From Atriophallophorus winterbourni (lineage: Eukaryota; Platyhelminthes; Trematoda; Plagiorchiida; Microphallidae), in the NCBI GenBank assembly GCA_013407085.1, contig JACCGJ010014017.1, forward strand, positions 1 through 64,000: a stretch of DNA of 64,000 bases, in the 5' to 3' direction. Both the position numbers and the translations under genes were made by a program. The notes beneath the pieces are model-generated. The model searched no databases, was not told the origin of the DNA, and was given only the letters and a program-made list of their open reading frames with translations. Numbering within the stretch: the stretch's first letter is position 1; the number at the start of each line of letters is the position of its first letter. Positions 1 to 64,000 of this stretch are shown piece after piece.

Positions 1-310
1 TAAAACCCCGAACGATTGGCGCCCGTGTGGCGAGTACCGTAGTTTGACGGTGACGGTATCCGCAAATTCAACACGTGACAAGATTCAAGATTCAAGATTT
101 ATGGTTAAAAAAGCAAATTGCTGTTCAAGATTCAAGATTTATGGTTAAAAAAGCAAATTGCTGTACAGTACCATAGGATATACGTATAAAAAATTATAAA
201 AAAATCGTGTTCTTCATAGGTGGAGTAAAAATAATCCTCAATGGCAACACAGACTGAGGGAAAATAATCTTTGGATGGACGGTAGTTCCGTGCGTTAAAA
301 AATATAGACA
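1..310. other. Remnant leader of an LTR element plus tandem duplication; no gene
   Basis: No protein-coding gene is supported here. The first 60 bases contain a GC-rich stretch (TTGGCGCCCGTGTGG, from about 15) resembling the region after a Ty3/gypsy 5' LTR. This fits the gypsy pol remnant that resumes near 2190, with a CR1-like element inserted between them. The LTR assignment is inference. The rest is AT-rich and includes the 40-bp tandem duplication listed separately. Confidence 0.35.
85..164. repeat. Perfect 40-bp tandem duplication
   Basis: Two adjacent copies of a 40-base unit (85-124 and 125-164) share the core TTCAAGATTTATGGTTAAAA. Identity between the copies suggests a recent slippage event or an assembly artefact. 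No coding role is visible. Confidence 0.85.
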
Positions 311-2195
311 TCAATAGGTAGGGGCCAACGCAGTAGTTCTCAACATAAGGTTTCGTAACCTTTGTTTAAAGATGTGCTCGTTCGCTGAGGTAACAATATC
401 TGTCGGCAAGCTATTCCACAAAAAGCATACACGAACAGCGAAGAAGTGACGACGACAATTCAATCGTGAGTGTGGGCTTTGAAGGGTCAAAGGGTGGCTG
501 TGTGTGGGGACAACCGAACCAAACTTGAAGAGGTGTTTGAGAGGGTGGGATTTCGCGTAGATGATTCGGTATGTCAGAGTGAGGGTGCACAGTCCAAGTC
601 TGGTCAGTCGATGCTCAAAGGGTAAATTATTCAATCCGGTAACCATTTTGGTTGCCTTGTGATAAATTCGTTCGAGGAGCGAGATGTTTTTTTCCATCCA
701 TGGCGTCCAAGCTTGTACAGCGTAGTCAACGTCAGGATGTATGTAAGTGTTTAATAATTTCGCGAGTGAGTGTGGTGGGAAACGTCCGAAAATGCGTTTC
801 AGTAAACCTAGCAAGCTGCACGCACGCTTGTAGACGGCTTCGCACTGTAGGCTGTTCTACAAAGTGCCAGACACCAAGATTCCGAGATCTTTTTGTGATG
901 TACTCCATTCAAGCGGGTGGCTGCCAAGTGTGTAGGTAAAGGGAAAGGGTTTTCCGACTTGCAACATTTTGCACTTGCGGAAATTAAATGGCAGTTTGTT
1001 TTGGATTGACCACTGGTGCAGCTTATTCAAATCTCCTTGCAGAACTTGACAGTCCTCGATAGAGTTGACCTTCGTCCAGATTTTTACATCATCTGCGAAT
1101 AAAACAAGCTTACATGCTAGTAAGTTCGGTAGATCGTTTATAAATATGAGAAACAGTATCGGACCGAGAACCGAACCCTGAGGGACTCCGCTCGTGGCTT
1201 CAATTGTTCGAGAAGTTTCACCATCTATTCTGACTTTTACTTTGCGTCCAGACAGGTAACTTGTGAACCATGTTAGTAGGTTTCCGATGACGCCAACATT
1301 CTGCAGCTTCTGAAGCAGTAAGGAGTGATTCACTCTGTCGAATGCTTTAGATATATCTAAGTAACCGGCATGGACGGAACCCCCTTGGTCTAGTGCTTGC
1401 GTCCAGTCATTTAGAGTCGTGAGCAAGTTAGACAGGCATGAATATGTTTTCCTAAATCCGTGTTGTGTGAAAGTTATTAACTGATGGTTCTCGAGATGTT
1501 CAACAAGTCGTTCACACACCAGGCGTTCCAAAATTTTAGAAACCGCCTGAAGAAGCGTCACGGGGCGGTAATTTGCCGGATCAGAACGACTGCCCCTTTG
1601 TAGATTGGTGTGATAACACCGGTTTTCCATTGAGTTGGTACGGTTCCCGTATTCAATGAGTGCCTGAATAGACCACTTAGTGGGCCACAAAGCTCCAGCT
1701 CGCATGACTTCAGAACAGCGGGTGTTATTCCATCCTCTCCTGGTGATTTGCGAACGTTCAGCCCGCGTAAATGCTTTCGCACAACCGTAGGATTTACCTC
1801 GATGTTGCTAAGGCATTCGACTTGTAGTGGGTGCGGCAAAGACGTCAGCGTTGACACGTTCTTTGGACAAAATACTTGCGCATAAAATGATATTAGGGCA
1901 TCAGCTGTATCCTTGACATTATCAGTCAGTCCGTTCTCTGTCTGGATAGGAAATACACCTGGCTTAACCTTGGTCGCGGCGTTTACGATGGTGTACAGCA
2001 ACTTAGGATGTCGTTCCATCTGGTCGATCAGCTTCCAATGGTGATATTGCTTGTCTTCCCGAATTAGGGACGTCACCTTGTTACGAAAACTACGAAAGTG
2101 TTCCCAAGATGCGTCTGTTCGTATTATTTTGTGTGCAGCCCATGCGGAATTTCGCATGGCTATCCACTTTCGAGCCAGTATCAACGGGTGTGCCA
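311..2195 (-). mobile_element. CR1-like non-LTR retrotransposon, 5'-truncated, reverse transcriptase broken by frameshifts
   Basis: Three consecutive minus-strand reading frames together give a non-LTR reverse transcriptase. The first (about 2195 to 1600) has the RT entry region with SPGEDGITPAVL and WKTGVITPIYKG. The second (about 1605 to 857) has SDPANYRPVTL, GYLDISKAFDRV, GVPQGSVLGP and the catalytic FADDVKIW. The third (814 to 311) holds the thumb/C-terminal region ending in a natural stop. The frames change near 1600 and 840, so the copy is dead. No endonuclease domain is present, so it is 5'-truncated, the usual outcome of target-primed reverse transcription. The upstream junction at about 2195 runs directly into gypsy pol on the opposite strand, showing insertion into that older element. 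Confidence 0.85.
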
Positions 2196-3850
2196 TTTTC
2201 GATAAAGTGGACCTTTTTCGGGCGTACAACCAAATACCTGTAACCGAAGTAGACTTCCAAAAGACGGTCGTTACCACGCCCTTTGAACTCTAAGATTTTG
2301 TGCGTATGCATTTCGGTCTACGCAATGCGGCTAAAACCTTCAAGCCGACCTAGACCGACAGAGACTCGATAGAGCGCGTTCGGTCGAGAACTATTCGCAA
2401 TATATCAGGGGGTCAAACACTTCCGCCACATTCTGGAGGACAAGCAGTTTACCGTGTTTACTAATCTTAACCCCCTTATTCACTCAATGAGCAGATCTGC
2501 GAATGGATACTCCCCTAGAGAGACGAGACATCTGAATTTTGTTACTCAATTCACCACTGACATTCGTCATATCTCAGCTACCCAAAATCCAGTCGCGTGT
2601 GCACTCTCTAGAATAGGTGCGATACAGTTGCCATCCTCTCTCGACCTCAGCGAAAACGTTGCAGCGCAAGCTGCCGATGCTGAAATCGCATAGCTCAGGG
2701 ATCCCTCTTCCCTTGTCATCAGACCTCTCCCATTGCCCGTTGGATCGCGTGATATCTTTCGCGACGTATCACAAACCGCTCCCTCACCGTTTAACCCATC
2801 TGCGAGTGTTCGATACCATAAACAATCTTTCGTATCCTGGCATTCGCTCTAGCGTTAAACTAATTACGGGTACATTTATCTGACCGAAATCCAGGAGGGA
2901 CATTTAGAAATGGGCTAAGGCGTGTGATGAATGCCAAAGCACGAAAATCCACCAAAGCACTAAGAGTCCATTATGAACTTTTGTCGAGCCGGATGAGCGT
3001 TTCTTTCACATCCACGTAAACCTCGTAAACCACGTAAACCACCTTCACATGGCTGTACATACATCCTCACCTGCATTGACCGTTTCACCTTGTAGCCCGA
3101 GGCCATTCCGCTACACAACCACTCTTTCGAGGCATTTCTCCGAACATTGGGAGGTAAAGTTCGGCTACCCGGGTATTGCTACATCAACCAGAGGTTCCCA
3201 TTTCGATGGCACTTTTACTCAATTGCTGGCTATTTTGGGTTGCTGACATCGTCGAACTACTGCCTGCCACCCTGCGGCGAATGTTATGGTGGAATGGTTG
3301 CACAGGCGAGTGAATGTACTATCGATCTTCCTCCCAGGTTTATGGTCAACCTGTAAAACTACTTTGCAACCCACCGTCTGGGAATTAACAACCAGTCTTA
3401 CCATCGCTTTACCTGGTGAGTTTGTTGACCCGTTAATCAATCACGATTTGCCGATGTAGTTTACGTAGCACGCTTGTGAAATTATATGAGCCATTTCCAC
3501 CACCCACCCCCGTGGCTACAGGCCAAACCATCCCACGTTCCGAAGGATTTGGAACAGTGACAGTATGTTTTTCTCCTAAACGATTTGGTGAAGCAACATC
3601 TTACCCTCTTTATGCTGGACCGTTTATAGTACTTCAGTGATTCCCAAAAACAGTTGTGATTGACCACGACGGTAGACATGACACTGTCACGATTGACAGA
3701 GTCAACCCGGCATTTATGGAAGATACAGTTAACCCGGTTACTCCGCAAGAGCGACGGTCGGCCCCAGCACCGCCGGTAGTAACCCCTACTACACTCACCG
3801 CTAATTCAGAACCTGCCACCACCACGGCAACCCGTCAGGTTAGCCGATTA
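2190..3850 (+). mobile_element. Degenerate Ty3/gypsy pol remnant (RT, RNase H, integrase)
   Basis: Plus-strand fragments in shifting frames follow the gypsy pol order. At about 2200-2290 is the RT core motif KVDLFRAYNQIPV followed by FQKTVVTTPF. At about 2450-2690 is the RNase H end and connection, with the ARHLNF-like block (RETRHLNF) and DIRHISATQNPVACALSRI. At about 2790-2870 is an integrase H2C2-like region (THLRVFDTINNLSYPGIRSSV). About 3010-3300 carries degraded integrase core. At about 3655-3720 is a chromodomain-proximal C-terminal signature (GRHDTVTIDRVNPAF). Multiple stops and frameshifts make it non-functional. CsRn1-type fluke gypsy elements are the likely relatives, but clade assignment needs a phylogeny. 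Confidence 0.75.
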
Positions 3851-5090
3851 TGTAGTACATATTTAACGCGATATTATGGTGTATTCCCGTGCATAATTTT
3901 GCACCTCATCTTTACAACTCTGTCGTGGCCATAAACCCATGCACCAGAGACATCTTATTATTTTCCCACCTCAGATAGACATGCACACTTCCCGCCGATG
4001 CAACCGTGGCACACAATATCCACGGAACATCGACGCTTGTCGCCAACCAAACCGGTAGCCCCAGTCATCAACAATGAGCATTCACCGTCCTACCCAATAT
4101 CAGCAGACAAGGCCATTACCAGCCCGGCTTGGCACACTCATTCTATTCTTTCCAGGCGAGGCCGTTTGCCATCAACACTGGGGGTGCGTGGAATTCTCAA
4201 CAGGGACTGTGTATTCGAGGAATCTGGTTCTTCGTTGTCATGCCTACAAATGCGCTTACATCAGCTCCTGCTGGGTTCGTAATAAGAACATACCAGGCGA
4301 TTCCCACAAGCAGCCCATTCACCCAGTGTAAGACGGCCCAGGCATCACGTTCAACCCCATGAAACGTGACTTGACATAGTCCTGGTCGGTTCTTCGTGTA
4401 CCCTATTCCGGTCACCAGGGCCAATCTACCCATGCAAATCAAGTGCCTTGGCTGAATTTGGGCTGACTAGTTGGTGAGATAATATGTCCCATCCTGGAAT
4501 TACCCTGCACCGTTCTGACCCTTTGACTGCCGATTCACAATCAGAAGTCTCCTCTGACCAGATTTCCTGGAGAGGGGCTGTGTAGAAACATTGTTTTTGC
4601 CGAACCTAAAAAATATTGACTTTGATATATTTTCCGTTCACACGTGCTACCACGATACAATATGCATTGTCCTGTGCCTTTTCTCCTAACTTCGTGGGAT
4701 GTTATCGTAGTAGTAAGTTCTACTACATATGTGATATACCTCAAATTATTGCCAACTCATTTCAGGGAAATCAGTATGTACATAAGCAAACTCACCAATG
4801 AGAACGCTGATAGAATGTAAAAGATTGACGTGAGAATAAGCGATGAGGAAGACCGTGTTGAAATTATCTTTTGCTAATTGTAAGTAACCAGGAGATAATT
4901 TCAATCGCGGAAACTGACAATGAAATCTGCGATAACTCAATCGGATTCATAGAATAGACATTTCTGTGGGGTCACGCTGATAAAGTATTTCTGTAATTGT
5001 ATAAGACAACGAGTGTAAAAATGTTCTGCATCTTTACGGATTGATAACCCATGATGATCACAGGCCGTTGTTTGTGTTGGCCTCCGTCGG
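3851..5090. other. Gypsy 3' flank/possible LTR relic and intergenic DNA, no gene
   Basis: This follows the gypsy pol C-terminus, so a 3' untranslated region and LTR relic are expected, but I see no second LTR copy in the window to define ends. Small ORFs are short and overlapping in several frames, with no recognisable family. About 4450-5090 is AT-rich without recognisable structure. Confidence 0.4.
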
Positions 5091-5113
5091 TCGATGTCGA
5101 CCATGGATGTACA

Positions 5114-6107
5114 TCACATCGCATGAATTTCATGGTTTGCAACTTTTTGAATGACTAAACAGTCCGATTCGGGAGGAACAATCTCTCCCGCAGCGCTTGC
5201 AACGATAGTCAAACTCTGTTGTATTGCATCAGTTGCACGCCGGCGGCGTGATCTGCGTTCAGCACCCAGGAGCTGTATTTGCTCCTCCCCGGCTTGCAGT
5301 CGACCGCTTACACAATGCCTCCAATGTGAGCGGTCAATAGCAAGTTCTTCCCAGCTGGCGGGGTCAATGCCAAGAGCTTTCATATCTCTTTTGCAAACAT
5401 CTTTGTACCGCAAGTGCGGTCTGCCCAATGGTCGACTTCCTAATTGCAACTCACCGTAGAGTAGATCTTCCGGAATACGGACATTTTCCATTCTATAGAC
5501 ATGACCAAGCCACCGCAGGCGGCGCTGACGTAATAGGGTGAACATGCTCTGTAAACCAGCTTTTGAAAGCACTTCAGCGTTAGTCATTCTGTCCATCCAC
5601 GATATGTTCAAGATACGACGGATGCTTCGTAGATGGAAAGCATTCAGCTTCCGTTCGTGTCTTGCGTGGGTGGCCCAGGTTTCACTGCCGTATAGTAAAG
5701 CATTTATTACGCACGCGCTGTATACCATCATCTTTGTCTTTACAGTCAGCTTGCGGTTACCCCAAACACGAGAGTTCAATCGGGACAAAATGACAGCTGC
5801 TCTGCCAATCTGCTTATCAATCTTCGTGTCTAGCGAGAGGTTGTCCGCAATGGTTGAACCAAGATATGTGAAATGATGTACTGGTTCGAGCTGACAGTTT
5901 CGAACAGTGATGATTGGCGGCGATACAGTCCCTTGACAAAGGACTTTGGTCTTGCTCATGCTGATTGTTAGACCAAAGTCTTTGCATGCCGACGGAAAAC
6001 AGTCCAATTAGCGACTGTAGGTTTTTGGGATGTGAGCAATAAAAGGCTGCATCGTCGGCAAACAAACATGTCACAGATTATCACATCCTGTATGTTGTGT
6101 CTACGCT
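5114..6107 (-). pseudogene. RTE-like reverse transcriptase, C-terminal part
   Basis: A 297-codon open frame (6007-5114), extended upstream in another frame to about 6107, carries the RT catalytic FADDAAF and then FGLTISMSKTKVL, FTYLGSTI, LLYGSETWA and the C-terminal block RRLRWLGHVYRMENVRIPEDLL. These are characteristic of RTE-type and related LINE polyproteins widespread in flatworms. It ends in an in-frame stop at 5114. A frameshift separates FADD from the long frame. The upstream half lies at 7961-10153, beyond the insert. Confidence 0.85.
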
Positions 6108-6322
6108 GCATAGACCTGTCCGCTGTGTGCGTTGACTTATTGATTTCCGATCGATCACTCACTCACTCACGCGCCACGCTTTTAAACTTTGTCCATCGAT
6201 AATATAACACTGGTTTCGTTCACTAGTTCCGGTCGTTTGTTCTTACTGTTCTTTCGGGAATAAGTGCTTTGTGCTTACTTGTGAATATAACAACTGGCGT
6301 CGCGATTCACTGAACCTGTGAC

Positions 6323-7546
6323 ATGCTCAGCTCAGCTCGTGCTCCCGATCCGCTTTGGGATGATCCTACTGCTCGTCCAACTGCTGAAGAGTGGCAGAAT
6401 TTCAAACTATCTTTCAAGGATTATCTTAACATGATAACAATTTTCAATCCAACAATCAAGATGACCTGTGAACAAGAGATCGTCTTCTTACGTCAATACC
6501 TTGGACGTGAAGGTCAACGATTTTTCGAAGCCCAGAATCTGAGAACCAAAGCAACGATCAACGAAGTGTTCACTGCACTGGATAAATATTGGGGTTCCCG
6601 AGTGAATTTGTTTGTCACACGGTATAAATTTTCCCGAATTCGACAGGAACCTGCGGAATCATTAGATGCGTATATTTCGCGGTTGATCCCGGCAGTCCGC
6701 CTTTGCGAATTCAATGCAGTTCCCGCGAAGAAGGTAGAAGAAACCTTTCTAATACAACAATTCATTTCCGGCCTATCGGACGGCAGACTCCGGGAAATTC
6801 TTCTATCCGAGGATGCAAATAAAATTACTTGGGAACGTGTTCGTGAGATTGCTCGGTGCCGCACTGATATCATGGAGCAGAATAAATCGTTCTTTCATGC
6901 AAGTTCTGAGATATCACATGTGAAGCCAGCTTCTGCCCAACGTTCGAAATCATCGGCCATGAGCTGTTTCCGTTGTGGGAGTAACCAACATTTAGCGAAC
7001 AGTCCATATTGCCAAGCTCGCAAAGGCAAGTGTAACAAATGTGGTAAGCTCGGTCACTTTGCTCGTGTATGTCGGTCTCAAACAGTTTCTCAAGTTGATA
7101 CAAGTGACACAGACATGGTCGATTCTAATACAGCAACATCGGAAGCTGAACATATTTATGGCATTTCTAGTCACGAACTTACTACATGCTCTGCAATTGA
7201 ACCCAAATTACCTTCTTCTGATATCCGTACAGTACATTTTTGCTTGGGTGACAGAATGATAACTTTGCCTATGGAATTAGATTCAGCTTGTCCAATAACA
7301 ATCGTTCCGTACGAGTTTTATTGTACGCATTTACAGTCATTTCCTATTCAACCATCGAATTATGTTTTTGGAAGTTACTCGAAAAACCCTGTGCCCATTC
7401 TGGGATTTCTCAACGTGCCCTTATTTCTGGAAAGGGAGTTTAAATCCGTTGTTGCCGTTTACGTGTCGCACACTAACAGCAAACCGTTACTTGGTCGAAA
7501 TGCTATGGTATCGCTGCAAGTGACCTCTCCGCTTAATATTTCTACA
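6323..7546 (+). CDS. LTR-retrotransposon Gag with two CCHC zinc knuckles and aspartic-protease-like domain
   Basis: 408 codons open to the fusion point. Residues about 10-200 are a helical capsid-like Gag region (blocks [45 protein letters not shown]). Two zinc knuckles start near residues 214 and 236: [16 protein letters not shown] (C-X2-C-X4-H-X6-C) and [14 protein letters not shown] (canonical C-X2-C-X4-H-X4-C). From about residue 313 is a retropepsin-like fold. The active-site position reads LDSAC where DTGA or DSGA is usual, and the domain ends in [14 protein letters not shown], which matches the flap-end LLGR motif. No RT or integrase follows, because the frame passes into SRSF1. The ATG at 6323 was chosen as the first in the open frame, close after the leader. 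Intactness suggests recent insertion or selection. Confidence 0.8.
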
Positions 7547-7960
7547 ATGGCTAGACAGACTTACAAGATTTACGTTGGCAACCTTCCCCCGGATGTGAAG
7601 ACGCGTGATGTTGAAAGCCTTTTTTCAAAGTATGGTCCTATAGCCGAGATTGATCTCAAATCACGCCGTGGACCGCCATTTGCTTTTATCGAGTTCGAGG
7701 ACGAGTTGGATGCTTCGGATGCCGTTCGAGGTCGGGACGGTTATAATTTTGATGGTTACGCCCTTCGCGTTGAGTTTCCCCGCGCTGGTGGCGGTCGTTT
7801 CAATGGTGGCGGATTTAATTCCAGTCGACGTGGATTTGGTCGGGGTGGTGGTGGAAGTGGTCCATCACGGCGGTCGGAATTTCGTGTCGTTGTTAGTGGA
7901 TTACCTCCAACTGGAAGCTGGCAGGATCTTAAGGATCACATGCGCGAGGCTGGTGATGTT
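7547..7960 (+). pseudogene. SRSF1: SRSF1 (SF2/ASF-like) intronless 5' coding fragment, RRM1 to mid-RRM2
   Basis: 138 codons start at the normal SRSF1 methionine ([17 protein letters not shown]). They cover a complete RRM1 with RNP2 (IYVGNL) and RNP1 (PPFAFIEFE), the Gly/Arg/Ser linker, and the beginning of RRM2 with the family signature [15 protein letters not shown]. The reading stops abruptly after AGDV, where RTE DNA begins, so half of RRM2 and the RS domain are absent. SRSF1 is a nuclear SR protein acting in splice-site choice and mRNA export. The piece is in frame with upstream Gag-protease and contains no intron, consistent with capture from mRNA, although fluke SRSF1 may naturally lack introns here. 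It is not the functional host gene; any product would be a Gag-SRSF1 fusion. Confidence 0.85.
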
Positions 7961-9102
7961 GGCTCTCAACCGGTTCCGGTTTACAGCTTTACCACACTTC
8001 GCGTGGTATGTAAAATGCCATATGTTCTCAGCTAAAAGCGTGCTACGGAAGCAGAACCAAAGGAAAATGCCCGAAAGCGGGGAGCAAAGAACACACCTTG
8101 TTTGACGCCTAGGCGACTTTTTAAAGCTTCTGAAATGCCACCGTTGAAAATGCACGAGCCTTTCATGCCTAAGTGGAAACGAAATAAACGAGTCATAGCA
8201 AAAGTCTTGGAGGGGCAGCCTATCAGATCAAGCATTTTGAAAAGGACCCCCTGCGACCGTAGTCGAAGCCTTAGTAAATCAATAAAAACAGCGTATAATG
8301 GCATACGCTGTGCCCGACACTTGCTTGAAGTTGTCTAGGGGAGACGCTCATGTCAACGGTTGGATCTTTCTTGCGGAAGCAACATTTGAGATCGGAGGTA
8401 AATTCTATAAGCTTACAATTGCAGCCGTGATTGTATACTTTTAGCAAACAATTTGCCTACAACATTCAGAAGGAAGATTCCTCTGTAATTGTTGCAGACG
8501 CCTCTGTCACCCTTATTCTCAAATAGCATCATGATCTTTGTGTCTCGCATCTTTTGTGGGAATCCCACCTCCTGCCAGCACTGAAGTAGCAAATGGTGGA
8601 GAGGCTGTAATAATGCTGCTCTACCGCATTTGATGAGCTCAGGGGGCCTCTCATTCGCTAAGCGGTCGATTGCCTTATCGAGCTCATCAAGAGTAGAAGG
8701 GGTATCTAGATATTCAATGGTCGGCAACCGTTCGACATTTTCAAGTGCATGCGGTAGAACCGTACTGTCTCTAGAGTAAAGAGAGGAGAAGTGCTCTACC
8801 CATATCTCCATCTGTTGAGTTTTAAAGACAATCGGCTTACTAGATAAAGACATAATGGGAGCCGATTTAAGTTTGTTTGGGCCAATGGCTCTCTTGATCC
8901 CATCATACATAGCGTGAAAATTTCTGGTATCCGCAGCTTTTTGGATATTGAGGCTAACTTCAGTCCAATAGTCGTTTGTACATCGCCTTGCAGTCTGTTG
9001 GACCTTATTTTTAGCTGCTCTTAGAAGACGTAAGTTTTCATCTGTTGGCATATCTTTGAACCCCAAGAATGTTGAGCGTGTTTCATCCAGCACAGCAGTC
9101 AT
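7961..9102 (-). pseudogene. RTE-like reverse transcriptase, entry and palm region
   Basis: The minus-strand frame 9102-8413 carries the region before and at RT entry (ANERPPELIKCGRAALLQPLHHLL, then MLFENKGDRGVCNNYRGIFLLNVVGKLFAKSIQSRL). The palm follows at 8340-8040 in another frame with PLYAVFIDL, LFKMLDLIGCPSKTF and GVKQGVFFAPRF. The reading then continues in degraded form to 7961, where SRSF1 sequence begins abruptly. Frame changes lie near 8413 and 8040. This is the upstream half of the element whose C-terminal half is at 5114-6107. Confidence 0.8.
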
Positions 9103-9349
9103 CTTAAAAGCATTTGCTTCGAACCAGTCGCTCGTTCGAGTTTTCTTCGGACCGAACGTGGAAGGTGCGACTCTGCATATTCAGCTTGTTATCAATTCCC
9201 AGTTTTCTGAATCAGATTCAAGTGGGGTTGACTTGTTGAACTCGCAGTTAGATTAGGTTTGCACGTGCCAGCGACGTCTATCCTAGGATTAGCAGACAAT
9301 TTGATGCGGTGAAATCTAGTGTGGGGAAGCGTCGGTTTTGCACTGACCA

Positions 9350-10153
9350 GTTAATGATCAGTGTCGCATTTTGCGCTTTGATATGATCTAGTGAGGAGCA
9401 CACTCCCTATATTAGTTCGCTTAACAAGAATGAGATCAAGCAGATGCCAATGCTTAGAGCGAAGATGTTTCCAAGAGACTTTATGCTGTGGTTTTGTTTG
9501 AAAGAAAGTGTTGTTGACACGAAGATTGAACTGTGTGCACAATTCTAAAAGGCTTTGCCCATTTTCATTGCTTTTACCTAAACCGAACCTTCCGAGACAG
9601 TTTTGCCAAGACTCTCAATCTGCACCAACTCTAGCATTGAAATCACCCAATACGACTACACAGTTTTTCTGTGGCACGTTTTTCAGGACGGCTGTACGGT
9701 TATGATCAAAAGCGTCTTTTTCAGCAGGCGTCGCAGAGAGCGTAAGTGCATAGACGTTGACCAACGTAAAGGTACCAGTAATTCACCTCTTATTTAAAGT
9801 CCAAATACGTTCGCTCCCGCTGCTGCTCGGTTCTGTTGCTTTTAATATAATATAGCAAACCCAACTCCATGCAGTCGAGGCTCATCGGAACCTCTTCCTT
9901 TCCAAAAGAATGTGTAATCACTTTCTATTAGCTTATCAGTGTCTAGTAAGCGCGTCTCTTGTAGAGCAACCACGTCAACATTCAGCCTCTCTAGCTTGTT
10001 GTTAATCACGGCGGACTTTCTAACGCCTCTGATATTCGAGACGTCGTCATGAAATCCTGGAAGCCATGCACCCAATGAGGATAGCAGACCGTGGCGAGAC
10101 GGCAACTTATTGACTAGGGGCTGCCTAGCTTGAGGCGGGCGGTAGCCGTCCAA
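9350..10153 (-). pseudogene. RTE-like apurinic endonuclease domain
   Basis: The frame 10153-9842 opens with SAVINNKLERLNVDVVALQETRL, where the glutamate of LQETRL is a conserved metal ligand of APE-type retrotransposon endonucleases. HGVGFAI follows. The domain resumes at about 9542-9351 with CTQFNLRVNNTFFQTKPQHKVSW and RSKHWHLLDLILV, ending near CDTDH, a catalytic Asp-His segment. Stops and shifts lie between. This is the N-terminal end of the minus-strand RTE-like copy, so the element's 5' end is near 10.15 kb or slightly beyond. Confidence 0.78.
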
Positions 10154-10159
10154 TGAGAC

Positions 10160-11310
10160 CTAAAAGTCTCTCCCACCGTCGAACGCAGCTCCAGGCACTT
10201 AGCTCTGCGCCAGTGAAGCCATAGCTTCCAACCGGTATCTGCTGCTTTCCGTGTTATTTTCCGTATAAGCGGTAAGGAGTGTCCTCTCCATTGGTGCGTT
10301 GTGATGTACGCCAGGGCAGTTCAATATGGAGAACCAGCTGTTGCCCATGCAGCAAGTGCTCCCTTTCCACGGCACCACTGGAACCGAAGAAACAGCTAGG
10401 CTGATACGTTTGAACAACGATGCCGTCGCGAGAGCTGGCAGAACGAAGTTGAATTAACTTCGGACTGCCTAACGGGAATTCGGCTCCGGATTTTTCCTCG
10501 AGGTTGACTCCTGAAACTTTTTCTAATAATGGATGTAAACATAAGGCAGTGAAGTTTTGAGATAAGGGTTTTCCTTCCCCTATGTAAGCCGCCTTCATGA
10601 ACTAACGAGCTCCACATGCCCAAAGCATGCTAATTTTAAGGCGCCAGTCAGCCGCTTTCGCTCTTTCTCCTGTCAGTAGAAGCAGTTCCGCCGGGTCACA
10701 CAGGATCACGAGTGCAGGCCAGGAGCTGGACTTGGTTGTCAGAGGCTATATGAGACGCGCGCCATTGGAGCATTTTTGGAATTGTGGGCTTATCCCCCAA
10801 ACCGCCCCGGCCGTGACAACCTTGAAACCAGAGAAACACTACATTCAGCATATTTATACAAACATATGCAGGAATGGATTCGGATAAGTGGTTTTGACCG
10901 TTAATCCATCTCAGATTTGTTGTTAAGATCGGATTCCTAGCGCATATTTAACTTAGTGTCCATTCAATACTTTTAAACGACTATGTTTGCAATACACCGC
11001 AATCGCTTGGTCTGAATGGGTTGGTCCGTCCGTAGATACATTTGCTTTGAGTTAATCACTCGTGCAGATTCAGTATTGGGTGACGGACTTCAATATCGTT
11101 GAATTGCAATGGAACGAACTTGTATTTTATTAAGCCGGAGATTGAAGAGAACTCACACATAGTTCCTAGAAGGTCAGAACATGAACTTCATTTTGTTGTT
11201 CGCAAAAGAACAAAAAAGTGGATAGCGCTGAATCGAGCATCGTAGATTTTGAATAAACCAAACAGTGTTTCTCCTACTTGACGAAATGTTTGTATGATAT
11301 GTAACAAATT
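10160..11310. other. Repeat-rich intergenic DNA, no gene
   Basis: No coding exon is supported. About 10200-10620 has short opposing ORFs without recognisable domains. 10640-10840 is a dispersed repeat listed separately. The remainder to 11310 is AT-rich and featureless apart from simple runs. Confidence 0.4.
10640..10840 (+). repeat. Dispersed repeat family C, copy 1
   Basis: This shares long near-identical blocks with 62650-62750: GCAGTTCCGCCGGG, GGTTGTCAGAGGCTAT and GAGACGCGCGCCAT. It shares a more diverged block with 12200-12330 (TATATGAGACGCG, then a segment ending GCTTATC). The copies lie in unrelated contexts, so this is an interspersed repeat. No protein-coding capacity was recognised. 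Confidence 0.7.
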
Positions 11311-11316
11311 CACCGT

Positions 11317-11672
11317 ACTTATTCGAGAGTATATGGAAGTGCACCAATTATTGCTGCTCGTTAAATTGATAAACAACCATAGCTTACTAAAGAAGATCGT
11401 GAATGCGTAAGCATAGGTCAAACCAGTTATTTTTGCCGTCTGTAATAAGGAAAGATTCACTGAGACTGTAATTCTCCAACTTGGCAAACTTTTCACATGA
11501 TACATAAAAAAGTGATTTCACTTATTCGAGAGTAAATGGAAGTAATCCTATTGATACTGCTCTACAAATCGATAGGCAACCATAGGTTACTATAAAAAAT
11601 CGTGAACGCGTAAAAAACTTCAAACCAGCTATTTTCGCTATCCATAATAGAGAGAAGACTCACTGTGACCGT
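11317..11672 (+). repeat. Two diverged tandem units of about 200 bp
   Basis: The segments 11317-11470 and 11519-11672 align at an offset of about 202 bases. Both begin CTTATTCGAGAGTA and then share similar blocks in order (for example GGCAACCATAGGTTACT against AACAACCATAGCTTACT, and AACCAGCTATTTTCGC against AACCAGTTATTTTTGC). A possible third fragment lies near 11865-11900. This looks like an old satellite or tandem duplication. Confidence 0.65.
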
Positions 11673-12190
11673 GCTGATAACCGCAAACGCTCTCGCGATT
11701 TATTGCACCAAATTCGTTGTACCAAAAGTTTCATTGAAACGTTGTGAGTGTTTAGGCGATTCAGGGTTCTAGAATTTGTGAGCAATTTTGCTAAATCCAG
11801 GTATTTTCTTGTTCAGATGGCATCACACCCGATGGCCTATGGTTCTGTCATCACGAGCTATGTGAACCACTTAACAGCTAGTTTAGCTATTTGCTGCTCG
11901 AGGGATGTTAACAAAAGTTTTGAACTTCAAATGATTTATCCTAACATGAAAGGCGGCTGCCAAACTGACGATGGAAATTATCGTACCGTTGAAATATTGC
12001 CTGTTATTGGTGAGTTCTGCTATAGAAACGTACGCCATATTGTGAAGAAGTTTGCTTTATTCACTATGCTGCACACAATTTATATTTTAATCTTATCAAC
12101 CAAGAAAACTTCCATTTAATTTTTTAATAAATCGGGATTAAGGCACAGTTTAGCAGACCTCACCAATTTTTCAATCGAGGGAAGGTTTTC
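11673..12190. other. Intergenic DNA, no supported gene
   Basis: A plus-strand ORF of 123 codons starts at 11748 but has no recognisable domain, signal peptide or flanking gene structure. I treat it as chance. Nothing else is seen. Confidence 0.35.
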
Positions 12191-12199
12191 GAACGTTCC

Positions 12200-12330
12200 A
12201 CACAGGATAAGGGATGCATGCTGAGAGCTAGACCCAGTTGCCAAAGTATATATGAGACGCGTGACATAAACGCATTTTTCAGAATTGGTAGCTTATCTGC
12301 AAAACCGATCCAGCTATCACAAAAATTAGA
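12200..12330 (+). repeat. Dispersed repeat family C, diverged copy
   Basis: This is similar to 10690-10830 and 62660-62750 (shared TATATGAGACGCG followed by a GCATTTTT block and a segment ending GCTTATC). A further short related piece ending in ATCGATCCAGCAATGACAG lies at about 12870-12915. Confidence 0.55.
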
Positions 12331-12416
12331 TACATGAAACGTATGTAGAATTATTGAAATGTCTGATTAAGTGAAGCAAGAAAACCATCTGAAAATGTGA
12401 ACAATACTTTCACATT

Positions 12417-12790
12417 TAATCAGTGCACAAAACAACTCATATTCTTGAAGCACGTGAAGAGCTTAAAATTGGCATAACGAGAGAAATGGAGCTTAAATTA
12501 GGTCAACTATTTAATCTGAGTCTGACCGCTTAATCAGAGCACAAAATCAACTGATGTTATTGGAGCACGTGCATAGTTGAGCAAATGCATACTACGAGGA
12601 ATGAAACGTACATTTTTGCAATGAAATTAACTGACGATACAAACTTACTCAGTGCACAAAAACAACGGATGTTTTCTGTAGCAGAGTTTAAAATTTTCAT
12701 ACCAGAAGAAACGGAGTGCAAATTAGGCCAATAGTTTGTACTCAAGTTACACGTTTATTCAGAGCACAAAAACAACTAAGGTTCTTGTTT
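12417..12790 (+). repeat. Degenerate tandem repeat, four units of about 109-117 bp
   Basis: Four starts of the motif (T/A)(C/T)TCAG(A/T)GCACAAAA(A)CAACT occur near 12417, 12531, 12648 and 12757, spaced 114, 117 and 109 bases. Each unit continues with a GTTCTTG/GTTATTG-like block, a GCACGTG or related segment and an AGAGAAATGGAGC-like block. Unit identity is moderate, so this is an old minisatellite or satellite remnant. No gene was seen. Confidence 0.7.
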
Positions 12791-13266
12791 AAGCATTTGC
12801 ATACAGAGAGAATTACAGCTTTATTTTCGGCCATTATTGTTTGCTCAATTTGCAAAATATTTTTTCTTGAAATGGGAGCTTATCTTCAAAATCGATCCAG
12901 CAATGACAGCCTCTAACCTTATGAGCAGTACCCGTAGAATATTATCACATCAAACTTAATGACTGCTGGAGAACGTTTTGAGAGAATGGTAACAAAGTTT
13001 TACTTGAATGCTTTTGATAAAGAGGATTGCTACCAAGAACCTCGGTATCAGAAAGAGAAACAATGTAATGCAAACTGATTCAAAGTTGTAATGGTTTAAA
13101 AAGCATTCAGCTTATAAATAACCATAGGATTGAGTTTTGAGGTATATAGAATAAAAAAGAACAGGGAAACTCACGTAGTGTAAATCGTATCAAAATATGT
13201 TCACCTAGAAGCGGACAAAATATGATGTTGCATATGTGTGGGGGATTTGGATAACACCATACTTTT

Positions 13267-14500
13267 ATGAAACGACGTTTGAGGATACTCGTGTCAAAGC
13301 CTCCGTCTTTGTATTCACCGTTTATGGCTGTTTATCCATACACGAGATTTCAATCGGATTATAATAGCAGCGTCTATATTAATCCCATTATTATAACCCT
13401 AGTAGAAGGATATTTGCAATCGTTAAACCAAGATATATATGTAATTCTGAACTGGCTAAAACTGACAGTTTTCGATTGTGGTAATGATAGGCGATATAGT
13501 TAATTGGAGAGTACCTCCGGCTTGCTCATGCTGATTGTCAGACTAAAGTCTTTATATGCAGACGAAAAATTGTCCTCTTACACTGTAGGTATCAAGAGGA
13601 TGAATCAAAATTTAGCATCGTCGACAAGCAACATGTCACGGATTAGCCCATCCTATACTCTGGTTTGCGAATGTCACCTTTTAGAGTTGAAAAATTGCAA
13701 TTCAATATTTCAGATTCAAAATTTAAAAATTTTATAACATAAAAAGTATATACCTGTACAACACTATTCTTATAAAATATAAGCGTTGGGAGTATCGGCA
13801 TTTTTGTAAGCAGACAAATTTCATGCATTATGAAGTTATGAAAAAGATGTTAATTAGGACAAATATCATGCGACGTTGTTCATTTTAGTTTTATAAACGG
13901 GTTTTGGTTTGAATTTCTGATCATAAATCTATCTATTATACTGAGAATCTTCCCAACGGATGTTTGTATTGCTGCTGAAGGGAAGACGATCCTTGAAGTG
14001 AAACTCGCAAAGAAAAGATGAATCAACAACATTTCCTGTGAAAACTTGGTGTATCAAATGCTAATTTGTGGGTGCGTGTGATATTGCTTGACCAGAGGTG
14101 AATTAGATGCTAGCTAGCTACTATTATGCCCGCATTTGAAATGCGTTTCGCACCTTATAATTGCTTACTAAGATGCGTGTCAGTGATAGACGCAAGGAAG
14201 TATTCGTGCAGAAGTTGCTCTACTCGTTCACCAACATTGAATGCATGCCTGTTCCATTCGAGTTGTCAACACTTTATCTGAGTTTACTTGTGCTTACACT
14301 TCCATTTTATCAAAATATTTTTAAATCCATTTCTTCCCTATCATTCAGGTTTCAATTTTTTCATGGTTGAATGTCAATTAGGCACATTACAAATATTTAC
14401 GAATGTGATCACGATGGTCCAGTGCTTAATTCATTAAGACTCTAATCAGATATAATTGGGTGAATATTTTCAAGATAGATAGCGCGATTAATATCAATTG
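13267..14500. repeat. Long duplicated block, copy A (pair at 33340-34510)
   Basis: This aligns over about 1.2 kb, in the same orientation, with 33340-34510. Shared landmarks in order are GAACTGGCTAAAACTGACAG, TTGCTCATGCTGATTGTCAG, GATTAGCCCATCCTATACTC, GATGCTAGCTAGCTACTATT and AACATTGAATGCATGCCTGT. The first 400 bases are a decayed antisense fragment of the RTE-like RT (compare 5940-6080, which shares the GCTCATGCTGATTGT block and the following segment). The remaining 800 bases are not RTE-like. It is either a segmental duplication or two copies of one composite repeat. Confidence 0.75.
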
Positions 14501-16735
14501 ACGCGTTACCACACATGCAAGCCGTATAATCCAATAATTTATTTGGCCGGGGCAGGCCTGATTGACATCTGGTGATAGATTAGCTTGGTTGTGAAATCAA
14601 TGCGTACGCTAAGGGTCACAGGTTAATGTTATCCGACTCAGAACGGGATTGAAGACTGTATTCGTATTCCGAATCTTATCTTTTCTGGAGTGACGGCGTT
14701 ATGCTGTACAATCAAGGAGAAATGAATTAGAGAATAGGGTAGTACAGTTGTTCGCTGCCTGTTAATGTTCTTTTCTTTGATATCCTCTTGTTCTTTGCTC
14801 TTAATATTCACTTTTTCATATATGTCGCACCATATAATTTTTTAAACTAGTCAAGACCGTGGCTGGGCATCAAAGGTCAATCAATATACACGTGATGCAG
14901 ACAGACGTTTAAATCACGTCAGTGAAAGATGGAGTAAATCGAACATTACAATAATAACTGTGTAGAGACACTTGTCTGCTACAGTTTTACTCCTCGTCTT
15001 ATCACTTCTTCGTTACCGAAATCAAAGCTGTGACCAGTCTCCGTCACGTGTTCAGCTAGTGTTCAATCTCTTATTTGTGCTAAATATTCGCGTGAATCGC
15101 GTGGATGCCTACCGATTCGATTTTTGGGTGCAATTATCCAATTACGGAGTTCTCGGGTTGCTCGGGCAAACATTTTTGAATGAATATTATTCCCCGATAG
15201 GTCACAAATAATGTTCACTTTATTTGTATGGTAATGGGCTTTTAAATTTGACCTTTTTGACAACCAAAATTACGGATACTATGAAACGTGTTTGTAAGGC
15301 TAATAGAAGAAACCTACTCCAAAATCAGCCGACGGTTAATTATTAAAACATCTCAGGTTATCGGCAAATGAATGGCAGCCGGTGAGCATTGGGCCTCATG
15401 CCACAACATGTCGGTTCGCCAGTAAAACTATATGTGCGTTACCCCCAGCGTTTCACAGGCACTTGAAAATGGTGTCTGAATTATTTCCTGGGTTCATTCT
15501 GTTCAACGATAGTTGCGTTCATCCACGAATCCCACTAAAAAGAGAAGCCAATAGGTCAAACACAAATAAATAACAAAACACGCGCCTGTCTTATATAATT
15601 CATTTTTGTCATAACAATTGTTGACTTGACATATCTGTCCCGTTAGTCATTTTAACCAGATATTTCAATCGAATTCGTACCAAATAGAACGATTCATGTT
15701 GTCATCACACAGGGCTGTTACCGATCTTGATAGTCTATAGTTCCGTAGCAGTATATGAATCTAGGATGATTTTAAATTTCAAATTGTCTTCTGTGGTTTC
15801 TCTTAAGATTATTTTTTCTTCCTTAAAACTTTGTGATTTGTTAGATGCAGACGTTATCCATCTTTTCAGGCTCTCAAAGAGGCTAGAACTTCTCCTGGAA
15901 CGCAAATCGTTACATGTTCATGATTATCGTCATCGTACTTTTCAGCACATCTTGCACTTGTGTTGTGACGGAAGGTGGTGCAATGCGTATCATCCGACAA
16001 CTCATGATTGAAACTCATCGATAATGCATTTTTGTAACAAACGTTTTGAAGTGGTCACATCCCGGCACTCGCATGCCACAAACGATTTTATCTGTTTGCA
16101 GTCATCAGGTTCAGTGAGCATAGAAAGTAATTATCCATGTTATACTTGGAATGTAATGATAAATAATGTTCGTACGACAAACCACGATGTTGAAATATCG
16201 AATCACAAAAAAGATTGCTAGCCAAGCGTTCAACAAGATTATGGTTCGGCTCATGAAAACTATTTAACAGTTTCTTGCCTGTAAATCACTTTTCCTACAG
16301 TTCTGATTTTTGTAGCTTCACTAAATATAATATTACTGAAGGTAAACTGCCAAATTTTTTTGTGGTTTATAAGTGATCTTAATCTGAACACCACAAAACA
16401 TGTTATCCTCATAATCATCTCGAGTGTTTGGCCAGAATCCACATTACGAAGTCTTGTTACAAGGTTGTTGCATTCAGGGGTGGTAATACGAATTAGCCCC
16501 CACAATCTACAAAATGCTCCCATGTGGCCTGCTCCTTAAATAACTTCAGACAAATAAGTTCAACACGGTGCATGAACAATGGCTGTCCAAAGCCCGTCGA
16601 TTCAATCTATTTGAATTAAAACCACAAATTAGACCCTGGGCAGACCGCGCTTGCGGTACAAATGTGTTTGCAAACGAGATATAAAAATCTCGTGACAATA
16701 AACCTACGATTTGCTTTTGACCGCTCACTTTAGAG
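14500..16735. other. Intergenic DNA, no supported gene
   Basis: Only short ORFs without recognisable domains are present. A segment around 15515-15600 contains TCCACGAATCCCAC, which recurs near 58520 and, in diverged form, near 17710, so it is probably part of dispersed repeat family D. A minus-strand ORF of 87 codons at 16523-16260 has no recognisable family. Confidence 0.35.
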
Positions 16736-16739
16736 GCAT

Positions 16740-16945
16740 TGTGTTTAGCATTGTTTGTATGTCGGGAACTTATGATCGTAGATCACTCCATCAGCGTGCA
16801 TCTTCCATCGTTCAACCGATTACTACCTATCGCTGTAAGCGCAGTGGAAGTGAATGTTCCTCCCGAATCGCACGGTTTATTCATTCGAAAAGTTGTGGGG
16901 TATGAAGAATTCAAGCGGTTGTGATGTACATCCAAGGTCGATAAA
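16740..16945 (+). mobile_element. RTE-like element, 3'-end fragment
   Basis: The block around 16835-16945 matches the reverse complement of the RTE 3' end at about 5090-5215. It shares GTTCCTCCCGAATCG, a CATTCGAAAAGTTG/CATTCAAAAAGTTG segment and TGTGATGTACATCCA(A/T)GGTCG. It encodes the extreme C-terminus (VPPES...FIRKV) followed by the 3' terminal sequence. It is a severely 5'-truncated copy in plus orientation. Confidence 0.75.
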
Positions 16946-16949
16946 GCGC

Positions 16950-18950
16950 GAATGCGACCAAAAATAACGAATTTACTGTATTTCTAATGAGGTTTACTAA
17001 TAACTCTATTTTCGATAGTGTTACGTGCTTATTGTGCAAAGTGATGAGAATTATATACAGTTACCAAATTGCTTTTCAATAATCAAAATCTAAGATTATG
17101 CGAATGGGCCGCGATCCTGAATTTTCCTACCCATACACGTTCAGTGCAGAGGATTCAGTTTTCAGGTCTTGTGATAGTTTGAAATATGGTCTACAATAAG
17201 ATCGTTCATTGTGTTATCTAGCTATGTTTTCCTCGATTATATATGGCAACCGGCTAATGCAAAATGTGATGTTTATAACCAATATTTGGTTCGTTAAATC
17301 GCTACTTTTTAATCAAATTTACTTCTATAAGTGATGCTAAACATGATGTTTAATTTCTCGCTTGAAATAGTTAAATATTTATCTTTCACTTTCGTTTATT
17401 ATTCTACATAACACACTAGTATCAATATCCGGGCAATGGACATCACTAGAATGGTTTAAGACTTTGGATTTCAGATCTCATTGACTTCATCATTTTTCCC
17501 GTCAATACTAGTACAGCGAGTGCAGAGAGTGTCCGGAAATAGTTCATTCAGTTCTATCCAGGTCAACGAGTGACAGCTGACAAACATTGGCTACTTATCG
17601 AAACATTCGGGTCATCGGTCTAAGAATAAACCACGTAACTTAACACTTTTCACACTGGCACATCGGTTGCAATTCGATTCATCCCTGAGGTCTATCATTC
17701 CAACACATTAATCCACGAATCTCACAACACAAGAGAAACACGATTGCTCATACGCGTTTATTAGACTCAAGGCAAGGAACTAAACGCACGACTATTTTAT
17801 ATAGACAAATGAACAACTTCAACACAGTCCTTAAATATATATGTCATGATTGTCAATTTGATCTGATTTGTTACTCGATTTTGTGGAAACAGGTTCACTT
17901 CAACCCCTCGACAGGCAATGCTCCTTTAACCATCCTTGACGAATCGGATATCTTGCGATTGCGTCTGACTTTGTCCATCTTCTTATGCTTTCGAGTATAT
18001 TGTCACTTCAAAATTTAACATGTTATCCTTCACAAACACGAATCATTGTGTTCTTGCGATTGTCGTCCTTAGAAATCTTCGATGCATCCTGCTCTTTTGG
18101 CTTATCGGAGGTTGGTTTTCTGAATAGCATCCGTAAGTTCGTGATTAGCCCTCATCGGTAAAGAACTTTGCATTCCAAACCTATGCTAACGACACATGAT
18201 TGTTCGGTATAAATGTTTTTCAAAGTGGCTGTTGGAGCCACCTATCATAATATCAAAACTCAAACAATTCTCATGTAAATAACCCGAGAAGCTGTTAATA
18301 TATAGTTTGGAGAGTATATGAATTTTACTAATATAAATAAACTGTGGAAACTCTATGGTCACAACGGAATCTAGAAGTGATGTTCAACTTCGCAGAATTG
18401 CAGTTGTGAGCGAATGTCATGGTGCTTTGAATAACAATCTTTTACCCTAAAAGGAAGAAATAAACAAACATCTTCATAATGGCAAGTTAGCAGCGTGATT
18501 GATACGTTCCTAGAGTAGAAGCATATAATCGTTTTTAAATTAATACGAAAGGCTTTAAGGTTATTCACGGAACTATAATTTCCTATAATAGACTAGCACA
18601 AAAGCAGAGCTTCAAATTTTTCGTTTTATTTTCCTTTAGCGCTGAAGTCTGCAAGGTGTTCCACATTTATTCAAATATGAAGGAGTAAATAGTGAACACT
18701 TAGCAAACTATTTTTCTTTAAATTTTGCTACTGGTTATACAATACAGCAATTAAATATTGTTTTTAATTCAATGTTCTCGACACAAATAAAGTATATTGA
18801 GAAACGTGATTGCAAATTGTACTATAACGTGTTTAAATGGTGCACACGTATATGGTTGAAAACAAAATTTGCATGGCCATATTTGGTCATCCCCTCGCAC
18901 ATCTACGCACAGTTTTTCACATTTTCACATATTTTGCAATTTAAGGTCAA
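16950..18950. other. Intergenic region upstream of the micro-exon gene; contains dispersed repeat family D
   Basis: No gene is supported. About 17640-18190 resembles 58420-58930 in order of blocks: a CCACGAATC(C/T)CACAA motif, then a segment with TTTTATATAG, then a GTGATTAGC(C/G)CTCATCG block. It is likely a dispersed repeat pair. 18200-18950 is AT-rich and adjoins the putative promoter at 18959. Confidence 0.4.
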
Positions 18951-18958
18951 CTGAATAC

Positions 18959-18965
18959 TATAAAA
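18959..18965 (+). promoter_or_regulatory. Putative TATA box of the micro-exon gene
   Basis: TATAAAA lies 54 bases upstream of the ATG at 19019. With a typical spacing of 25-30 bases, transcription would start near 18985-18995, giving a 5' UTR of about 25-35 bases. The region is AT-rich, so the match could be chance. Its position directly before a signal-peptide exon makes it credible. Confidence 0.5.
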
Positions 18966-19018
18966 CCAGTGATAAAATCATCCTCCATTACACGTAATAT
19001 CGTAATATTAAATTCAGC

Positions 19019-19167
19019 ATGCTTAAACTCAAAATTGTATCCGTATTGTGTGCCATTCTAATTGTCGGTGAGTGCTAGAAATTCATGAAAGATAGTAACT
19101 CCAGATCTTTTTATAATAACGTTATTTTTATGTGTTCGTTTCTTACAGACACTGGAGCAACAAACCC
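19019..19167 (+). CDS. Signal-peptide exons 1 and 2 of the micro-exon gene
   Basis: Exon 1 coding part (49 nt) starts at the first ATG after the TATA box. It has a basic n-region (MLKLK) and an eleven-residue hydrophobic core (IVSVLCAILIV), ending at donor GTGAGT in phase 1. Exon 2 is 19 nt between TTCTTACAG and GTATGT; it completes an Asp codon and adds T-G-A-T-N and part of a Pro codon, leaving phase 2. Small residues in TGAT suit signal-peptidase cleavage. Splitting the leader over a short first exon and a micro-exon is typical of MEG genes. Confidence 0.82.
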
Positions 19168-22100
19168 GTATGTGCGACTTCAATTAATCATCATTTCCAT
19201 ATAATTGCTGTACTTTCTATTAATTGCAAATCCGATCGAGTTTATCAAATTGCATTTCGGTATTAGTTTTGTTATTTGACGAAAATTTACATTTGATTTT
19301 GATATTCATAATACTTAGATAATCATCAAAGCATTCTGTATGAAATTATTTCTGTTACTGATAACTCTTAACATGAATCTTGGTGTATGAAATTTAGCCA
19401 GGAAATTTGAAAGAACATAGAATAATAAAAAACCTTTGTCACAACCTAAATATGTAGGACGAACAGTTTTGGTTATATATGAAAACAGTGAATGTTAGAC
19501 CAAAGTATTGTGGTGCTCACATCCTCATCCCTTACACACCACTACGGGTTTCAGGCTGTTTGCCATCGTCAGGTGGAGACAGTAAGATCAGGTTCAGTGA
19601 GCCTTGAATTTTTTTTAGGACAGTTTTGTGTTCAGTATGTGAATAAATAAAGATATATAAGATAAAGCTTCACCGGTAGATTGAGTATTTGTACTGATAA
19701 TTCGGAAAGCCGCTATACTTGTAGTCTAGAATTCTTTAAAAAATTAAGAAGAGCAAAATTGTTAAACTCATGCAAATAATCGTTTTTCATGATGCCTCAT
19801 ATATGGTGACTATATGTTCGAAGATGTAGTGCAAAAACCATTGTCGGATATATCACACTATGAACGATATGTAAAATACCGTCAGCCATGTTATTATAAT
19901 TTGCTGTATACTACTTAACACATTTTTCGATTGATAAATTGATAATTTTTTTATTTTGTTTGATTCGACGACAAGGGAAATGAGATTTGAATTTTTTCTA
20001 TTAATTATAGCCTACAAAACGTATTGAAAGCACAAAATGCGTGAGTATTCTCAAATTTAGCGCACATCTGCTTCCATATTCATCAACTAATTATGTTCAA
20101 ATGTTTCTTCACAGATTTTACTTACGTAAACCGCTGTATGTCGTAAATATTGTTATCTGTTTTAACTGAAAGAATTCTCTCAACGATGGTCATACTATTG
20201 TTCATATGATTCATAATTCTGATTCTGAGTATCAATTTCGGAGCTGCTATTGTCAGTTCTATCAGGGCCATCGCGCGTTTTACCGCGAATAGATTAACGT
20301 TTAGCATTCATGAATTTTTATATCGGTTTGTTCAAATCTTCGTATATCGTGGTGCTCACATTCAATTCATTTAAGCACTACCGGTATCTGGTGGATTGCT
20401 GTTGTCCGGTTAAGACAGTAGGATCAGCTTCACTGAGCCTTCACACAGTGGTATAGTTGTGAACATGAAGATGATGATGCATATTTTTCAAGGTTAACTT
20501 ATGAAAAGCTTCCAAATCTTCATATATTTACAATTATTTGTTTTCAGCATTACAAATCAACATGAATTGTGAGTCTCCTGTCTCCATGGAGATAGTTCGT
20601 TATATATTTCTTTTCAATATTGGAAACGAAATTTTAATGGAAGAGGTTTCCTAGCAGTTTATTATTTATTTATTCATACTTATCCGACAGTCAACAATAT
20701 TTTACGCGACAATTTTAACGTGCAATTAGCATTTGGAATCTTATTGTTCTCCTCCTAATTCCAGAACATGTAATAACAAGCGATATTCGGCTTCCGTTTT
20801 CTTATCATATGTATATATAAATCTTCCTAGGATAACATTATTACCGCAGTAGAAAAACAGACAAGTTTACGCCGGGCAACAAAATTATTTCGCCGTGAGA
20901 ATTACACCATAAATAGACTCAATTTTTCGCAAAATTTGTTTGAACAAGCGAAGGCCAAAATGAATTTGTTATATGGCACACGAAGCAAACTCAAGATTTC
21001 GAATCAGTATTATTTCAGATGGCAAAGTAATTTAGCGAAAGAAATAATACATAATGATAATCGAATTTTAAGCGCAGTTTATGTAGAAGCTTCTAATGTC
21101 AAAAATACAGTTGACGTGAATAGAATTAACTATTAATCTTGCAATTAAAAATGGTAGGAAATGCTTCGTGGTCGTTACCTTGATAAAGACTTCATATAGC
21201 CATGAATGAGTATTAACGAGCAAATTAAAACGTTGTGAATGAGAAGGACAATCAAAATTAATGAACAGATAACGCTTCAAAAAAGTTATATTTGTATGCC
21301 ACTGTTATATAGAGTTCTTACAAAGAACCACGATGTTCAAATACAGAATCACAAAGTGATTCCTGGCCAAGCGCTCGAAGCGCATATAAAAGACCAAAGT
21401 AATGTGGTGCTCACATCCCCATCTCTCACACACCACTACCGGTTTCACTTTGATAAAAGTACAGCGTTTAGAATGAGACAATTTTTCATCAAACACATTA
21501 TTCGTTTCCTACAACAATAACAACGAGTCAGAATTATTGACATGCTGGACACAAAAAATAATCCGCTGATATCATTATTAAAAATAACGTTCCCTAATTT
21601 GAGGGTCCATCACATTTTTGTAATGAAGTCATCTTCATTTTTGCATGCTTAGTGAAAAATGCCTTGTATGATATTCTTACACTTTAATTGCAGCATTGTA
21701 AAATTGAATGAAGTGTGAGTTGCAACAAATGAATTGAAGCAAATTAATATACATTCTATACATCTTTATTTGATATGACTAGCGCATTGTTCTGAAACAA
21801 ATGATTTTACTAGAAAATGCATTAAAAGAACTAGTGAACATGTGAAGATGTAACGTCAAACGTTTCGGTAATAAACATATTTGAATCAATTTCTATATCA
21901 CTTGTGATTCCGAATAACCACTAAATAAGCAATTTTACAATAATTTTCTAATCTGTTTCCAGAAAAGCGAAAGTGTATGAAATGTGAGTCATTGGCAAAT
22001 CTGTAAACATAATCTGTATATATTTTCGGACCCTGTCATAACTAGCAAGTTGTTTCTGCGAAACCATCACGCAACATATTTCATATTTACTGGAAATGTA

Positions 22101-25100
22101 TCATTATGGCATACTAATTGAAATTTATTTTTATTCGTGTAAAAATTGCTATAATTAACTATTTTCCGTTCAATCCATAGTACCAAAAATTCAGCTTTGT
22201 GAGTTATTATTTGAAATCTCATATTTCACTTGTGAATTTTGAATTTGTATCAAGTGACTCATTTGCGCTTACCTGATTTTACCGTAATTGTTACACAATA
22301 TTCACACGAATCTGGGTAAAATTAATTGGCTAATTAGCTACATAAATTCAACAGGACCTCTTGTCGAGCGGTAATTAAATTAGGTCAGTGTTATCGATAT
22401 AAGCATTTCAGCGATGCATTAACAACGTATGCTTGTATGTATTAATAAGTTCGCATGTGTGTGACGTGGAGATATCACCAAGCATTGGGCGACTTGGTAT
22501 GTGCTCACCCAAATTATGAGTTGCTTTTTCATATGTACGAGAGTAAACACTGGAAATTAATTCACGAAATTCGAATACAACCAGCGCAATAATAACCGCA
22601 GGTCAATTATATGAGAATTTGGATGCCGCCAGATCCGGAATATCCGTACTCGAAATTTATATTTAAAAATTTAAAGTTAGATACTTTGAATCAAATGCTG
22701 CTCACAGAACAAAAAATAATTGAATGAACCGCAACTTTGGAACCTTTAGAATAAATTTACACCACATAGAATAATTTTCCTTTTTTGTGTATTCGATTTT
22801 AGTTCAAATGCTAATACCGCGCAGTGAGTTTCATTTCGTGAAATTCAATCATCCCGATATGTTCGAATATCATGAAATTATAATAGTCTTCCGATGAACA
22901 CTACACATTTCTCTTGAACATAGATAGATGATTGAATGCAAGAAAATATCTAAGTGTACACGAATGGATCGATTCGGAGAAAATCTAATTATTTATTGCT
23001 GAACAGGTTGTCGTGTGATTTAAGGCATATTTGTTTCCTGTTTTCACTGTTATTTCGAAACCTAGCATTGTGTTCTTGATTCATAAATGTATTTCGCAAA
23101 CAATTTATCTTTTAAATGACTTTTTTACAGAATTAACGCACTTTACAAACGGTAATTATATTAATCACCATATTAAAATAAGATACGACATTCTGGATTA
23201 GTTAAAGCATATCGCATACATTTCAGATTTTCTGATGACGCAACCACGTAAGTATACAAACTTTCCTGTGAAATTACAATACATAATGATGTAACAACTT
23301 TTTATATATTTTGTCCACACTTTCATACTCATAACACAGAGGAGAAGAAAATTTGAAATTGTGAGTTTCCTAGTTGCATCTATTCAAAATAATTGATAAT
23401 ATAGATTGGTATTCTATCATGAAAATGTCTAATATACGAATTAGAACGCAAATCAACAAATAATTGTACATTTGAAAACGAAATTAAATCTAATTCCTCG
23501 TTGATTAATTGTTGAACTATTTCAACTTTATTTTCCAGAATGGGAATGCAGAAAGATTTGTGAGTATCTAATTTCATCCTTCCACATTTACGTTTCATTT
23601 GCTAATTTCTAATATGAATAACCGATAAATGTTCACCATAAACGGTATATAGCAAAAACGCAATAATAAATCACGGGCTTAACTTCAATCTTCACGCAAA
23701 ACATTTCAACAGCAAGCTTCTTCAAAATAATCAAAACCGCATTGGAAATGTGTGGTACAAATCATACATCCATTACACATTATGACCACCCGCGTTGTGC
23801 GTGTGGTCATAAGAAATTGCACATTTGTTTTTGACACCCTTATCTAACAGTTGATTAAAAATGTGAAACGATTTATAATCTGTATTAACAGCATGCAATC
23901 GGAAATTACGAAGTGAGTTCAACTCGATTTAAATACGAATTTACGGCTAAATAACAATTCGGACTGCTCTTTCTTCAACATATTCTTCCACGCATTGTAA
24001 ATAACACATTTTTTAAAAAAACCTCATTCGGTACTACATGAAGGTATTTGGCAGTCCGTTGGATAAAAGTTGACTTATACTAATTAATTACGGCTACACG
24101 TCTTCTAAAATTTACAAATGGTGGTTAAAGAATTAAATTAGATTGATAGGTAAATTATTATTTTTTTCTCGCAACGATCAGCAATTAGTACGATCATGCA
24201 CGAGGTTAAGGTGGAATTATATGAGAATCGATATAAATTTCCTACGTTAATCTCACGATTGGCTACTCGATAATACTGTCAAAATGCTTATATCCGGGAC
24301 ATGAAAGAACGATCATATTTGGCAAATTAAGATACAATTCTGAAAAAATGATATTCGAATGATATGTTGGAATCTGCTTTCGTCAGTGATGTGTGAGCGA
24401 TCCAGATTGCGCGATAAAAACGTGTAACATACGAAAGACACGCGTTGCGTGCAATTAGCGTTTGCTAAACCATAACTGTTTTAGTAAGACTGCATCACGA
24501 AAACCATTATGAATCCAGACTACTTTAAAACAATTCCTTATCATAGGTTTTCATTGTAGGCTAGTAATTTTCACATTGGGTTTAAAATTTGTATGCTTTT
24601 TTGCAAATCGGTTAATGATTTTATAACTTTGATTTAGAATTGAATCGATGGGAAACTTGTGAGTTAATTTTTCATCGTATGACTTTAATTTCATTTTCTA
24701 TATTTTGTTAGAATGGCTCTATTTTATGAACGATGTGTCTAGATTAGGCAATGTACTGTTATTCGATGGGAATTAAATAAACTTTTGCCTATACGTAGTT
24801 ATGAACACATTCCTTTCTGTTAAGATGGGCCGAATTAAAATTAATTTCGGTGATCATTGGTCTAATTAAATAACTATGAAAAACATTTCATGTTCGCATC
24901 ATCTACCAATATATGGAAGAGAAAAGAACGTGGGATCCATATGCATAACTATTTATTGCTTTAAGTGCGATTTTACATCCGCACAATTAATTTCGTCATT
25001 TTTTGGACTCATCAGATTTGTTATATTAGATATTTTACTTTTTTAATCCACTCGATCGATAAGCGTGGGAAGAAACTAATTCTAAATTGGGTACTTTTTA

Positions 25101-26241
25101 TTTGTTCTCACTCAATCGAAATCTATATTTTGCATTCTAGCACTACGCTTGATATACAGTAAGCATTTGTCATTAGTTTACATTTTCTGGCGTTTTATTA
25201 TATTCTACGTTATAACATGCCAGATTTTGATAGCTGAATCTTCCGATAATTTGCGATAGTTTGAATATTGGCAAATAAAATTGTCTAATTCGATTATTCC
25301 CGGATTTTCTGATTTGGTATACTGAACAAAATTGATTCGTATGATGAACGCGAAGTAACTTTCAAAATTTCACTCACAACAGTACAATAAATTTCACATA
25401 TCAAGCTGGTTTGAATACTGCAATTAAAATGATGCGTTCGTGTAAGAATCATGTCACTTTATAATTAATGTTATAGACCGTATTTGTATGTTTTTTCAGT
25501 ACACACCACAACACTAGTTCTGTTTCGTTTGTACTCATCATATAAAAGGATCACGATCAGAATCTGTATGCCGTAAAAACACCGGACATGTGTTAGACAA
25601 AGCGACTCTTGGGTACGTCTAGAAAAACAAATAGTTTTCAATCGCAATACCAAGCAATGCGCATATGAATGCGGTAAACACATGGATTTGAACAAAATAT
25701 TCATACTTGTACGTATTCTATTATACGCAACCCATAGTCAACAAATGCACATCTACATGCACATTGTTGGTATATGTGATTAAACCTGTTGTTTGCACTA
25801 AAAATTTCCAATATTAGACTCCATTTTCTCGCACCGAATACTAACATGTTATTTAAGCATGAGTATCTAAGCATGAGGATAACATGAATATACTAATAGC
25901 ATTGAACCTTAGAAAGAAAATGAGGAGATTTCAAGGTTTTATTCGACAGATCACTTTTTACAACATGAATTAAATTGTCCAGCATTTACGCTAACTATAC
26001 CAACGTTAATATTAAGCGCTCAATGGATTTTAAAGAACAGTTTTATGTGGTTATATCATAGTTTTTTTTCTATTTTACGCAAGCTATGCCCATGAACTAC
26101 AGTCAATGTAAGTTTATAGTTTTGATAACATTACTTCAAAGTAAATGTTTCTTATTTGTGAACAAATTATTTAAAACTATCTGTGTACGTATTTGTTACG
26201 ATTTGTTTTATAATTTGAACACTTGCAGAAAAGTGTTTTAA
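19019..26241 (+). CDS. Micro-exon gene (MEG-like) encoding a 126-residue secreted peptide
   Basis: Seventeen exons join into one open frame of 381 coding bases: 19019-19067, 19149-19167, 20011-20040, 20548-20568, 21694-21714, 21963-21983, 22181-22198, 22803-22823, 23131-23151, 23227-23247, 23340-23360, 23539-23559, 23892-23912, 24638-24658, 25141-25158, 26084-26107 and 26229-26241 (TAA). All introns are GT-AG; most donors are GTGAGT. Exon 1 encodes most of a signal peptide (MLKLKIVSVLCAILIV) and exon 2 (19 nt) the cleavage region (DTGATNP). Exons 3-16 are 30, 21, 18 or 24 nt, all multiples of three and all phase 2-2, so any can be skipped without frameshift. The mature part lacks cysteine and recognisable domains. 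This matches the micro-exon gene architecture described in schistosomes, whose products are secreted from the oesophageal gland and tegument. The family is not identifiable; tissue and function are unknown. Further micro-exons may be missed. Confidence 0.85.
19500..19610 (+). repeat. Dispersed repeat family B, copy in MEG intron 2
   Basis: It contains TGTGGTGCTCACATCC, a CACACCACTACGGGTTTC block, a GCCATCGTCAGG block, then GAGACAGTAAGATCAGGTTC and AGTGAGCCTTGAA. Matching blocks occur at 20345-20440, 21390-21450 and 63722-63745. It is an interspersed element with no coding capacity recognised. Confidence 0.65.
20345..20440 (+). repeat. Dispersed repeat family B, copy in MEG intron 3
   Basis: The order matches 19500-19610: CGTGGTGCTCACATT, then GCACTACCGGTATCTGG, GTTGTCCGG, and AGACAGTAGGATCAGCTTCA with CTGAGCC. 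It is more diverged than the first copy. Confidence 0.6.
21390..21455 (+). repeat. Dispersed repeat family B, truncated copy in MEG intron 4
   Basis: It contains AGACCAAAGTAATGTGGTGC, CTCACATCCCCATCTC and ACACACCACTACCGGTTTCA, the 5' half of the family only. It lies between the micro-exons at 20548 and 21694. Confidence 0.6.
23780..23812. other. Perfect 10-bp inverted repeat (potential stem-loop) in a MEG intron
   Basis: TTATGACCAC (23780-23789) and GTGGTCATAA (23803-23812) are exact reverse complements separated by 13 bases. The hairpin ends 79 bases before the micro-exon at 23892. Intronic structure could influence exon inclusion, but palindromes of this size also occur by chance or as transposon traces. 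Confidence 0.5.
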
Positions 26242-26631
26242 TATATTGATAGAGTAGGAGCCCAAAGGAAATCCACAATAGAATATTGTATTTCCAAGTT
26301 CACGTAAATTGAGAGCACTTGTGCAATTGATACTAGATATCCCGGAATCTTTTGCTCCTGTAGCGAAACTCCAGAAAATCTCATAAACATTTGGAGTTGT
26401 GCTCCGAATAGAGCGGATGTCAGTTTGTTTTGAATGATGGTATTTTTGGATTTTTGTTTTTCTTCGGATTTATTGCGAACTCAACGGAGATGAACTACTT
26501 ACGTGTGAAATTTCGTCGTCAGATGTATTTTTATTCATAAAGTGTTCATTTTTGTTGAACGTGACAAGGATAAACATATATTAGACTTCAGATAAACTGG
26601 TCAATTTCCAAAGTGATAAGTGAATATACAG

Positions 26632-26637
26632 AATAAA
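26632..26637 (+). terminator. Putative poly(A) signal of the micro-exon gene
   Basis: AATAAA occurs 390 bases after the stop codon at 26239-26241, with another about 80 bases further on. No closer canonical hexamer was noticed. The region is AT-rich, so the hexamer could be chance, and the true 3' end is unknown. Confidence 0.35.
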
Positions 26638-27179
26638 CAGGATAATATTAATTGAAATTAAGAGAACAGCATTTTTCATTTATTCAAGCAAATTTTCGTG
26701 AAAATATTTCAATAAAAGCATAGCCTAATATTTTGAGCAACTGTTTGAATTAAAAGACTCAACTTGTTTCTGCCTGCACGCAGCATTGAAATACAATGGC
26801 CGTTTTGAAGAGAATCAAAGAAATGTTCAACATGGTTGATTTTCCATATCATTTTGGTTTAGTGTCCATCTGAAATTCCAACGATTGTGTGAATTATATA
26901 ATGAGTGCTGATGATAAAATGGCTTTTATGACAATACAAGTTTCCAGACATTTCTATGTACAGAACTGGTAATGGATATACGGAAATGACGGAACTGTTT
27001 GTGACAAATTTATATTCGGAGGCCCAATTTTAATATTATATTTTGTAGCTGAATTTTGTCATGCTTCACTGAATAATTGCAATAAGCAGACATACTTGGA
27101 GATTACTTGCTGTTTGAACTCCCCAGATTTCAGCAGTATTAACAGGATCCGAATGCGCTTAAAAAGATGTTGCACTTTC

Positions 27180-27365
27180 ATGCCAGTGTTGGAAAAGGTT
27201 GGTATATATGCAAGTACAGAAGCACAAATTGTTTATCTTTCTTTCACGGTTTCAAGCGCATGCGGATCATGATCTTACTGCCACTACCTGCTGAGTGCAA
27301 ACAGCACGAAACCGGTTAAGGTGTGTATATTTTATGGAAATGCATGCAAATAAGCTTTATTGTTC
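27180..27365 (+). repeat. Dispersed repeat family E, copy 1 (pair at 60342-60490)
   Basis: It shares with 60342-60490 the ordered blocks TGCCA(G/C)TGTTGGA, AAGGTTGGTA, TTTCAAGCGCATGCGGATC and TGGAAATGCAT(G/A)CAAAT. A further 10-bp inverted element GGGTTCAAACCC lies just downstream near 27366. Confidence 0.6.
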
Positions 27366-30136
27366 ATGGATATGGGTTCAAACCCAGTCTACATGAGTGT
27401 GGGATCATGCGATTGAACAGGTTGGTCGTACAAACATTATCATTCCGCGAAATACAAGCGCAACTTGTTTAAATTACAAATAATTGTCACATTTTACTTC
27501 AATAATTGCATACATTCATTCTGCTCATTTTAAAAGTGTATTTATGATTGCAAACATTTATAAGATCCATTTTATGGCTCTTCACCGATTACATCCGCGA
27601 ACACGACAAGCGTTATTAGATATTTATATGAAAATGATCGAGTGTCTTATAACAGAATATACCATCAAATATACACTTTGGTGTTCTTTAACGTTGATGT
27701 CTACTGAAGTTTACATTATTTGTATGTTTTTATTGGACAGGCGATAGATCGACTGAAGGCTGGGGATTTGCTTTGTCTCCCAATGAGGTTATTTCCCCGA
27801 CCGTTAAAAATGATAGTTTAAACGAATCTTATAATCGAGGAATATAAACGTGTGATAATACAAATGAAGCAGAATGAGATGGAAAGAAGCTGTTCTGTGG
27901 GTTTTATTAAGAGCTCCGTTTGCACGTTCGTTTTGTCGTGTGGGTTTAATTCAAAGCTTGTTCGGTACTTTTGTTCGGTTTAAATTGCGATCAATGACGA
28001 TAGACGGGGGATGGAGAAAAACAATGACCACGTGCCGAAACTACACAGGTTTAAGCAGAGTAAATGAAAAGATAAGGGTAATGGAATGTTTACACAATAA
28101 AGTTGCCTAGAGACGCTAGTTTGCTACATGGTCGCTTGTCCGTATAATTCTAACGATAACTTGATCCAAGTGCTTCAGCTCCTAATTCGCACTTACTAAA
28201 CAGCAATGCATATTTCGTTTAGGTTTTATGTAATCAATCTGTGAATGCTGAATGTGCATGAGTGTCACACTCTGGTCCAATTTATCTACACGGTGAACCA
28301 CCGTGTTCATGGCAAGCCATACGTGGGTACTGTATACCTAGTCGAACAGAAGTACTGAGTGGTCAATAAGACTCAGAGGAGCGTGGAAGTTGGTAGCTTC
28401 CAAAGATTATTCTCCCCATGCTTATATCAAATCCAAGACAAAGGTATGATCAGAACCAATGCTCTGAGCGACCTCGAACTTTAATGTAAACGTACATCAT
28501 TCATTCGTATTATTTAATCTACACGTTATATACTAAAATTTCTTTCACATTTTCATGCATACCGTAATCGTGTGGTGTTGTATATTAATAAACATTGTAA
28601 CCTTAAATACTTCAGTACTCAAAACTTGATTCTTTTAAATCGTATATCCACAGCACATCCATAGATGACTTGTTTAAAAAATGATGTGTTGCTTTCTGAA
28701 CAAATGTGGATGAAAAAATATCCTCAGTTGCATGACATTTACTCACATACGTACCAGGCTGAAGAAAATTTATTCCGCGAAATAGATGACATGTTAAACT
28801 TTGAAGCTTTACTTTATTGACCACCGACTTAGCGTGTTTGTTACATTGAAAGTCAGGGTGAAAAAACTTTGCAGTGTATTTGGTATCATGTAATCGTTTG
28901 ACATAGACGGAATAATAACTCAAACAAACCTACCGTATTTTGCTAGCATAATGTTGCCTGACTAATGCATTTATCGCTGTTGAATTAAAAGGTGCGTTTT
29001 GGGACATAAGCTGTGAGTTCCAACATAACATTATAATTGCGATCCCGGTTAGTTATATTAAATTTATACAATAAGAAATATTTAAATGATATCATTTACC
29101 GGAGGAACAGGTAATGTTTTAATTGAGATTTTTGTCCCCTGTTCTAAACCACCATCAATAATCTATTTAAGCAAAAAGAAGCAGCTCTAGCTGGCACAGT
29201 CTAACGTTTCGAATGATGGATATATATGTTTTATTGAAACAGTCTTCGACATAAATTACTGAAAACTGTTTGATGCATAAATCCATATATATGGGCGATT
29301 CATTCTTACGTTTACTGTTAAATTCCGGGATCTAGGGGATATACTACTAATCCTTTTGGGTAGTAATGCTACATGATGCGGCGGAAATGTGAGACACTCA
29401 GCATGTTCGAGTGCCAAGCTATCCAGTAATAACGAGGTGGCAAAGCAGACAAGAATGTTCCAATACGAATATTAAGGTTCAAATTTGATACCACTACACT
29501 TGCCCATTTTTAATAATGCGTTTGAAACGGCTCTTCATAAAACGTTTGTTCAAATTGAGTAAGGATACCGTTTTTAGTTTGTACCAACGTCCGGATGATG
29601 ATTCTGATATATGCTTCAGAAACTTCGGCTGAAATAACCACCTATCCAAATACGTAGAACAAGAAATCATTCCGGTGGAGTTGCATTCTTTGTGATATAG
29701 CCCATTGAGAATGCTCCGCTACGCCTTTTGTTCTCGTTATTTATATATTGAGATTTATTTAAATCTGTTTTACTTAATCACAGTAATAAGGCCGCAGATT
29801 ACCTGTAAGTTTTCAAAATTGATTGTTTACACGATAAACTTCATTTCGTGATTAACTGTGAAATTTACAATATTCCTTACACAACAGTCGTAAGTAAACT
29901 GGCATTAATTTAATATATTTGATCTGCGTAAATAAACTTTCATTCAAATAGACAGTTTGTATGAACAAACCAAATTTATAGAAAAACTGACTAAATCAAA
30001 GATGGTAATTAATTAAGACTTAAAGAAATTTAGTTGGGAAGTCAAGAAATCAATGCCTGCAGGATTACAAGCTGAAAATGTTTTCAGTATTGTGCATGTA
30101 AATGAATACAAGCATATGAAAACTTCTATAAAAATA

Positions 30137-30236
30137 TACATGCATGCATACATACGTACACACATATATGCACATATAAATACATACATCATGAATACAT
30201 TCATACATACATACATGCCTAAATTCATACATGCAC
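30137..30236. repeat. Imperfect (CATA)n microsatellite
   Basis: A run of ATACATACATGC-type tetranucleotides with interruptions spans about 100 bases. It produces a spurious low-complexity open frame on both strands, which is not a gene. Confidence 0.8.
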
Positions 30237-32553
30237 GCATTAATAAATTTATATTCATTCATGTACATATGTATATGCTGTTTAACTCAACTGATATTAA
30301 TATTATAATTTTCGATGTATTCCAAATTTGCAGTTGGCTAAAAACACAATAAGTTACATTAATTAAGTACAGCCTATGAGTCTTTTGCTTGAATATTAAT
30401 AAAATACTGTCATCAAATTTAGGTTCATCGTGTCTAATACTGTCAATTATTGAATAAAAACGCTTTTTAAAACATTTCTACAGTAAATAAACAAATAATT
30501 TAAATTGAGTCGTAGATTTGAGTTTATATTGATGCGTCAAATCAACAATCGAACAACGCGTTTTTCAGTTAAATCATTCGGTTCATCTCCCAAATATGTA
30601 CCTGTTCAAGATCTATACACTTGATTCGATAGAAAATCTCTTATCTTATTCAAATGATTTTGTTTATGAATCATTCATACATTATTGTTTATAAAATATT
30701 ACAAAATTTTCCAGTGAAACTGTTTGGTGTAAAAAGTTATAACTCGTGAGAGAGAGATGATTTCAATCAAGTGTTCGATTCCCGCAAAGATATGTTTTCT
30801 AAATTTTTGCGGAGCAAAACGTGGCTCTTCAAATTACCCCATGAACTATGGTTCGTTGTAAATGACATCTTCATGTTGGCCATAAATTTAATTTTGAACT
30901 CTTGGCGCTTCGCCGTACAACAATATGTTTCAATTTTTACAGTGTTTTTTATGTGATAGCATATAATCAATTTCATTAATGCTCCAATATAGAGTGCTCG
31001 ATAACCCACTTTAAAATTTGCTTTATGCCAGATCAAAGTTGTAAACACGCGGACAAGTAAGGTTTTGTTTTTTTGATTGGCAGTCAAAGTGAGACGACCT
31101 ATCTGACGCAAAATTGCGTTTTCTGGCTCAGTTTCAAACAGATATTGTGCGATAAATCATTGAAAAATTCTTGCCGCGAATACTGTGTATCGAAAACTGA
31201 GATTCGTTTGCTTAAACCAAAGAAAAAGAAAAAGATGAATAAGTTGTGTTCAGAAAGGCGAAAATGTATCAATTTGACAACTAATCGCTACTTACTTGCA
31301 GCTAGTCTATAAATATACGCGAAAAACACTGATAATTTTAAATTCGTTTTAAAGATATAAGTTTACTTTTGATAATCATTCAAGTTCTTCTTTGTCAAAC
31401 TTGATGTGGCAACCAGTGCCGCAAAATGATCGATTTGATTCTAATCTCTATATTTATATTTTTGTAACTTTAATTGCATAACAATCCGCTCGAATTTGCA
31501 GCTATTCATTTATTGCTAGTCTGGGGAGTATACATTGTAATACAATCGAGTATTCGTAAATAAGTAATATCAATTTATTTGTTAAGTGCGAACCAAATCA
31601 TATGCGTTCATGTCGATATAAATGATACTGTCATTGAAACTAAGAATTAAAATAGACAGGGATGCAAATCAACGTCACTTCGTTGACTTTGTCGATCTTG
31701 TGCGATTCATTCTTGTCATTTCACGTCCCAGATCTTGCAACGCAGTTGTTGCCCATTCAATATACATGCGAATTCGTATTCTTAGGGAATAAATTTTCAC
31801 ATATTTTCTTTCATTTTAGATTCAAAGCATGCAATTGTTCAACCCTTGCAAGCAAACTTTAGTTAGTTGTAGTAAAATGTAGTTGCGCTAGTTGTTAGTT
31901 GATTGAGGTTGAACAATAAAAAATTAAATAAATTCTGTCTTTTCCTTTGAGATCTTGGGTCAACTCGAAACAAATATAATAGTTTTTGGGATACTCACTT
32001 CCTTAACACTTTCATGTTACAACTGAATTCTGGATGTTTGCTCGCTTCATGTGAAGACAGTAAGCTTAGGCGCATTAAAAAATAAAAAAATTTGAAAATG
32101 TTGTATATAAAATTAAACTTGGATGGCACGAATAATCATATTGGCGATGTCACACTTTAGATGAAAGAAATATAGAATGGATCTAAGTCACACGATATGA
32201 TTATGGAAATGAAGATTTTCCATATTATTAGCCTTTCCCGAACTGATACACTAAAACCGGTTCTCGTTGTGTGCATTTTTCAGGTGGATAGAGTAACAAA
32301 TGTTTCAATGATACTTGAAACAACAGGGAGTAAGAGATAAAGCACACATATTTGAAGTTAGTTATAGTTCGACAGCACAAGTTGTTCAGAATTATATACA
32401 GAAATTGTTTGGAAGAACTTTGAATAAGAACACCATTGATTGATCAACCAACTCATGGACTTCGTATGAGGCAAAGACACCCATTCTTTTCGTTTTTGAA
32501 TAAAAAGCAATTTTTCGGTTGAATCACAACCGATGTGCGCAACTGTACAACTG

Positions 32554-32555
<2 letters not shown>

Positions 32556-32600
<45 letters not shown>
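32556..32600. repeat. (AT)n microsatellite
   Basis: About 22 uninterrupted AT dinucleotides. A likely polymorphic simple repeat; a Tyr/Ile-alternating reading frame across it is an artefact. Confidence 0.95.
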
Positions 32601-32602
<2 letters not shown>

Positions 32603-33189
32603 CCATCTAAACAAATCAAATGTTGCAAGAGATTGTTAGATCGAGATGATGAAGAAAATGGAGAAAGGGAACGTTTTGTGACTACTTATCAATACCAAGC
32701 CCATCGAAATGTTCACATGGTTGATCACAACGGTCCAAAATGGAGGGACTGGATTAGAGTTCCAAACTTATTCGAGACCAACGGCACTGCATATCCTTCG
32801 ATTCGGTTGGGCTTCGAACCATCACCGTTGTAGTCAAACGCCTGGGTTCAACAAGCGTTTGACCGATTGCAATTAAGCGATAATGAATCTGTCTCCAGAC
32901 TGGCACATTTAAGTAGCTTTGTTTGCTCGCCCAGTCTAGAAGGATCCAGTAATATCGGTGGTGGCGCTCACAGCGATAGGTAATAATCGGATGAAGGACG
33001 ATAGTTGCATGCTAATGGTGTGATCCGAGAATAGCGGCCGGGAGCAGATTATACTCTTCAGCAGCTTACAAATAAAGAATTAGACAACTGCATGATTTTA
33101 ACTAACTATTGATTATATGTTTTCTATTTCTCTCCACATGTTCAAATCACCGTAGGCCTTGCTGTCGTATTACGGTCCACGTGCTCAGT

Positions 33190-34510
33190 AATCTAGCTTT
33201 GAAAGCACGTCAGTGTTAATTAATTTGCCATTCGCGATATGTACAAGATACGACGGATGCTCCTTTTATGGAAAGCGTTCATCTTTTGTTCGTGTCTTGC
33301 TTTTCACTACTGTTCAGCAAAGCAATCAGTACAGACTGCGGATGTGCCTCCATCTTTGTATTCACAGTTTACTGGCGGTTTTCCCGAGATTTCAAGCGGG
33401 TTAGAATAGCAGCAGCTATATTGATCCGAATATTAATATTCATGTCTCGTGAGAGGATATCGTTAAACCAAGATATATATGAAATTCTGAACTGGCTAAA
33501 GCTGACAGTTTCCAATAGTGATAATGATATGCGATATAGTTACTTGAACAATACCTCCGACTTGCTCATGCTGATTGTCAGACTAAAGTCTTTGTATGCC
33601 GACGAAATATAGTCCTCCTAAACTGAAGGTTTCATGGGAATGAAACAAAATTTAGCATCGTCGACAACCAACATGTCACGGATTAGCCCATTCTATACTC
33701 TGGTTTGCGAATGTCACCTTTTCGGGTTTAAAACTTGCAATTCAATGTACCAGTTTCAAAATTTAAAAATTTCATAGCATAAAAGCATATACCTGTACAA
33801 CACTATATTATATTCTTCTAAAATAGGGCATTGAGAATATATACATTTTTGTAAGCAGAGAAATATCATGTATTATGGAGGTATGAAGAAAATGTTAATT
33901 AAGACAAATATCATGCGACGTTGTTCATTTTAGTTATATAAACGTGTTGTAGGTTTGAATCTCTGATCATAAATGTATCCATTTATCTAGAGATCTTCCC
34001 AACAGATGTTTGTACACCTACTGAATGAAAGACGATTCGTAAGAAACAAACTCGCAAAGAAAAGAAGAATCAACAACAATTCCGGTGAAAACGTGGTAAA
34101 TCGAATGACAATGTGTGGGTGCGTGTGGTATCGCTTGACTGGATGGGAAATAGATGCTAGCTAGCTACTATTATGTCCGCATTTGGAATGCGTCTCGCAC
34201 CTTATAAGTGCTTGCTAAGATGAGTGTCCGTGATAGCCGCAAGGAAGTATTCGTGCAGAAATTGCTCTACTCGTTCACCAACATTGAATGCATGCCTGTT
34301 CCATTCGAGTTGTCAACACTTCAACTGCGTTAACTTGTGCTTACACTTCTATATAATCCAAAGATTTTTAAATCCATTTATCCCTAACATTTAGGTTTCA
34401 ATTTTTTATGGTTGAATGTCAATTAGGCACATTTCAAATATTTAAAAATGTGATCGCGATGGTCCAGTGCTTAATTCATTAAGGACCATCATGATATAAT
34501 TCGTGAATAT
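33190..34510. repeat. RTE-like RT fragment joined to long duplicated block, copy B
   Basis: About 33190-33700 is a decayed antisense piece of the RTE-like RT C-terminal region, colinear with about 5565-5720 and 5940-6080 (GATACGACGGATGCT, TGTTCGTGTCTTGC, CTTGCTCATGCTGATTGT). From 33340 to 34510 it aligns throughout with 13300-14500, including the 800 bases that are not RTE-derived. The two copies differ by scattered substitutions and small indels. Confidence 0.75.
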
Positions 34511-34895
34511 TTCAAAGGACTTGGTACTGATGAGTAGTCAAACAAAGAATAAAGAATTCTACAACATGCGAAATACGTGTGCGTTTGCTTACACTTTATC
34601 TGATGCGAAGACTCGACACGGAGATCAGTTCGGTAATGCGACCAAAACATATGTCACTGGCTCCTTCACGACTGGCCATTCGGACAAATCCACTCAAATG
34701 CACCAGTCTCGAGGAAGATTCATCAAACACTTAATTGTAATCGGTCAAGCGGTGGCCGGTAGCAGAGCTCGTAAGGCGTGAGACAACTATTATGAGGATA
34801 TTGTTTTATGCGGTGGACACTTTTCTGTGACATAAAATAGTAAAAATATGGACACTCAATTGGCTCTTTAACCACTCACTGTCCTACGCAAACAG
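34511..34895. other. Unassigned segment with one 93-codon frame
   Basis: A plus-strand open frame starting at 34503 (93 codons including stop) lies just after the duplicated block. It shows no signal peptide, domain or splice context and no family I recognise. It may be chance or part of a degraded mobile element. Confidence 0.25.
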
Positions 34896-34899
34896 AACA

Positions 34900-35545
34900 G
34901 AACTGAACTTCAGTTATGCACAAACCCGTGAATGATAATTGTAGCGTACGTTTTTCGTGTTAACGTGCTTAACAATGATGCGATGAAGCAGATGCCGATG
35001 ATTTAATGAAGAGAGTTTGCAAGATACTTTATGCTGTGGCGTTCTTAACACAAAGACAAATTGTGTACACATTTCAGAAACGTGTTGTCCATATTCCTTG
35101 GTTCTTCCAAATCCGAACTTTCCTAGATATTTTGGCCAATATTCTTTATCTGCGTCGAATTGGTCATTGAAAACTCCGAATATCACCACACATTTTTTCA
35201 TGAGCAGTATTTTCCAGACTCTTGACGGACTGTGATAAAAAGCGTCTTTTTCTGTAGACGTCGCGGAGAATGTCGCTGTCCAAATGTTGACTAACGTGAT
35301 GATACTCGTACTGTATGTCAGATTTATAGTTCAACTCCATACTAATCAGCTGTTGCTCTGTTTTTCTAGTTTAAGTACGCTGTTTCGCACGCCAAAACGA
35401 ATTACGTGCACTTCAGGACCGTACCAACCCATTCCTATTTAAAAATATCGAATCTCTTTTTGTCCACATACCAGTGTCTGATGTCTGCATCTCTCGTAGC
35501 GCAGCCATAACGACCTTGAAACATTTTAGCTGATTGCTAATAAAA
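34900..35545 (-). pseudogene. RTE-like endonuclease fragment, degraded
   Basis: The minus frame 35201-34914 contains VIFGVFNDQFDADKE, FGFGRTKEYGQ and MCTQFVFVLRTPQHKVSC, colinear with the endonuclease of the 9.3-10.15 kb copy. The catalytic GDFN appears altered to GVFN. Further upstream (about 35540-35400) a decayed LQETR region (AALREMQTSDTGMW) is visible. It may belong to the same insertion as the RT fragment at 33190-33700, with unrelated DNA between. Confidence 0.7.
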
Positions 35546-35549
35546 ATAA

Positions 35550-36580
35550 AATATACATTTCGGATATTCAAGTGGTTTTGATGATATACAGGAAATATAT
35601 AGCGATTTTTCCGGTTACCAGTTTGAAATCTGATCTGTGCGTTTGCAGTTTGTACGTTGTCCAATCGTCGTGAGTAAATTTCCCAACAAGATGTGTTTCG
35701 ACGAAAACCATGTTGCGCTGCTGAAAAAGTCCTTTACTTTGGATGCGCTCATATAATTTTCAAGATACAAGTGAGCAGCGTGAATGGTCTGCAATTTGTT
35801 ACGTCGGATCAACAGCCAACCTTTTTATTTGGTCTTATCACAATAGCTCTCCATGCTGATAGTACGCAACCGTCGGTAAGGTTTCGGATGAGAAACTCAG
35901 CTAGACGGTTTGAAAGCTGTCTTTAACACGCACGAAAAAAACTGATGTAATGTTGCATCTTCCGCTTATTTCTTCGATTTTGGTCGCCATATGTGGGAGT
36001 CATCAACGACTTGGTCAATCATTGATTCAGTTAAAGGTTCGATGAGTGTGATAAAACAATATGCGAGAATTGCTATTTCGGGCTTAACAATTGAGGGTAA
36101 AATCTAGCAAGAGCATATGATGTCTCTCGAATTGTATCAGTCAATCTTTGTTCCGTCAAGAACGGAAAACCCGTGGTTTCACTCTGGTTCTTTCATCCAC
36201 AATTTTCTACAGTATTTTTGGATTATATTCCATTCGTTCAACCATTGGCACTTTTGTTTGTGTTGCCAAACGAACGTGATCATTCTGATTCGTATTCTGC
36301 GAAATGGAAAATCAAAGAAGTAGAAAGATCACAAGGAATCGCCCTGGCTCGTCTTTCCAGGAAATCCATTTTTGTATTCTGCTACGAACAGAGAATCGAA
36401 AGGTGCGGACATGTTTGCTGGGAATAAATCATGAGTTTAATTTGATTTGATTCTAAAAGTAGTTTATTGATGGAATTTATTGTGTATTTAAGTCTCTGAA
36501 ATAAAGATGGACCTCGTTTAGTTCACACAGTGCTTCTCTGAGTCTCCAAAATTCGCAATTACGGATGACACGCGTCTTGT
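35550..36580. other. Intergenic DNA, no supported gene
   Basis: Only short frames in several registers, none with recognisable motifs. The segment may contain decayed retrotransposon DNA continuous with its neighbours, but I cannot support boundaries. Confidence 0.3.
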
Positions 36581-36582
36581 CG

Positions 36583-37228
36583 CTATATCAAAGCAATGCA
36601 GACTGAATCGAACATGAAAACCACGTGGTCACTCTGCCCCAATGGATCATCTTGGGCGTTTAATTCGATTGTCGATGCGTTCGAAAACAAAACAAGGTCC
36701 GGAATAAATGGTCGTTTAATTCGTGTAAACTTAAAGACGTGGTAGTACCGTGGTACTAGGTCAAATAATTCGCGAATTGTTTTCTCCAGTGATTTCGTTG
36801 GATGCAGAAGGTCAATGTCACACGAGAAGTTGCATTTGATCGTGTTGTCGACTGTTGATGCGCTGAAGTCTTTCAATTAGCAGGTTGTTGTGTTCTGCGG
36901 TCAATGGTGTTGAGCGAAATGTGACACCGATTAGACAGCTTTCGCCTGATTCTTGGTCAAGTAGGCACCGCAACTTGTCAGTGAGTGAATGATCAGCATC
37001 CGAGATAATATTTATCTTTAGCCGCTTGTGACAATACAACGCAATATAGCGCCACTGCTTAAATTCGTCATCTCGATTTTCTGAATCGATGCCCGAGAGG
37101 TAATTTCTGGTACACCAAGTGCAACTATTCTTCATGATACCCTTTTTCCATGGCGTTAAAGCACCCTTTCTTCTTACGATAAATGCCATAAAAAACAAAT
37201 TAATGAGCCATTTAGCCGTCCTCGTCAA
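36583..37228 (-). pseudogene. CR1-like endonuclease fragment
   Basis: Two overlapping minus frames form part of an APE-type endonuclease. 37228-36818 carries ESCLIGVTFRSTPLTAEHNN, the region corresponding to the VYRPP strand. 36876-36583 carries the catalytic-end motif DPLGQSDHVVFMFD, directly comparable with PPLGKSDHVVLIFD of the element at 43375. A frameshift joins them near 36830. No RT follows, so it is a truncated or recombined copy. Confidence 0.75.
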
Positions 37229-37229
37229 T

Positions 37230-40200
37230 TCTCGCCCTGACCGATTTGTATTATTTTATCTACAGATAAAACAGGAGTCTGTTTTTGGACGACCGGTAAT
37301 GTAATGCCTTTGGACTTTTTGTTGCGAGGAACACTCATAGTAGCCGTAAATTTGTCGCGATTATTTTAGAAAATCGTAATCAAAACCGTATTAGCCTCAT
37401 TTAGTAATAGTAAACCGTTCATGTAGAGCATACACGTTACTGATAAAATTATGGATTCATAACAATAAACGCTATACACCACGATATAATTGATATTAGA
37501 CAATGAAACGTAAGCTCTGATTTATGGGTTACTGGGGTGAAGGTTATAGTTAGTACTCTATTATCCAGCATAAGACAAGAGCAGGAAGCGCCGAAAACAA
37601 AGACGACGCGACGTCATTGACGCAGGAAAAAATGAAGAAACGTCGCCTCAACCGAACAATATGCAAGTCGTCAAGGTAGTCAAACGATCCCTGCGTGTTA
37701 AGAGTTTGAATCTTACTGACTGACACGAAATCGATCGATCGAAATACCAATAGACACAACAAAAACGTTACAGGTCAGAGTTATGGTTACTTAGTTTGCC
37801 TATTTATGATGGTCTTTCGTTTCATTCTGTGCATTTTATGCAATAAAAACCTTTGGCCAATTGACTTTCTCTTGTGTTGTGGGATTCGTGAGTGGACTAT
37901 ATTAGCGTAGAACAGATGGACTCCATGGATGATGGAACATGATATATGTGTTTAACGCTGGGCTCACGTGGTTTCTGCTGTAACGTGTGACCTACAGCAT
38001 ATATAAACAACGTGATATACTTTCGAGCGCGATTTTGCTATCGATTGACGTTTTGCAATCAAATCCATTTTCTCTCTTAACTTTACACCATTATTTGGGT
38101 TATTATTTCAAACAACGAAAAGCACTTGACGTTTAATGTTTGTGAGTCCGGCTCTACCTTTGCCGAAGTATTCATCGTGAAAGACTTTCATCATAAATGT
38201 ATGTAAATAGATCACAAATCTGTCACCGACTCATTGGCCCAATGGCAAATACTTGGTGTGTACCATTTAGATCTGTTAAATACAGACCCATATAAGATCA
38301 TCGGTATGCATTACATTTGAAAAACAATTATCATTCGAAAAATCTTTCATCGCCTTGAATTATCTTAATAATATTATTTCACAATCTACTGCAGTTTGGC
38401 AATGGATCTCCCACGCCTGTAGCCATGTTAAACACTGAGGCTCTGGCTCGGTCTTTCATCCACTTTCTCGTGATCCAACGCAATTTAATTTTTTATTCTA
38501 TAAGCTAGTTTTGGGTGAGTTATTGAATGTCTACTATCGAATCAAATTGATATGTGTGAAAGTAATTTCTCTGTTAAGAACTGAAATCATTGAAAGTGAG
38601 ACATGTGAATAGTTTTTGACTCTCCTGACGAAATTTGTTCGTGCACTTCTATATATATAGACATTAAAGTCCAAAATACAGGACTAGACCTTTTCTCTTG
38701 ATAAAGTTAATAAATGAACACGGTGTTATCTAATACGGTTCGAAGTTGATGGTTAAGTGCTTTTGCGAAAGATCGTCCGAATTTAAAGCTGCTATTGTTT
38801 GAATTCATTGAGTATCTTAGTCACAAGCTGCGTTGTTACATATTGCATTCTCCAGAGCTGCTTATTGATTTGGTCTAGATTTGCTTTTAGAGAACGATAC
38901 TCCATCCTAATAATATATTCTTCTTCCGCAACAAGAGTCATGGGCATCACAGTGTATCAGGTAGTTGAAGAGGCTGAACGTTTATAACTATACAAGTTAA
39001 TGTTTGTTGGATATAAAATGCGACTCGTTCGCCATCTTTTTAACAGTCGAGGCTGAAAGTATGCTTTGCAAAAGGTTTTCAATATGGGGCACCATTTAAT
39101 GGAACTGAGAGTCAGTTAAGGCGCCGTTAACAGTTTCATCACAATTACCGTTTACTTCAAAAATTGTTGGTACGGCTGTTTGCGGTAGTAAGCATGCGTT
39201 CGATCACATTTTTACTATTCATGTAACGTGTAAATAAAATAAATCTACTTTAGTCCTTTATTTAAACTGTTTTTGTATTTGTGGTGTTTTATTTTTTCAT
39301 TGTATAGGGGAAGTTAAATAGAAATCATTGTGTTCACAATGCTTGAGATAAAGAAGCGCAATTTGTGTTCTGTTCTATAGTGGGATTTTAATCGAATTTA
39401 GATCTAGCAGCTCCAATTTAATCAACCTGAGTAGGGTTGCTTGCCATGTATGCAATAAGAAGGCGATATTGGTTTCATTTTAAAAGGTGTCACTGGTTTT
39501 GTCCTTGACCTTAAAAATGTTGATCGCCAAAATTCTCGTCATCTCAATTTTAAATATGATGAGATGAACTTTTCTGGTGAGAGATATTTGCTTTTGCACG
39601 TACGTCTTATGCTTTCAGCAACAGCATTGCACAGAAGGGACATTTTATAGATTTGCCTATATTTCATGTTAACACAAATACCGTGTTACACAATAATGTC
39701 AACCAAAAGACAACCGAAATATAGATGACTTTTGCAAGATTTTTCCACCTGTTTGGCGCATTTTTGGCGAGTCTTTGACATGATCAAGCTCATCAAATAT
39801 CTACAATTCTGGAGATTACGATTCTAATCGAATATCACGATACTCTGATGAGAATATTTATTCCATGGTATAAAAAATAAACACGAGTAATTTTCCATAC
39901 TACTCGGTAGCAGGTTAGCATTAGCAAGATTTCTTTTTAGTTTCATTCAATGTGTAGATTCCCGTGGTTGCTGGTGGTGTAAAAATCAAGCTTCCCAGGG
40001 TGCTATTTAAAGGTACTTACTGATACCTGATTTATTTCATGACATTCGGGCGGACAAATCGCCTACCGAAGCGCTTCAAATTTCATCCTGTTGGAAAAGA
40101 TTGATATTGATCAATCAAATATTTGCCATTTATTTTATCTTACTTTTATGACAGACAAACATGATTTGATGTCATTTTAGAAATCACATTAGTTTGGTGT

Positions 40201-40280
40201 AGCGATTGGGTAGATAGTGACGTTTAAAGTAAGTTTTTCAAATAGTTGATTTGATGGCTATGCGAATTGTGATACTCGAA
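37230..40280. other. AT-rich intergenic DNA, no supported gene
   Basis: No open frame of interest. A small palindrome (ATCGATCGAT, about 37731) is present. I see no promoter, splice chain or protein similarity. Confidence 0.35.
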
Positions 40281-40283
40281 CTA

Positions 40284-40340
40284 GAAGGAGAAGAAGATGA
40301 AGAAGAAGAAGAAGAAGAAAAAGAAGAAGAAGAAGAAGAA
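40284..40340. repeat. (GAA)n microsatellite
   Basis: About 57 bases of nearly pure GAA/AAG triplets with a few interruptions. It is a purine-strand tract. Confidence 0.9.
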
Positions 40341-40939
40341 TGACTTTATTCGTGTTCACGAATTTTCAGCAATAGATTAATTTCTCCACATAATACCAAT
40401 GAAAAATATGTAGCGTGCGCACAATGAAATAATACATAGGCCAATGAAATGTCAGGTTACCTCGGGTAGACAAATGTGACGGGAATAGAAAAGAATTAAA
40501 AAACAGGACATCTCAGCGTGAATTAAAAATCGGTTAGCGTTTTTCCAACTTCATAGCATCAATAAATTAGGTTCTTTATATAATGCAAATAAAATAAAAT
40601 ATATGAAGTGCCACACAATGAAGTAATACTTGGGCTAAAAAAGTGTCAGGTTACCATGGGCTAGACAAATGTTAGAGGAATTTGAAAAAATTAACTCGAA
40701 AATAACTGGGACATCGTGGCATCATTAGAACTAGTTGACTGGATGACGCCTACATTCTTCCTTCGCCAATTGTTTGACCACGTTATCATAATTTGTATAG
40801 AGAAAGGTGTATACAACTCATGCTAGAAACATTAAGGTTCCGTAGAATTAGACTCAACCTTATACTCTTTTTAAATTAATATTTTCTGATAATATAGATA
40901 GATATAAATTAGACTATTCGCTTCCGACAACATTCTAGG

Positions 40940-41220
40940 TATAATGTCATAAATCCAGATAAAATAGAGGAACTCACAAGATGCCGCAGGAAAGTAATGA
41001 GAAACTTTTACCCGAATAAGTATGCTAAACTTTAAAATCTGCTTCCGAAAAACATAAGACATTGTGCCTCAGTCCATTATTTTAAAACACATCTAAATTC
41101 ATTCCTCACTGTGAAAAAATTAACGAAACTCTTCAACCTAGATATCTCACTAGAAGAACTTTTTTTGAATTCAAAGGTCCTGTGCAAGACTTCTCCCTGA
41201 TTTTTTGATTTCGTATTTAG
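40940..41220 (+). pseudogene. C-terminal end of a second CR1-like reverse transcriptase
   Basis: The plus-strand reading contains LPKNIRHCASVHYFKTHLNSFL, the characteristic C-terminal block of CR1/jockey-type polyproteins (LP..I...SV..FK..L..FL). It is immediately upstream of ORF1 of the next CR1-like element and in the same orientation. Either one element inserted behind another or this is the tail of a tandem insertion. Reading upstream is interrupted. Confidence 0.55.
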
Positions 41221-41242
41221 TTGATTATCAACGGCTTTCAAT

Positions 41243-42601
41243 ATGGGTAAGACCAGGAAATCTGCAAATGTATGCAATACAGCAGTGATTGCAAAAAGGA
41301 TCCAAGAGAATCGTAGTGGCATCCCTAGGGCTTCTGAGGGGACACAATCCGCCGGAACTAAAATCGTTAAAACTAGTGACAAGAAGTTTACCTGTGGTAA
41401 TAGCCAATGCTCTCGTCCCGTAAAAGATGGCATAGAATGTAGTAATTGCTCTACGTGGTACCATCCTCCGTGTTCAGGGTTGTCAACTAAGGAGCTGAAA
41501 GAACATTCAGCAGATGAAAACAAGTTGTGGTTTTGTGTGGCCTGCCTTGCAACTCCACTCATGCGTTACATGACCAAGCAAATAGTTGAATACAAGCAGA
41601 CCTCAGAAGCAACTCAGAAGCGCTTAGATCTTCTCGAAGCCAAGTTGTCTTCTCTGTTCCAATCCATCACTCCAACCGTACCCAACGTAGCACAAGTAAG
41701 CTCACTGATTCCGACATTCGCTACTACTGCTGCTTCTCTGCCGATCTGCACTCGTTCTTCATTTACCACCAACAAATTGTCTCCAAATTCAGCAGAAAAC
41801 TATACTCATGTGAATTTCACAGCAGTGAAGAAAATAGCCCCGGAGGCAAGCTCCCGTTCCATAGAGGCGTTAACCGTGATATGCACCAATGTGCCGGAAG
41901 CGACTTCACCCTGTTTCAAAACTCGACAAGCGCAAGATGCGCAACAATGGCGGACCGTATGTGAGTCATTGAAAATTTCTTGAGAGGCTGAGAATATTGT
42001 GCGTTTGTCCAGACATCCGAAATCAGTACATATTGGCGAGCCTAGACTGCTGCGCGTCACGCTTAAATCCTTGGTAGATGTTGAATCCGTTTTGCTTTCT
42101 GCATACACCTTGCGCAACGGAACCTCACCCATTCGTATATTTCCGGACGTGTCATGGATTGAACGGCAAGCTAAGAAGGAAGTGAGCTTCAATTGGAAAC
42201 AAGATAACGACAAGAAAAGCATCTTTATTCTTGGAGTTCCGGAACTAAATGACGCGGATGCCAATAAAAACACCATTCATGACTGCGAACAATGGCGTTT
42301 CATACAACAACAAAGTAAAATAATTGATACTTTGACTATTGGTTTGAAACGATTGCCTGCCTCACCTACCTACAAGGGCTCAGGGCCCCGTATACTCAAA
42401 GTGACTCTCCAATCCGAATCCATGGTGAGCGATGCGTTACAAAGTTGGTATCAACACAAACGTTTTGCGCCTTCCGAGATCCGCCTCCGTTCTGCCCTTG
42501 ATAAAACGCGAAGTGGCAAACTTCAAAGTGGTCCTATCGGTGATATATTTTGTGCCTCAAAAAACTTAACTCCTCCGGTCCTTTCAGGATCGGCGCAATA
42601 A
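41243..42601 (+). pseudogene. CR1-like ORF1 with PHD zinc finger and coiled coil (one internal stop)
   Basis: A single frame of 453 codons is interrupted only by TGA at 41981-41983. Residues about 50-105 form a PHD finger with cysteine/histidine spacing C-X4-C-X8-C-X2-C-X4-H-X2-C and then W-F-C-X2-C near the end (from FTCGNSQC to LWFCVAC). A coiled-coil segment follows (KQIVEYKQTSEATQKRLDLLEAKL region), then a basic nucleic-acid-binding-like domain (RLLRVTLKSLVDVESVLLSA). PHD-bearing ORF1 proteins are known from CR1-group LINEs, where they act as RNP chaperones or packaging factors. The start at 41243 follows a region without longer in-frame extension. The ORF2 frame begins about 50 bases before this stop. 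Confidence 0.82.
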
Positions 42602-45600
42602 ACAACCACAAAAACTGTGAAGACCCCGCTCTACACCGCGAAAGCCTGAAGTGTTTCTACACCAACGCCCAGGGTCTGCTCAGTAAACTTCCTATGCTTC
42701 GTGCTCGACATGCGGCTCGGCATTTCGACGTTATAGTTGTAACTGAGACATGGTTAACACCGTCCGTTACAGATGCCGAAATCTTGCTTGATGGTTGACT
42801 GTCATTAGAAAAGATCGTCCCACCAAGGGTGATGGAGTTATCCTGTACCATAATTCTTTGCTCCACTGTACAGAAATGTCTCATATTCGTCTACAAACCA
42901 TAGATTCGCTCTATTGCCGTCTGCAGCTCAAAAACAGAGACTCTGCTTTACAGGCTGTAATCTACCGTTCTGTCTAGGCCTGGGCAACCTGACAGTATCC
43001 TAGCCCACGTGCAGTCTCTGTGCGGCACTTTGCCTGGATCAGGCTTGTGCTTTCATACCATACCATGCCATACCGTCCACCAAATGCCCAACCTGTTGTT
43101 GATATCGGTATACTATTCTCTTTGCGGTTCGCCTTATCAATGAAGCACAGTCATATCTTATTGATGGGAGACTTCAATTCGCCCAGTTTGCGTGTTGAAC
43201 CTGCACGATGCTTTTGCTTGGGAGCTAAATGATCTGATAGAAAGTCATCCTTTGTACAGTCACGTCACGGAACCCACACGTTACAGCGGAAATGACACAC
43301 CATCTTTACTAGACCTCCTACTGACGAACGAGGTATTGATGATTGAGGAAGTCTCGAGTGAACCTCCGTTGGGTAAAAGCGATCATGTTGTCCTGATTTT
43401 TGACTTCGTGTGTTACGCTAACTACCCGGATCAAGACGATATCAGGCTGCGGACGGTTACAAATTACGATACTCTCTACAATGTTGTTGCCTCCAATAGC
43501 TTTGACTTCATGCTAGAAGGTGACTCGGATTCAACTTGGCGCAATTTTGTTACCAAATGGCACCAATTAATTGAGCTTTCTTCAGTTTCAAGACCGGTTC
43601 CCCCCAAAAATGCCGGCACACTCATCCGGAGTAGAACCCGTAAATGGATGTGCCGCAGAAATGCCGCCTGGACTGCGTTTAAGTTGTCACAACTGCCGAA
43701 GGATTGGGAGCATTATAGAAAATTACGAAATCATTGCACTGATCTAGTGCGCCAGGATAAATTAGATCACCAAAGTAAAATTACGGCTCGATTCCTGGAA
43801 AATAACAAAATGCTCTACAGATTTGTCAACAAAAGGCAGAAGGTGCAGACTGGTATCCCCTCCCTTAGTACTAGTGCAGGCTCCACGTCTACATCAAAGG
43901 AAGCAGCAGCAGTCTTGAGATCACATTACATGCCCATTTTCCAAAACCCCTCCCTAATCTTTCCTTTGTTTTTGTCACCATTACCTCTAAACTCTTACAC
44001 CATGTTTTCTACTAACAGAGTCCGAGAAAAAATCATGCGACTTCGACTCAACTCCTCACCGGGTATCGATTGCATAACGCTAAAAGCATTGCGAGCAGTT
44101 GTTGATCAACTTAGCGAACCGCTTGCGGTGTATTTTCAACGACTCATGGATAATTCTGAAGTCCCTGCTGGTTGGAAGGAAGGTATCATCACTCCAATCT
44201 TCAAGGGTGGAAATCGCAGTGATCCCACCAATTACCGTCCAGTCACTCTCCCTTCAGTGCTGTCCAAGGTGATGGAAGCAATAGTTGCCGACGAAATCAT
44301 GGCTTTTGCGGACGGCTTCAATATTATCGCTGCAGAACAACATGGATTTCGTAGAGGACACTCATGTACCTCTAACTTACTTTTGGCTCGGGATTACTGG
44401 ACCAAATCTGCTGATGAAGGTAAAGGAGTAGATGTTATTTACTTAGATTTCTCTAAAGCCTTCGACCGCGTTGACCATGTAATACTGCTGAAGAAGCTGC
44501 TGTCATTCGGTTTACCATCTGTATTGCTTTCCTGGGTAGCTGCATTCCTGCGTTCGAGAACTCTTCGCGTGCGTGTTAAACAGACCCTTTCAGAGCCGTT
44601 CCCAATTCAGTGTGGATTACCTCAGGGTTCCTTTCTTGGCCCGCGTCTATTTTAGTTGTTTATCAATGACATTGGAGGATACGTGAAATCACCGTTTCTC
44701 CTATTTGCGGATGATATCAAGATCTGGCGCTCCATAGATTCGTCTGACGATACGTCAAAACTGCAATCCGATCTAGACTCACTGCATGAATGGTCAACGA
44801 TCAATCGCTTACCATTCAACATTGAAAAATGTCACGCATTACGTGTTCGCTTTCCTGGCGACCCTAGGTATATTCTAGGTGGCAAGATCCTCACTGTCAC
44901 AACGCAAGAAAAGGATCTCGGAGTGATCGTGCAACATGACTTGGGCTGTTCTGATCAGTGTAAAAGTGCTTCAACCGTAGCTAATAGAAACGTTGGGCTC
45001 TTGAAGCAGGCATTCGGAACCATCGATTCACGTCTCTTCCCGCTTCTTCTTCAGGCGTACGTCAGGCCACACTTAGAATATGCTATTTCTGTCTGGAAAC
45101 CATGGTTGAAGCGTGACCAACACGCGTTGGAACAACCACAGAGACGTTTTACCAAGCTTGTCAAGGGGCTTGGCCTCGCCAGCTACCAAGAACGTCTAAC
45201 AACACTGAGATTGTTTCCAACGGATTACCGTCAACTCCGAGGCGATCTGATCCTTACGTATCGAATATTGACGGATGAAAATCACACATGTAGGCGAATG
45301 CTAGAATTGGCACTGCCCTCTGGAAATCGTGGTCATCCCCTCAAGCTAGCGCATCGGCACAGTAGACTGGACTGTCGGAGACAATTCTTCGCCATTCGGA
45401 TTACTCGTGCTTGGAATGCCCTGCCCATTCTGTCGTTTCTGCCCCATTTCCCACTATTTGTAAAGAACGCATTGACATTCATTTCTATAACGCATTGCAC
45501 AATTTTTAATCATACTTTTTGTTATTATGATCTCTGTGATGCTGCACCATTATTTCTCTCTCCACAGCGTTTACTTCCCAATCAATATGAATTACGTTTT

Positions 45601-45666
45601 TCCTCTCTGGACTGTGGACATTTTTCCCCACCCAATGTGTTAACTATCCTGTGGTTATTCTATTAA
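42550..45666 (+). pseudogene. CR1-like ORF2: endonuclease + reverse transcriptase, nearly complete but broken
   Basis: The endonuclease starts with FYTNAQGLLSKLP and VIVVTETWLTP (catalytic Glu), continues with LLMGDFNSP (catalytic Asp/Asn) and ends with PPLGKSDHVVLIFDF (catalytic Asp-His). The RT follows: LNSSPGIDCITL, WKEGIITPIFKGG, DPTNYRPVTLPS, IYLDFSKAFDRVDH, GLPQGSFLGP and catalytic FADDIKIW, then the C-terminal DCRRQFFAIRITRAWNALP. Defects are a frame change near 42795, a SINE-like insertion at 42969-43070, a frame change near 43190 and an in-frame TAG at 44653-44655 just before FINDI. The C-terminal frame stops at 45666. The low number of lesions indicates a fairly young copy. Confidence 0.88.
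42969..43070 (+). mobile_element. SINE-like element with 6-bp target-site duplication
   Basis: A 102-base insertion starting TCTGTCTAGGCCTGGG and ending in a CATACCATACCATGCCA tail interrupts the CR1-like endonuclease between VIYR and PPNA. TACCGT at 42963-42968 is repeated at 43071-43076, a clean target duplication. It includes a small hairpin (GCCTG-GAT-CAGGC) near its 3' end. With the duplication it adds 108 bases, so the frame is preserved. This insertion defines the ends of the short form of the family. Confidence 0.85.
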
Positions 45667-45775
45667 GCTTGTAGCTGTTATTTCCACTGTACCCTATTGA
45701 CTATTGACTATTGGCTTTCATTTTAAGATGCTTGATTTCTTTAGATCCTTGCGTAAAATATTTTACTTTTAGTAA

Positions 45776-45975
45776 GGTATGAAAGCACAAACTTGATCCA
45801 GGCAACGTGCTGCACAGTCAGAGACTGCACGTGGGCTAAGATACTGTCAGGCTAATTTTTTTAAGATAGGCCTAGACAGGTGTGATGGGAAAGTAGAATT
45901 AGATATGGTAGTGAGATTCCAGCGTGCTAAATTAATTAATTTAGCACGGTGTTAGACGCACAACACAGAATTACT
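45776..45975 (-). repeat. SINE-like family copy, minus strand, long form with internal deletion
   Basis: Reverse-complement matches to the family run from the tail (GGTATGAAAGCAC) through GACTGCACGTGGGCTAAGAT and GATAGGCCTAGACAGG to the 5' part (TTTAGCACGGTGTTAG). An internal deletion fuses two segments and creates the 26-bp palindrome at 45923-45948. It lies about 110 bases after the CR1-like ORF2 stop. Confidence 0.75.
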
Positions 45976-46550
45976 GCGCGATTGTACATCCGTGCACTTT
46001 TGAAGTTAACTTTGCTCTTATTTTCATCTCAAGCAGCATCACACATTTACGTCGCTCGATTACAATACAATTTTGACGGCATTTCCCTATAAAAAGTCGA
46101 AAATATTGACCTAATATGTTAAGTATAAAACATACACAAATTGCTCCATGAATACCAAACATGGAGTAGAACTCAAGTGTCGCGTGAATGAGTAGTTTCA
46201 TTAACAATAGCTTCTTACGGCCTTGACTACCACGTGTCATAACGCAGTTCGATGCTTTGGAAATGATTTTACATAGTTCCATTTAGGAACTTTGAATCAT
46301 TCTTTCGTAAATTTCCCAACAAAATCACAAGTCGCATGTATCCGTACTGTGTGGTTTCAAGAGCGGAGGCCAAATAGTATTCTACGAATTTCATACGTTT
46401 GCTAACTTCTGAACTAAAAAATGCGCACTGCGTCTTTTTCCGTTATCAACATCAGGAATTAAAAAGATATCAGTTTTTTTAAAGAATTTTTTATCTGCTC
46501 TGTTTTGCTCCTACGTTGAACCCACATTTAGTATACAATTTTTTTATTTA
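45976..46550. other. ZNF106: Region upstream of the ZNF106-like gene
   Basis: No supported coding sequence. A minus-strand frame of 103 codons (46282-45971) is unrecognised and probably chance. A promoter for the downstream gene may lie here, but no clear TATA box or initiator stands out. Confidence 0.35.
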
Positions 46551-46564
46551 TTTTAGCTGTATTG

Positions 46565-46899
46565 ATGCTACCGGGCCCTTATTTTTGTGTAATCTGCGGA
46601 AAAACCTTCAATACAGAACAAGTTGGTTGATTTATCGCTTTAGCATTCTTGCAGGAAAGTTATGAGCACGATATTTCAAATGAACATCACGAAAAATATG
46701 AATTTTCTCAGCGGTCACTGGGTCGAAGAATGTAATTAGATTTTAAACTTCTTATAACCCCATCTGATTTTAGCAGCCACTTTTGTTCCATCTGCGATGT
46801 TGGTGGCATAACGCACTATCGAAACTGGTTAGCTCATGTTGCCGGAAAGCGTCATATCAGTTGCCTTCAGGCCTTTCATGATTTCTATGCTAAAAATTC
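46565..46899 (+). CDS. ZNF106: ZNF106-like exons 1-3: tandem C2H2 zinc fingers
   Basis: Finger 1: C8-X2-C11-X12-H24-X5-H30 (FCVICGKTF...YEHDISNEHH), split by a 33-base intron. Finger 2: C49-X2-C52-X13-H66-X5-H72 (HFCSICDVGG...LAHVAGKRH), reached after a 42-base intron. Such very short 5' introns are a known trait of flatworm genes. The start ATG lies eight bases after an acceptor (ATTTTAG, ending at 46556), so either a 5' non-coding exon is spliced in or a spliced leader is trans-spliced here. The open frame extends only a few codons upstream of the ATG within this exon. Confidence 0.8.
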
Positions 46900-49800
46900 G
46901 TGAGTTTCATTTTGTTTTTAAAAGTGACGTTTATCTTAAGTAAAAGTTTTTTAAAACGGGTCGAGGTGCACTATCTATCTATAATCACAATCTTGCATCC
47001 AGACAAATCGCTACACAATCAGAGACAGCACGTGGGACGAAATATTGTCAGGCTGCCCTAGCCTAGACATAGATCGGGGCGAACATCTTATCACATGTTT
47101 AGAGCAAATCTGTGCAAGTTGCATGATAAAAAGGCAGTCGGGTACGAAGCTAAAGTCAGCGAATGTGTGGCAAAGTATTATAAGACCTTAAGCAAAATGA
47201 AGCTTGTATTGAGAGGCATTGGGTGTACACTGATTGCTCGTTTCGGCCTGATCATATTGCAATCATAAATTTTGCGAACCAGAATTATATCCGTGAGCCA
47301 AGCGGTTTATATTGGATTTCATCTGCTCCTGTTATAGCTGATAATGATGGTGTTATATCTTGGAAGTTATGATGAACGTTTTAATGAACCGTAATAACTG
47401 GGTCAGCACAGCATTATTCATTTTCAATGCAATTGTAACAACTTGATGTATTCATTATTCGTGGATGGTTTGCTTATTCTCTTTTTCCACGCGCCAAAAG
47501 CTATCAGCTGTTGTTCTCGAACAAGCAATCCTTGAGCGCTTGTCTTATACTCACGAGTTATCATTATTTTTGTCATAAATTTTGACGACTATTTTTTACT
47601 CAATACCTAATATTATTTATTGTTCTCTGGGTTATAGCATATAACTTATGTATCGCTAAATTGTCGCAGAACGAAAAAATCTGAGCTTATGTAGATGTGA
47701 GGAAGCACAAAACGGAACTCAAATGGGTTCAGTGTATTACGTGTGCTAAAATGGGTCATTGGAGATAAAAAAATCATTGTGACGCGTTATTACTGATCTT
47801 AAAACTTCTGTTTCTCGAGAAGGTTTGAACGTTTAATATTCTGTAGTTACTTTTGACGCTTATTTTTAATACCCATTGTATCCACTTGCGCAGATGTGCT
47901 ATCGTACAGTTCTTTTGTGCGCACAGCTAACACCATGCTAAATTATTTTGCTACCGGTAGTGAGCTGCATGCGAAAACACGCTGGTGTCTCACTGCCATT
48001 TTCCATTCTCTATCTGTCTATTCATGGGCAACTTGGCGGTATTGTAACAGTCTATGACTGTGCTGCACTTTGCCTGAACTGGGCTTGGGATTTCATACAT
48101 GCATACCATTTTATCCTTCCACATTCGTGAGTGACTATATTATTAAGCACCGTAGCGCTAGGCTCAGTTGGGCGTATTCGTTTGCCTGGGTGGGGTCCAA
48201 AAGCTTCACCTAATAGTTGGCTGGAAACCTTACGCGATATAGCTACAAACCGAAGTCAGTGGCGCCAGTGTATTTTATTATGTGTCATAATTTTTTTTTA
48301 TCCGGTATTATTTTACATAAAAACACAAAAAACAACGAAACAAACCAAAAAATCGCATGCCACTGCAAACAAGTTGCTTTTTTGTGCATTTGCTTTTGCG
48401 TATTCCGCTTGCCTGCTTTCCCTTTTCCGCGCGCTTGCTTATCTGCTTTTCCTGCCTTATATTGCTTGGCACTTTGTCTGGCTCCAGACTTGTGCTTCAT
48501 GATGATGATGATGATGATTAAGCAAAAGTAGCTGTAGATCACTTGTTCATTTCATACCATGAAACCGCATAAAAAATTCTCGATCGATGTAGTAAATGTG
48601 TTCACTGTAGTTGGTATTTCAAATTTTAGCATGCGAACCCCAGAAAATGAAATTTCTCGTTGCAATGATATCTGGAAATTGTCGTTTTATTTTCACGTCG
48701 ACGGTACCAAATGCACCTAAGTGTATAACGCTCAAAATTCTGTGTTGTAATCTCTCTTACTTTACACATAAATTTAGGGAAAATATCATTATTTTACCCA
48801 AAAACTAACTTTTTACCCCCTAAAATCTCCATGTGACAACATTTTTCATCTTGAAACCCAGTTGGGCCTTTGAAAATATTTTGATCCCGTGGTTCTTGAT
48901 TCTGATTAATGTATTTTGTGCTGCCCGTTTTTGTCTCTGTCGAGCCGCAGTCTAATTCACCTTTTGTCCAGAGACGTTTGCCGTGATGCGATCTAAACAT
49001 GCACGTTATATTTTTCATTTCAGAAAGGGAAAAAGTGATCCCCCAATTATTAACAATGCCATCCTTAATAATTCACGACCGTCAACCTATTCGAGGCCAT
49101 CGGTTTCGTCCTCACATGAAGGTGTCACGCTTTGTACGTCTATTATTAATCAGTCTAATACGTATGCATGCATTATTTACTTTGCGTATCCTCAATGATC
49201 GTGAACGTATGGCTGTGTATGTATGAAGCGTCGGCACTGTCCATCAACAGAATCCGAAGCTCTTTTTGTTTATACATTTTCATATTGTGCTTTGATGTTT
49301 CAGTGACCACTAACAATTTCGTTCATTTCGGATAACCTACAGTTCACCCATATGCAAACAAAACTCGTTTAATTATGGAGCGCTTATAATGATGAATGAG
49401 TACTGTGTCCTTTTTATCTTGACATTCAGCCTTGATCAGATTTCTGTTACCGTTTTTGTTGGCTGGAATGGTATGGTGGTATGAAAGCACAATCCTGATC
49501 CGGGTAAAGTGCCGCACAGTCACAGACTGCACATGGGCTAAGATACTGTCAGGTTTCCCAGGCTTAGACAGATATGAGGAAGAAGTTTGTACCATATTTA
49601 GCACCGAAAAACCCTGTATCTTCAGTAACCGATTTAGTCGTAGCACATGACCGAACTAGGATGGTTAGATTACGTATTATGGGCATGCCGACTCATCCTC
49701 CAGGAGGAGATAGTCGCACAAAAGTATAAGTAAAGTAAGTATTATGGGTGCGGAAGCATTCGATATTCAACATAGTTTCTTCGTATCAGCTAATGACTGA

Positions 49801-52800
49801 AACAGGCAATCAAATAGATTGCTCTGACGTAAGTAAGATCGGTGCTGCCGATCTCACCATATCCGATTGGCCATTTTATAAGCATGTTATCAATTTTCTC
49901 GAATCACGCTGGCTGTTCCTAATCGAATGATCAACGATATTTTCCGGGGTTGCTGCACTTGTTTACCACAGTTGTTTTCCTACATGTTTTGTTCTGTTCT
50001 TTTTTCTTCCTCATATCTGTCTAGGCCTGGGTAACCTGACAGTATCTTAGCCCACGTGCAGTCTCTGACTGTGCGGCACTTTGCCTGGATCAGGCTTGTG
50101 CTTTCGTACCTCGTTCTAACTGTCTACACAATAGTATCCATGTGTCACGATCCATCTTTTCCATAGCTGCAATTGTTTTATGGATGTGCAGTTATGCAAC
50201 ACTTTTGTTCGGAAAAGTAATATCGCGTTGATTGATTGCTATCAGAAGAAAGCTGCGACCGGAAATGCAGTGCCTTATTTTTCTATTATCGCTTTCTTAA
50301 TTTCTGTCTACACCGGAAAATTCTGTAATGTCCTCGTTTTCGAATGCATGTAAAATCAAAGTTTTTAATGCGATTCTGCATTTATTGGCGCTGTCGGTAA
50401 TATTTCTAAACTAAACAAGCACAACTTTTTTATTCTTCGCTTCACAGCAAATTTATCTTCGAGTGCTCCGTCTACAACCCATTCACCCGCGCCTGTTCCC
50501 AGGAAAACTATTAGCAAGTCAACATCTTTTGGTTCGAAAGAGGTTGATAGACCTCCTTCCGATCCAGTTGGAAATGGTGGACTCATGTTGAACATTGTAA
50601 GTCCTTAATCTCGCATCCCAGCTTTTCGAATCAACCATCACGTCCGCATTTACTTGCGATAGAATTCATGTCGATTAAAATTTTATCAAGCTTCTTTCAC
50701 GTGAACGGCAAACCGACAAATCCCACCACTCCATTTGGAATGCAATTAAATCATTCCAATGTGAACAATTGCTTTCAGTTGTAAGCAGTGGGAACGTTTG
50801 CACAATCATTTTTGTATATACATTTTAGTGCCTTCTTTCCAAACTTCTCTTATTTTACCTTAGATCAGAATTGAGACGAAAGACCATCTGTTCCCCGATA
50901 ATTTATCTAACATCTATGTCCTTTTTGCCTCTCGTTTTGCTTTCGAGAAACCATGCGAAAGGTGTAATTCTTCACGACCCCAAGTATACATTTGACACCG
51001 CTGTTTTTAGGAAATTTGTGTCAAAATTGATTGTTTGTGACATAAAGCCAAAAGTGGATGATAGCTTCATTTAACGCAATTGTTGTATCACTGCGGCGGT
51101 TGTGTTGTGAACTCACATTGCTCCTTCCTTTATCGCTTCGCTGTGATAATAAAGTCGTGCGTATAGTTTGGCATCTGCTATCTGCAATGAATTGCTCATA
51201 ATCAGTGGCATCATCCCGTAAGTGATAAACATGTCTGTCGTTGGATTCTAGGACCAGAGCGCGATGACCTAAAAGAAATACTGATGCTTGTCCGCATGCA
51301 ATGGTCAGGAGACGTTTTATACCTTTCGCTTCACCCCTTAATTATACCAATGATAACGTCAATTGTTACACAAGGAAATCTTACCTAGCCGTTTAAACTA
51401 ATTTTTAACCCGATTACCTGCGTTATTTTTAGAGGTTGTGTTGCCTCCTAGTCTGGATACTCTTTCAATACTAAAAGGTCACAGGTACACTCCTTTCATT
51501 TTTCTGTATTGCGCAGCTAACAGTGTGCTAATTTGATTTGCCATCCGTACTGTGCTGCATGCGGAAACACACTGGAGTGTCTGTACCATTTTAGGTTTTA
51601 AATTTAATTTCTCACATCTATATAGGCCTGGGCAACCTGACAGTATTTTAGCCATGTGCAGGCTATATCTGTGAGGCACTGTCGGGATCCAAGCTTGTGA
51701 TATACTACATATATACAAAAGATGAGATCGTTGTTCATAAAATACAGGCACATCTAAATCACCGTAAGATACATTCATCATCATTCACATTTTCGCAGCT
51801 AAATAACGTCAGCTTGGAAACGCCGTCATCTGCCTCACTATCTTCATCGACTGCAGTTGTCACACCCATGAAACGTCACCCGAAACGTACTCCACTTGAT
51901 TCGAGGGACGAAGGCACCAAAAAACGCCCTGATCGCAGCCCCCGACCTGCAGCGACGAAGCGTGTGAGAACTGATACAGCTGTGCAACGGTCAAATCCTC
52001 CAGGTAGCGCTAACGAGACGAGTGCCAAAGATTCATCTGTTTCCCATCCATCTTCTACACCAACTGATCTGAAGCGTATGGAAGAAGCTCTCGTGTTGTC
52101 TCAGAAATTGGAAGATCTGAATAAACTGCAATCGTCGTTGCAGTCGCAGTTACAGGAAATCCAAGAAAAGTTGATCAAGGTGAGTGAGTACCTAAGAATA
52201 GTAAAATGCATGTATGATCTAGGCAAAGTGCCGCACAGTCGTAGACCGTTTACCTCGTTAGTCAATATGTCGCATACTCCACCACAAAGAGTCCTGTATG
52301 ACTTGCATAATGTATTCTTTGAGCTAGATTACGTGCCCATATTGTCCTGGTAACTGTGTTTTATGGACGGATTCACCATCTCCTATAATCCGTTAGCATT
52401 CGAATCGTATTTTGTTTATTCAAAACTAATTTTGATCAATGATATCCCTCACATTTATGTACGACGTTTTCTTTGTCAACGCTCCAACTTTTGTTGTATT
52501 ATTGCTATATTGCATGCTTCTTTCAACGCTTATTCGTAACTGCCAATGATCTGAGGATGATCAGTCATGATCGTTCCGCTTCTATTATCGGGTCGTTAGC
52601 TTTAGCCAGGTTTCTGCAGGAATTTAAATAGCAAACATGTTACAGTCCCCCAGGTTGATTGATGCACTATCATAGTTAATTTTCGGTCATCCACTGGCCC
52701 CCACTTTTTATCTGGATGTGACGAAGTATTAAGCTCGAACGCATACACACTTTACGCCGCAAAGACCTGAAGATACAACTTTATTATTTTCTTTTCAACT

Positions 52801-55800
52801 TCGTTTTCATGCCTCACTCGCAGTGCAACATGGTTGCTCATGTCTGTCGTTTTCTCTCATTATTCATTGTGTATTTCAACTTTGAATCGATTATGTTTTG
52901 TCGGGGCTTAAAAAGTAGTTCGTCTTCCTTTCCGTCGAAAGTTTATACGATCGATTCTTTGCACTTCGTAATCAGCAAACCAGATGTGTCAAGTTGGAAA
53001 TGTCCTATGGCATGAAGGTAATCTTACAAACTGGCACCCTTTCTGTAGGTGATATCTTACAAAGCTCATTTCACAGCGAGCATTTTGGATAATGAACCAC
53101 AATGACGGTAGAAGCCAAGCAATCCCGACCTGTTCGTTTTTCTTCCTCATATCTGTCTAGGCCTGAGCAACCTGACAGTATCTGAGCCCACGTGCAGTCT
53201 CTGGCTGCGCGGCACTTTGCCTGGAGCAGGCTTGTGCTTTCATACCAAGGTTATGAAAAGTGGTTGTACACATGTGTTCCTCTAATTTGTGAACATACAA
53301 TCATTATAGGACATCGGTGAACGTTATGATGGATGAATAGTCGAAGTTGTGTTGTTCAGGAAAACAGAACAAGATCGGAATATAACGTTGATCGGGATTC
53401 CAGGAGCCCGGTGACTGTATTTGACCGTGGATGGCATGGTTTGCATTTATATGACAACAATAGAGTGAACGCGTGAGGGTACAGAAAAATCGTGGATAAG
53501 CACATAGTGGGAACGATGAAAGTTGGTTTTCATTGTCGAGTCTGACAATTTGAATGTAGTGAAGATGGGGGTTTATTGCCAAGGTACAACATAGCTCACC
53601 CAACAGCAATTTCTTTCCGTTGCTAACTTCAATTAATCAGTTAATCCGTCTTGTTTTATTCGTTAGGAGAGTGCCCTCCTAACAGTGAACATCAACTATG
53701 CAATGCTACATTTGTTTCTATAACTCAAGATAATCCTGGAGTCAGTCAAAGTGCCACGTAGCGTGATGCAGGAAAAGCAGATAAAGAAATGGGTAAGAAA
53801 GAAAACGGACAAGAGGAATATGCAAATGCGCTTTAAAAGCAGCCTGTTTGTAATTACACTGCATGCGATTTTGTGACTTTGTTTTCTTTGTTTTTTATAA
53901 AAAAATGATAGGATATTATAGGATAAAAATTATATCACAAACTACACTAGCACCCCTGGCTTCGTTTCGCAACCACATTACCTGTCCAACCATCTATTAA
54001 GTAGTTATGAGGCATTCTTAAAACTTCTCTTAACTGTCGCAAACGAGTAAGCATCAGCATTTCTCTCAATCCGTGGCCACCCCATCCTAACACCCATTTG
54101 AAACATCTACATTTGTAATGCGATGCTGCCACCGAATACGAGCAATAATTCACAGACAACGAGTGTCGAATACAGAAAGCCGTCGGACATCCGCTTGGAT
54201 AGACCAAGTTTTGCAACCACAGAGGAGCTTCGCACGCGCAACTGCGTATCAAGCGGAACGTCACGTCGTCGCCATAAATAACTAAGGTTTCAATAACTAT
54301 TAATTCTAATCCCAAATGCCACATATTGACGTGAGTGTATAACGATAGAATATACGCTTTTATTTCTGAATCACTTTTTCACCGAGAATATACCTTTATT
54401 CTTCCAGGTTAAAAGTGAGAAACGGGCTCTCAAACTTGAACGGGCATCTCTACTGAAGGGTGAGTTTTTGTGGTCCCGGAAGACATGCCAGGCGATCATA
54501 TTGATGCATTTTCCCACAGTCAATTTCGTTGCAGATTTCGCACGTTTGTTTATATTCGCTACCTACAATTGTCACTGGCATTGAGCTGCATGCGGAAACA
54601 CGCTGTATTCTCAATGCGATTCCCCCTTTTCTGTTATATCTGTCTAGGCCTGATCAACCTGACAGTATCTTAGCCCACGTGTGGTCTCTTACTGTGCGGC
54701 AATTTGCTTGGATCAGGCTTGTGGTTTCATACGTACATACATACGTTCAATTTCTTAATCGATGATGCCGTAAATAAACGTGGTTTATGGGGAATCAGAG
54801 TTGACCTACGTGGCAATACAGCTCTTCACTCAGAATATAGAAGCAACTCTTCTAGTCCCGATGATTTCTCCGTACAAAGGCGCTAGGGTCCGTAAGAGAA
54901 AGCCAGTTATCTCTAGATTCCATAGCACTCTTCCCCAATTGGAAGGGTGGACGCATCATTTAATTTTCATACATTCGGTAATCATTTTACACACAGATAT
55001 AACTTTGAATTCGGAGTCACCTTTTTCCAAATATGTATCATCACTGTGATGAAAAAGCTAGCTTTGAAGACGCGTAGGCTCCTGGCCTTGCACCAACAAT
55101 GGGCTTCGATTTTGCAACCCCAGCTGGTGTTTTCAGAAGTTGTTTTTATGTTTATGTTCATGCGAAAAACGACATGTTGTTGGGTAATCACAAATCTGAT
55201 GCGGCATCTTTTAGGCTGTATTGGCGCAATGCAATAGTTCAAGCGGCCCCGTCCCTGTGGTGTACAGTTGATGAATGTGTTTGGTCCCGATTTCCTTCCA
55301 TGTCAAACAGTATCATTTGCTCATTTGATTTAATAATCTTGATAAAAAAGCGAATGTTATCTTGAAGTTTTTCTTTTTGTTTTTATTGAAATGCTACTCC
55401 GCTTCGTTTTGTAATCATTCAACCCACCGGGTAACATTTTTATAGGAACTCTGTTGACGGAAATATTATTTTCTCTTTATGTCAGGCCTAACTTGTTTGG
55501 AATCGGATGAAGAACCTTCAACTTTGCCTCCACCCGTCAATGCTACAACCACCACACCGTCTACTCTTGGTGATCGCTGTGCATCGGAGAAGCAAGTTGC
55601 TTCCGTGGCACCCGTCTATGCTACAGTAACACACCCGTTGGAATCATTTTCCGTCACACCTACTCCGACAATCCCGCCGGTTTTACCGACTGAAATCCCC
55701 AAGGCTTCTGGCGCTACTCAGCGGTCTTCGATGCCCATTTGTACGTTCTTTTATCGCCCGCAGTTTTCCACTGTTACTCCGGTAATGACAAAGTACAAAC

Positions 55801-58800
55801 GAAAGTTAAACTTTTACATCGGAAGTCATTTACTGTGCTTTGAGTGATCACATTATGAATGGCATCCTGTAGATAATTTTTCTTAAGGTAAATGGATTAT
55901 TGTTCGGATTGGAGCAAAATTAATCAATGGCATTGCCTAAATAGTTGCACTGTATGACCTCCCGTGGACTGTGGATTTACCGCTGTCAACGTCCTCATAG
56001 ATACATTATGAATGCCAGCATAGTGTTGGCTATGTGGAAGCAACTCCATTCAGATTTTCCTTACAACCATACGGATTACTCGAACCCGTAGGTTCTCTAT
56101 AACCTATGCTTTTTCGCTGCAATTACGGTATGCGGCTACAAGTTTTAGCTGATAGAATTTACTCCGAATCTCAATGTGGCTTCCGCAGGAAGATCAACCG
56201 TTGACATGATCTTCTCCCTGAGACAACTTCAAGAAAAGTGTTGGGAACAGTGTATGCCATTATACGCTGGTTTTTGATCTAACAACGGGATTTGACTACG
56301 TTAACAAGGAGGGTCTTTTCAAACTGCTGTATCTTATAGGCTGTCCTCCAAGACTGCTCAAACTTGCTATGTTTTCCATTCTGACACGAAGGGCTCAGTC
56401 CATTTTAACGGTTTCAGTTCAGAAGCTTTTTAAATTCGCCGAGGCGTCAAACAAGGGTTTTTTTAATCCAACGAAATCCAGCATTCAGTGCAAAGTACAG
56501 GTTGCGTTTTCAAGTATGAGCTCATAAGCCCTGACAAGAAAAGTGCGTTGAGCTATTTCCATGTTGCTATGGATTAATGTTGCAAGCTCAGCAAAATGTA
56601 CGTGTACAGTAAGATTGCTCTCTAGAAATCGGTTTATTCATTATTACTGCTTCCCTGGTCCCCGTATTTCTACTGCCATCGTGTGATCGACACGATCCAT
56701 TGTTTTGCTAGTCGCTGCCGTTTCAAGGCTCGCGGGCGGTTAGGTTGTTATTATTAAAATCACACTGGAGCAAAATTCTGGAGTCCGACAATGACCGAGT
56801 ATGTGATACCACCGAATTTTTCGCACCCGAAGCTTTTCGTCCCGTGCCACACATTTGCTCATTGCTCGATCGCACTCACTCAGCCCTCTCCGTGCCGGGT
56901 GGCACATGAGGCGAAGACAACTTCACGCCAGTGGTTCCGGTCTGTCGCTGCTTCCGTTGCCGTCTGCACCGTGAATCCTTGTGCATGTAGTTCGCGTTCC
57001 AACGTTCTGCGCCAAGTTTCCTTGGGCCGTCCCCTTTTTCGTTTACCTTGCGGATGCCAGTGCATGGCTACCTTCGTATGCGAACTGGGATCCATCCTGC
57101 AGACATGACCGAACCACGGATCTGTTGTCATCGTTTCCGTAGCAATGTAGGTTTTACGGGATAGGGTTGCTAGCCCTAAGCCCAACCCTCCTCCTTTCTC
57201 AGACGGACTTGGGACCGTCCTTGGCGGAGTTACATTGCTCGATCGGGGTAGGCTTAAATACACTCGCTCAGCAATTGCCCCAACGTTGACTCCACGTCGT
57301 TTAATTGAGAGCCCCATTAATGATTATCTCAACTATTGCTTGTAACGCGATGCTTGGAATTCATCATTTTTGGTTACCCTTTTCGACTCCACTTTTTCAT
57401 ACGGATCCAGCGTGATCTCTACCACCCGCTCCACTGTTGTATACTCCATGGTCTTTTAATTGTTGCTTATCATTCATTCATTTGTTATCCCCTTTGATAG
57501 CGCTTACGCCCCCCACTGGCGCTACCCAATCCAACGAACCGAACACACCCACGAATACGCTGGATTTCGATAGGCTTGCTTTAATTCGTCAAGCGCTACA
57601 GTCCCCCGATAGCTGGCAGTTCACCTTCGAAGACGTGGATCGCATGCTTCAAAAAACTGCAGCCACTCATACCTCTTCACAAGCGGCCGTTGTCACTTCC
57701 ACAAACGTTCACACAGATCCCGTGGTGTCCACATCAGTTGCCAGGTCCTCTGCTACGAAGAGTGTTCCTTCTAAACCCAATGGTAATTTGTTGGTTTATT
57801 CTTCCAAAACGTCTTTGGCTGTATTTTAATTCCGATTCATTTGAATGCTTTTTTCCATCAGTATCAATGATTTACTATTTTCTTTTTTTTAACTCAACTG
57901 GTTTAAGCCTTTTACTGAGATTATCATTCGTGGAGTTTCGTTACTTCAAATTATCGCTTCGTGCACAGTTTTAGTAACTTTTTTAAAACGTGATTGGACA
58001 GATATTCGTTTTTTGATTTACTTTCTCGATCGTTTCACAATCTGCTACACACATAATGACAATTGTTAATAAAACTTGAACTGCAAGGCCATCGGAAGCC
58101 GGTTAAATACACAGCATCAGTAATTAATCACTTAAATCACAAGCTTGGTTCCTAGTAAAGTGAACCGAGATACTGCTTGGGTTGCCCAAACATCGACAGA
58201 TAAACTTTAAATAAACACACTACTTGTGAGTAGAACTCCAAAAAATTTAGTAAAACTAATGACAATCACCTAGCAGAGAAATTTTAACTCCAATCATGTA
58301 AGTGATGCCGTCGTATCGTAGTGGTGGGGATGATTATGCCAAGGGATGACTTCAGGTCGATCGAAGTCAAATCGCGTTACCTGTCCTAACATCCGTTACG
58401 GTGTTTGCACAGACTTTTTACGACACTGGATCCAACCTTACTCCCCGCTTTGCTCACCCATTTGTCGATTGTGTCCTGAGTCATCCTTGAGGTCAACTTT
58501 TCCGACGCTAACCGCGTCCACCCACGAATCCCACAATACCAAGCGCGTTTGTTGCGCCCACGTCTAAACCCAAAAAACACACATTTATTTTTATATAGGC
58601 GAATCACGTTGCCACAACTCTCTCATCCACATGTTTGTGCCGGTTCTCCGGTTTGTCAATCGGTTCCATTGAACCCCCCGATCAGGTTGGGTTTTATGAC
58701 AAACCTCGACGAATCGCCTGGCGTTCGACAGCGGCTGAGGTTGTCTATCTCCTCCTGTTTCTCAGCACTTTGTCGCTCGAACTGTTCTCATTCAATCCTT

Positions 58801-61800
58801 CTTAAACCCGAATTATTACATCTTACGTCATCAATCTTTTCAGTTCTTCTTGCCCTGGTGTTGTCTCTGAGAGTGATGTTCTGCTTGTGATTAGCGCTCA
58901 TCGCTAATGCACTTCAGACCTGCACAATGTGTGTTATGCAATTTCGAGTGAGCTGCACTTGGAAGTAATTTTAATTGGTTTGGGATTTAGTATGTCATGC
59001 TCCCTAAACGCGCTATTTAAAAATGTCCCGTTGGTACCGCTTGACGCTCATTTTGCTGATGTCTTGTTTGACTTGACCAAAATAATAACAAAAATGTAAT
59101 TTATGGTAAAGCTTGATTGTGCGGTCAATCTGGATCTCACCGACGATGGCCTCTCATGCACTGTGGTTGTATTCTTCGGCGATATGTTCTAAACCGCATA
59201 CAATGCAGTCAATCTTGTGATGTCGATAACTCTGACTTTCTCAAAATGTGATCCGTTTTGGTCTGTGACCAGCACGGATGTGCAGTCGTGCAGTACTTTG
59301 TACTGTGAGGCTAACACCGTGCTAAATTGATTTGTTGCATGCTGAGACAGGCTGGAGTCTCACTACCATTTCCTGTTCGTTTTGCATTCTCATATCTGTC
59401 TAGGCCTGGGCAACCCGACAGTATCTTAGCTCACGTGCAGTCTCTGGCTGTGCGGCACTTTGCCTGGATCAGGCGTTTGCTGTCATATCATACATGACCA
59501 ACAGTTCGTCACTTGAAACTTGTGGTTATTGTGTGTCTTTTATTTTCCGAAATCTATTGTTTAGCTACCACCGAAACCATATTAATAAAAGGAGAACCGC
59601 CAACACCGCCAGCTATTTCACCGCCCCCTTTTCAGTTGCAATCGCCGTCGAGTTCAAAAGAGCAGCGTTCAACTCAGTTAGCCGAGCATTCAGATGAAAC
59701 GGCAGCAGTGCGTTCACCGAAACGACCGACAGTTTTACGCAAGATCATCAAGTCTGATCCAAGTGAAAACCGTTCCTCCTCGAACAACGAACCTTCTCCG
59801 GAGCAGCCAAATCGGTCGATTCGTTATGGCGAATTTCACGCGTTCGATGGAGGGACAGCAGCAGTGACTAGTATGATCTTGCTTCGTACTTCGTCCAGCA
59901 TATTAGTCGGTGGACAGAATGGTCTTATATCACAGTTTTCTTTACAGGTACCCGATTTTGGCCAGTTTACATGCTATCCTGCTCTGTCATCCACGTTCTA
60001 TATGCTATCATTGTTGTTGTGTTAATCCAGGCTGTTTTGATGAAAATGATTCAACCTTCTGTACGGATTGTTACACTCATTCTGTTTAAACCAGCTTTCC
60101 TTAATCGAGCACTTTTCTTGTTCCGTTCGACTGATTGATTACACCAAGATTGTTTTGTTTGCCACTCCTGACTCAGAATGGCGTCGTTTTAAGGGTGACC
60201 AGACTTTCACTTGGCATAAGCAGATGAAGGCTTTGACTGTTAAACTGGCATCAGTCGGGGCGACCAGTCTCCTTGGTTTGGGTCCAAGAAAACAGCGAGG
60301 AGAAGACTAACTGAAGAGAACATTCTATCAATTTATGTTGCTTTTGTATGCCACTGTTGGATAAGGTTGGTACGACCAACCTGTTCAATTCATTGTTTCA
60401 AGCGCATGCGGATCTTGATCTCACTGTCACTAGCATGAAACTTATTGTGGTGTGTGTAATGGAAATGCATACAAATGGTCAGTCTATGAATTGACTTTAT
60501 CCTGAAATCACACATTCTTTATAGAATTTCCCCATCTATACACAAATGTTTCACCAACAATTTATGATTACCAATTTTGCTCTGAATGAGTTGATTACAC
60601 TTGGAAGATGCCACGATTTTTCAGCTGTCATGAGACAAACTAGGCACACTTACATGCACGGCGGCAAAACCAAAATTTGCCATCTCGAGTCTTTTCTCGC
60701 TTCGCCCGGTTATTGAACGCCATGGGTGGTTGCGCCAACCCTATTTGACAGTCAGGTTCAACTCTGTTTATCATTCGTTCTACCGCTATGTCAAGGTTCA
60801 CCGAACTATAATTTGAGTGTAAACAGAGTGAGACGGTTCATTAACTTTTTGCGAACAATTTTTTTAGCACTGATGCGTTGCTCACATCCTTCGCTTTTAC
60901 TCACCATAACGGGTGTGCAATGGTACAGTACGGCGGTGCGGCTAGCCTCGTGCTAAATTGATCGGCCAACGGTAGTGAGCTGCATGCTGAAACAGGCTGG
61001 AGTCTCACTACCATTTCCTGTTCGTTTTGCATTCTCATATCTGTCTAGGCCTGGGCAACCTGACAGTATCTCAGTCCACGTGCAGTCTCTGACTGTGCGG
61101 CACTTTGCCTGGATCAGGCTTGTGCTTTCATACCACATCATACTCACCACAACCACTTTCTGACAGTTTGCCCTCATCTGATTGAGACCATAAGATTAAG
61201 TTCAGTGATCCTGGTAACTGTAAAACGTGATAACTCTAAAACCACCGTTTGATAGAGTTCATACACTGATCAAGAATCACTGGTTAGGTTTTCACATCGT
61301 GGTTCGTTGTATGAACTCTATCAAATTTTTCCTATCTCATTCGCAACACTAACGGATATATATATATATATATTTCAACTGGTTCCCTGCTTTCCTCACT
61401 TAGGATCATCATTGCATCAGGCGATACGCGACCCGGGATGCGAGCGTCACTCGGATGGTGGTGGATGCGAAGGAACGTTTCTTATTCGCCGGCTTCTACG
61501 ATAACAATTTCACACAATTTGACTTGAAGGTGTGTGTTGGAAGCGAGTGATCGCATTTCACAGTCAGTTTGTTTACTTTGTTCGAACCTATCCCACCAAA
61601 GAAGATTCGATAAGTCTGCGTGAATGTGCTGTTGTGCAGGTAACACCGCACTTAATTGATTTGCCACCGGTGGCGAGCTGCATGCGGAAACACACTAGGA
61701 TCTCATTTTCTCTCTCATATGTGTCTCGGCCTGGACAACCTGACAGCAGTAGGTTGGCCCACGTGCAATCAGTGACTGTGCTGCACTTTGTGTGGATCAA

Positions 61801-63461
61801 GCTTGTGGTTTCATTCGTACAGGATGTATCATTTGACATCCACATAGTTCTAAATAGCAGTAATACAACATGTGGCAAGCTTTCCATCAGGTGGGCAACA
61901 GTCACGAGGAGTGGTGTAATACTAAATAAGCAATAATAGAAGGGACATCGTAATCCGGTTGAAATCTTATAACAAATAGTAACTTATTACATTGTCAACT
62001 GCTTCACAGGTTTGAAAACAGACTGTAACTCGTAGGTTCGATTATTGCCGGTGCGCCGTTATACATCCGGGCTATCTGATTGAACAAAAGGCGCATGAAT
62101 TGATGATAACCACGGAGATGCGTCCAGTTTAACGCGGCAGTTAACCCTACGTACTGAACGTAACGTACGATTGCGGAATATTAGGCGTCAATTGACGTTT
62201 GCATGTATGAAATCACATGCCAGTATCCAAACAGTGTACTTACTTTGCTTTACTTTTGTGCGACTATCTCCTCCTGGAGGATGAGTCGGCTTCAATGAAG
62301 GATGTTGGGGATTACGGTACAAAGCGGCGTCCCCAGCACCACTCGGCGTTTGTTCGAATCAGCTTCTCTAGCCTTTGCACAACCAGGTGCGACCTGCAAG
62401 GTAGCAGGGGGTTGACAGAAAGAGGTGGTGTGCACCAACTAACCATCTTCGAGACTTTGCTCCATATTTTTCCTAAGTGTTTTCTCCCGAAGCCTTTCCT
62501 GCGATCGGGTATCCCGCAAAGAAGCGGAGGTTTCAACATCAAGGTTTTTCTTCCCCTAGATGAAATGCCCTCCCAGGCTAACGAACTTCTTCTGCCCGAA
62601 GCAAACTGGTTTTCAGGCGTCAGTCACTCTCTCTCGCTCCTTTTCCTGTTTGTCGAAGCAGTTCCGCCGGGCTCGTGCAGACCAGAAGCTGGAATTGGTT
62701 GTCAGAGGCTATTTGAGACGCGCGCCATATGGGCGCATTTCATAGACAGTGGGAGATCCAAACAGTGTACCGCAAAGTCATGGACTGCAGTTTAGCTCGG
62801 GTTCTTTCACGTTACCCAGTCAAATATGAGAAATGGCGATACGCGATCGTGCATTAATTCCTCGCTGCACAGATAATACCGTTTTGTATTGGTTTGTCAA
62901 ATGTACGGAGCTGCGTGCGAAAACACACTGCAGTCTCACTGTCTTTTCCCATTTTACCTTTCTTGAATCTTTCTAGGCCTGGGCTACCTAACAGTATGTT
63001 AGCCCACGTACAGTCTCTGACTGTGCGACACTTTGCCTTGATTCAGGCTTGTGATTTGATACTTAAGTAAGGGACATAATAGCGTGTCTCCCCTTGTCAG
63101 CTTAGTGCATAAATACTGCATGCTTTGTGCTTTTATTGTAGGTTTAGATGGACCAATCTACTTCAAAACCAGTCAACTTCCGTTCTCGTTGCGTTTTATT
63201 ATTTTTGCTTGTTTTTTCTCATTCCCCATATAGACTGGCATCACTCTGTCCATAAGGTCGTTCGTACACCGCATCGAAGCCATGTGCCTCATACCAGAAC
63301 TCCCCTTCGTACACCTCGGCATGTCCAACGGAAACATCCTGCGTTACCACATCACGGATTCGACAACCTCGGTGCTGTACGAATCGCCGGTCGCACGTTC
63401 CATAACATCGATGGCTCTTGTCAGGTCTGGCTTGCGAAGTCTGCTCATAGTCGGGGATAGT
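46565..63461 (+). CDS. ZNF106: ZNF106 homologue (C2H2 fingers + coiled coil + WD40), 12 exons, continues past window
   Basis: Exons: 46565-46621, 46655-46731, 46774-46899, 49024-49121, 50448-50596, 51799-52179, 54408-54459, 55486-55740, 57501-57782, 59565-59947, 61404-61529, 63234-63461. They total 2214 bases, exactly 738 codons, with every junction in phase and no stop. Two C2H2 fingers lie at residues 8-30 and 49-72. Residues about 75-250 are Ser/Pro/Thr-rich with a basic cluster (MKRHPKRTP, TKKRPDRSP). A coiled coil spans about 262-313. More low complexity follows to about 575, then WD40-like blades to the edge. The ISHFCSIC context of finger 2 and the blade order match vertebrate ZNF106, a nuclear RNA-binding/splicing-associated protein of about 1,900 residues; this one is much shorter between the modules. 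No alignment could be run. Introns 1 and 2 are only 33 and 42 bases; later ones reach about 2.2 kb and are full of transposable elements. Confidence 0.8.
47000..47080 (-). repeat. SINE-like family copy (intron 3 of ZNF106-like gene), diverged
   Basis: Reverse complement of the short form: CAATCAGAGACAGCACGTGG, then ATATTGTCAGGCTGCCCTAG and CCTAGACATAG. It is more diverged than most copies. Confidence 0.65.
47905..48115 (+). repeat. SINE-like family copy, long form (intron 3)
   Basis: It begins with GCTAACACCATGCTAAATT, then AGTGAGCTGCATGCG, CACGCTGGTGTCTCACTG, TATCTGTCTATTCATGGGCA, GACTGTGCTGCACTTTGCCT and a CATACATGCATACC tail. About 190 bases with scattered changes. Confidence 0.75.
48150..48270 (+). 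mobile_element. RTE-type C-terminal fragment in intron 3
   Basis: The frame from 48131 reads LPGWGPKASPNSWLETLRDI followed by ATNRSQWRQCI, the C-terminal signature of a flatworm LINE polyprotein (compare the fragment at 60100-60305). A stop-free run continues into low-complexity DNA by chance. A SINE-like tail and a short (ATG)n run follow at 48467-48520. Confidence 0.65.
49475..49580 (-). repeat. SINE-like family copy, minus strand (intron 4)
   Basis: It starts with a GGTATGGTGGTATG tail, then GTGCCGCACAGTCACAGACT, GCTAAGATACTGTCAGG and CTTAGACAGATATGAGG. A short-form copy. Confidence 0.8.
50008..50112 (+). repeat. SINE-like family copy (intron 4)
   Basis: CATATCTGTCTAGGCCTGGG, then CTGACAGTATCTTAGCCCAC, GTGCAGTCTCTGACTGTGCG and ATCAGGCTTGTGCTTTCGTA. 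Close to consensus, so among the younger copies. Confidence 0.85.
51505..51700 (+). repeat. SINE-like family copy, long form (intron 5)
   Basis: It begins GCAGCTAACAGTGTGCTAAT and includes GTGCTGCATGCGGAAACACA, TATATAGGCCTGGGCAACCT, GACAGTATTTTAGCC and a degraded 3' half (TCGGGATCCAAGCTTGTGAT). It ends about 100 bases before exon 6. Confidence 0.75.
51799..54459 (+). CDS. ZNF106: ZNF106-like exons 6-7: basic region and coiled coil
   Basis: Exon 6 (381 nt, phase 0-0, donor AAG-GTGAGT) encodes a Ser/Thr-rich stretch, a Lys/Arg-rich segment resembling a nuclear localisation signal (TKKRPDRSPRPAATKRVR) and a heptad-patterned helix (LEDLNKLQSSLQSQLQEIQE). Exon 7 (54408-54459, 52 nt) continues the helix with KSEKRALKLERASLLK. 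The coiled coil suggests self-association or partner binding; its place before the WD40 domain resembles the vertebrate layout as I recall it. Confidence 0.78.
53140..53250 (+). repeat. SINE-like family copy (intron 6)
   Basis: CTCATATCTGTCTAGGCCTG, then AACCTGACAGTATCTGAGCC, CACGTGCAGTCTCTGGCTGC and GCAGGCTTGTGCTTTCATAC. Short form. Confidence 0.85.
54565..54745 (+). repeat. SINE-like family copy, long form (intron 7)
   Basis: TGAGCTGCATGCGGAAACAC, then TCTGTCTAGGCCTGATCAAC, CTGACAGTATCTTAGCCCAC and GGATCAGGCTTGTGGTTTCA, with a CATACGTACATACATACG tail. Confidence 0.8.
56090..56520 (+). mobile_element. Degraded RTE-like RT fragment in intron 8
   Basis: Plus-strand DNA colinear with the RT palm of the minus-strand copy at 8040-8410. 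It reads in shifting frames through TCTCAATGTGGCTTCCGCAG (QCGFR), AGGGTCTTTTCAAACTGCTG (GLFKLL), a LIGCPP segment and a GVKQG-like segment near 56440. Stops in all frames show decay. Confidence 0.7.
56880..57200 (-). mobile_element. LINE (RTE-type) 3'-end fragment in intron 8
   Basis: The minus frame contains WFGHVCRMD, GKRKRGRPKETWRRTLEREL and ATDRNHWREVVFASCATRHG, the C-terminal block of a widespread animal LINE polyprotein group, ending in a stop at 56880. It is 5'-truncated and more intact than the adjacent 56.1-56.5 kb fragment, so it belongs to a different, younger insertion. Confidence 0.75.
57783..59564. other. ZNF106: Intron 9 of the ZNF106-like gene
   Basis: It contains dispersed repeat family D (about 58420-58930, pair at 17640-18190) and a SINE-like copy at 59270-59492. 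At 58308-58375, the GTATCGTAGTGGTGGGGATG segment with a downstream GGTCGATCGAAGTC resembles RNA polymerase III A and B boxes, possibly a tRNA-derived SINE head; this is weak. No exon that keeps the frame was found. Confidence 0.45.
59270..59492 (+). repeat. SINE-like family copy, long form (intron 9)
   Basis: GCTAACACCGTGCTAAATTG, then GAGTCTCACTACCATTTCCT, CATATCTGTCTAGGCCTGGG, GACAGTATCTTAGCTCACGT and TGCCTGGATCAGGCGTTTGC. One of the most complete copies, about 200 bases, ending about 70 bases before exon 10. Confidence 0.85.
59565..63461 (+). CDS. ZNF106: ZNF106-like exons 10-12: start of the WD40 propeller
   Basis: Exon 10 (59565-59947) ends with blade-like AVTSMILLRT...ILVGGQNGLISQFSL. 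Exon 11 (61404-61529) gives VTRMVVDAKERFLFAGFYDN. Exon 12 (63234-63461) gives IEAMCLIPELPFVHLGMSNG with ILRYHIT, then ITSMALVRSGLRSLLIVGDS. Each repeat has the hydrophobic strand, small-residue turn and strand pattern of WD40 blades. The canonical WD dipeptide is absent, and GH is replaced or lost, as in divergent propellers. At least three more blades are expected beyond the window. Donor GTAAGT at 63462 leaves phase 0. Confidence 0.78.
60100..60305 (+). mobile_element. LINE C-terminal fragment in intron 10
   Basis: The frame reads VLFATPDSEWRRFKGDQTFT and then KLASVGATSLLGLGPR, a flatworm LINE polyprotein tail related to that at 48150-48270. It breaks the run of possible exons between 59947 and 61404, and I exclude it from the host gene. 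Confidence 0.65.
60342..60490 (+). repeat. Dispersed repeat family E, copy 2 (intron 10)
   Basis: Pairs with 27180-27365; shares TTTCAAGCGCATGCGGATC and TGGAAATGCAT(A/G)CAAAT in the same order and spacing. Confidence 0.6.
60920..61138 (+). repeat. SINE-like family copy, long form (intron 10)
   Basis: CTCGTGCTAAATTGATCGGC, GTAGTGAGCTGCATGCTGAA, GAGTCTCACTACCATTTCCT, CATATCTGTCTAGGCCTGGG and ATCAGGCTTGTGCTTTCATA with a CATCATACTCACC tail. Very similar to the copy at 59270-59492 over the 5' half. Confidence 0.85.
61630..61820 (+). repeat. SINE-like family copy, long form (intron 11)
   Basis: GGTAACACCGCACTTAATTG, TGGCGAGCTGCATGCGGAAA, ATATGTGTCTCGGCCTGGAC, GGCCCACGTGCAATCAGTGA and GGATCAAGCTTGTGGTTTCA. 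Moderately diverged. Confidence 0.75.
62262..62560 (+). repeat. Repeat with inverted partner at 49688-49735, low-complexity coding-like DNA (intron 11)
   Basis: TACTTTTGTGCGACTATCTC (from about 62247) followed by a CTCCTGGAGGATGAGTCGGC block is the reverse complement of 49688-49735. The downstream DNA to about 62650 has long open frames on both strands but no recognisable domain, and passes directly into repeat family C. Probably one composite mobile element. Confidence 0.45.
62650..62755 (+). repeat. Dispersed repeat family C, copy 3 (intron 11)
   Basis: Nearly identical blocks to 10670-10770: GCAGTTCCGCCGGG, GGTTGTCAGAGGCTAT, GAGACGCGCGCCAT. Same orientation. Confidence 0.7.
62870..63065 (+). 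repeat. SINE-like family copy, long form (intron 11)
   Basis: GAGCTGCGTGCGAAAACACA, TTTCTAGGCCTGGGCTACCT, AACAGTATGTTAGCCCACGT, ACAGTCTCTGACTGTGCGAC and CAGGCTTGTGATTTGATACT. Diverged; ends about 170 bases before exon 12. Confidence 0.75.
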
Positions 63462-63721
63462 GTAAGTATTAGCTCCATTTGCTGAACCCCATTTCGGATA
63501 ATATTTTCCGCACTATTTTTGTCATACCCAGTATTACATTACAGGCGCAGCGGAATGTGAACCGCTGACTATGAATTGTTATTATTACTCAGGGTCGGGA
63601 ATACTGTTCGATTTTGGTTTTTAATCTGTTCTCAAAAAAGCGTTTTGCTGCCCGACCTTTTTAATGTGACTTTTCGATTCGTTTCACGAAAGAAGTAGGC
63701 CGATATTCTCTCGCTACATGT

Positions 63722-63760
63722 ATTGTGGTGCTCACATCCCCTTCTCTTCCGTTTCACAAA
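63722..63760 (+). repeat. Dispersed repeat family B, short fragment
   Basis: ATTGTGGTGCTCACATCCCC matches the start of the copies at 19500 and 21390. Only the beginning is kept. Confidence 0.5.
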
Positions 63761-63879
63761 ATTTGATAAGATATAGAACAATTGAAATACGTTATACATT
63801 TTAATCGATATTCTTTGGCTAACTGCTTCATTATAACATACTTGCAATTCCCGCAAAACTTGTTTTTGTTCTTGGCCTC

Positions 63880-64000
63880 GACTTGTTCCATGGATTTACA
63901 TCACACACGCGCATATGATTTTCTTATATTTCACACCATCTCATATGGCCATACAGTCCGGTTCGGGAGTTACAATCTGTTCCACATGTCTCACGCTGTC
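63880..64000 (-). mobile_element. RTE-like element 3' end, runs off the window
   Basis: It matches 5090-5215 in the same orientation: a CCATGGAT(G/T)TACATCACA block, then CATACAGTCCG(G/A)TTCGGGAG and a CAATCT(G/C) block. So a minus-strand RTE-like insertion begins here and extends past the right edge, inside intron 12 of the ZNF106-like gene. Confidence 0.75.

What the first reader, a model, noticed from the sequence alone, without database searches (positions are those of the whole stretch)
19019..26241. A 17-exon micro-exon gene for a small secreted peptide
Exons of 49 (coding), 19, then 14 exons of 18-30 nt and a 13-nt coding end join through 16 GT-AG introns into one open frame of 126 residues with an N-terminal signal peptide. 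Every junction keeps the reading frame and no stop occurs before the terminal TAA, which is very unlikely by chance for so many independent short segments. Known: schistosome micro-exon genes (MEGs) have this layout and make splice-variable secreted proteins. I do not recognise the peptide family, so this may be a lineage-specific, undescribed MEG. It would escape ordinary gene finders because no exon gives an ORF of useful length.
Basis: partly seen in the sequence, partly recalled or inferred. Interest (0 to 1): 0.95.

Follow-up and report, generated by a model that had tools for sequence, protein, structure and literature searches.

The report
Fluke gene built from micro-exons
This stretch of flatworm DNA, probably from a non-schistosome fluke, appears to hold a gene cut into 18 tiny exons that together encode a small secreted protein unlike any in the databases searched, a layout best known from schistosomes and some tapeworms.

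Summary
Fifteen consecutive exons, eleven of them 21 nt, have lengths divisible by three and phase-2 borders. Eleven 21-nt candidates lie in 7.4 kb against 0.53 per dinucleotide shuffle (maximum 5 in 1000); all 11 perfect-donor candidates are divisible by three. Every subset of the 15 exons stays open to the native stop. The product starts with a strong signal peptide; the mature part (113 residues, no Cys or Trp) has no relative found among 5.8 billion proteins, Pfam or PDB sequences. Reverse transcriptases in the window point to a digenean fluke, probably not a schistosome. Best reading: a new micro-exon gene (MEG) for a possibly splice-variable secreted protein. It meets a published structural rule for MEGs and mirrors schistosome meg-8.2 (17 exons, 15 micro-exons), but four Schistosoma mansoni MEG motifs tested are absent. 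Whether it passes the aphid bicycle-gene classifier depends on a phase convention I could not settle. No RNA evidence was available; splicing, variation and function are inferred.

The parts
18959..18965 (+). TATA-like box, 60 nt before the ATG (putative promoter; weak evidence)
   Evidence: only TATAAA/TATATA match in 18701-19030; such a match is not rare in AT-rich DNA
19019..19067 (+). exon 1 (49 nt coding): ATG and signal peptide MLKLKIVSVLCAILIV
   Evidence: 0 of 330 other ATG-led 20-codon open stretches of 12-36 kb, both strands, reach its hydrophobic maximum
19149..19167 (+). exon 2 (19 nt), probable signal cleavage region (A20/T21, by the recalled -3,-1 rule)
20011..20040 (+). exon 3 (30 nt, phase 2)
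20115..20135 (+). exon 4 (21 nt, phase 2)
20548..20568 (+). exon 5 (21 nt, phase 2)
21694..21714 (+). exon 6 (21 nt, phase 2)
21963..21983 (+). exon 7 (21 nt, phase 2)
22181..22198 (+). exon 8 (18 nt, phase 2)
22803..22823 (+). exon 9 (21 nt, phase 2)
23131..23151 (+). exon 10 (21 nt, phase 2; weakest donor of the 17, gtaatt, score 5.6)
23227..23247 (+). exon 11 (21 nt, phase 2)
23340..23360 (+). exon 12 (21 nt, phase 2)
23539..23559 (+). exon 13 (21 nt, phase 2)
23892..23912 (+). exon 14 (21 nt, phase 2)
24638..24658 (+). exon 15 (21 nt, phase 2)
25141..25158 (+). exon 16 (18 nt, phase 2)
26084..26107 (+). exon 17 (24 nt, phase 2; acceptor AAG instead of YAG)
26229..26241 (+). exon 18, coding end (13 nt) with TAA; its acceptor scores lowest of the 17 (4.5); 3' UTR presumed to follow
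26632..26637 (+). AATAAA, possible poly(A) signal; another at 26711

Best explanation
A protein-coding micro-exon gene (MEG) of a parasitic flatworm, most likely a digenean outside the schistosomes. Read from the sequence: exon 1 encodes a signal peptide; 15 consecutive symmetric phase-2 micro-exons, eleven of them 21 nt, add six to ten residues each; a 13-nt exon closes the frame. From intron 2 on, every junction splits a codon after its second base, so the residue there is set mainly by the upstream exon. Inferred: the protein (about 13 kDa after cleavage) is secreted, perhaps from a gland or the tegument, and acts at the host interface; exon skipping can make variants that differ by whole blocks without frame loss; sequence turns over quickly, so only the gene architecture is recognisable.
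For: Exon chain far beyond chance, no comparable chain elsewhere in the window. 32,768 of 32,768 subsets of the 15 exons stay open to the native stop; 0 of 120 novel skip junctions makes a stop and 25 of 120 change the junction residue. Signal-peptide core above 330 of 330 comparison stretches. Meets a published MEG rule (at least 7 exons, at least half of them under 70 nt and divisible by 3, runs of at least 4; PMC7653826, passages): 15 of 18 exons, run of 15. Schistosome meg-8.2 has 17 exons, 15 of them micro-exons of 12-33 bp (PMC12998952, passages). Flatworm context: reverse transcriptase with best named hits in Dicrocoelium (45% over 97%) and further hits in Paragonimus (42%) and Echinostoma (38%).
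Against: No transcript, proteome or homologue: 0 hits at E up to 10 (6 word-sharing candidates among 5.8 billion proteins). No conservation or dN/dS test was possible. Four published S. mansoni MEG motif patterns, simplified to regular expressions, are absent. Helix periodicity is not significant (P 0.08-0.55). Absence of stops at skip junctions is not surprising by itself (about 14% by chance for exon ends). The donor of exon 10 and the acceptor of exon 18 are weak. Twelve of the 15 exons are also open in phase 1, so the phase rests on exons 1 and 2. Half-trained matrices recovered only 2 of 8 and 3 of 7 exons. The SRSF1-like copy discriminates taxa poorly: 74% to Schistosoma rodhaini, but 68-69% to carp and eagle over a shorter stretch. 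Species not identified; the genome search did not complete.
Confidence: 0.84

Rival explanations
1. The micro-exon run is real but belongs to a longer or different transcript: further 5' or 3' exons, spliced-leader addition at the AG just before the ATG, or a different last exon, so that the 133-aa product is not the main one.
For: An acceptor-like AG lies directly before the start (candidate at 19018); the acceptor of the 13-nt terminal exon is the weakest of the 17 (score 4.5); the TATA-like box is not beyond chance (my estimate).
Against: Signal peptide at one end and an in-frame stop at the other give a self-contained product; no further chained micro-exons in the window, which does not test for ordinary exons.
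Confidence: 0.2
2. A bicycle-type effector gene, as in aphids and scale insects, rather than a flatworm MEG.
For: Many micro-exons, about 17 exons on average, nearly all internal exons in one phase (called phase 2), signal sequence (PMC9168663, passages). With phase counted as here, the published coefficients give probability above 0.9999 against a cutoff of 0.72.
Against: With the other phase convention (GFF) the same coefficients give 3e-9; the paper says the exons 'start with codon position 2', which may mean the second base, whereas here they start with the third (searches did not settle it). Fluke-like reverse transcriptases; no Cys in the mature protein and no CYC-like motif; the paper reports no candidates in three outgroups of aphids, phylloxerans and scale insects.
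Confidence: 0.03
3. Chance string of splice-like sites in AT-rich DNA, or a decayed gene.
For: AT-rich region (about 33% GC); no RNA or homologue evidence.
Against: None of 1000 shuffles reached the observed value on five of six measures; the sixth, the loosest count, was equalled by the maximum (34). 17 of 17 junctions in frame with no stop argues against decay.
Confidence: 0.03

Closest known systems
Schistosoma micro-exon genes (MEGs), especially meg-8.2
   Same: Signal peptide, 10-20 exons, most of them short and divisible by three; meg-8.2 has 17 exons, 15 of them micro-exons of 12-33 bp
   Different: 11 of 15 symmetric exons are 21 nt here, against 15 bp in the vast majority in S. mansoni (PMC10526429); four S. 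mansoni MEG motif patterns absent; no sequence relative found; probably another trematode family
Cestode MEGs (Hymenolepis microstoma 52, Echinococcus multilocularis 35; PMC7653826)
   Same: Meets the structural definition used there
   Different: The shared motif of the H. microstoma Chr6 family does not resemble this N-terminus by eye; no alignment was run
Aphid bicycle genes
   Same: Many micro-exons of one phase, about 17 exons, signal sequence
   Different: Fluke-like context, no CYC motif, no Cys in the mature protein; phase may differ by one codon position
Trematode helminth defence molecules (Sm16/HDM)
   Same: Small secreted trematode proteins discussed alongside MEGs (PMC5825161, section 25)
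   Different: No significant amphipathic periodicity here; no database hit

Membership tests
Micro-exon genes (MEG, structural class) | At least 7 exons, at least half of them <70 nt and divisible by three, run of at least 4 (PMC7653826) | tested here: met
   18 exons, 15 of 18 micro, run of 15; predicted, not transcript-based, exons
Micro-exon genes (MEG, structural class) | Symmetric exons removable without frame loss | tested here: met
   32,768 of 32,768 subsets of the 15 exons open
Micro-exon genes (MEG, structural class) | N-terminal signal peptide, secreted or membrane-anchored product | tested here: met
   hydrophobic core above 330 of 330 comparison stretches; no trained predictor was available, secretion itself not shown
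Micro-exon genes (MEG, structural class) | Alternative splicing producing protein variants | not testable with these tools
   no RNA data
Schistosoma mansoni MEG sequence families | Motif after the signal peptide (FL-hydrophobic-hydrophobic-F-X6-W) or red-clade motifs (CGGL..G; C-X-H-X-C; CLY..D) (PMC10526429) | tested here: not met
   four simplified patterns absent; no Trp at all and no Cys in the mature part
Aphid bicycle genes | Gene-structure classifier above 0.72 | tested here: inconclusive
   >0.9999 or 3e-9 depending on phase convention; the passages seen do not settle which applies
Aphid bicycle genes | CYC motif(s) | tested here: not met
   no C-Y-C-like pattern; some divergent bicycle homologues also lack it
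Aphid bicycle genes | Aphid, phylloxeran or scale-insect genome | tested here: not met
   fluke-like reverse transcriptases; species not identified

The most novel reading that the evidence does not exclude
Micro-exon genes for secreted proteins are a shared architecture across parasitic flatworms rather than a schistosome and tapeworm speciality, kept while sequence turns over beyond recognition. Phase-2 junctions and near-uniform 21-nt exons make each exon an interchangeable block of about seven residues with a hydrophobic pair at many joints, a gene logic that aphid bicycle genes resemble independently.
Probability: 0.25. Interest if true: 0.75.

Novelty: new member of a known kind. Interest (0 to 1): 0.55.

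Why it matters
A 2021 review still calls MEGs apparently restricted to schistosomes (PMC8293314, passages), while a tapeworm genome paper counts dozens in two cestodes (PMC7653826, passages), and MEG-4, -8 and -9 relatives were not found in fasciolid, opisthorchiid or cestode transcript sets (PMC5825161, section 23). A clear case in a probable non-schistosome fluke would help to close that gap and would argue against a strict link between MEGs and blood-vessel life. The protein search found nothing here while a splice-structure scan did, so fluke genomes may hold more such genes. A comparison with aphid bicycle genes, once phases are put on one scale, would make convergence of gene layout in secreted host-interface proteins testable.

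Tried and rejected
Heptad/coiled-coil idea: 21-nt exons suggest seven-residue helical repeats, but helix-period power (P 0.079 and 0.31), windowed hydrophobic moment (P 0.55 and 0.46) and within-exon position bias in the 11 seven-residue exons (P 0.09) are not significant. A later, post hoc test finds the two residues at each of 16 junctions more hydrophobic than the rest of the mature chain (0.43 against -0.19, P 0.001); it was chosen after looking, so it is a lead only.

Exon duplication as origin: the repeat finder in 18.0-27.5 kb (minimum 30 nt) shows copies of an interspersed repeat in introns and three weak two-copy families of 31-32 nt, but no repeated exon modules.

A second MEG in the window: none found; isolated candidates at 29784 and 35649 do not chain.

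Relatives: no protein hit; 0 Pfam families; the only PDB sequence hit was E 0.27 to a tape measure protein, judged chance. Rfam: 0 matches in the window. The bacterial-type promoter scan over the start region is not informative for a eukaryote.

Finding that the SRSF1 copy separates taxa poorly, I lowered the main confidence from 0.86 to 0.84.
Full report
What is there. Reading 18.4-27.2 kb and listing short AG...GT segments with strong splice signals gives a chain of 18 coding exons on the + strand: 19019-19067 (49 nt), 19149-19167 (19), 20011-20040 (30), 20115-20135 (21), 20548-20568 (21), 21694-21714 (21), 21963-21983 (21), 22181-22198 (18), 22803-22823 (21), 23131-23151 (21), 23227-23247 (21), 23340-23360 (21), 23539-23559 (21), 23892-23912 (21), 24638-24658 (21), 25141-25158 (18), 26084-26107 (24) and 26229-26241 (13, with TAA). 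The CDS is 402 nt, 133 residues plus stop. Introns are 74-1125 nt.

Is it more than chance. In 18901-26300 there are 11 candidates with a perfect GTRAGT donor and a pyrimidine tract, and all 11 are divisible by three; 1000 shuffles average 0.73 and 0.24, with maxima 5 and 3. There are 11 candidates of exactly 21 nt (shuffles 0.53, maximum 5) and 16 of 18-30 nt open in phase 2 (1.5, maximum 7). The loosest count of all candidates, 34, was equalled by the shuffle maximum (mean 16.6). The criteria were set after seeing the region. A both-strand chain scan of the window recovers exactly the 15 symmetric exons as the best chain, and a single exon at best elsewhere, with splice matrices trained on this gene; 12 of the 15 exons also chain in phase 1. 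A half-trained version with a strict threshold was weak: 2 of 8 and 3 of 7 internal model exons recovered, one non-model candidate on the same strand, 1 and 2 on the other strand, and 20 and 19 in the rest of the window, of which 3 and 1 were 21 nt.

The product. Exon 1 encodes MLKLKIVSVLCAILIV, whose hydrophobic maximum is reached by 0 of 330 other ATG-led 20-codon open stretches between 12 and 36 kb on both strands. A cut after A20 fits the -3,-1 rule (recalled). The mature part would have 113 residues, 13.0 kDa, computed pI 7.9, no Cys and no Trp; the protein has one N-glycosylation sequon, N115. No relative was found: 6 word-sharing candidates and none at E up to 10, 0 Pfam families, one chance-level PDB hit. 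The protein search needs shared five-residue words, so distant relatives would be missed.

How it may work. From intron 2 on, every intron is phase 2. Each of the 15 exons can be dropped without frame loss; 32,768 of 32,768 subsets run open to the native stop, and of 120 novel junctions 0 makes a stop and 25 change the junction residue. The split codon takes two of its three bases from the upstream exon, which explains the low number of changes. Stop-free junctions alone are not remarkable (about 14% by chance from exon ends). Exon skipping is possible in principle but not shown; for S. mansoni meg-8.2, 1 of 10 clones skipped an exon and the authors judge the full-length protein likely predominant (PMC12998952, passages). 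A helical-repeat model is not supported. A hydrophobic pair at junctions (P 0.001) is post hoc.

Whose genome. The reverse transcriptase at 43165-44655 has its best named hits in Dicrocoelium dendriticum (45% over 97%); Paragonimus westermani (42%) and Echinostoma caproni (38%) also appear, as does a metagenome-assembled bacterium (45%). The SRSF1-like segment is 74% identical to Schistosoma rodhaini, 71% to Taenia and 69% to Macrostomum, but also 68-69% to carp and eagle over a shorter stretch (120 listed of 883), so it helps little. Window GC outside 12-40 kb is 41-46%; the Paragonimus genome paper gives 43.3% and calls it comparable to related trematodes (PMC6329441, passages). I conclude flatworm, digenean likely, non-schistosome likely; the species is unknown.

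Compared with what is known. A published MEG rule is met (PMC7653826, passages). S. mansoni MEGs have 10-20 short exons, in the vast majority 15 bp, and shared motifs (PMC10526429, outline and section 5 part 1); four motif patterns tested are absent here and 11 of 15 symmetric exons are 21 nt. A 2021 review states that MEGs seem restricted to schistosomes (PMC8293314, passages), which the cestode counts contradict. MEG-4, -8 and -9 relatives were not found in Fasciolidae, Opisthorchiidae or cestode transcripts (PMC5825161, abstract, sections 17, 19, 23 and 25, and passages). In the listings of my MEG literature searches (open-licence papers only, most listings capped) I saw no title or abstract reporting a MEG in a non-schistosome trematode, and the Paragonimus westermani genome paper has 0 mentions of micro-exon, microexon or MEG in its main text; I did not open most listed papers, so this is not proof of absence.

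Aphid bicycle genes. They share many micro-exons, about 17 exons, one dominant exon phase and a signal sequence (PMC9168663, passages). The published coefficients give a probability above 0.9999 if phase is counted as the number of codon bases before the exon, but 3e-9 by the GFF convention. The paper's phrase 'start with codon position 2' leaves this open. The resemblance is therefore of general layout; whether the phase is the same is unsettled.

Verdict. A well-delimited micro-exon gene prediction, a new member of a known structural class in an apparently under-explored lineage, without detectable sequence relation to known families. Transcript evidence is the missing piece.

Noticed in passing
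6314-8035 (+): One open frame joins a retroelement gag-like part (zinc knuckle) to the start and first RRM of an SRSF1-like splicing factor; similarity ends soon after 'EAGDVG', within the second RRM: a possible transposon-host gene fusion or partial copy.
   Followed up: partly
about 12000-40000: A lower-GC stretch (32-38%) around the micro-exon gene, between flanks of about 41-46% GC. The retrotransposon-like frames that I recognised lie outside it, but no frame inside it was searched. Schistosome MEGs are reported in TE-rich regions (PMC8293314).
   Followed up: no
19497-19553, 20345-20381, 21391-21447: Copies (73-91% identical over 37-57 nt) of a short interspersed repeat in the same orientation inside introns 2, 4 and 5 of the gene; an inverted relative (76%) lies at 27265-27327.
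   Followed up: no
29784-29804 and 35649-35669 (+): Isolated 21-nt segments with perfect GTRAGT donors and good acceptors downstream of the gene; they do not chain and may be chance.
   Followed up: partly
41225-45666 (+): LINE-type element in several frames: a PHD-finger-like frame (below Pfam's cutoff) and a reverse transcriptase whose best named relatives are in Dicrocoelium dendriticum.
   Followed up: partly
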